A DNA stretch of 28,709 nt, from positions 1-28,709 of IMG/VR virus record IMGVR_UViG_3300030380_003017; one strand, 5' to 3'. The notes below the pieces were generated by a model that was not told where the DNA came from, did no database searches, and saw only the letters and a program-made list of their open reading frames with translations. Position 1 is the stretch's first letter; each line of letters opens with the position of its first letter. Source of the stretch: a virus. A program made the position numbers and the translations under genes. Positions 1-28,709 of the stretch are shown here, piece after piece.

Positions 1-31
1 TTATGCCTCCCTCTTTTATTAAGGATAAATT

Positions 32-307
32 ATGTATTACAAATTAAGTGGAGTAGTTCAAAAAGTAGACTACACAGGAACAGCTGCAAATAGTTCTGCT
101 ATTTCAGATCAAGTAAGATATGTTAGATTATATGCAACTACAGATTGTTTTATTACAATCAGTAATCCTGCTGTAACTGCTACAACTGCTAAAACACCTT
201 TAGCTGCAAAGGACTATGAAGTATTTAAAGTAACTGCAGGTAATATTATATCTGCTATTAAATCTGCTGATAATGGTTCATTATATATTTCAGAGTTAAC
301 GGAGTAG
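32..307 (+). CDS. Small virion-module protein, tandem paralogue A
   Basis: A 91-residue protein of unknown function. It starts at an ATG with AAGGA about 5 bases upstream. The composition is rich in Thr, Ala, Ser and short beta-type stretches, with no TM or signal peptide. It aligns by eye with the next gene: both have an ANSSA segment, a following VR segment, a Pro near the middle, an E-[VY]-F-[KR]-V block and an ending like I/V-[ST]-E-[LV]-T-[EQ]. The pair opens the visible part of the structural operon, so small beta-sandwich virion components (decoration or head-tail parts) are a reasonable inference. No named family was recognised. The 31 bases before it are probably the tail of an upstream gene outside the window. 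Confidence 0.8.
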   Translation: MYYKLSGVVQKVDYTGTAANSSAISDQVRYVRLYATTDCFITISNPAVTATTAKTPLAAKDYEVFKVTAGNIISAIKSADNGSLYISELTE

Positions 308-309
308 AT

Positions 310-606
310 ATGACAACAAATAAAAGTCCAAGCACATTTAAAGTAAATATTAATCATACAGTAGCTGTTGCTGATTCTTCTGCTGCTAATAGCTCAGCCT
401 TTAATAGTGAGACTAGAGAAGTTAGAATTGTTTGTACTGTAGATTCTTATGTAGAGTTTGGTGCATCACCAACTGCTGCATCATCAAGTTTAATTATTCC
501 TGCTTATACTCCAGAGTATTTTAGAGTTGCACCTTCTACTAAGGTAGCGTTTTTAAGAGTAGGCTCTGTAACAGGAACTGCAAGAGTGACAGAAGTAACT
601 CAATAA
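310..606 (+). CDS. Small virion-module protein, tandem paralogue B
   Basis: A 98-residue protein of unknown function, 2 bases after the preceding gene. Shared landmarks with that gene (ANSSA, VR, a central Pro, EYFRV against EVFKV, and the similar last six residues) indicate an old tandem duplication. It looks all-beta and has no Cys-rich, membrane or catalytic motif apart from a single Cys in VRIVCTVDS. Its place in a run of tightly packed structural genes suggests a virion part, for example a decoration or fibre-attachment subunit. That role is inferred from position only. Confidence 0.8.
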   Translation: MTTNKSPSTFKVNINHTVAVADSSAANSSAFNSETREVRIVCTVDSYVEFGASPTAASSSLIIPAYTPEYFRVAPSTKVAFLRVGSVTGTARVTEVTQ

Positions 607-607
607 A

Positions 608-781
608 ATGCAACGATTTTCATTAAGAGGACAAGATCGCTATCGTGATCGCAGAACTGATGTACCTAATGAAGTTTTACAGCTAGAAGATTTAACTTAT
701 TTGTTAATGGAAGAAGGTTCTAACCTTAGACTTGAACAAGCAGTAGGAACTGTATTTAGTGGAACCCCAATTCGTAGTTAA
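608..781 (+). CDS. Small basic/acidic protein of unknown function
   Basis: A 57-residue ORF beginning MQRFSLRGQD and ending TPIRS. The N-terminal third is Arg-rich (RGQDRYRDRR) and the rest is acidic and helical (EVLQLEDLTYLLMEEG). It starts 1 base after the upstream stop, and its TAA overlaps the next ATG as TAATG, so it fits the translationally coupled style of this operon. It fills what would otherwise be a gap in the operon, which is the main support for it being real. I do not recognise the family. Confidence 0.65.
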   Translation: MQRFSLRGQDRYRDRRTDVPNEVLQLEDLTYLLMEEGSNLRLEQAVGTVFSGTPIRS

Positions 782-894
782 TGACATTTCAAGAATTAAT
801 CCAAGTATTGAAAAAGAAAGAAACTTCTTCACAGCAATACAATAAAAATAAGCAAAGAAACAAAGTTTTAAGAAAGAGAATAAAGAATGGCTGA
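781..894 (+). CDS. Very small Lys/Arg-rich protein
   Basis: A 37-residue ORF starting MTFQELIQVL and ending KRIKNG. The second half is strongly basic (many Lys, Arg, Asn and Gln). It is linked on both sides: its ATG shares a base with the previous stop (TAATG), and its TGA lies inside the first codons of the following fibre-like gene (ATGGCTGA). These overlaps argue that it is translated, although such a short basic ORF can occur by chance in AT-rich DNA. A nucleic-acid-binding or packaging-associated peptide is possible; nothing in the sequence proves it. Confidence 0.5.
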   Translation: MTFQELIQVLKKKETSSQQYNKNKQRNKVLRKRIKNG

Positions 895-1681
895 TAGTAA
901 GATTTCAGATTTAACAGCATTAACTAGCCCTGCCAGTGCAGACCAGTTTGTATTAGTAGACGCTGATGCTGGTGTAACGAAGAAAATAACTTTTGCAAAT
1001 TTAAACTCTGCAATGTCTAGTGCTGTTGCTGCTGACGATATAGGCGTTGGTGATGCTGCTGTAAATATAGCAACAAGTGCTGGTAATATTACTATTGATG
1101 CTCAAGCAGGTGATACCGATATTATATTTAAAGGCACTGATAACACATCTGATATAACTGCTTTAACCCTAGATATGTCTGAAGCTGGAGCTGCTGCATT
1201 TAACTCTACAGTTACTGCTACAGGATTTATTATTGGTAGTGCATCTATTAATGAAACTGAATTAGAAATACTTGATGGAGCTACTCTATCTACTACTGAA
1301 TTAAATTATGTTGATGGTGTTACTAGTGCTATTCAAACACAGCTAAATACTAAATCACACATTAATTACAATTTAACTAAAACAGCAAACTACACAGCAG
1401 TTGCTGGTGATAAAATATTATGTGATACTTCAGGCGGTGCGTTTACAATTACACTTCCTGCTAGTCCTAGTGCTGGTGATGAAATACATGTACTTGATGC
1501 AACTGCATCATTTGACTCAAACAACTTAACTATTGGTAGAAATTCAAAAAAAATACAAGCAGCTGATGCTGACCTTACTATTACTACACAAAACACTGGT
1601 ATTGGTTTAGTGTTTTATAATGATACGTATGGTTGGAGAGTTCTAGTTGATGCGTATGATGTTGATGTAACAGAATTATAA
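887..1681 (+). CDS. Fibre-like virion protein
   Basis: A 264-residue protein in the style of marine phage tail-fibre or spike proteins. The N-terminus (KISDLTALTSPASADQFVLV, residues about 5-24) is the short attachment-type module that often begins such fibres. A middle region rich in Thr, Ala, Ile and Asp contains the LSTTELNYVDGVTSAIQTQL segment seen in repeat-containing phage fibres. The C-terminal 100 residues form a Gly/Ser/Thr-rich beta domain (TITLPASPSAGDEIHVLDA, YGWRVLVDA) like the beta-helix or sandwich ends of receptor-binding proteins. It lacks the S74 chaperone found in the 481-residue fibre downstream, so it may be a second, shorter adhesin or a fibre base. Receptor binding is inferred. 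Confidence 0.7.
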   Translation: MADSKISDLTALTSPASADQFVLVDADAGVTKKITFANLNSAMSSAVAADDIGVGDAAVNIATSAGNITIDAQAGDTDIIFKGTDNTSDITALTLDMSEAGAAAFNSTVTATGFIIGSASINETELEILDGATLSTTELNYVDGVTSAIQTQLNTKSHINYNLTKTANYTAVAGDKILCDTSGGAFTITLPASPSAGDEIHVLDATASFDSNNLTIGRNSKKIQAADADLTITTQNTGIGLVFYNDTYGWRVLVDAYDVDVTEL

Positions 1682-1682
1682 T

Positions 1683-2000
1683 ATGACTGATATATATAAT
1701 CCTAATCAAGATATACATGTAGATAAATCTACAAGTAAATTAGTAGTAAAACATTCACAAGATATATCTCCTATATTACAAAGTAATAAAATAAGTCGCA
1801 ATCATAGAAATGGAGAACAAAAAGGTGAGTTTCAACGTATAGCTCAAATACCTTTAATAGCTTTACAAATTAAATGCAAAGAACTATTTGGTCATTCAAA
1901 TTGGTGGCAAGTACATAAAGATGATCAACGTAATATCATTAAAAAAATGATTAATAGTAATGAGTTCGAAAATTTTAGAGTAGGAGATAAGAAACTATAA
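1683..2000 (+). CDS. Conserved-looking phage protein, unknown
   Basis: A 105-residue soluble protein. The N-terminal 40 residues are polar and low in structure (YNPNQDIHVDKSTSKLVVKH). The C-terminal part is helical and basic with an invariant-looking stretch KGEFQRIAQIPLIALQIKCK and FGHSNWWQVHKDDQRNIIKK. It sits directly before the adaptor gene and its TAA overlaps the adaptor ATG (TAATG), so the two are probably co-translated. Position suggests a minor head or head-completion component. I do not recognise a named domain, and no catalytic motif is visible. Confidence 0.75.
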   Translation: MTDIYNPNQDIHVDKSTSKLVVKHSQDISPILQSNKISRNHRNGEQKGEFQRIAQIPLIALQIKCKELFGHSNWWQVHKDDQRNIIKKMINSNEFENFRVGDKKL

Positions 2001-2641
2001 TGGCTTTAAATAATTATGCAAATTTACAAACTTCTATTGCTAATTGGTTAGCACGAGATGATTTAACTAATGAAATACCTGATTTTATATCGTTATGCGA
2101 AGCAGAATTTAATAGAGAGCTGCGTATAAGATCTATGGAAAATACTGAAACTATTACTATTGATGCTGAACAAGAAGCATTACCTACAGGATTTTTAGGA
2201 GTAAGAAGTTTTTTTCTTAATAATAATGGTAAAACAAAACTTACCTATAGTACACCCTACAACCAATTTGATATGAGAGGTTCTAGTAGAACAGGTACAC
2301 CTCAAGCTTATAGTATTGAAGGTACTAACTTTCGTTTCAGTCCTACCCCTGATACAACTTACACAGCAAACCTTGTGTACTACAAGGCATTTGACTCCCT
2401 GTCAGATAGTACAACAACTAATTTCATACTCACCAATCATCCTGCTGTATATTTATATGGTAGTCTATATCATGCGAGTAATTTTATTAGGGGTATTGCA
2501 CCAGACACTGTTGCACAATGGCAACAATTATTCGTTACTGGTATAAATCAAATTAAAGAAATGGATGAAAAAGAAAAACATAATGGTTCTCCATTAATAC
2601 AAAGATCGGGTATAAATATTAACAATTTTGATAACGTATAA
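2000..2641 (+). CDS. Head-to-tail adaptor protein (P22 gp4 / SU10 adaptor type)
   Basis: A 213-residue protein matching the style of podovirus adaptors that form a ring under the portal and dock the tail nozzle. The N-terminal helices (NYANLQTSIANWLARDDL, then EIPDFISLCEAEFNRELRIR, residues about 5-45) are the characteristic start of this family. A beta-rich middle follows (residues about 50-135), then C-terminal helices with HPAVYLYGSLYHASNF (about 146-161) and a polar tail. The immediate downstream neighbour is the nozzle-like gene, as expected for an adaptor-nozzle pair. The start is an ATG overlapping the previous stop. The family call rests on recognised sequence style, not on a computed match. 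Confidence 0.75.
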   Translation: MALNNYANLQTSIANWLARDDLTNEIPDFISLCEAEFNRELRIRSMENTETITIDAEQEALPTGFLGVRSFFLNNNGKTKLTYSTPYNQFDMRGSSRTGTPQAYSIEGTNFRFSPTPDTTYTANLVYYKAFDSLSDSTTTNFILTNHPAVYLYGSLYHASNFIRGIAPDTVAQWQQLFVTGINQIKEMDEKEKHNGSPLIQRSGININNFDNV

Positions 2642-4107
2642 TGCAGTTACCTTTCGGAGAATGGCTACCAGATTTGCCAGATCATATTAATCCAGGTGCT
2701 ACACAAGCTAAAAATGTATTTCCTGCTGTAACTAGTTATAGACCGTTTAATAATATAGCTGCTACTTCAAGTAACGCTACTGATGCTAGAGCACAAGGTG
2801 GTAAAGCTTTTAAATCTGACAGTGGTGTTGTATCTATTTTTGCTGGAGATAAAACAAAACTTTATAAATTAACAGGAAATGCTTTTGTTGATGAAAGTGG
2901 TGGCACAACATTTGCAACAGATGCAGAAGGTTATTGGGATTTTATTCGATTTGGCGAAGTGGTAGTTGCATTTAATGGTGTTGATGCACCTCAAGCATGG
3001 ACATTAGATAGCTCAACTGATTTTGCAGCACTAAATGGATCACCTCCAGTATTTAGACATGCTGCTGTTGTTGGTAATTTTATAGTTACAGGTCATCAAC
3101 CAACTTTACAAAACAAAGTACAATGGTCTAGTTTTAATAGTGCAACCTCATGGACAGTTGGTACAAATCAATCTGACTCTGAAGTATTACCTGAAGGGGG
3201 TGTTGTTACTGGTTTAACTGGCGGACAATACGGATTAATATTTCAAGAATCACGTATTACTCGTATGGATTATCGTGGTGGTAATGTTGTATTTCAATTT
3301 AGAAGAATAGAAGATAATAGAGGAGCTATACAAGGTAAGAATATTATACAAGTAGGTAACTTAGTTTATTTTTTATCTGAAGATGGTTTTTATGTTACTG
3401 ATGGTAATGCTTCTAGACCTATTGGTGCTAATAAAGTTGATCGTTTTTTCTATAATGATCTAAAGTTTGGATTAAGAGAACGAGTAAGAGCATCTTATGA
3501 TCATGAAAACAAATTAGTTATGTGGTCTTATCCTTCAACTACTGGTAAAAACTCTAATACACAAAACGATAAAATTATTATATATCATATTGCTAGTGAA
3601 AGATGGTCATTAGTAGAACTAGATCACGAAGTAATAATTGATTACTTATCACCTGGATTTACATTAGAAGATTTAGATGATTATCCGTCATCAGGTGCTA
3701 ATGATTTAGATGCTATAACAGTATCATTGGATAGTCCTGTATTTATTGGTGGTTCAAGATCGGTAGGTGCATTTAGTACAGATCATAAATTAGGTTCATT
3801 TAATGGTCCTTCTTTAGCTGCAGAAATAGGTACTGGCGAAACAGAAATATTTCCAACTAGTAGATCATTAATAAGCAACGTTAGACCTATTGTAGATACT
3901 AGTGCTGCTACAGGTTCATTAACTTTTCGTAATAAAGTTGCTGACTCTTTTACGACTACAGCATCATCATCAATGCATAGCACAGGTAATATACCTTTGC
4001 GTAAATCAGCACGATATTTTAAATTTAATCTTAATATACCAGCAGATACATCTTGGTCTGATGCACAAGGTATTGACATAGAAGCAACTAATGAAGGATA
4101 TAGATAA
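2641..4107 (+). CDS. Tail nozzle / tail stabilisation protein (P22 gp10-like)
   Basis: A 488-residue protein, close in size to the P22 gp10 nozzle. It begins with a PFGEWLPDLPDHINPGATQAKNV-type start, typical of podovirus nozzle proteins, followed by repeated blade-like beta units: TKLYKLTGNAF (about 78-88), FGEVVVAFNG, GNFIVTGHQP with VQWSSF, GLIFQESRITRMDYRG, GNLVYFLSEDGFYVTDG and NKLVMWSYPS. This alternation of hydrophobic strands and turns is consistent with a beta-propeller. The C-terminal 100 residues form a second beta region. In the virion it would close the tail below the adaptor ring. Its ATG overlaps the adaptor stop (TAATG) and its own stop overlaps the next ATG, so the genes are coupled. 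Confidence 0.75.
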   Translation: MQLPFGEWLPDLPDHINPGATQAKNVFPAVTSYRPFNNIAATSSNATDARAQGGKAFKSDSGVVSIFAGDKTKLYKLTGNAFVDESGGTTFATDAEGYWDFIRFGEVVVAFNGVDAPQAWTLDSSTDFAALNGSPPVFRHAAVVGNFIVTGHQPTLQNKVQWSSFNSATSWTVGTNQSDSEVLPEGGVVTGLTGGQYGLIFQESRITRMDYRGGNVVFQFRRIEDNRGAIQGKNIIQVGNLVYFLSEDGFYVTDGNASRPIGANKVDRFFYNDLKFGLRERVRASYDHENKLVMWSYPSTTGKNSNTQNDKIIIYHIASERWSLVELDHEVIIDYLSPGFTLEDLDDYPSSGANDLDAITVSLDSPVFIGGSRSVGAFSTDHKLGSFNGPSLAAEIGTGETEIFPTSRSLISNVRPIVDTSAATGSLTFRNKVADSFTTTASSSMHSTGNIPLRKSARYFKFNLNIPADTSWSDAQGIDIEATNEGYR

Positions 4108-5063
4108 TGGTACTTTTAACTAACCCACAAACAGCAGACTTACAACAACGTATACAAAACAGTAATTTTGGTAGTCCAGATTATTTACAAGGATTTACAG
4201 GTACAATGCCTGGATATCAACAAAATCTTTTAGCTAATAATTTTCAACCTGGTTTAATTACACGTGATTTTAGTGGTGGAGCTACATCTATGAATCCATC
4301 TGGCGTTCCTAATTATTTAAGTTATACACCAGGAGTACCGCCACAAGCTATAAATAATAATACTATGCTACCAATTGGTCCTATGGTTAATGCTGCAATA
4401 GGACAAGGTGAAGGTGGTAGAGGTAGAGGTCCAATGGGAGATGGAAGTATAGGTGGTGGTATACATACAGAATTTATTGGTGATAGAGCTTTTAGATTTG
4501 CAGAAGATGGAACATTTACAGAATTAGATCCTGAATCTATGGATTACCAATTTAATAAAATGATGAATAGTTTATTAGATAATACACCAGTAAATACAGG
4601 ATTAAAAGCATTAGGACTAAATAATAGAAACGCAATAGATCAATATAATACTATAAAAAATAAATATGGTGAAAAAGCTGCACTAGAATTTGATAATAAA
4701 ATAAATTATGGAGCATTTCAAAGATCAAATCCAACAGAAGCTAATTTTGATAACAGACGTGAAGGTGCTATGAGAGAAGCTAGAGCAACTAATACATCTG
4801 AAGCTCAGAAAAAAGTAGCAGCTGGATATGCTGGTGTTAGTAGAGATACATATGAACGTCAAAAAAATCAACGTAAAGGTCAGGGAATGACTGGTGCTAC
4901 TAATACAGGTAGTAAAGGTGCTGGCGGTGCTAGCGGTAGACAAAAAGGTGGCGGTAGCAATCGAGGAGGTCAAGACGGTACAGGCGGTAAAGATAGTAAA
5001 CAATATGGTGGTAAGGTAAGCAAAAGTGGAGATCATAGAAGTGGTATGGGTGGAGGCTGGTAA
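4107..5063 (+). CDS. Virion-module protein with Gly/Lys-rich tail, unknown
   Basis: A 318-residue protein of unknown role between the nozzle and the small ORFs. Residues 1-100 are polar with many Asn, Gln, Pro and Gly. A short Gly/Arg stretch (GQGEGGRGRGPMGDGS) lies near residues 99-114. Residues about 115-250 look helical and charged (DQYNTIKNKYGEKAALEFDN, TSEAQKKVAAGYAG). The last 65 or so residues are low-complexity Gly, Ser, Lys and Gln, ending GMGGGW. Such disordered basic tails occur in internal virion or DNA-contacting proteins, but no domain was recognised. The same region gives a long antisense ORF (4725-5036) that is a composition shadow. Confidence 0.7.
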   Translation: MVLLTNPQTADLQQRIQNSNFGSPDYLQGFTGTMPGYQQNLLANNFQPGLITRDFSGGATSMNPSGVPNYLSYTPGVPPQAINNNTMLPIGPMVNAAIGQGEGGRGRGPMGDGSIGGGIHTEFIGDRAFRFAEDGTFTELDPESMDYQFNKMMNSLLDNTPVNTGLKALGLNNRNAIDQYNTIKNKYGEKAALEFDNKINYGAFQRSNPTEANFDNRREGAMREARATNTSEAQKKVAAGYAGVSRDTYERQKNQRKGQGMTGATNTGSKGAGGASGRQKGGGSNRGGQDGTGGKDSKQYGGKVSKSGDHRSGMGGGW

Positions 5064-5233
5064 TGTCTAGTAAATTAAACTTAACATATATCTACAATTA
5101 TCCTGCTGCTAGTTTAGAAGGTGCTTTATTAGCACAATATGAATTTCAATTAGTAACAGAAGATGTTGTTAATCAACTTATTACATATCACAATGTAGAA
5201 AATCAGGAAGTAGCTGCATGGTTTCTAGCATAG
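5063..5233 (+). CDS. Small protein of unknown function
   Basis: A 56-residue ORF beginning MSSKLNLTYIYNYP and ending NQEVAAWFLA. It looks helical in its second half (EGALLAQYEFQLVTEDVVNQ) with no Cys, TM or signal sequence. Its ATG overlaps the upstream TAA (TAATG), and its last 16 bases overlap the start of the Cys-rich gene that follows, the same packing as elsewhere in the operon. It occupies an otherwise empty segment of a dense operon. I do not recognise it. Confidence 0.6.
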   Translation: MSSKLNLTYIYNYPAASLEGALLAQYEFQLVTEDVVNQLITYHNVENQEVAAWFLA

Positions 5234-5418
5234 ATCAATGCAGAAATTGTTTTCATAGCTGTCATTGTGGAAACAATGGCGTATGTGTTTCTTGCAAATG
5301 TCCAAATTGTGAGCATAATGCATTAGATGAATTTTATAAAAGTCTCAATGATGGATTTAATGAAACAGCAAGTAAAGAACCATATAAAACATTTAATACT
5401 GATGAAGGAAATGAGTAA
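5218..5418 (+). CDS. Cys-rich putative zinc-binding small protein
   Basis: A 66-residue protein with eight Cys in its first 31 residues: C8-x2-C11, C15-x-C17, C23-x2-C26, C28-x2-C31, plus His13, His16 and His33. This spacing is enough for one or two zinc sites. The rest is polar and acidic (LDEFYKSLNDGFNETASK) with no further Cys. The start overlaps the previous gene by 16 bases, and the stop overlaps the next ATG (TAATG). Zinc-finger miniproteins are usual in phage early regions; here one is embedded in the virion operon, so it may be a structural cofactor or a late regulator. Function is not recognised. Confidence 0.65.
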   Translation: MVSSIDQCRNCFHSCHCGNNGVCVSCKCPNCEHNALDEFYKSLNDGFNETASKEPYKTFNTDEGNE

Positions 5419-5744
5419 TGGCACATACTTATAAAAACTCAAAGGTAGATTTAACTACAACTAATGATACAGTTTTATATACATCACCTGCAGCTACTGT
5501 AAGTATAGTGAAGTCAATACTTGTTTCTAATGATGATGCAAGTAATGCTTGTGAAATCACAGTTACTCTACTTAATACAGATAATGATGTATTTAGTTTA
5601 TTTAAACAAAAAGATATAGCTGCTAAAACAACTACTGAATTATTAACTAATCCTTTAATTATGAATACAGATGAAGAATTAAAAGTACAAGCAGAGAATG
5701 CAAATGATCTTCATGTTATATGTAGTTATTTAGAAATTACATGA
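5418..5744 (+). CDS. Small beta-rich virion protein
   Basis: A 108-residue protein with alternating Thr/Val/Ile strands and no catalytic motif: a TVLYTSPAATVSIVKSILVS block (about 18-37), CEITVTLLNTDNDVFSLF (about 45-62), and a C-terminal ELKVQAENANDLHVICSYLE strand pair. This resembles short decoration or head-fibre-type proteins that are common in marine podovirus structural operons; the call is by style and position. It is coupled on both sides, by TAATG at its start and by ATGA to the following acetyltransferase-like gene. Confidence 0.7.
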   Translation: MAHTYKNSKVDLTTTNDTVLYTSPAATVSIVKSILVSNDDASNACEITVTLLNTDNDVFSLFKQKDIAAKTTTELLTNPLIMNTDEELKVQAENANDLHVICSYLEIT

Positions 5745-6160
5745 TTAAAGCAATATTAATACCAACAGAAAATGTTGAAGAAGCATGGGGTTTAGTAGAT
5801 AAACACATTCATTTAGCATTAGAAAGATCTGGAGAACATTATAATAGTTCAGATATTAAAGCTAATTGTTTAGATGAAACTATGCAGCTGTGGTTAGGTT
5901 GGGATAAAGATGCTGAAGAATCACATTATTGTACAGCTATTACACAAATATTAAAAAGACCAAAATCAAAAGTATGCAATGTATTTATTGCTACTGGTCG
6001 TGAAATGAAAAAATGGGTACATGTAATGGATGAGATAGCTAATTGGGCTAAATCAGAAGAATGTACACACGTAGAATCATGGGCTAGACCTGGATGGGAA
6101 AGAGTCCTAAAACAATATCAATTTAAGAAAACACACGTTTTACTCGAAAGGAAACTATAA
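5741..6160 (+). CDS. GNAT-like acetyltransferase-fold phage protein
   Basis: A 139-residue protein with a GNAT-like layout. An N-terminal helix follows the first strand (ILIPTENVEEAWGLVDKHIH), then strands CTAITQILK and KVCNVFIATG (about 64-86), a helix MKKWVHVMDEIANWAKSEEC, and the typical C-terminal segment ESWARPGWERVLKQYQFKK plus strand HVLLERKL (about 112-139). The RPGWERVL...F pattern is the region where many small phage GNATs end. It starts inside the previous stop (ATGA). Similar short GNAT-like proteins are often found beside phage internal virion genes; the substrate is unknown, and the acetyl-CoA loop (Q/RxxGxG/A) is not clearly present, so activity is uncertain. Confidence 0.65.
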   Translation: MIKAILIPTENVEEAWGLVDKHIHLALERSGEHYNSSDIKANCLDETMQLWLGWDKDAEESHYCTAITQILKRPKSKVCNVFIATGREMKKWVHVMDEIANWAKSEECTHVESWARPGWERVLKQYQFKKTHVLLERKL

Positions 6161-6161
6161 T

Positions 6162-7109
6162 ATGTCAGGCGGAGGCGGAGACACAACTGTACAAGAAAAT
6201 AAAGTATCACCTTATGAACCATCAGAACCATATTTAAATAATATACTAACTGAAGCTTCAAATTTATATCAATCTGGAACTGGTTCACAATATTATCCTG
6301 GATCTACAGTAGTACCTTTTGCACAACAAACACAACAAGGTTTACAAGGATTACAAAATTTATCTACAAATCAATTATCTGGATCACCTATGATGCAACA
6401 AGCTGCAAATGTGTTTTCTGGTTATGCTGCGGGACAAGCGCCAAACATATTTAGTGGTATGGCACAATTGTCTCCACAACAAGCTTATTTAGGTAATTTA
6501 CAATCCTCTATTGCTAATCAATCTTTAAATGCTGTACAAGATCAATTTGGTGGTATGGGCAGAACTGGTACTAGTCCAGGTGCACAAGCTGCAGCACAAA
6601 CTGCATTTACTCAGGCTTATGCTCCAATAGCTACACAGTTAAGTGAAACAGAAAGAAATAGACAATTAGGCATACAACAAGATGCTTTATCTAGACAACA
6701 AGTTGCTAATCAATTTGGTCAACAACAACAATTAATGGCTGCACAAGCCTTACCAGGAATGCAATCTGCTGCTGATGCTAGAGCTTTAGCAGGCGCTCAA
6801 GGACTAGCTGGCGTTGGTGGTGCATTTGAAGATTTACAAGGTAGAATGTTACAAGAAGATTTACAACGATATCAATATGAACAAATGTCTCCATATAATA
6901 GGTTGGCTCAATACGCAGGTATTGTATCACCTATAGCATCTGGATTCCCAATTACGCAACAAGCTGCAGAACAGCCACGTTATAATGCTCTTACAGGAGC
7001 TTTAGGTGGTGGATTAACTGGAGCAAGTGCTGCACAAATGTTGGGTTCAACTAATCCATACTTTGCATTAGGTGGAGCATTACTAGGCGGAATGGGAGGA
7101 TTCTTTTAA
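6162..7109 (+). CDS. Putative internal virion / DNA-ejection protein 1
   Basis: A 315-residue protein very rich in Gln, Ala, Gly and Ser. It opens with a Gly run (MSGGGGDTTVQENKVSPYEP) and continues with helical, Gln-rich repeats (FAQQTQQGLQGLQNL; LSRQQVANQFGQQQQLMAAQ). The C-terminus is hydrophobic and Gly-rich (GGALLGGMGGFF at the very end). This composition is like the P22 gp7/gp16/gp20 type of ejection proteins, which leave the virion and help DNA cross the envelope. It is the first of three consecutive large genes before the tail fibre, matching the usual trio of ejection proteins. Family membership is inferred. Confidence 0.6.
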   Translation: MSGGGGDTTVQENKVSPYEPSEPYLNNILTEASNLYQSGTGSQYYPGSTVVPFAQQTQQGLQGLQNLSTNQLSGSPMMQQAANVFSGYAAGQAPNIFSGMAQLSPQQAYLGNLQSSIANQSLNAVQDQFGGMGRTGTSPGAQAAAQTAFTQAYAPIATQLSETERNRQLGIQQDALSRQQVANQFGQQQQLMAAQALPGMQSAADARALAGAQGLAGVGGAFEDLQGRMLQEDLQRYQYEQMSPYNRLAQYAGIVSPIASGFPITQQAAEQPRYNALTGALGGGLTGASAAQMLGSTNPYFALGGALLGGMGGFF

Positions 7110-8335
7110 TGGCTATAGATTTTTTTAATAAAGGTTCTAATTTACAAGGACAATTTAACAACCTATTTGCTAGTGGACAATCTAATAGTGTTGGTTCATC
7201 TTTGCAATCAAGATATGATATTAATGATGATGGTTTATTAGAATTAAGTTCTGATTTAGGTGATAAAGAAAAAGTTAATAAATTTTTAACTGGTGTTAGA
7301 GAATATGTAGGTCAAGATAAAGAAGAAGGTTTTACTGACAAAATGATGAGTAATCCAGCTTTTATAATGGGTTTATCTTTAATGAAGGGAGCTTCTGAAG
7401 GTAAAAATATTGGAGGCGCTTTAATGCCTGCAGCAGAAGCTACACAAGGATTTATTACTAATCAGGAATTAAGAAAAAATAATCAACGTCTTATGAAAAT
7501 GAAAGAGGGAGAATTTATGATTCAAGCTCTTAAAGATCAACAACAATTTGAAACTACAGATCTTAAAAATACAGCAACAGTTATTAATGAAATTGATTTT
7601 GGTAAACTTAATAATATAAGTAAAGAATTGAGTATTGATATAAGTAGATATGACTTTACTAAAAATAAACGTAATGATGAATATACTGAACAATATGTTG
7701 CTTCATTAAATGGTGTATCAGAAGAATACAAAAACTTAGTAATAGCAAATCCAAGTTTATTAGGTGATATAAAAAATGCAAGTCAAATTGAAACATTTAA
7801 AACTATGTATGATTCTCAAAAATCTCCTAAAGCTCAATCATTATTATCTGGTTTAAAAGTTAGTGATAGTGATTCTGGACAAGCATTTAGAATTATTGAT
7901 GAACAAGTTATATCTATGGCTATGAATTTAGCAGCTGCAGATGGAAATAGAGATCCTGAAGCTCAAGATTTTATTAAAGCAGAATCAATAGTATTTGATG
8001 GTCTTGGCATTAAAGAAAACATTAGATTAAAAGAATGGTTTACAGGTAATAAATATTCTATTGGGTCTGCAACTATTGAAGATATACTTAAAGGTAAAAG
8101 AATGGGTGGAGAAGTATTCGAAGGTGTACCAACTATTATTGGTGAAGATGGACCTGAAGTATTTGTTCCTGAAACAGATGGAAATATTATATCTAATCCT
8201 AAAACTGCTGGTGGTTATACTTGGGAAGATGCTATTATTGATAGTAGTGAAATGCTCAAGAAGATTAAACAAAGCAGTGGAGCTGAAGAAGCTAAGAAAG
8301 CACTTAAGAAATTTAGACCTGATTTATATATCTAA
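7109..8335 (+). CDS. Putative internal virion protein with tape-measure-type C-terminal motif
   Basis: A 408-residue, mostly helical protein. Residues about 70-140 are amphipathic (FIMGLSLMKGASEGKNIGGA; NNQRLMKMKEGEFMIQALKD). Near the C-terminus, residues 332-366 read MGGEVFEGVPTIIGEDGPEV followed by FVPETDGNIISN. This matches the GGxVxAGxPxxVGExGPExFVPxxxGxIIxN signature seen at the end of many siphovirus tape-measure proteins. The gene is the second of three putative ejection proteins, in a podovirus context where no long tail is expected, so the motif is likely a shared processing or docking element. The upstream stop and its ATG overlap (TAATG). Confidence 0.6.
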   Translation: MAIDFFNKGSNLQGQFNNLFASGQSNSVGSSLQSRYDINDDGLLELSSDLGDKEKVNKFLTGVREYVGQDKEEGFTDKMMSNPAFIMGLSLMKGASEGKNIGGALMPAAEATQGFITNQELRKNNQRLMKMKEGEFMIQALKDQQQFETTDLKNTATVINEIDFGKLNNISKELSIDISRYDFTKNKRNDEYTEQYVASLNGVSEEYKNLVIANPSLLGDIKNASQIETFKTMYDSQKSPKAQSLLSGLKVSDSDSGQAFRIIDEQVISMAMNLAAADGNRDPEAQDFIKAESIVFDGLGIKENIRLKEWFTGNKYSIGSATIEDILKGKRMGGEVFEGVPTIIGEDGPEVFVPETDGNIISNPKTAGGYTWEDAIIDSSEMLKKIKQSSGAEEAKKALKKFRPDLYI

Positions 8336-11300
8336 TGGCTGAAAATCCTAATGTGGATATGCCTAATGTCCAAATGCCAGAAGTGGGTTTTAACATTAGA
8401 CCTTTAGGAGAGCTATGGTTTGAAGAATCTTTACCTGCATCGTTATACCAATACTTTACTGGTAACACTAAAAAGAAACAAGCTGCTGACGCTAAAGAAA
8501 TATTAAAAGTAGCTACTCCTGGTAGTAAAGAGTTTGAAGAAGCTACTCGTATATATAACAAGTTTAGCTATTTATTAGAAGAAGGCGGTACATTTGATGC
8601 AAGTGAAGTAGCCAAATTTTTAATATCACATCCATCAATGTTAGCAAGTGAGTTAATTAATGCAACTCTTGCTGATCCGTACTTATTAGCCATACCTATT
8701 GTAGGATGGGGAAGATTAGGAAACGCAGCTGTCAAAGCTGTGGGAGCTACAACAGTAAAAGCAGAGCGTTTAGCTCGTGCTGGTGCAGCTGTAGTAGGTG
8801 GGGCTGCTTTTGGTACTGCATATAGTATACCCCTTCAATTAGGGGAAGATGCAGATATCTCAGCAGGTAGAACCATAGCCGAAGCTAGTATAGCAGGAAC
8901 TGCTAACCTTGCCTTTGGAGCTATGATGGGGGGATTAAGTTCAAAACTGTCTGCAGAGACTGGAGCAACAATAGAAAAAACTGCAGTTGTACAAGCACAA
9001 AAATTAGATAAATATCCAAAAGATTTAGATAAAGCATTAAAAGAAGCTACAGATGAAATTTTAAGTGCATCTATGGGTGGACCAATTATCACTAAGGAAA
9101 TTAAACAAATAATTAAAAATCAAGTAGAAGCAGATACACATAGAATAAAAAACGCTACTTTCATGAATGAGTTTAATTGGAAATCTACTAGTTCATTAGC
9201 AGGTGTAGGTGGTCTTGCTGGATTTCTTACAGCAGAAGAAGATAAATTAGCTACTGCTGCTACATTAGGTGTTACATTTGCAAGTGCACCTTTAATAATA
9301 AAAAGTATAAGAAAATCTTTTGATAAAACTACTATTGATGAAAAGCTAACTAAAGCTGAAAATCAAATTAATATTAAAGAAATAGCATTATCTATGCAAA
9401 GCAATGTTATAAAAGTTGATCAAAAAGTTAGACAGTTTAATGCTTTAAGAACTTTGGTTGATCCTGTTAAAGCAGAAGCTATGGTATTTGCTATGCAAGC
9501 ACCTAAAGAAATTGCAAAAGATGGTACATTTACATTTCAAAAATTTAATAAAGCTGTTTTATTAGAAGCTAATAATAGATACATAAAAAGATTACCAGAA
9601 GTAGGTCAAGAAAAAGCTGCTTTAGAACTATCAAAGTATATTGATGATAACCTTGAAAAAATTACTGTTAAGTTTACACAACAAGAATTTAATCTTGTAA
9701 AAGAAGGCGGTGTTTTTGCAGAGTTTCATGATGGTATGTCTACTGTTATGAGAGCTAAAAAAAGTAAAGTAGGTTATTTACGAAACTATATAAGTCAAGA
9801 ATGGGAAGCTACACCAGGCGGTAAAGCTTTTAATAATGCAGATAAAATAGATAATCAAAATATTAAGTTATTAGATGGAACTGTAGTACCTGCAAAACAA
9901 TTATTTGGTGCTACTGGTGGTTTAGGTAAATCAGCTAAAAAAAGAATTATACCTACATATGAACAAGGTATTAGAATGGGTTATATGCCAAAAACAACTG
10001 ATAATGGCGATTTAAATGTTTTTGATATTATGTCTAGATATGCAACTGCTATTGGTAAAGCTTCTAATGAAAAAAATATGATAAGACATCTTAAACAAAA
10101 TAACTTTCCTGGTATGACTACACCTGTTATCCATACTCAATTAGACAAAATACCTAAAGATATAAAGTATAAATACAAAGAGTTTGATCATCCTATATTA
10201 AATAAAAGAAATTATGTTAAAGAGTTAAATCCTATAACAAATAAATACGAATTTACTGATGAAATATATAGTATAGAAAAAGCTTTTGTGCATGAAGATG
10301 CTATTCCATATTTAAAAATGGTTATGGATGCACAAGATCCTAATGCTCTTATTAGACATTCACAAAATCTTAATTTTTTTATGAAACGATTTGCAGTAGG
10401 CGCTTCATTCTTTCATGCAGCTTCCTTAGTAGAAAGTGTATTTTATACATTTGGTCCATTAAAAGGATTAAAGCCTGCAGGTAAATTAACTAAAGAAGCT
10501 TTTACTGATCAAAAGAGTTTAATGTTAAAAGCAGCTGATGATCCAAATCACCCAGACTTTTTAAAATTTTTAGAAACAGACTACAAACCTACCCTAGATA
10601 GAGTATTAGAATCTGACTATGGAGATGTAGTAGAATTATTAGTAAGAAATGGTTTAACTATTAACAAACCTACTGATATAGGAGCTGATTCATTCTATAA
10701 AACATTTAACAATATAGAAGATGCAGTATCTAAATTACCTTCTATGGGTAAAGTACTAAATGATTTAGGTGTAAAACCTACTAGAAAAGTATTCCGTTGG
10801 TTTGATAAAATTACTTGGGAACGCAGCTTTACCAACATGAAGCTCTATACTGGATTGGCAAAACTAAATCAATTAGTTATGGAAAATCCTAAAACACCAT
10901 TAACTATACTAGCTAGAGATGCTAGTGAGTTTGCTAATGATGCATTTGGTGGACAAGATTTTACTAGATTAGCAATGGAAGTTAGCGATCCAATGTTAAG
11001 AAATATGGCATTAGAAGCATTTAAACCAAGTGCAAGACCATATCTACAGTTAGCTTTATTTGCTCCAGATTGGACTATATCTAACTTAAGAGTAGCAGGT
11101 AGAGCAATACCAGCATTTAATGCTAATGAAAGAAACCGTAATCTTTATATGACATATTTGATTAATGGTGCTATATTGTATGGAACATTGGCTAATGCTA
11201 TGAACTATGCATTTACAGGGCATTCTATATTAGAGAATAAAGACCCTACAAGAATAGATTTAGGAAACGGAGAAGTCATGACGTTTAGTAAACAGTACAT

Positions 11301-11667
11301 GGAACCGTTTCATTGGTTGACAGATCCGCAAAAAACTGGCGTAAAAAAACTAGGCTCTTTAACCAAAACATTTGGTGAGATTATGACAAACAGAGAATAC
11401 CTCACTACTGGTTGGAGTCCTTCAATAACTAAGAAAGATGATAATGCTTTAGATAAAGCGTTAGCAATTGGTGGTCAATTAGGACAGAAATTCTTACCTA
11501 TTTGGTTAAGTCAAGCAGTAGACGAATATATGGAAGATGGATTATCTTATGATGATGCATTAAACGTGGTATTAGGACAACTAGGGCATCCTAAATATAA
11601 TGCACCTAGATCATCAGCATTCAAAACCAGAGAGCTGATACAAAACCCAACAAAAGCACTATTTTAA
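8335..11667 (+). CDS. Large putative internal virion / ejection protein
   Basis: A 1110-residue protein, the largest in the window. An early hydrophobic, Ala/Gly-rich zone (residues about 105-200; LAIPIVGWGRLGNAAVKAVG, AGAAVVGGAAFGTAYSIPLQ) and a second near 275-310 (LAGVGGLAGFLTAEEDK) could contact or cross membranes. Long charged helices follow. A block around 690-730 (LNFFMKRFAVGASFFHAASL) resembles conserved segments of large phage virion proteins. I see no lysozyme or transglycosylase motif. It is third in the ejection-type trio and ends 12 bases before the S74 fibre gene. Its size and place match the large ejection proteins of podoviruses; direct evidence for ejection is lacking. Confidence 0.6.
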   Translation: MAENPNVDMPNVQMPEVGFNIRPLGELWFEESLPASLYQYFTGNTKKKQAADAKEILKVATPGSKEFEEATRIYNKFSYLLEEGGTFDASEVAKFLISHPSMLASELINATLADPYLLAIPIVGWGRLGNAAVKAVGATTVKAERLARAGAAVVGGAAFGTAYSIPLQLGEDADISAGRTIAEASIAGTANLAFGAMMGGLSSKLSAETGATIEKTAVVQAQKLDKYPKDLDKALKEATDEILSASMGGPIITKEIKQIIKNQVEADTHRIKNATFMNEFNWKSTSSLAGVGGLAGFLTAEEDKLATAATLGVTFASAPLIIKSIRKSFDKTTIDEKLTKAENQINIKEIALSMQSNVIKVDQKVRQFNALRTLVDPVKAEAMVFAMQAPKEIAKDGTFTFQKFNKAVLLEANNRYIKRLPEVGQEKAALELSKYIDDNLEKITVKFTQQEFNLVKEGGVFAEFHDGMSTVMRAKKSKVGYLRNYISQEWEATPGGKAFNNADKIDNQNIKLLDGTVVPAKQLFGATGGLGKSAKKRIIPTYEQGIRMGYMPKTTDNGDLNVFDIMSRYATAIGKASNEKNMIRHLKQNNFPGMTTPVIHTQLDKIPKDIKYKYKEFDHPILNKRNYVKELNPITNKYEFTDEIYSIEKAFVHEDAIPYLKMVMDAQDPNALIRHSQNLNFFMKRFAVGASFFHAASLVESVFYTFGPLKGLKPAGKLTKEAFTDQKSLMLKAADDPNHPDFLKFLETDYKPTLDRVLESDYGDVVELLVRNGLTINKPTDIGADSFYKTFNNIEDAVSKLPSMGKVLNDLGVKPTRKVFRWFDKITWERSFTNMKLYTGLAKLNQLVMENPKTPLTILARDASEFANDAFGGQDFTRLAMEVSDPMLRNMALEAFKPSARPYLQLALFAPDWTISNLRVAGRAIPAFNANERNRNLYMTYLINGAILYGTLANAMNYAFTGHSILENKDPTRIDLGNGEVMTFSKQYMEPFHWLTDPQKTGVKKLGSLTKTFGEIMTNREYLTTGWSPSITKKDDNALDKALAIGGQLGQKFLPIWLSQAVDEYMEDGLSYDDALNVVLGQLGHPKYNAPRSSAFKTRELIQNPTKALF

Positions 11668-11679
11668 GGAGAAAACAAA

Positions 11680-13125
11680 ATGGCTGGAACAGGCGTAGGT
11701 AAATTTAGTTCAACAGCAGGCAGTAATACTGCTAGTATGACTGTGAACTTTGCAGAAAACATGGCACCAAGTAATGTCAATAATGCTGCAAGAGAACTCA
11801 TGGGTCACATGAGAGACATGTATGAACAACTTGGAGACGGATACTTTGAGTTTGGTGACGGTGATGGTACATATACAGTAGCACGTGGTGATGCTGATAC
11901 TATTACTATAACTTCATCAGCAGACATATCAGGTATATACTTTCCTGGTAGAAAAATTAGAATTACTGATGGTGGTGCTAATGTGGTCGAAGGCACTATT
12001 GCTTCATCTTCTCACTCATCTACTACACAGACTGTAAACTTAACAGGTATCTCGTTAGCTTCTGGCACTCCTACCAAAGTTGAACTAGGTATAGATACTG
12101 CTGCGTTTGGTGGTCGAGTAATCTTAGATGATGATGGTGATACCTACATTGAAGCTCCTACTGATGATACTATTGATATCTATGTTGGTGGTGCTAAAGA
12201 CTTTGTAATTACAGCCAATACATTTACTGCTGAATCAGGTAGTACGATTGCTGCACAAACTATATCTGCTGCAGGTAATGTAGACTTTAATGCAGACCTT
12301 GATGTTGACGGTACTACTAACCTTGATGTGGTAGACATTGATGGTGCTGTAGATATGGCATCTACCTTACAAGTAGACGGTGCTATAACTGGATCAAGCA
12401 CTATTGTTGCTAGTAGTTTTAATGGTATTCCTTTCTTCAGTGCTGACAATTCTATCTATACTCACGATGTATCAGGCACAGATAGTACCGCAGAATTTAA
12501 CACTGCTTATGGTTTAACAGCAATGGATGCTATCACCACTGGTGATTATAACGTAGCTGTGGGTTATAATGCCGCTGGAGCATTAGACACTGGTGCTACT
12601 AATACTTGCGTTGGTGTAGAAGCAGGGTTACAATTAACTTCAGGTAGTAATAATTTACTTTTAGGTGTTGAAGCTGGTAGGTCTGCTTCACCAGCTACAG
12701 TGACTACAGGCAGTAACAATATTGTTTTAGGTAATAATTCGATTACTGATGCTGCTATAAAGGTGGATTGGACAGTAACTTCAGACAAACGAGATAAAAC
12801 AGATGTCGAAGCCTTAACTATGGGACTTGATTTTGTAAACAAATTAAATCCTGTAACTTATAGATGGGATATGAGGTCAGATTATGATGATGATGCAACA
12901 CCTGATGGCACACATAAAAAACAAAGATTGTTTAGTGGTTTATTAGCCCAAGATGTTGAAGTTTTAGAACGAGAGTATGGTTATAAAGTAGAAGATGAAA
13001 CTGCTCTTATAACTAGTAAGGGAGAAGATGGTAATTATGGTTTGACTTATCAAAGACTAATACCTGTTTTAATAAACGCAGTCAAAGAACTTTCTGCAGA
13101 AGTTAAAACTTTAAAAGGAGAATAA
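11680..13125 (+). CDS. Tail fibre with YadA-like head repeats and C-terminal S74 chaperone domain
   Basis: A 481-residue receptor-binding fibre candidate. The N-terminal anchor holds APSNVNNAARELMGHMRDMY (about 29-48), common at the virion-attached end of marine phage fibres. A beta-rich shaft follows (about 60-255). Residues about 274-352 contain YadA-head-like repeats (GDYNVAVGYNAAG, NTCVGVEAG, SNNLLLGVEAG, SNNIVLGNNS). The end (about 368-481) is an intramolecular chaperone of the endosialidase/peptidase S74 type, with the SDKRDKTDV self-cleavage region at S368, GLDFVNKLNPVTYRWD, LLAQDVE and a final coiled coil. S74 domains drive trimerisation and then cleave themselves off. A strong ribosome site AAGGAG precedes the ATG. 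Confidence 0.88.
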   Translation: MAGTGVGKFSSTAGSNTASMTVNFAENMAPSNVNNAARELMGHMRDMYEQLGDGYFEFGDGDGTYTVARGDADTITITSSADISGIYFPGRKIRITDGGANVVEGTIASSSHSSTTQTVNLTGISLASGTPTKVELGIDTAAFGGRVILDDDGDTYIEAPTDDTIDIYVGGAKDFVITANTFTAESGSTIAAQTISAAGNVDFNADLDVDGTTNLDVVDIDGAVDMASTLQVDGAITGSSTIVASSFNGIPFFSADNSIYTHDVSGTDSTAEFNTAYGLTAMDAITTGDYNVAVGYNAAGALDTGATNTCVGVEAGLQLTSGSNNLLLGVEAGRSASPATVTTGSNNIVLGNNSITDAAIKVDWTVTSDKRDKTDVEALTMGLDFVNKLNPVTYRWDMRSDYDDDATPDGTHKKQRLFSGLLAQDVEVLEREYGYKVEDETALITSKGEDGNYGLTYQRLIPVLINAVKELSAEVKTLKGE

Positions 13126-13137
13126 TAAGGATATAAA

Positions 13138-13329
13138 ATGTTTACAATAAACGATAAAGAATATGATGAATCTAAATTATCTGATAAAGGTAAAGCAGTG
13201 TACTCTAAGTTGATGCGACTTGGTGAGCAAAAAGCTGATCTTGATATTGTCATAAACTATTGGACAGCACAGCTTCAAGCTGAACTGCCAAAAGAAGAAC
13301 TTGCTGAAGATGACGGAAAGTCAGAATAG
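13138..13329 (+). CDS. DUF6447-like small protein
   Basis: A 63-residue protein starting MFTINDKEYDESKLSDKGKA, which resembles DUF6447: a short beta hairpin (FTINDKEYD) followed by a helical, coiled-coil-type segment (LMRLGEQKADLDIVINYWTA). AAGGA lies 7 bases before the ATG. It comes directly after the tail fibre, and its end overlaps the next gene by 20 bases. Proteins of this family are frequent beside tail genes of marine phages and have no assigned function. The family name is recalled from sequence style, not computed. Confidence 0.65.
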   Translation: MFTINDKEYDESKLSDKGKAVYSKLMRLGEQKADLDIVINYWTAQLQAELPKEELAEDDGKSE

Positions 13330-13510
13330 AGAAGCAATTATCCGTATTGAGGGTAAACTAGAGCTAATGGATAATAAGCTCAACACCCTCAAGGATAATC
13401 ATCTATTTCATATTGAGAAAGATATGCGTCAATTACGGACTTTAGTGTGGACTATTGGCATTACAGTTTTTGCACAGATGTTATTCTTGATTATTAGATC
13501 ATTTACCTAG
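13310..13510 (+). CDS. Coiled-coil plus C-terminal TM protein (XhlA-like shape)
   Basis: A 66-residue protein. I take the ATG at 13310 rather than a TTG three codons earlier. Residues 1-42 form a charged helix with heptad-like spacing (IRIEGKLELMDNKLNTLKDN), and residues about 45-63 are a single hydrophobic span (LVWTIGITVFAQMLFLIIRS). This N-out coiled coil with a C-terminal TM is the shape of XhlA-type lysis accessory proteins, which sit beside holins. A holin-like gene lies 1.3 kb downstream. The role in lysis is inferred from shape and neighbourhood. Confidence 0.65.
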   Translation: MTESQNREAIIRIEGKLELMDNKLNTLKDNHLFHIEKDMRQLRTLVWTIGITVFAQMLFLIIRSFT

Positions 13511-13512
13511 TA

Positions 13513-13542
13513 TTGCACATATAGGGTAAAGTAGTGTATAAA
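13513..13542 (+). promoter_or_regulatory. Candidate sigma70-type promoter
   Basis: TTGCAC (13513-13518) and TATAAA (13537-13542) are separated by 18 bases in the 37-base gap before the phosphoesterase gene. The ATG follows 5 bases after the -10 box, so a transcript from here would begin at or just inside the start codon. Either this serves downstream genes, or the match is chance in AT-rich DNA. Confidence 0.25.
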
Positions 13543-13547
13543 TAGGT

Positions 13548-14255
13548 ATGTCTAAGAACTCGGTAATACTAGTTATTTCAGATACCCATTGTCCTTACCA
13601 CCATCCAGATCTAATACCTTTTTTAAAAGCACTTAAAAAAAAGTACAAGCCAGATCGTGTCATCCACATTGGCGATGAAGTTGATTCTCACGCTATAAGT
13701 TTTCATGACAGTGATCCTGACCTATATAGTGCAGGTGATGAACATCAAGCCTCATTACCCACAATTCATGCAATTGAAAAACTGTTTCCTAAGATGGATC
13801 TTATGGATAGTAATCATGGTTCGTTAGTTTATCGTAGACAAAAGGCTAGTGGTTTGCCAAGAGCTGCCATGAAGTCTTATAATGAGTTCTTACAAGTAGG
13901 GCCTGGTTGGGTATGGCACGATGATCTCCTTATCACCATGTCTAATGGCCAACAAGTTTATTTCTGTCATGGTAAAGCTGCTAACGTCTTAAAGGTTGCA
14001 CAACAATATGGTTGTCCAACAGTACAAGGCCACTATCATAGTTCTTGCTCTATACAATACTGGGGTAATCCAAACAACTTGAATTGGGGTATGCAGGTCG
14101 GTTGTCTTATAGATGCCAAATCATTGGCGTTTGAATATTGTAAAACACAAAAATCAAGACCGATAATTGGTTGCGGTATCATCATTGATGGTTTACCAAA
14201 ATTATTACCTATGGTCTTGTCAAAGGGTGGCAAATGGAATAAAGTGTGTCCATGA
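13548..14255 (+). CDS. Calcineurin-like metallophosphoesterase
   Basis: A 235-residue enzyme of the metallophosphoesterase superfamily, which uses two metal ions to hydrolyse phosphoesters. The motifs are in order: D12-x-H14 (ISDTHCPYHH), G42-D43 with D46 and H48 (IGDEVDSH), N89-H90-G91 (SNHGS), H141 (CHGK) and G161-H162-x-H164 (QGHYH). All metal ligands expected for an active enzyme are visible, and the length is normal for a single-domain member. It lies between tail and lysis-type genes on the late strand. The substrate (nucleic acid, nucleotide or cell-envelope compound) cannot be read from the sequence. Its TGA overlaps the next ATG (ATGA). Confidence 0.9.
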   Translation: MSKNSVILVISDTHCPYHHPDLIPFLKALKKKYKPDRVIHIGDEVDSHAISFHDSDPDLYSAGDEHQASLPTIHAIEKLFPKMDLMDSNHGSLVYRRQKASGLPRAAMKSYNEFLQVGPGWVWHDDLLITMSNGQQVYFCHGKAANVLKVAQQYGCPTVQGHYHSSCSIQYWGNPNNLNWGMQVGCLIDAKSLAFEYCKTQKSRPIIGCGIIIDGLPKLLPMVLSKGGKWNKVCP

Positions 14256-14455
14256 GTGCTTTTGATGAACAAGTTGGCGGTGAACATTATTTAGCATGGC
14301 CGATACAGTTAATGGAATTTTTTATAAAAAACAAAGTAGGTAAAGCTGAAGGCGATGCCATACAGTATATTTTAAGACAAAAAGGCTCACGTATTGAAAA
14401 CCTTGACAAAGCAATACACGTATTGCAAATGTTAAAAGAAATAGAAAATGAATAA
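14252..14455 (+). CDS. DUF3310 family protein (T7 gp1.7-like)
   Basis: A 67-residue protein starting at the ATG that overlaps the previous stop as ATGA; a GTG two codons upstream is less likely. The whole length fits DUF3310: GGEHYLAWPIQLMEFFIKNK (9-28), then GDAIQYILRQKGSRIENLDK (36-55) and AIHVLQMLKE. T7 gp1.7, a nucleotide kinase, contains this fold, but many short members have no shown activity. It may act in nucleotide metabolism or simply bind nucleotides. It is embedded in late-strand genes, somewhat unusual for a metabolic protein, and overlaps the next gene by 8 bases. Confidence 0.8.
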   Translation: MSAFDEQVGGEHYLAWPIQLMEFFIKNKVGKAEGDAIQYILRQKGSRIENLDKAIHVLQMLKEIENE

Positions 14456-14828
14456 CGTGGCACGATTTAAAGTACCTGACAGAATGTATTCTGCGAATGT
14501 AAGAATGATAGTGGATGATAACCCACTTAATGCAATTCTTGATTACGTTTTAGATGAAGAGGGTATTACACCTGTAGCAGTATGGGTTAAAACAAAAAAA
14601 TCAGAATCAACACTAGACCGAGAGTTACGGAGTTCAGGTAAAGCAGTATCACTGTTACTGCAGTTTGGCTGTCCGCTAAAAGAGATTTCAGACACCTTTA
14701 CTAGAGATAGTATTATAGGTTCAGTCGTTTGGTATATAAATAAAAACATCGAAGATATTCTTGCAGGAAATCAAGTTGAAAAGACTCCGATGTTATCTAC
14801 CCAACCAACAGGTTATACAATTAAATAG
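14448..14828 (+). CDS. Conserved-looking phage protein, possible TSCPD-like
   Basis: A 126-residue soluble protein. A short beta N-terminus (RFKVPDRMYSANVRMIVDDN) is followed by a helical C-terminus with LDRELRSSGKAVSLLLQFGC (about 56-75), PLKEISDTFTRDSIIGSVVW and YINKNIEDILAG. The G-x-PLxEIxDxxTR...IG pattern recalls the TSCPD domain at the end of some ribonucleotide reductases, which occurs alone in some phages; the match is weak and the Cys pair of the reductase tail is missing. It starts 8 bases before the end of the DUF3310 gene, so the two are coupled. Confidence 0.65.
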   Translation: MNNVARFKVPDRMYSANVRMIVDDNPLNAILDYVLDEEGITPVAVWVKTKKSESTLDRELRSSGKAVSLLLQFGCPLKEISDTFTRDSIIGSVVWYINKNIEDILAGNQVEKTPMLSTQPTGYTIK

Positions 14829-14837
14829 GAGGCACTA

Positions 14838-15269
14838 ATGCCATTTGAAATGATTACCATGCTCGGTAGTACCTTGCTTGGTGGAGTTATGACTATATGG
14901 TCACAGTCTATCAAAGCAAAACAAGCAGAGCAAAAGATGTTATTAGCAAGAGCTGATAAACAAGCAGAGATATTTAAAGAAGCTAGAGAATATGAGAATC
15001 CTGGTTTCCAATGGACTAGACGTATTATCGCCTTAACGGCAGTATTTGCTATTGTGGTCTTACCAAAGATCCTACCATTAGTAACCCCCGATGCTCACGT
15101 GATTGTGGGTTATACCGAATGGAAACCTGGTTTCTTATTCTTTGAAGGCAAAGATGTTATGCAATGGGTACCAATGGCACATAAAGGTATCGTTATAACC
15201 CCATTAGATACTAACCTCGTATCAGCTATTATTGGCTTATACTTCGGCGGATCATTAGTTAAAAAATAA
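14838..15269 (+). CDS. Holin-like three-TM membrane protein
   Basis: A 143-residue protein with three hydrophobic segments: about 5-21 (MITMLGSTLLGGVMTIW), 62-82 (IIALTAVFAIVVLPKILPLV) and 125-140 (NLVSAIIGLYFGGSL). A charged helix rich in Lys, Ala, Glu and Gln (about 24-50) lies between the first two. This resembles the 3-TM holin type known from gene transfer agents and marine phages, which opens the inner membrane to end infection. The ribosome site is unusually strong (AGGAGG, 6 bases before the ATG). The stop overlaps the next ATG (TAATG). I cannot see a partner endolysin in the window. Confidence 0.7.
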   Translation: MPFEMITMLGSTLLGGVMTIWSQSIKAKQAEQKMLLARADKQAEIFKEAREYENPGFQWTRRIIALTAVFAIVVLPKILPLVTPDAHVIVGYTEWKPGFLFFEGKDVMQWVPMAHKGIVITPLDTNLVSAIIGLYFGGSLVKK

Positions 15270-15481
15270 TGTTCTTTGTTATAACCATCATGCTAACATT
15301 TAGTGGTGGCGAGCAATTTACTAGAGAGTATAAACTAAAAACATTTAACGATACTTGGGCGTGTTGGGAATTCATCACTAATAATAAAGTTGAGTTGTTA
15401 GCTCCACACCTTATTGAGTATGGTGATGACATGACAGGTTTTGAATTTTACTGCGAAAGCAGATACGGGGAAGAAGTATGA
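15269..15481 (+). CDS. Small protein with hydrophobic N-terminus, unknown
   Basis: A 70-residue protein. The start MFFVITIMLTFSGG is short and hydrophobic, too short for a sure TM span. The rest is polar with three aromatic clusters and two Cys (TWACWEFITNNK, FEFYCESRYG). It is coupled at both ends: TAATG with the holin-like gene and ATGA with the exported protein that follows. It may be an exported or membrane-associated partner of the neighbouring envelope genes; the two Cys could form a disulfide in the periplasm. No family was recognised. Confidence 0.65.
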   Translation: MFFVITIMLTFSGGEQFTREYKLKTFNDTWACWEFITNNKVELLAPHLIEYGDDMTGFEFYCESRYGEEV

Positions 15482-16191
15482 TAAGAAGTATAGGTATAGC
15501 TATAGTTATCACAGTAGGTATGTTGTGGGCTTTTAGTGCATTAATGGATTCTGCTTTGGCAGATGTAACTGGTGCAGGATCAACCACTAACACACAGTCT
15601 ACTTCTGGTAGTTCTGCAACCAATACTGCTATCACTGGTGGCTATCACAGTGAGGCAACTACTAACTTTCAATCAGGATCATCTTCTAACACAACTACTA
15701 ACAACGAAACAACCAACAACGCATACACTGGTGATCAACGTGTCGTGCCTAGTTCTGCTGCACCTAGCTTATCTAATATGTCACAAGACGTATGTAGTAT
15801 AGCGGTAGTAGGTGGCATACAAAAGTTTGGTCTTGGCATATCTGCTGGTACAAGTAAACGTGATATAAATTGTGAAAGACTTAAACTTGCAAAAGCTCTT
15901 CATGACATGAATATGCGTGTGGCCAGTATAGCTTTACTATGTCAAAACCCAATGGTGTTTGAAGCTATGGCTCATGCTGGTACAAGTTGTCCGTTTTTAG
16001 GAGCTATAGGTACTGACGCTGAAGCTAAATGGAAAGAATATCCACAACTTAGACCTGATTACGAAGAATATACCAAGAACTTAAAGTACACGACAAGAAT
16101 AGACGATCAAAAAATAATAGACCTGGAGCAAGAAGAAGATGAGACAGTCATTAATTATTCTGGCGGTACTGTTCAGCTCGGTAGCGAGTAA
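15478..16191 (+). CDS. Exported protein with signal peptide, unknown
   Basis: A 237-residue protein with a clear secretion signal: MIRSIGIAIVITVGMLWAFS followed by a small-residue cleavage site near residues 27-29 (ALA). The next 70 residues are Ser/Thr/Asn-rich and probably disordered (TTNTQSTSGSSATNTAITGG). The C-terminal half is helical with three Cys or more (QDVCSIAVVGG, DINCERLKLAKALHDMNMRV, LLCQNPMVFEAMAHAGTSCP), possibly disulfide-bonded, and ends in an acidic tail. GGGGA precedes the ATG. It is directly followed by a second exported protein, overlapping it by 53 bases, so both probably act together in the host periplasm or at the surface. Confidence 0.75.
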   Translation: MIRSIGIAIVITVGMLWAFSALMDSALADVTGAGSTTNTQSTSGSSATNTAITGGYHSEATTNFQSGSSSNTTTNNETTNNAYTGDQRVVPSSAAPSLSNMSQDVCSIAVVGGIQKFGLGISAGTSKRDINCERLKLAKALHDMNMRVASIALLCQNPMVFEAMAHAGTSCPFLGAIGTDAEAKWKEYPQLRPDYEEYTKNLKYTTRIDDQKIIDLEQEEDETVINYSGGTVQLGSE

Positions 16192-17938
16192 AGCAACAGA
16201 CGTAGTTTTACCCGACACTCCCAACGTAGGTGACACCACTACTATCACTACCGTTACTTCAGGTAATCCTGTAACGACAGGTAATTTAATATCACAAGAC
16301 TTTGATGATGGTACTTGGAACGGGACTATATTTCCTGACAACTCAGACCTTAATCACTCAACTTGGTTGACTGGTAAAGAAAACACTTACGCAGAGACAG
16401 TCATAAACTCGACAGACTATTTGACGTTAGAAGAAATGAAACAAGGTTTTACTTCTAATTTTACTGCTGACATAAGGTGGTGGAACTCAGTTGAGTCTAT
16501 CGTTACAATGTCACAAACTGCATCCAACGGTGTTGACACTACTACCCAAAGTACAACCTTTGTCGATACTACCAATCATAATTATCAGTTAAATAATTAC
16601 GGTAATACTTTAATTATGAACGCTGATCCTAATATGACGCACGGTACTATGACGTATCGTTTTGATTTTGACATTACCAACAATAATCAAGCAAGTTATA
16701 ACGGTGGTCATGCTGGAGTTGATGTGACCAACCCAATGGCAACAGTTAATTACACATCTTTGTCCAGTACCACTGTCACGACAATAGAGTATTGTTGGCA
16801 AAAGGTGCCAAGCACTTGTCCTGCTACAGAAGAATTAGCAGCAGTAGAAGAAGTTATCCAAAACATACCTGAAGATTTTTATATCCCTGAAGAATTTGTG
16901 GTGTATGCCATACCTGAAACTATCACTTACTTTGTGCCTGAAGAAATAGAATTAGAAAATGACTTTGAGCCTGTAATATATGAGTTACCTCCAATGGAGA
17001 TCAGTATGGATGATATGCAGATTGAAAGTATTGAAGTAGAAGTGATGTCAATGGATGCCACTGATATGATGCCTAACTTCGAAAACATAGAAGTATTTGA
17101 CCAAGAACTAAGTATGCCTGAGACTGACTACTTTGATATTGGTATGCCAAGTGATATGGAGATGTTTGAAGTAGCACCAATGAGTACAGAAGAACTTGTT
17201 GAGATGTTTACTGACGAGCCTGAGTTTATTGAAGAACCCATGGATGAGCCTGTTATGGAGATTGTGACAGAAAAACCACCTATGGAAGAAACTCCAATCG
17301 AAGATATTAAAGAACCTCTTATGATGGCATCGGCTGAATCTGAACCCATCATAGAAGAAAAACCCATGCAAGAAGTTGTAATGGAAGAAGCGATAGATGA
17401 ACAAATTGAAGAACAACCCAGTAGCGAAGAACTTGTTGCAGACGAACCAGTATCAGAGCCAAAGACTACCGAACAAGAAGAAGTTGTCGAGAAACCAGTT
17501 GAAACAAAGATTGAGTCAAAGCCTGACGCAACAGTGGAAGAAGATATAACTACTGAAAAACCTAAAATAAATATAGCTAACATAGAACGAGTTATTAAAG
17601 AACAAGTGACTAGTAAAATACAACAGGTCACTGCAACCTTAGATGTAGTCAATGCTATTTTAAGTAAAGAGATGACTGCTAATCAACCTGACTTGTCATC
17701 TTACACGGCACTTAACAATGCTATGATTGATAACCGTCAACTACCTGGTGGCAATCCTGCGTTCTTTGACCAAGTTGCACTAGTAGGTTATGACAAAACT
17801 ATTTATCAAAATCAAATATCAATGGCAACGATAGATCCAGTGGCCCAACACGAAGTCAAAATGGATGTTGCTAGAGACAAAACTAACAAAGCATATAGAA
17901 AATTAAAGGAGCTTATTGATGCAAGGAATGGTATCTAA
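16139..17938 (+). CDS. Large exported protein with long acidic Met/Pro/Glu-rich region
   Basis: A 599-residue protein starting with a signal peptide (MRQSLIILAVLFSSVASKA, cleavage probably after A19). Residues about 20-220 form a Thr/Asn-rich beta domain (TTITTVTSGNPVTTGN; a CWQKVPSTCP Cys pair near 217-226). Residues about 230-480 are an extended, strongly acidic stretch of Glu, Pro, Met and Val (PEEFVVYAIPETITYFVPEE; EEPMDEPVMEIVTEKPPMEE). Residues about 480-599 are a helical C-terminal domain (IERVIKEQVTSKIQQVTATL). The long Pro/Glu arm could span the periplasm as in TonB- or TolA-style proteins, but there is no basic arm or TM anchor. No family was recognised. Confidence 0.75.
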   Translation: MRQSLIILAVLFSSVASKATDVVLPDTPNVGDTTTITTVTSGNPVTTGNLISQDFDDGTWNGTIFPDNSDLNHSTWLTGKENTYAETVINSTDYLTLEEMKQGFTSNFTADIRWWNSVESIVTMSQTASNGVDTTTQSTTFVDTTNHNYQLNNYGNTLIMNADPNMTHGTMTYRFDFDITNNNQASYNGGHAGVDVTNPMATVNYTSLSSTTVTTIEYCWQKVPSTCPATEELAAVEEVIQNIPEDFYIPEEFVVYAIPETITYFVPEEIELENDFEPVIYELPPMEISMDDMQIESIEVEVMSMDATDMMPNFENIEVFDQELSMPETDYFDIGMPSDMEMFEVAPMSTEELVEMFTDEPEFIEEPMDEPVMEIVTEKPPMEETPIEDIKEPLMMASAESEPIIEEKPMQEVVMEEAIDEQIEEQPSSEELVADEPVSEPKTTEQEEVVEKPVETKIESKPDATVEEDITTEKPKINIANIERVIKEQVTSKIQQVTATLDVVNAILSKEMTANQPDLSSYTALNNAMIDNRQLPGGNPAFFDQVALVGYDKTIYQNQISMATIDPVAQHEVKMDVARDKTNKAYRKLKELIDARNGI

Positions 17939-18197
17939 ATTACAAACTATTGGAATGTTAATCGCACTCGTATCTGCCATTGGTGGTGGGTTCTATACTT
18001 GGGGTACGTTTAACCAAAGACTAGACGTTATTGAGGATAAAGAGTTTGTAGTAAATCAAGAAGTAGATTTAACTGAAGTTTATAAAGCTATTGAAGAACT
18101 AAGAGGTGACATCAAGATTAATGGAGCTGCCTTAGATTACTTAGAAGCAAGGCTAGAAGAATTTAAGACAGCTCAATCTAATCCGTTATTAAATTAA
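17919..18197 (+). CDS. Single-TM coiled-coil protein, i-spanin-like shape
   Basis: A 92-residue protein starting at the ATG that follows AAAGGAG by 7 bases; a TTG one codon upstream is rejected. An N-terminal TM segment (about 7-28; LQTIGMLIALVSAIGGGFYT) is followed by an acidic helix with heptad spacing (LDVIEDKEFVVNQEVDLTEV; YLEARLEEFKTAQ). This N-in, periplasmic coiled-coil shape is that of inner-membrane spanins, but also of many phage membrane proteins of unknown role. It is the last gene of the rightward late operon and meets the leftward operon with a 3-base gap. Confidence 0.7.
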   Translation: MQGMVSKLQTIGMLIALVSAIGGGFYTWGTFNQRLDVIEDKEFVVNQEVDLTEVYKAIEELRGDIKINGAALDYLEARLEEFKTAQSNPLLN

Positions 18198-18200
18198 TTT

Positions 18201-18407
18201 TTAACAATCATTATTATCAACTTGAACAATCTCATATTCAGATTGTTCATACGCTTCCATATAAAGTTCGTCTTTAGCTTTCTTTTTATTAAACCAAGCA
18301 GTTAATTGCTGTGAGCAATGTTCCTTAGTTTTTTGCTTATCATTACCCATTGCGAGAGCTTTGACTTGACCGCTTGGGTTTTTAGCAACAAAAGTAAATT
18401 TATACAT
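18201..18407 (-). CDS. Small protein of unknown function
   Basis: A 68-residue protein beginning MYKFTFVAKNPSG, then a Lys-rich helix (DKQKTKEHCSQQLTAWFNKK), and ending acidic (EYEIVQVDNNDC). It has the leader AAAGGAGTATAAAAATG, the typical start signal of leftward genes here. It is the last leftward gene and stops 3 bases from the end of the rightward operon. A perfect inverted repeat (18223-18249) lies inside its 3' part. No family was recognised. Confidence 0.65.
   Translation of the reverse strand: MYKFTFVAKNPSGQVKALAMGNDKQKTKEHCSQQLTAWFNKKKAKDELYMEAYEQSEYEIVQVDNNDC
18223..18249. repeat. Perfect inverted repeat at the convergent junction
   Basis: The arms TGAACAATCT (18223-18232) and AGATTGTTCA (18240-18249) are exact reverse complements with the 7-base loop CATATTC. 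The element lies in the 3' coding end of the last leftward gene, 26 bases inside the convergent junction. There is no T-run on either side, so it is not a classical intrinsic terminator; it could still slow RNA polymerase or protect 3' ends. Confidence 0.5.
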
Positions 18408-18497
18408 TTTTATACTCCTTTAGTTATTATTTATAAAAAGATTATCTTACATAATTGTGGCAACATTGTGTCCAAATTAAAATTTTTTTTTGGGTTG

Positions 18498-18866
18498 TTA
18501 TCTCATAAATCTTTTTAGCATTTCGGTTGGATCAACCCCATCACTGGCTAAGACTTGCTGATAGAGTTTATAAACAAAATCACCGTGTAAGTTAGCCAAT
18601 GAGCATACAACCTTAAAATCTTCATCTTGTTTCTCAAACCACATACGAGCTTCTAAACAGTTATGATAATCTTTTAGTCGTGCTTGAGATAGCTTATAGC
18701 CATGACTATCGGTGATGTCGTATTTATTTGGCCCAGTCTTTTTCGGTGAGTAGTGTATTTGGGTGTCGTTAAAATCTAATTTAGCGTCATGTACTGACTG
18801 CATGATAACACTAACCCATAGTAAGACTTCGCCTGTAAGATTGAATGACTGTTCAATCGGTTCCAC
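18498..18866 (-). CDS. Conserved-looking phage protein, unknown
   Basis: A 122-residue protein whose only good start is GTG, lying 3 bases after the stop of the upstream gene. The N-terminal helix LTGEVLLWVSVIMQSVHDAK (about 10-29) is typical of a family of small phage proteins, as is the second half: CLEARMWFEKQDEDFKVVCS with LANLHGDFVYKLYQQVL. That second block resembles the ARxWF...F..VC..L.LD..Y pattern I associate with many phage early proteins of unknown role. No membrane or catalytic motif is visible. It lacks the GAGTATA leader and is probably translated by coupling. Confidence 0.7.
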   Translation of the reverse strand: MEPIEQSFNLTGEVLLWVSVIMQSVHDAKLDFNDTQIHYSPKKTGPNKYDITDSHGYKLSQARLKDYHNCLEARMWFEKQDEDFKVVCSLANLHGDFVYKLYQQVLASDGVDPTEMLKRFMR

Positions 18867-18869
18867 AAA

Positions 18870-19193
18870 TCAGACAGATTGTCTTTTGTTGGCACTTATA
18901 GTTTGCCATAACTGACAGATCAGTTTGTTGTGATCCATTTTATATTCTAATTGTAGATACCGTTGTTCGGCTGCTCGTAATGCCGATAGATGCGTTATGT
19001 ACTTTTGATGAGCTAGAGCTTCTATCTCTCTGGCCGACACACTCATATTAGAACTGACTTGTGACATCAACTCAGCTTTTATAGTTTTACTAAAACGATC
19101 TAAGTCGTGATAGTCAGCCTTGGCTTTCGCCATATCATCTTCATTGGTAATCATCCAATCAAGAGCAGATTGTACTTGTTGTTCTGTAATCAT
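18870..19193 (-). CDS. Helical phage protein, unknown
   Basis: A 107-residue, all-helical protein starting MITEQQVQSALDWMITNEDD. I chose the ATG at 19193 rather than the longer frame up to 19265 because it has the leader GGGAGTATCAAATATG and a 4-base ATGA overlap with the stop of the upstream gene; the extra 24 residues of the longer frame are Lys-rich and look like antisense noise. The rest forms long amphipathic helices (AKADYHDLDRFSKTIKAELM; YITHLSALRAAEQRYLQLEY), probably a coiled coil. The function is unknown; its genes on the upstream side are DNA modification enzymes. Confidence 0.75.
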   Translation of the reverse strand: MITEQQVQSALDWMITNEDDMAKAKADYHDLDRFSKTIKAELMSQVSSNMSVSAREIEALAHQKYITHLSALRAAEQRYLQLEYKMDHNKLICQLWQTISANKRQSV

Positions 19194-19690
19194 ATTTGAT
19201 ACTCCCATCTTATTTTTTTTGAATTTGATTGTAATTTGTTTCTTTTTCTTGTTTTTGTATTCCATTCAAGCAAAGGTACCTCACTAGCAACAAACCAATT
19301 ACTTGCCTTATATATAGTACCATTATGAACATCCTTATCTTGATATGATATAAGGCGAGTTATATCTTCAAATTTAATTTTTATTTCTTTAATCATTTTA
19401 GATATAGTAAAAGATGCCGTATTCTTTGGACATACATTTGATAAAGCCATTCTTCTTAATTCCAACATAGATGAACTTTTTTTAAATCTATTTGAAGCAA
19501 CAGGACTAGACCAAATACCAACTCCAATTATTGCTTCTTTATATTTAAAAACATAGCAAACATAATGTTTACTTCTAACTACATTTGACCAATGTAATTT
19601 GGGTAATCTACTGTGCCATATTTCATTTAACATACACGCAATTTGAGCTCTGGTTTCCTCTATTTTAATATCTTTGACAGAATCAATCAT
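19190..19690 (-). CDS. Mom-like GNAT-fold DNA modification protein
   Basis: A 166-residue protein with the layout of phage Mu Mom and related GNAT-fold proteins, which add a carbamoylmethyl group to adenine in DNA so that restriction enzymes cannot cut. Recognisable parts: LHWSNVVRSKHYVCYVFKYK (about 32-51) followed by strand AIIGVGIWSSP; LELRRMALSNVCPKNTASFT (about 76-95), the cofactor-side strand and helix; and LISYQDKDVHNGTIYKASNW (113-132), equivalent to the Mom SYxDxxxGHxGTxYxAxxW block. D118 and S115 are candidates for key polar residues. Leader TTGGAGTATTAATG, with a TAATG overlap to the next gene. It is part of a cluster with a Dam-like protein. Activity is inferred. Confidence 0.75.
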   Translation of the reverse strand: MIDSVKDIKIEETRAQIACMLNEIWHSRLPKLHWSNVVRSKHYVCYVFKYKEAIIGVGIWSSPVASNRFKKSSSMLELRRMALSNVCPKNTASFTISKMIKEIKIKFEDITRLISYQDKDVHNGTIYKASNWFVASEVPLLEWNTKTRKRNKLQSNSKKIRWEYQI

Positions 19691-20178
19691 TAATACTCCA
19701 ATTCGTAATCGTTTTTGTTTATCTCGTAGACATTAACTTTCTTACCCTCGCAAAAAATATTAATGACAACTTCTAACGCAGACTGATTTTTTTCACTCTG
19801 ATGTTTCTGTTGTAAAATACGATACTCTAATTCTCTTTTATTGAGAAGTCTTTTGTTCACTTTTTGTTCTGGCTTTGTTGCCTGTTGTTTCGCTAAATGT
19901 TCTTTATCCATATATTCCTCATGGTGAGTTTCTAATTCACCAAAAGGAATACGATAGAGCTTGACACTAGGATTTGATTTTAACGGAGTAAGGGGATATT
20001 TCTCCGCAAAGGCTTTGGTACATACCTTGTACCCATCCCATAACTTGCTGCCACTCTTTCTACGGTAGTCACAGTACACATGGATAACATTGGATTGCCG
20101 AAATAGGTAACTGCCTAATCCGACAACCCAACTACCTCCTGACCATTGGGGAAACTTAAGATGAAAGTCCCTTGCCAT
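19690..20178 (-). CDS. Unknown protein between the two modification genes
   Basis: A 162-residue protein starting MARDFHLKFPQWSGGSWVVG. I prefer the ATG at 20178 over one six codons upstream because the leader ACAGAGAGTATAATG is placed exactly as at other leftward genes. The N-terminal 90 residues look globular (YLFRQSNVIHVYCDYRRKSG; LWDGYKVCTKAFAEKYPLTP). The C-terminal part is a charged helix with Lys, Glu and Gln (residues about 95-135). It lies between Mom-like and Dam-like genes, overlapping both at its ends, so a role in the same modification pathway is a fair guess. No family was recognised. Confidence 0.7.
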   Translation of the reverse strand: MARDFHLKFPQWSGGSWVVGLGSYLFRQSNVIHVYCDYRRKSGSKLWDGYKVCTKAFAEKYPLTPLKSNPSVKLYRIPFGELETHHEEYMDKEHLAKQQATKPEQKVNKRLLNKRELEYRILQQKHQSEKNQSALEVVINIFCEGKKVNVYEINKNDYELEY

Positions 20179-20695
20179 TATACTCTCTGTTATCAACTAT
20201 TACTATCATAAGAGGTCGTAAATAACCACGTTCAGGCATTACACCATCATCGGTAGCCATTTTAAAACCATTTAGATGATCTGTTTTAATCAAAAACCTT
20301 ATTTGTACTCGGTCTTTTGGCTTATGATATTTATTGCACCAAAAATATTTATGAAAATATTTTGTATTAGTTCCACTTGGTAATAAAAATACAGTCATGC
20401 ATTTTGAATTAAAGGCTTTGGCAACAAACTTTGGTATGCTTGAGTTGTACATAGGATGACAATAAACTATTTCATTATCCCAATTTTGGTCTAAAGCTGA
20501 CCTCTCTTTTGTCCAATATTTATCAACTAAATGATTTTTATCAGAGGCACAAGCATCCACAGTAAATTGAAACTCTTGTGATAACTCATGCCATATTTCT
20601 TGCGGTGTGCGAATGTACTCCATTTTTAAAAACTTTTTTTTACCGTAAGTCTCATACGCACTTTGTTTTTTATCTAGTAAATTGTGATGTACCAT
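20156..20695 (-). CDS. Phage Dam-family adenine methyltransferase-like protein with variant motif IV
   Basis: A 179-residue protein of the phage N6-adenine methyltransferase (Dam, PF05869) type. Landmarks: RTPQEIWHELSQEFQFTVDA (29-48) with the family's TP..(x)..F.FT.D.CA start; KYWTKERSALDQNW (59-72); the motif IV region WDNEIVYCHPMYNSSIPKFV (72-91); and TVFLLPSGTNTKYFHKYF (101-118). The usual catalytic NPPY is HPMY (80-83) here, read unambiguously from the codons CAT-CCT-ATG-TAC. Leader CTGAAAGAGTATAAAGATG. The enzyme may have altered chemistry, act as a DNA-binding partner, or be inactive as an adenine methylase. It overlaps a Mom-like gene cluster. Confidence 0.75.
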   Translation of the reverse strand: MVHHNLLDKKQSAYETYGKKKFLKMEYIRTPQEIWHELSQEFQFTVDACASDKNHLVDKYWTKERSALDQNWDNEIVYCHPMYNSSIPKFVAKAFNSKCMTVFLLPSGTNTKYFHKYFWCNKYHKPKDRVQIRFLIKTDHLNGFKMATDDGVMPERGYLRPLMIVIVDNREYNGKGLSS

Positions 20696-20834
20696 CTTTA
20701 TACTCTTTCAGTTTAGAATTATTCTCAACTGCGTCATCAAATCGTTTACCTATTGACGCTAGGTTTTCTTTCATATCTTTAATTGACTCAATCAAAGACT
20801 GGATCTCACTATTTATATTAGAATGGGGTGTCAT
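20670..20834 (-). CDS. Small coiled-coil protein
   Basis: A 54-residue ORF starting MTPHSNINSEIQSLIESIKD and ending DGTSQFTR. It is helical with regular hydrophobic spacing (IQSLIESIKDMKENLASIGK). I prefer the ATG at 20834 because AGAAAGG lies 9 bases upstream; an ATG 9 bases earlier lies directly on that signal. It overlaps the SSB-like gene by 17 bases and the Dam-like gene by 26, and fills what would be a gap between them. It may be an accessory subunit of either neighbour. No family was recognised. Confidence 0.6.
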   Translation of the reverse strand: MTPHSNINSEIQSLIESIKDMKENLASIGKRFDDAVENNSKLKEYKDGTSQFTR

Positions 20835-21285
20835 CGTTTTCATCCTTTCTGTAGTAGTTTAGAGCTTCATCACAATACGAACTTATTTGTTCACTACTTC
20901 GACCAGATGTTACACCTCTAGTCCATATACCAATAACCAACATACCTTCTTCTCTAGTATAACCACTAGTGCTTTCGGTAGGTTTAGCTTTTGGTGTGTA
21001 AGTTGGCGTACTTACTGTCGGTGGTGGTACGGCTGGTTCTGGATCTTGGTTCATAGCTTCACCGATACGCATAAACTTAGTAGCTGCAATATAGGCTCCT
21101 GCCTTACCACTTTTAGTCATACCTTCAACTTGCACGATATCATCTTTTGCAAATTCAGATAGATTAGCATTGGAATAGGCTTTATGTTCCTGGCCCTCTG
21201 CGTCATTGATAACGGTAAACCAATTATGTTTACCATCAACTCCGTAATCTTTTATTACTTTTATTTCACCTGTTACTGTTGTCAT
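20818..21285 (-). CDS. SSB-like OB-fold protein with acidic DDTPF tip
   Basis: A 155-residue putative single-stranded DNA-binding protein. Residues 1-75 look like an OB-fold (TGEIKVIKDYGVDGKHNWFT; DIVQVEGMTKSGKAGAYIAA). A Pro-rich linker follows (about 80-105; PEPAVPPPTVSTPTYTPKAK), then a short helical segment and an acidic end, DENDDTPF. The last five residues match the DDxPF tip by which bacterial SSBs recruit repair and replication enzymes. It starts with AAGGAGAGTATATG and its ATG overlaps the nuclease stop (ATGA). Pairing with a RecB-like nuclease suggests phage replication or recombination. The fold call is by eye. Confidence 0.65.
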   Translation of the reverse strand: MTTVTGEIKVIKDYGVDGKHNWFTVINDAEGQEHKAYSNANLSEFAKDDIVQVEGMTKSGKAGAYIAATKFMRIGEAMNQDPEPAVPPPTVSTPTYTPKAKPTESTSGYTREEGMLVIGIWTRGVTSGRSSEQISSYCDEALNYYRKDENDDTPF

Positions 21286-22076
21286 ATACTCTCCTTGAGT
21301 TTTATTAGTTGTTCGCTAGGATCATAATTTTTTAATAGCTTCCAATAAGTCAGTAGACTATTAAACATAGCAAGATGTCTTGCATGAGTGTCAGGATCCC
21401 AACGATGACTGACAATCAATTCCGTATTACTTCTATCAATAAAAATACTCATTCGTTCTGGTTTGACAACACCTATGCCTAAAGCATAACTGCTTAACTG
21501 CATACCATGTTCGTCATAAACTAAACTACTAGCTTTCTTACCCTCAATATTATCTTTAGTTTTAAAATCTATAAAAATACCAGACTCAGAATATAAATCT
21601 ATTTTACCACCATAACCTAGTGTATGACAGAATGATCCTTCTGCTACCCAAGTTTCATTAGGATATAATTCATCTAATAATTTTCTAACCGCTAGATATG
21701 GTTTGGTTTCTCGTTTACCTTGAAAGCCTTGTTCTATTTGTGCATGTATAATTGTACCGATCTCAGCAGCTTTCATACCTTGCTCTTTACTATCAGCTTT
21801 TACTCTTGATAAGAATTGGTAATCGTTTTCATCTTCTAAGCGTTCTAATGTTAAAGCTGCACTGATACCTTGATCTATCTTCCAGTTCTCAAGTCCAGGT
21901 TTAGCTGCAACACCTATGATACCTGTAACTGATGGTACATAAAATAATTTTCTTGCATCTCGTAATGTGGTTGGTCTGAGCTTACCGTTCTTACCTAAGA
22001 TTTCATACTGCGGATTACCTTTGTAATCATACCAATGACCTGACTCCGCTAAATGTTCTGTTTTGTGATTGCTCAT
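21282..22076 (-). CDS. RecB/Cas4-like PD-(D/E)XK exonuclease
   Basis: A 264-residue nuclease of the PD-(D/E)XK superfamily. Visible motifs: GTIIHAQIEQGF with H111 (107-118), E146 in WVAEGSF, GYGGKIDLYSESGIFIDFKT with D160 and D170-x-K172 (155-173) as the metal-binding core, and Q193-x3-Y197 (MQLSSYALG), the QxxxY motif typical of RecB-family nucleases. It would process DNA ends for recombination, replication or packaging, probably together with the SSB-like protein encoded immediately downstream. It is the first gene of this leftward unit; its leader AGAAAGAGTATAAATG follows a strong divergent promoter. Confidence 0.82.
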   Translation of the reverse strand: MSNHKTEHLAESGHWYDYKGNPQYEILGKNGKLRPTTLRDARKLFYVPSVTGIIGVAAKPGLENWKIDQGISAALTLERLEDENDYQFLSRVKADSKEQGMKAAEIGTIIHAQIEQGFQGKRETKPYLAVRKLLDELYPNETWVAEGSFCHTLGYGGKIDLYSESGIFIDFKTKDNIEGKKASSLVYDEHGMQLSSYALGIGVVKPERMSIFIDRSNTELIVSHRWDPDTHARHLAMFNSLLTYWKLLKNYDPSEQLIKLKESI

Positions 22077-22095
22077 TTATACTCTTTCTATTATA

Positions 22096-22113
22096 TTATA
22101 TAATATTATATAA
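22096..22113. repeat. 18-bp perfect palindrome over the leftward -10 box
   Basis: TTATATAATATTATATAA is its own reverse complement and covers the leftward -10 box. The half TTATATAATAT recurs at 22139-22149, next to the rightward -10 box. This arrangement suits an operator for a dimeric regulator, although A/T-only palindromes also arise by chance. Confidence 0.4.
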
Positions 22114-22133
22114 AACATCTTATCTATATTGAA
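22105..22133 (-). promoter_or_regulatory. Leftward promoter of the divergent region
   Basis: On the minus strand TTCAAT (22133-22128) and TATAAT (22110-22105) are spaced by 17 bases, a near-consensus sigma70 promoter. Transcription would start near 22098, giving a leader of about 20 bases that contains the AGAAAGAGTATA start signal of the nuclease gene. The -35 box overlaps that of the rightward promoter by five bases. Confidence 0.55.
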
Positions 22134-22157
22134 TAAAATTATATAATATAATATAAT
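22129..22157 (+). promoter_or_regulatory. Rightward promoter of the divergent region
   Basis: TTGAAT (22129-22134) and a perfect TATAAT (22152-22157) are separated by 17 bases. Transcription would start near 22164, only about 13 bases before the ATG at 22177, so the leader has no clear ribosome-binding site. It would drive the short rightward operon 22177-23987. Confidence 0.55.
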
Positions 22158-22176
22158 CTCGTTGATTTAAAAAATT

Positions 22177-22377
22177 ATGTCAAGTAAAAAATTACAATCA
22201 CTTTTGCAAGAAATCACTAAAAAGAAGTCATTGGCTTACAATGTATATCGCAAAAAGTCTACAACGCAACACTGGACTCAAAAATTGATAGCTGACATGA
22301 AAACTCGGCTACCTGACGATCAATATTTAATATGGTTAAAAAAATTCAATGAGCAACTTGGAAAAGGAAGATCGTAG
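22177..22377 (+). CDS. Small basic protein, unknown
   Basis: A 66-residue, Lys-rich protein (KKLQSLLQEITKKKSLAYNV; QHWTQKLIADMKTRLPDDQY). It is helical and could bind nucleic acid, but no helix-turn-helix or zinc site is visible. It is the first gene after the rightward promoter, with no Shine-Dalgarno match, and overlaps the next gene by 29 bases. Being first in a small operon next to a promoter with palindromes makes a regulatory role plausible. No family was recognised. Confidence 0.65.
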   Translation: MSSKKLQSLLQEITKKKSLAYNVYRKKSTTQHWTQKLIADMKTRLPDDQYLIWLKKFNEQLGKGRS

Positions 22378-22852
22378 AGTATACGAGCCACGACTGCACA
22401 ACCCAAAAACTGACAGGGTTATCATTTATAACGATAGAGAAAGCGAAATAGCTTATTTATCTAGTAAACGCATACTGACCTATTTGGAAGTCCAAGCTGC
22501 GGATATATACCGTAGATTGTGGGAAACCATAGAATTAAAATCTAGGGGTGATAGTACATCTTTGGAAGCCTATGGATGCCGAATACAACAAAGTAAAGGT
22601 AAAGATAGTGGCGATATACGTTTAGTGGCTTTAGATAAGATGAATTACATAAATTCAGTGATTGGCGAGAACAATGCAGACGCTTTGCAACATATTTGTG
22701 GCATGGGGTACACAATTAAGCAATATTCGAGAAAAATAGGGGTATCGTCAAGGAAAGCATCAAGTAGGCTTAAACAGGCCTTAAATGAAGCATTTTACCC
22801 ATTAGGCCTACGAGATAACCCTGCAACTATAAGAAATGGCAAAAAGACGTAA
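22349..22852 (+). CDS. Putative helix-turn-helix DNA-binding protein
   Basis: A 167-residue protein. Residues about 40-65 form a helix (LTYLEVQAADIYRRLWETIE). Residues about 113-146 look like a helix-turn-helix: LQHICGMGYTIKQYSRKIGV followed by SSRKASSRLKQALNEAF, in the manner of sigma-4 or DUF6456-like domains of alphaproteobacterial proteins. It lies in a short operon facing the divergent promoter and may regulate it. The start is an ATG inside the upstream gene. HTH assignment is by eye; a small terminase-like DNA binder is an alternative. Confidence 0.6.
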   Translation: MSNLEKEDRRVYEPRLHNPKTDRVIIYNDRESEIAYLSSKRILTYLEVQAADIYRRLWETIELKSRGDSTSLEAYGCRIQQSKGKDSGDIRLVALDKMNYINSVIGENNADALQHICGMGYTIKQYSRKIGVSSRKASSRLKQALNEAFYPLGLRDNPATIRNGKKT

Positions 22853-23177
22853 AAAAATAGATTATAGTAAGTTTGCTCTTGCTAAATCTGTACCAATTAG
22901 ATCCCCTAAACATCTTGCTTATGTAAGGACTTTCCCTTGCTGTGAGTGTCGTGAAACTGAAGATATACAAGCTCACCATTTGACCATAATTAAGGGTAAT
23001 GGCGGTATGTCTAGGAAAACAGACGATAACTATGTCGTGCCTTTATGTGCTATTTGTCACCATTATTTGCATTGGCTTGGTGAACGTAGCTTTTGGATAG
23101 AAAGAAAGCTCGAACCAACGATATATGCAGCCTTATTATGGGATAGTTTTCAGAAAACGCAGGGCAAGAGAGTATAA
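22836..23177 (+). CDS. HNH-type nuclease (DUF968 / Ref-like)
   Basis: A 113-residue protein with a zinc-bound HNH-like core. RSPKHLAYVRTFPCCECRET supplies C35/C36 and C38, QAHHLT gives H47-H48, and VVPLCAICHHYLHWLGE gives C71-x2-C74 with H75, H76 and H79. This resembles small phage and P1 Ref-type nucleases that cut DNA during recombination, often listed as DUF968 or HNH. The Arg/Lys-rich N-terminus (MAKRRKKIDYSK) could contact DNA. It overlaps the HTH-like gene by 17 bases and shares its operon. Substrate specificity cannot be inferred. Confidence 0.8.
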   Translation: MAKRRKKIDYSKFALAKSVPIRSPKHLAYVRTFPCCECRETEDIQAHHLTIIKGNGGMSRKTDDNYVVPLCAICHHYLHWLGERSFWIERKLEPTIYAALLWDSFQKTQGKRV

Positions 23178-23247
23178 AAAACTTACCCTGCTAGGCTGAG
23201 ATCATAAGCCTTACAATCTTTTACCTACAATTTAGCTAAAAATCAAT

Positions 23248-23427
23248 ATGAAAAGTAAAGAAATTGTCGGCTTATGTCGGCATTGTGGATTGCCTGTGCA
23301 TAGATCAAAGAAATTTACCCTTGATTGCTTTTGGCCAATGAGTTTTTACCATATAAAGTGCTTCAAGGCGATCTTAACACAAAATAAAGTGCTAACTAGT
23401 ATTGCATCTAGCGACACTTTAAGTTAA
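23248..23427 (+). CDS. Small Cys/His protein, possible zinc finger
   Basis: A 59-residue ORF beginning MKSKEIVGLCRHCGLPVHRS. It has C10-x2-C13, H18, C27 and H35-x2-C38 (FYHIKCFK), a spacing similar to a single LIM- or treble-clef-type zinc site. The last 20 residues are polar. It stands 70 bases after the HNH-type gene and 12 bases before the next gene, on the same strand. The 70-base gap before it shows no further ORF. No Shine-Dalgarno match precedes it. Function unknown. Confidence 0.6.
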   Translation: MKSKEIVGLCRHCGLPVHRSKKFTLDCFWPMSFYHIKCFKAILTQNKVLTSIASSDTLS

Positions 23428-23439
23428 TTTTTACATATA

Positions 23440-23706
23440 ATGGCAAAATTGAATCCAAAAGCCAGTCAATCTCGTTTAGAATCAGATGAATACCTTGACC
23501 AAGTTAGCCTTGAAGAATTAACAGAATTCTTTTTTGAAACTGAGGTATTAAAAGCCTTTGGAAAACAAGGAAAAAAGGTAGCTCGTGCTATGGCTAGTTA
23601 TTTTATAGCTCGCAACTTTCTCGATTTGGTAGTTAATGAAGAATTTACCAAAAATGCTAAAACTATATTTCATTTAGACGATGAAACATTTGAAACGATA
23701 CATTAA
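23440..23706 (+). CDS. Small helical protein, unknown
   Basis: An 88-residue protein with acidic N-terminal helices (ESDEYLDQVSLEELTEFFFE) and a central helical hairpin (GKQGKKVARAMASYFIARNF; LDLVVNEEFTKNAKTIFHLD). No Cys, membrane span or catalytic motif is visible. Its TAA overlaps the next ATG as TAATG, so the two genes are probably translated together. No family was recognised. Confidence 0.7.
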   Translation: MAKLNPKASQSRLESDEYLDQVSLEELTEFFFETEVLKAFGKQGKKVARAMASYFIARNFLDLVVNEEFTKNAKTIFHLDDETFETIH

Positions 23707-23987
23707 TGATATTTCCAATGGTAAATGTAGTTTGGCTCGATACGAATGAGTGTAGTTTATCAGTTTGGCAATCAAAACAAGATTTATTAGAAGCTGAACC
23801 ATGTACTATAGATAGTTTAGGCTATTTAATCACCGAGAACGATAAATTTGTCACTATTTCTGCTGATAAAGACCATGAAAACGAAGATGATTTATTTGGC
23901 AGGTCACAGGTTATTCCAAAAGGGGTAATACTTGAAATTCAATACTTGCAAGTACGACCCTCTGGCAACGCTGAGTACACACAATAA
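23706..23987 (+). CDS. Small beta-rich protein, unknown
   Basis: A 93-residue protein: VVWLDTNECSLSVWQSKQDL (about 8-27), then TIDSLGYLITENDKFVTISA and a final strand block (VIPKGVILEIQYLQV). It resembles small phage beta-barrel proteins but has no named domain. It is coupled to the previous gene by TAATG; a later ATG (codon 5) is also possible. Its 3' 77 bases overlap, in antisense, the last part of a leftward zinc-finger-type ORF. Confidence 0.65.
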   Translation: MIFPMVNVVWLDTNECSLSVWQSKQDLLEAEPCTIDSLGYLITENDKFVTISADKDHENEDDLFGRSQVIPKGVILEIQYLQVRPSGNAEYTQ

Positions 23988-24081
23988 CTTCCCTACCATT
24001 ACCGTCATAATGATAAGAAAAATTATTGTAGTGTCTAGGGTTAAACTTTCTTTTGCAGCAATCACAAATTAATTGTGGCAT
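23911..24081 (-). CDS. Small zinc-finger-type protein
   Basis: A 56-residue ORF beginning MPQLICDCCKRKFNPRHYNN with C6/C8/C9 and, later, C35-x3-C39 (VIVCTQRCQR), a plausible four-Cys zinc site of the kind seen in small phage finger proteins. The upstream gene stops one base before its ATG (TAAAATG). Its 3' end is antisense to the last 77 bases of the rightward gene, so at least one of the two must tolerate the overlap. The Cys spacing and tight coupling support it; the overlap reduces confidence. Confidence 0.5.
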   Translation of the reverse strand: MPQLICDCCKRKFNPRHYNNFSYHYDGNGREVIVCTQRCQRVVLASIEFQVLPLLE

Positions 24082-24082
24082 T

Positions 24083-24250
24083 TTAATCACGCCAAAATGA
24101 AACTGTAGGTTTTTTTAGTTTCTCTGCTGTGCATAAATTTTTAATACTTTCTATTAATTTTACATATTGACTAAATGAGCCACCATTATCAACATTATTT
24201 TGTGCGTGTTCTATCATTTGTAAAATGTCTTTTGCTAGTTCGTTATTCAT
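24083..24250 (-). CDS. Small helical protein, unknown
   Basis: A 55-residue ORF beginning MNNELAKDILQMIEHAQNNV. It is amphipathic helical (FSQYVKLIESIKNLCTAEKL) and ends VSFWRD. The leader AAAGGAGTAATAAATG is a variant of the leftward start signal. It overlaps the end of the cytosine methyltransferase gene by 8 bases and is directly followed by the zinc-finger-type ORF. No family was recognised. Confidence 0.65.
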   Translation of the reverse strand: MNNELAKDILQMIEHAQNNVDNGGSFSQYVKLIESIKNLCTAEKLKKPTVSFWRD

Positions 24251-25400
24251 TTATTACTCCTTTAAAAAAATATAAGTGACTTAAAATATGACAAATTACG
24301 TCTACAGTCCAACCATTTCCTAACATTTTGTATTTTTGTGAATTGCTAACTCCATCGCAATAATTATCTGGAACAGTTTGTAATCTACTACATTCTACAG
24401 GGGTTAATTTTCGCCAATAAACATCTTGTGTAGTATCTTTAGTTAAACCTACATTAGTCCGATTTGCAAAAGTAGCTGTTAAAGCATGAGATTTACCTTG
24501 TTCTGCAAAAACTCTATCTTGCATATATGGCTGTTTGCCACCTGCTTTTTTACTAGGATTTATTTGATTAGGTTTTGTTTTATCAATCATAACTTTAGGC
24601 TCTCTATGACCACCACCCATTGTAGTTAATGTTGGTGATTTACCATTTTCTGAATAGACACGTTTTATAATATCATATCCATTTATATCAGTAGCTATAC
24701 CAACTTGTTTAGGTTTACCATCATAATCACAAGCTAAATAATCACCTTGTCTACCATTTTTGACATATTCCATAGCTGATAAATTACTTGCTTTAGGTTT
24801 TGATTCATCAATTAAACATTTATCTTTTTTATTTTTCATTTGTCTATTAACAAATTTATCTGACATTTTTGTTATTTCATTTGGGTTTGTTTCTAATATA
24901 TCTTTTAAAACTATACCTTTGTCTTTAGGTTGTAAAATTCCTGGTATATTAGTCCAATAATATCTTTGTCTGTTTTGTGCTGACACTAAAGCACTATTAA
25001 TAAGTATTGGTTCAACACCTAAATGTTCAGTAATAATATCTAAATATTCTTTTTTCATTCTAACATTTTCGAGTAAAAAGTATTTAGGTTTTAACTCTTT
25101 TAATAATCTTACAAATTCAAAAAACAATTTTGATCGAGGATCATCAAAAGCTAATTGACTTCCTGCAAAACTAAAACCCTGACAAGGTGATCCGCCCATC
25201 AATAAATCTATTTTTGGAAGCTCCGCAGCCTTAATGGCTGTAACATCACCAATATGGATAGTATTAGGATAGTTTTTTTTTGTTATTTGTATTGCATATT
25301 TATCAATTTCAGACGCAAAATATTTATCATACTTTACGCCTAATCTATTTAATGCAATTTGACCGCAAGACATGCCGTCAAATAAAGATAATACATTCAT
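24243..25400 (-). CDS. C5-cytosine DNA methyltransferase
   Basis: A 385-residue, full-length 5-methylcytosine methyltransferase. Motif I LSLFDGMSCG (4-13) binds SAM; motif IV GGSPCQGFSFAG (69-80) holds the catalytic C73; motif VI is ENV (111-113); motif VIII QNRQRYYW (142-149); motif IX RKLTPVECSRLQTVPDNY; motif X YKMLGNGWTVDVI. A variable region of about 170 residues between VIII and IX is the target-recognition domain. No restriction enzyme gene adjoins it, so it is an orphan methylase that could protect phage DNA or reduce host restriction. It lacks the GAGTATA leader; its ATG follows the upstream stop directly. Confidence 0.93.
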   Translation of the reverse strand: MNVLSLFDGMSCGQIALNRLGVKYDKYFASEIDKYAIQITKKNYPNTIHIGDVTAIKAAELPKIDLLMGGSPCQGFSFAGSQLAFDDPRSKLFFEFVRLLKELKPKYFLLENVRMKKEYLDIITEHLGVEPILINSALVSAQNRQRYYWTNIPGILQPKDKGIVLKDILETNPNEITKMSDKFVNRQMKNKKDKCLIDESKPKASNLSAMEYVKNGRQGDYLACDYDGKPKQVGIATDINGYDIIKRVYSENGKSPTLTTMGGGHREPKVMIDKTKPNQINPSKKAGGKQPYMQDRVFAEQGKSHALTATFANRTNVGLTKDTTQDVYWRKLTPVECSRLQTVPDNYCDGVSNSQKYKMLGNGWTVDVICHILSHLYFFKGVINE

Positions 25401-25592
25401 TTAATGTTCCATTATAAAATATCTATCAGATAAAGGTTTTGCAAGTCCTCTAGCTTCTAGTAAGTATTTGTTATGTGCCGTATTAAGCAAGTTTATTAAG
25501 GTTCTAACCTCTGTTTTATCTAAACTTGTAAATATAAATTTAGTATTGCCTTCTGAACAAATACTATATTCTATCATACCGCCCTCACTCAT
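25401..25592 (-). CDS. Small protein of unknown function
   Basis: A 63-residue protein beginning MSEGGMIEYSICSEGNTKFI. A later ATG at codon 6 has a GAGG-like signal before it and is a possible true start. The body is TSLDKTEVRTLINLLNTAHN followed by a helical end. It starts within the stop of the upstream acidic protein (8-base overlap) and its stop adjoins the methyltransferase ATG, so it is probably part of the same transcript. No family was recognised. Confidence 0.6.
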   Translation of the reverse strand: MSEGGMIEYSICSEGNTKFIFTSLDKTEVRTLINLLNTAHNKYLLEARGLAKPLSDRYFIMEH

Positions 25593-25788
25593 TGTTTGCC
25601 TCGCTTTCTTTGTGTTCTTCTTTGTGTTCTTGGTTATAAGTTAGTTCTATTTCTTCTTCTTCTTCAATTTCTTCTATATCTAAATCGTGTTTATCTATTT
25701 GATAATTCATTATTATTTCTTCCATTGCTTCCTGTTCATCATCAGCTTCAATGGTAGTAGTATAATTAATTGTTATTTCATATTTCAT
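25585..25788 (-). CDS. Small acidic protein, unknown
   Basis: A 67-residue protein. It begins with a beta hairpin MKYEITINYTTTIEADDEQE and then a helix (EAMEEIIMNYQ). The second half is strongly acidic with long Glu runs (residues about 38-50) and a His/Lys/Glu end. Such acidic miniproteins often mimic DNA or bind host proteins in phages, but no specific motif is present. Its ATG shares a base with the stop of the upstream TM peptide (TAATG). Confidence 0.65.
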   Translation of the reverse strand: MKYEITINYTTTIEADDEQEAMEEIIMNYQIDKHDLDIEEIEEEEEIELTYNQEHKEEHKESEANNE

Positions 25789-25877
25789 TATTCTTTATCC
25801 TTTCTTTTTTTATTAAGTTTATAAGCTATTAAAAGCCCACCAATTACATATATTATAAATATTATAATTGTGGTCAT
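25788..25877 (-). CDS. Very small single-TM peptide A
   Basis: A 29-residue ORF, MTTIIIFIIYVIGGLLIAYK followed by a Lys-rich tail (LNKKRKDKE). It is a single hydrophobic span with positive charges after it, which suggests the C-terminus stays inside. It overlaps the next gene by one base (TAATG) and the upstream TM peptide by four (ATGA). Short TM peptides are common in phage early regions. The overlaps support translation, the tiny size limits confidence. Confidence 0.5.
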   Translation of the reverse strand: MTTIIIFIIYVIGGLLIAYKLNKKRKDKE

Positions 25878-25981
25878 TGTTTGTCATAATCCGTAAATAC
25901 TCGAATTATATCTCTAATACATAAGCCTAGAATTATAAGGCCAAATATTAAAGCAATAAGAATTATAGTTGTTTGTGTCAT
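25874..25981 (-). CDS. Very small single-TM peptide B
   Basis: A 35-residue ORF, MTQTTIILIALIFGLIILGL then CIRDIIRVFTDYDKQ. One TM span (about 5-22) is followed by a charged tail. Its TGA overlaps the next ATG (ATGA), so it forms a coupled pair with TM peptide A and the two might act as a heteromer. No good Shine-Dalgarno match; the upstream stop lies 3 bases before the ATG. Confidence 0.5.
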   Translation of the reverse strand: MTQTTIILIALIFGLIILGLCIRDIIRVFTDYDKQ

Positions 25982-25984
25982 GTT

Positions 25985-26218
25985 TTAACCCTTTATAGAT
26001 GTATATTTTTTAAGCGTATATTTTGTTAAAAAATTATAATTAAGTTTTAAAGATTGTTCTAACAAAGTATTTAATTTATTAGCCTTTTTTAAACTAAAAG
26101 CTCTATTGTTTTTATAATTAACATAATCACGAAAATCATCATCCCAGTGAAAATTTATGTTTTGATTATAAAGATAATCAATAAATTGTTGTATGTCTTT
26201 AGTTGTTTTTATTTGCAT
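25985..26218 (-). CDS. Small Asn/Lys/Tyr-rich protein, unknown
   Basis: A 77-residue protein (MQIKTTKDIQQFIDYLYNQN; FHWDDDFRDYVNYKNNRAFS; LKKANKLNTLLEQSLKLNYN). It is helical, with no Cys or membrane span. Leader AAAGGAGTATAAAAATG, identical to that of the 18201-18407 gene. It overlaps the previous gene by 20 bases. No family was recognised. Confidence 0.65.
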   Translation of the reverse strand: MQIKTTKDIQQFIDYLYNQNINFHWDDDFRDYVNYKNNRAFSLKKANKLNTLLEQSLKLNYNFLTKYTLKKYTSIKG

Positions 26219-26396
26219 TTTTATACTCCTTTATTAAATAAATACTTCTTAAATTATCTCCTGTTAAGTCTTTTCTTTTAAGTAAAAAACTATTTTCAGC
26301 ACTATCTTCTGAATTACTATATAACTGTTCATAAAATAACTCATTATTTTTTGAGTAAATTACTTCATATAGATATTGTGTAATTGTGTCTTGCAT
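26199..26396 (-). CDS. Small protein sharing its gene start with a neighbour
   Basis: A 65-residue protein beginning MQDTITQYLYEVIYSKNNEL. Its first residues (DTITQ) and its leader (AAAAGGAGTATAGAACAATG) are nearly the same in DNA as those of the 100-residue gene at 26691-26993, after which the two proteins differ. The remainder is charged and helical (SNSEDSAENSFLLKRKDLTG). It overlaps the next gene by 20 bases. No family was recognised. Confidence 0.6.
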   Translation of the reverse strand: MQDTITQYLYEVIYSKNNELFYEQLYSNSEDSAENSFLLKRKDLTGDNLRSIYLIKEYKNANKNN

Positions 26397-26410
26397 TGTT
26401 CTATACTCCT
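26375..26410 (-). repeat. Duplicated gene-start segment, copy A
   Basis: This 36-base segment covers the leader AGGAGTATAGAACAATG and the first six or so codons of the 65-residue gene. Copy B at 26972-27005 differs by a 2-base deletion in the leader and one substitution in the second codon. Outside it the two genes are unrelated by eye. Confidence 0.6.
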
Positions 26411-26420
26411 TTTTTTTATG

Positions 26421-26669
26421 TTAATTTTTTAAATTGTAAAAACAAAAATCTTGCCACCAATCATATTTAGGCTTATCTAAGTTTTTATCGTTATTATTGC
26501 AATCACTAATAAACAACCCTAAACATTCAAAGAGTTCTTCTGAACTTTCTATTTTTGAATTTAGGTATTTCTTGCCAAGTTTATTCTGCCAATTTTCATA
26601 GCCTTTTAATATGTCCATAAAACACATTAACTGATATGCGTAATTATTTTGTTTTTCATTTATAATCAT
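26421..26669 (-). CDS. Small protein of unknown function
   Basis: An 82-residue protein beginning MIINEKQNNYAYQLMCFMDI. It is helical with conserved-looking Trp and Tyr (YENWQNKLGKKYLNSKIESS; ECLGLFISDCNNNDKNLDKP; DWWQDFCFYNLKN). Leader AAAGGAGTATTAAAAATG. It lies in a run of similarly sized leftward genes and no family was recognised. Confidence 0.65.
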   Translation of the reverse strand: MIINEKQNNYAYQLMCFMDILKGYENWQNKLGKKYLNSKIESSEELFECLGLFISDCNNNDKNLDKPKYDWWQDFCFYNLKN

Positions 26670-26690
26670 TTTTAATACTCCTTTATTTAA

Positions 26691-26993
26691 TTAAAACGCT
26701 TGTATTATTATTTTATCACAATTATCAACTTCTATTACTGTTGTATGATCTCTTAAATCATCAATAGTTTTTAGATTTAAATTGCTGTAAGCAACTAAAC
26801 ATTCTTTTAAATTGTTATATTCATCATATTCACAACATAAAGCAATCGGATCAAAATTTATTTCTTCTCCCATACTATCCTCTAAATCTTCAAGATAATC
26901 AAATAGAGCTTTTGAGCCTTCATAAGTAAAGTTATTAGGTCTATTTTGTTGGAACCAGTCGCAGAACTGGAATTGTGTAATTGTGTCTTTCAT
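26691..26993 (-). CDS. Acidic phage protein, unknown
   Basis: A 100-residue acidic protein: MKDTITQFQFCDWFQQNRPN (1-20), SKALFDYLEDLEDSMGEEIN, FDPIALCCEYDEYNNLKECL, and a beta end TTVIEVDNCDKIIIQAF. The NRPxNFTxEGxxxLFDYLxxLEDxxGEE...DxIALCCEY arrangement looks like a family of small phage early proteins that I have seen without a function. The strong negative charge invites comparison with DNA-mimic anti-restriction proteins, but this is not shown. Leader AATAGGAGTATAACAATG. Upstream, the first conserved hairpin element separates it from the next gene. Confidence 0.7.
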   Translation of the reverse strand: MKDTITQFQFCDWFQQNRPNNFTYEGSKALFDYLEDLEDSMGEEINFDPIALCCEYDEYNNLKECLVAYSNLNLKTIDDLRDHTTVIEVDNCDKIIIQAF

Positions 26994-27005
26994 TGTTATA
27001 CTCCT
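26972..27005 (-). repeat. Duplicated gene-start segment, copy B
   Basis: This 34-base segment covers the leader AGGAGTATAACAATG and the first codons (K-D-T-I-T-Q) of the 100-residue gene. It matches copy A at 26375-26410 apart from a 2-base deletion and a single substitution. Confidence 0.6.
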
Positions 27006-27013
27006 ATTAAATT

Positions 27014-27078
27014 GATACGTACTTTATTGTCTGTATCTCATACCTAGTAACTAAGTACTAGGTATAAGTTAAAGACTA
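27014..27078 (-). promoter_or_regulatory. Conserved intergenic hairpin element, copy 1
   Basis: Reading the minus strand: the flank AGTCTTTAACTT (27077-27066), then a perfect 10-bp stem ATACCTAGTA/TACTAGGTAT with a 6-base loop (27065-27040), the flank GA, and a possible second stem GATAC/GTATC (27037-27033 with 27018-27014). Copy 2 at 27278-27334 keeps the flanks and the 26-base hairpin length while the stem's inner pairs differ. There is no U-run, so it is not an ordinary terminator. RNA processing, 3'-end protection, attenuation or an operator are possible. Confidence 0.6.
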
Positions 27079-27080
27079 TA

Positions 27081-27251
27081 TTAAATAATCTCATTAGCTT
27101 TATTAATAAGTTTTTCAGTTGCTTCATTAATAGGTAATTGAACTACTTTTTTTGCTAAAGCTGCAAAGTCTTCATCTTCCATTAATAAATTGAAATCACT
27201 ACATGTTTCACCGCTTACAATAGAAGCTATTACATTAAATTTATTATTCAT
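27081..27251 (-). CDS. Small protein of unknown function
   Basis: A 56-residue ORF beginning MNNKFNVIASIVSGETCSDF and ending EKLINKANEII. It is acidic and helical (LLMEDEDFAALAKKVVQLPI). Its leader ACAGAAAGAGTATAGAATG is the best example of the leftward start signal, and it is flanked on both sides by the two copies of the conserved hairpin element. This placement gives good support despite its size. No family was recognised. Confidence 0.65.
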   Translation of the reverse strand: MNNKFNVIASIVSGETCSDFNLLMEDEDFAALAKKVVQLPINEATEKLINKANEII

Positions 27252-27277
27252 TCTATACTCTTTCTGTTATTTGTTTT

Positions 27278-27334
27278 GATACAATCTGTATCTCATACCG
27301 CCAATATAGATTGACGGTATAAGTTAAAGACTAG
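27278..27334 (-). promoter_or_regulatory. Conserved intergenic hairpin element, copy 2
   Basis: On the minus strand the flank AGTCTTTAACTT begins in the stop codon of the 169-residue gene. It is followed by an 11-bp stem with one mismatch, ATACCGTCAAT/ATTGGCGGTAT, and a 4-base loop (27320-27295), the flank GA, and a second stem GATAC/GTATC with a 5-base loop (27292-27278). Stem pairs differ from copy 1 but pairing is kept, which points to selection on structure. Confidence 0.6.
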
Positions 27335-27840
27335 TTTTTGTGTAGTATTTTAAAACCCTCTTTTAAAGGCAATTCATTTATTATAATTGCATTAGGAAAT
27401 TTATTATCATTTTTTAAAACATGGTCTTTTATTTTGTCATAAGGAACTTTTTTTAAATTCCAATAAGTATAAGTGTCATCACCTAATAAGTCATGACATA
27501 TTATAAATTCTCTTTTAAGTTGTCTCTCAAATGATTTTAACTCTTTATTTGCAAAGTATTCATTAATTGCTTTATCAATAAATAACTCTAATGAGAAATC
27601 TTCCTGTAAATGATCTTCCTCATCAATTTCTTTTTTAATGTTAGGAAATGAATTGTAAATAAATTTGTTTACTTTCTCTAAATACTTAAAAGATACATCA
27701 TAATCATTATCTCCACCTTGTCCTTGATTTTTAACATAGATTGCTTTTTTGCCATCAATGTAAATAAAACAATTGAAGCAATTAGTTTCCTCACTCATGC
27801 TTTCATATACTTTTAATGATTTAATCTCTATTTTATTCAT
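27331..27840 (-). CDS. Conserved-looking phage protein, unknown
   Basis: A 169-residue protein beginning MNKIEIKSLKVYESMSEETN. The first 50 residues form a beta domain (CFNCFIYIDGKKAIYVKNQG followed by QGGDNDYDVSF), and the rest is helical and charged (NEYFANKELKSFERQLKREF; ICHDLLGDDTYTYWNLKKVP). The KSLKVYES.S.ET.CF...IYIDGKK....NQG.GG.NDY arrangement is one I associate with phage early regions, with no known function. Leader ACAGAAAGAGCATAAAATG, one base off the usual signal. The stop codon lies inside the second hairpin element. Confidence 0.7.
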   Translation of the reverse strand: MNKIEIKSLKVYESMSEETNCFNCFIYIDGKKAIYVKNQGQGGDNDYDVSFKYLEKVNKFIYNSFPNIKKEIDEEDHLQEDFSLELFIDKAINEYFANKELKSFERQLKREFIICHDLLGDDTYTYWNLKKVPYDKIKDHVLKNDNKFPNAIIINELPLKEGFKILHKN

Positions 27841-27841
27841 T

Positions 27842-27994
27842 TTATGCTCTTTCTGTTATTTTATTATAATAATTTACTATGTTGTTAAGTGTTTCCATAA
27901 CTTGAACACTATCGATTTTGTTCCCTTGATATTGATTTAAAACATCTTGTAAATCATGCTCAAGACTTTTATTAAATTCTTCTATTAATTTCAT
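27842..27994 (-). CDS. Small helical protein, first gene of the leftward early-type operon
   Basis: A 50-residue ORF beginning MKLIEEFNKSLEHDLQDVLN and ending NKITERA. It is all helical. Its leader ACAGAAAAGAGTATAGAAATG fits the leftward start signal. The last codons (ITERA) encode, in DNA, the leader of the next gene, so the two are tightly coupled. It is the most upstream convincing gene of this leftward block, next to the 590-base control region. No family was recognised. Confidence 0.6.
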   Translation of the reverse strand: MKLIEEFNKSLEHDLQDVLNQYQGNKIDSVQVMETLNNIVNYYNKITERA

Positions 27995-28357
27995 TCTATA
28001 CTCTTTTCTGTTATTATTTTAATTATGTAATTTATCTAATAATAATATGGCACAAATAAGGCATAGATTCCATGTACATATTATATATGTAATGATAATT
28101 AATCTTTATTGGTGAGCTGTTCTCTTTCTGTTCTTTATTCCAGGTATTTTTCCCCGAAACACTAGAGAATTAACCCTTTGAATGTATTCCCTGTGTATTC
28201 TTCTCATATAAGAGAGTAATAAGATATTATAGAGATAATCTACAAGCCATTACATAAGGTCATAGTTATGATTAGATTAGGTCGTATTGTGTAACTTTAC
28301 GTCAACAATTCCAAAATACATAAATCAAATAATATAATTGGTACAATAATTAAAATC

Positions 28358-28400
28358 ATGTGACATAATTACAACAGCTGCTGTTACATAATAGTCACAT
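28358..28400. repeat. 43-bp interrupted dyad
   Basis: The outer arms ATGTGAC (28358-28364) and GTCACAT (28394-28400) and the inner arms AACAG and CTGTT around a central CTG are exact inverted repeats at matching distances (13 of 20 half-positions pair). Such nested symmetry suits a binding site for a dimeric protein or an origin element. Confidence 0.5.
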
Positions 28401-28434
28401 AGACATAATACTAAGTTATGCGAATAATATAATA

Positions 28435-28450
28435 GTGACATAATTGTCAC
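28435..28450. repeat. GTGACA-TAAT-TGTCAC inverted repeat
   Basis: The perfect 6-bp arms GTGACA and TGTCAC flank TAAT. GTGACATAATT also occurs at 28360-28370 and the half GTGAC at 28472-28476. It looks like a repressor or activator operator. No cognate regulator can be named. Confidence 0.45.
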
Positions 28451-28546
28451 AATAGGGCGGGTTTGTAGTAAGTGACCATGCGTAATAATATAGGTAGGGC
28501 TATTGCTATAGATATGACCCATGTAAACTATAATCACTTGGTAGTA

Positions 28547-28575
28547 TTGACTAATTAGGGGGGGTTTTATATAAA
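28547..28575 (+). promoter_or_regulatory. Sigma70-type promoter for the truncated rightward gene
   Basis: TTGACT (28547-28552) and TATAAA (28570-28575) are separated by 17 bases that include a run of seven G. The expected start point falls at about 28582, the first base of the next ATG, so the transcript may have almost no leader. Confidence 0.5.
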
Positions 28576-28581
28576 GGTAGT

Positions 28582-28709
28582 ATGGAATTAGAACTTAAAT
28601 TCAGTGTGGCACCTGCAGTGCTGTTTTTGGAAACCCAATTAGATTCCCAAATAGTGGGGGGTTTGAATAAATACCTGGATGCACGGCATAAAAAGGGTGG
28701 TGAGTCATT
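28582..28709 (+). CDS. Truncated rightward gene, N-terminus only
   Basis: An open frame from ATG at 28582 to the end of the window gives 42 codons: MELELKFSVAPAVLFLETQL, then DSQIVGGLNKYLDARHKKGG. AAAGG lies 4 bases before the ATG. The pattern of a short strand with an aromatic-led acidic stretch and then an IVGGLNKYLD-type helix recalls the start of some phage 2-oxoglutarate/iron oxygenases, but too little is visible to say so. The frame is uninterrupted to the edge, and a promoter precedes it. Product unknown. Confidence 0.6.
   Translation, partial: MELELKFSVAPAVLFLETQLDSQIVGGLNKYLDARHKKGGES

Follow-up and report, generated by a model that had tools for sequence, protein, structure and literature searches.

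The window analysed here, a virus record of 28,709 bases, contains a minus-strand operon of small genes that runs from about position 27,994 downwards, and a repeated element lies in two gaps of this operon (27330-27252 and 27080-26994). Copy A (27331-27278, minus strand) begins at the TAG stop codon (27331-27333) of an upstream 169-aa gene without a family match (27331-27840), while copy B (27076-27014, minus strand) begins 3 nt past the TAA of the 56-aa gene (27081-27251) that separates the two copies. A Shine-Dalgarno-like AAAGAG (27258-27263) follows copy A ahead of the start codon at 27251. Copy B is followed by the Shine-Dalgarno sequence AGGAG (27001-27005) and by the start codon at 26993 of a 100-aa gene of the phrog_9974 family (26691-26993), which has no assigned function. 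All of these features are on the minus strand. A sigma70-like promoter match where the copy A gap ends on its 3' side was weak (9/12) and no better than chance. Upstream of the operon, which we infer to be early-expressed, a non-coding leader with the sequence GGGAATACATTCAAAGGGTTAATTCTCTAGTGTTTCGGGGAAAAATACC (28100-28290, minus strand) is strongly conserved in two related records (G005, L053; G009, L057) and is probably an early promoter or control region.

The original prediction had described two intergenic hairpin copies with repeated flanks, located at or just after a stop codon, in which the stem had changed while its pairing was kept. All of this agrees with our findings. Both flanking words match exactly twice in the window on the minus strand, TCTTTAACTTATACC at 27316-27330 and 27061-27075 and GGTATGAGATACAG at 27286-27299 and 27031-27044. 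The inner 16 nt are wholly unlike between the copies (GTCAATCTATATTGGC and TAGTACTTAGTTACTA), yet they are paired in both. The single mismatch assigned to the longer stem, however, is in fact a G-U wobble, and the 26-base hairpin, although present, does not mark the extent of the element, since pairing continues outwards on both sides, into GTCT.TA.C at the left and into GATACAGA at the right. The complete main hairpin of copy A (27284-27331, minus strand) can be written as GTCT.TA.CTTATACCGTCAAT / ATTGGCGGTATGAG.TA.AGAT, with 20 pairs in 22 positions, two 1x1 mismatches and a 4-nt loop, and it is backed by covariation; that of copy B (27029-27076, minus strand) is GTCT.TA.CTTATACCTAGTA / TACTAGGTATGAG.TA.AGAC, with 21 positions and a 6-nt loop. 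Folded in isolation, the two 47-nt hairpins reach -20.0 and -18.8 kcal/mol, corresponding to z = -6.4 and -4.6 against shuffled sequences. The conserved 5' flank of copy A, TCTTTAAC (27323-27330, minus strand), contains a boxA-like core and varies in three of the related copies (L054, L057, L020).

The element as a whole is a structured RNA of about 55-85 nt, consisting of the main hairpin and, behind it, the small stem GATAC/GTATC (the second stem). In copy A this stem (27278-27292, minus strand) is formed by GATAC at 27292-27288 and GTATC at 27282-27278 around a 5-nt loop; in copy B (27014-27037, minus strand) it is formed by GATAC at 27037-27033 and GTATC at 27018-27014 around the 14-nt loop AGACAATAAAGTAC. 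The hairpin base has this same GATAC as its 3' side, so the hairpin and the second stem cannot both be complete. The two compete for GATAC in every copy, and the mutually exclusive folds lie at most 3.4 kcal/mol apart in all 23 copies folded. An intrinsic terminator, with a G+C-rich stem and a U run, was excluded because there is no U run, and none was reported by the terminator scan. A pseudoknot between CUUUA and UAAAG was dropped as well, as UAAAG is missing in several copies and altered in others.

To collect relatives of the element, 2.9 million viral contigs were scanned with patterns, and a protein scan as well as a covariance model derived from 13 copies were used in addition. Further copies exist in related phages, so that their absence, named in advance as a refutation, does not apply: 24 occurrences with 22 distinct sequences were found in 20 virus records including the window, with one or two copies per record and never more than two. 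The pair of copies in the window is present unchanged in one of these records (G001, L007). In all 22 distinct copies the helix comprises 20-23 positions including mismatches, or about two turns, with two 1x1 mismatches near the hairpin base. The loop is constrained neither in length (3-24 nt) nor in sequence, loops of 20-24 nt being found in one pair of relatives, and the upper stem occurs in many forms. The variants CTTATACC/GGTATGAG, CTTATTCC/GGAATGAG and CTTATATT/AATATGAG of the stem base were found among the relatives.

Selection on base pairing is demonstrated at the level of the alignment, in agreement with the original prediction that selection acts on structure. In the alignment of 13 distinct sequences, 98.3% of the cells pair and eight stem pairs have changes on both sides. 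The covariation score of this alignment is 0.403 compared with 0.119 ± 0.023 in shuffles, none of 500 shuffles reaches it, and all slid versions of the alignment collapse. When all 22 distinct sequences are aligned, the helix is scored over 19 positions and pairing is kept in 413 of 417 cells. The copies can thus not be put down to recent duplication without covariation, which had been named as a possible origin. The second stem, originally proposed as a mere possibility, is likewise real by the measure of two different compensatory changes: GATAT/ATATC (C-G to U-A), found in six occurrences with five distinct sequences between them, and, in a single copy, GATGC/GCATC (A-U to G-C). The hairpin base, GTCT.TA.C / G.TA.AGAY, is near-invariant and therefore, in the aligned copies, its pairing is backed by one-sided changes only. 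Most changes in the base are at mismatch positions or keep the pairing (G-C to G-U, U-A to U-G and C-G to U-G); the exceptions are a one-base deletion in the copy L020 and, at the U-G pair, three changes from G to U.

Counted from the element start, the upstream stop codon falls within -22 to +6 in all 24 copies, in many as a TAG exactly at the start and in several as a TAA within TCTTTAA. For 23 copies a downstream ORF was called; its start codon is at +79 to +104, or at +79 to +87 if the two copies with long loops are set aside. Most of the space from the upstream stop to the following Shine-Dalgarno sequence is taken up by the element. The genes on its upstream side belong to at least 16 families and those on its downstream side to at least 14 (BLAST E 1e-4). 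The 169-aa gene, for example, is followed by copy A in the window and by another element in L020, a gene ending in AEQRKSL is followed by three different elements, and an identical element is found with different genes. A phrog_9974 protein or a relative of it stands behind different elements in six records, which makes this the most frequent gene family in that position. With so many gene families on either side at a near-fixed distance, the element is an interchangeable intergenic RNA module, and in the records compared it has the character of a modular connector that can be exchanged between gene pairs.

Parts of the element are also reassorted among each other, since the GTCAACTTG stem is combined with GATAC in L018 and with GATAT in L216, L222 and L225. 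L006 has neither the 56-aa gene nor copy B, and the neighbouring genes are joined with copy A. The junction is located at the GAGTATA ribosome-binding block before the start codon and not at the hairpin; at this one junction seen, gene gain or loss at a core site in the hairpin, as in integron attC sites, was not found. Near-copies of the ribosome-binding block, AATAACAGAAAGAGTATAGAATG, are present before three operon genes in the window (27247-27280, 27836-27869 and 27990-28023), and the L006 junction is this same block. The conserved flanks of the element may be recombination joints.

Outside these viral records the element was not found in any of the collections searched. It is absent from eight named Pelagibacter phages, and blastn against named phages gave no copy and merely short partial matches. 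A pattern search of 695 genomes (297 of the SAR11 order and a draw of 398 from the Pseudomonadota) returned no copy, nor did a stricter pattern run on 84,980 species genomes. The few pattern matches in the named phages and bacterial genomes lack the paired stem. Individual candidates were rejected: a 29-bit match in SAR11 (L233) is AT-rich and lacks the motif, and the pattern matches L031-L034, L037 and L039 have neither a paired upper stem nor the conserved flanks. In Rfam 15, there were no matches over the gathering cut-off in the window and six relatives, and matches below the cut-off were at chance level. The element is therefore, as far as the compared sequences allow us to say, an RNA family new to description and absent from Rfam, which is in line with the earlier view of it as undescribed.

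The host of these phages is likely SAR11, judging from protein similarities. In G001, the record that carries the sequence of the window, the terminase is 50.6% identical to that of Pelagibacter phage HTVC106P, and the portal protein of G007 is 63% identical to those of the HTVC010P group of pelagiphages. From these two similarities it follows that at least two phage groups possess the element. G001 has 73,595 bases (L072, L073), about twice the size of related records of 37 kb, and seemingly contains two sets of structural genes, so that it is possibly a concatemer or a joint assembly. The window also encodes a C-5 cytosine DNA methyltransferase (24243-25400) with up to about 60% identity in aligned segments to the T7-like pelagiphages HTVC309P and HTVC134P; the phage of the window belongs to a different group.

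The original prediction of a "regulatory RNA or processing element" was right as a class. Within this class, we tentatively favour as the most likely mechanism, by analogy, that the element works as an RNase III-type hairpin for mRNA processing. This reading is based on the length-constant helix, the free loop and the placement of the element. A constant helix of 20-23 positions with loops of 3-24 nt fits recognition by measured helix length, with loop and sequence left free. As at T7-type RNase III sites, the helix of about two turns with a free loop is found in 22 of 22 distinct copies, and the element stands in operon gaps, after a stop codon in 24 of 24 copies and before a called downstream start in 23, early expression of these operons being an assumption. 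Each of the three SAR11 genomes examined for it has an RNase III gene (TIGR02191 over cut-off), SAR11 being the presumed host. We hypothesize that the two-turn helix would be recognised and cleaved by the RNase III of the host, so that the early message would be split into units. The upstream product would retain a 3' end derived from the hairpin, and the downstream product could fold GATAC/GTATC as a 5'-terminal hairpin ahead of its ribosome-binding site, while the conserved flanks might double as homologous joints for the exchange of small-gene cassettes. The element probably cuts or controls the shared message. Since RNase III needs little sequence and helix length alone leaves the invariance unexplained, the near-invariant UCUUUAAC and GAGAUACAGA suggest a further reader of the element.

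A wider reading, which we consider possible but doubtful, sees the element as a portable, bistable intergenic RNA adapter whose reader would be the terminating ribosome and/or a nuclease or protein, and which would also serve as a recombination joint where uncultured marine phages insert small early genes. If this were true, the element would represent a new class of operon connector and not a copy of the T7 sites.

An operator function is unlikely. An RNA-binding protein of phage or host would here read the mismatched base UCU-U-UA-A-CUU / GAG-A-UA-C-AGA and thereby affect translation or stability of the next gene. In its favour, conservation is concentrated at the irregular helix base and the AGA, and the upper stem is free. 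The at least 14 unrelated downstream genes argue against a gene-specific repressor.

We give translational coupling a similarly low probability. In this scenario the terminating ribosome would block pairing of UCUUU with the Shine-Dalgarno sequence; otherwise the second stem together with this pairing would shut the downstream gene. Coupled gene pairs with hairpins and wide spacing are known, such as f1 VII-IX and rpmI-rplT (PMC12548453). The element offers the two exclusive folds of similar energy, of which the second-stem fold accompanies the UCUUU:SD pairing, and UCUUU adjoins the stop codon. The Shine-Dalgarno pairing itself is, however, not conserved, with probabilities ranging from 0.01 to 0.99. 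Sequestration of the Shine-Dalgarno sequence was dropped after a swap test, in which the mean probability with the own ribosome-binding site, 0.41, was little higher than with swapped ones, 0.31.

Antitermination of the nut type was at first the leading idea and now appears rather improbable. Here UCUUUAAC would be a boxA bound by NusB/NusE, the hairpin would take the place of boxB, and RNA polymerase would receive an antitermination complex near the beginning of the early operon. The motif is located directly 5' of the hairpin and at the stop codon, and in several records the operon's first small ORF precedes it; in phage lambda, nutR lies just after cro. The core TCTTTAA is the same as in the gammaproteobacterial boxA consensus GYTCTTTAANA (PMC5725501), but the consensus positions G1, Y2 and A11 are unmatched. 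Three copies deviate within the motif (TCTATAAC, TCTTTAAT and TCTTTAC), nearly all copies allow the motif bases to form pairs within the hairpin base, and the hairpin loops vary in length and sequence, unlike boxB. Moreover, TCTTTAAC is present in none of 64 SAR11 16S leaders, SAR11 again standing for the presumed host; these leaders have a variable hairpin and then TTAGCTATTTAAA. The idea lost its leading place on comparison with the consensus and with the SAR11 leaders. The leaders themselves, with a variable hairpin (e.g. TTGAGC....GCTCAA) followed by the conserved TTAGCTATTTAAA 5' of AAGAAGAGAAGTGTGGACGG, look like a SAR11 boxB-boxA arrangement.

A purely DNA-level role as recombination joint or selfish palindrome (MITE, REP or attC-like), which would profit from the exchange between gene pairs, the reassorted upper and second stems and the loss of one gene plus element in L006, is very improbable, as the element is always on the coding strand in the stop-to-start gap with at most two copies per record, the L006 junction lies at the GAGTATA block off the hairpin, and none was found in the bacterial genomes searched.

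The phages in which this covarying RNA family, missing from Rfam, occurs have relatives among the most abundant in the sea, and little is known of their gene control, which makes the family of interest. As the element sits between many different genes at a near-fixed distance, it could serve as a ready marker by which early operons and cassette exchange are recognised in uncultured phages. A simple hypothesis for its action is RNase III-type processing or a refolding that depends on the ribosome.

Several known systems resemble the element in part. The coupling hairpins of f1 VII-IX and rpmI-rplT resemble it in that the stop codon is followed by a structured gap, with the start codon tens of nucleotides further on; in the element, sequestration of the Shine-Dalgarno sequence is unconserved. 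Lambdoid nut sites and the boxA-boxB of rRNA operons likewise have a TCTTTAA core beside a hairpin, a stop codon and a position early in the operon, whereas in the element the outer boxA positions are unmatched, the motif is paired in the hairpin base, the loop is unconserved, and the motif is absent from SAR11 rRNA leaders. The PeSL elements of T4-type phages, reportedly described by Arbiol and co-workers in 2010 as mobile regulatory cassettes of an early promoter plus stem-loop, are also repeated intergenic stem-loops common to unrelated small early genes, at places of gene shuffling. In contrast to PeSL, no promoter is recognised in the element, which lies inside operons after a stop codon, occurs in other phages with another sequence and has a stem that was strongly rewritten by compensatory changes.

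The T7 early message is cut at five hairpin sites of this kind (PMC4858673). When we folded the early intergenic stretches of T7, irregular stems were obtained, and the R0.5 hairpin starts at the gene 0.4 stop codon, the R1 hairpin at that of gene 0.7. Directly after the gene 0.7 stop, in the R1 site before gene 1 (V01146, 3095-3175; L237), T7 has TAGTCTTATCTTA, close to TAGTCTTTAACTTA of the element; this likeness was noticed post hoc, carries no weight and may be chance. Like the element, the T7 sites R0.3, R0.5, R1, R1.1 and R1.3 are irregular hairpins in gaps of the early message, reaching from the stop codon to the next ribosome-binding site. The comparison concerns folds and placement and not homology. 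The mismatch pattern and the base sequence differ. Unlike the T7 sites, the element has a far more variable loop and stem, occurs in uncultured marine phages, and is a site at which cutting is only predicted. The element is probably a new variety of an already known type of site.
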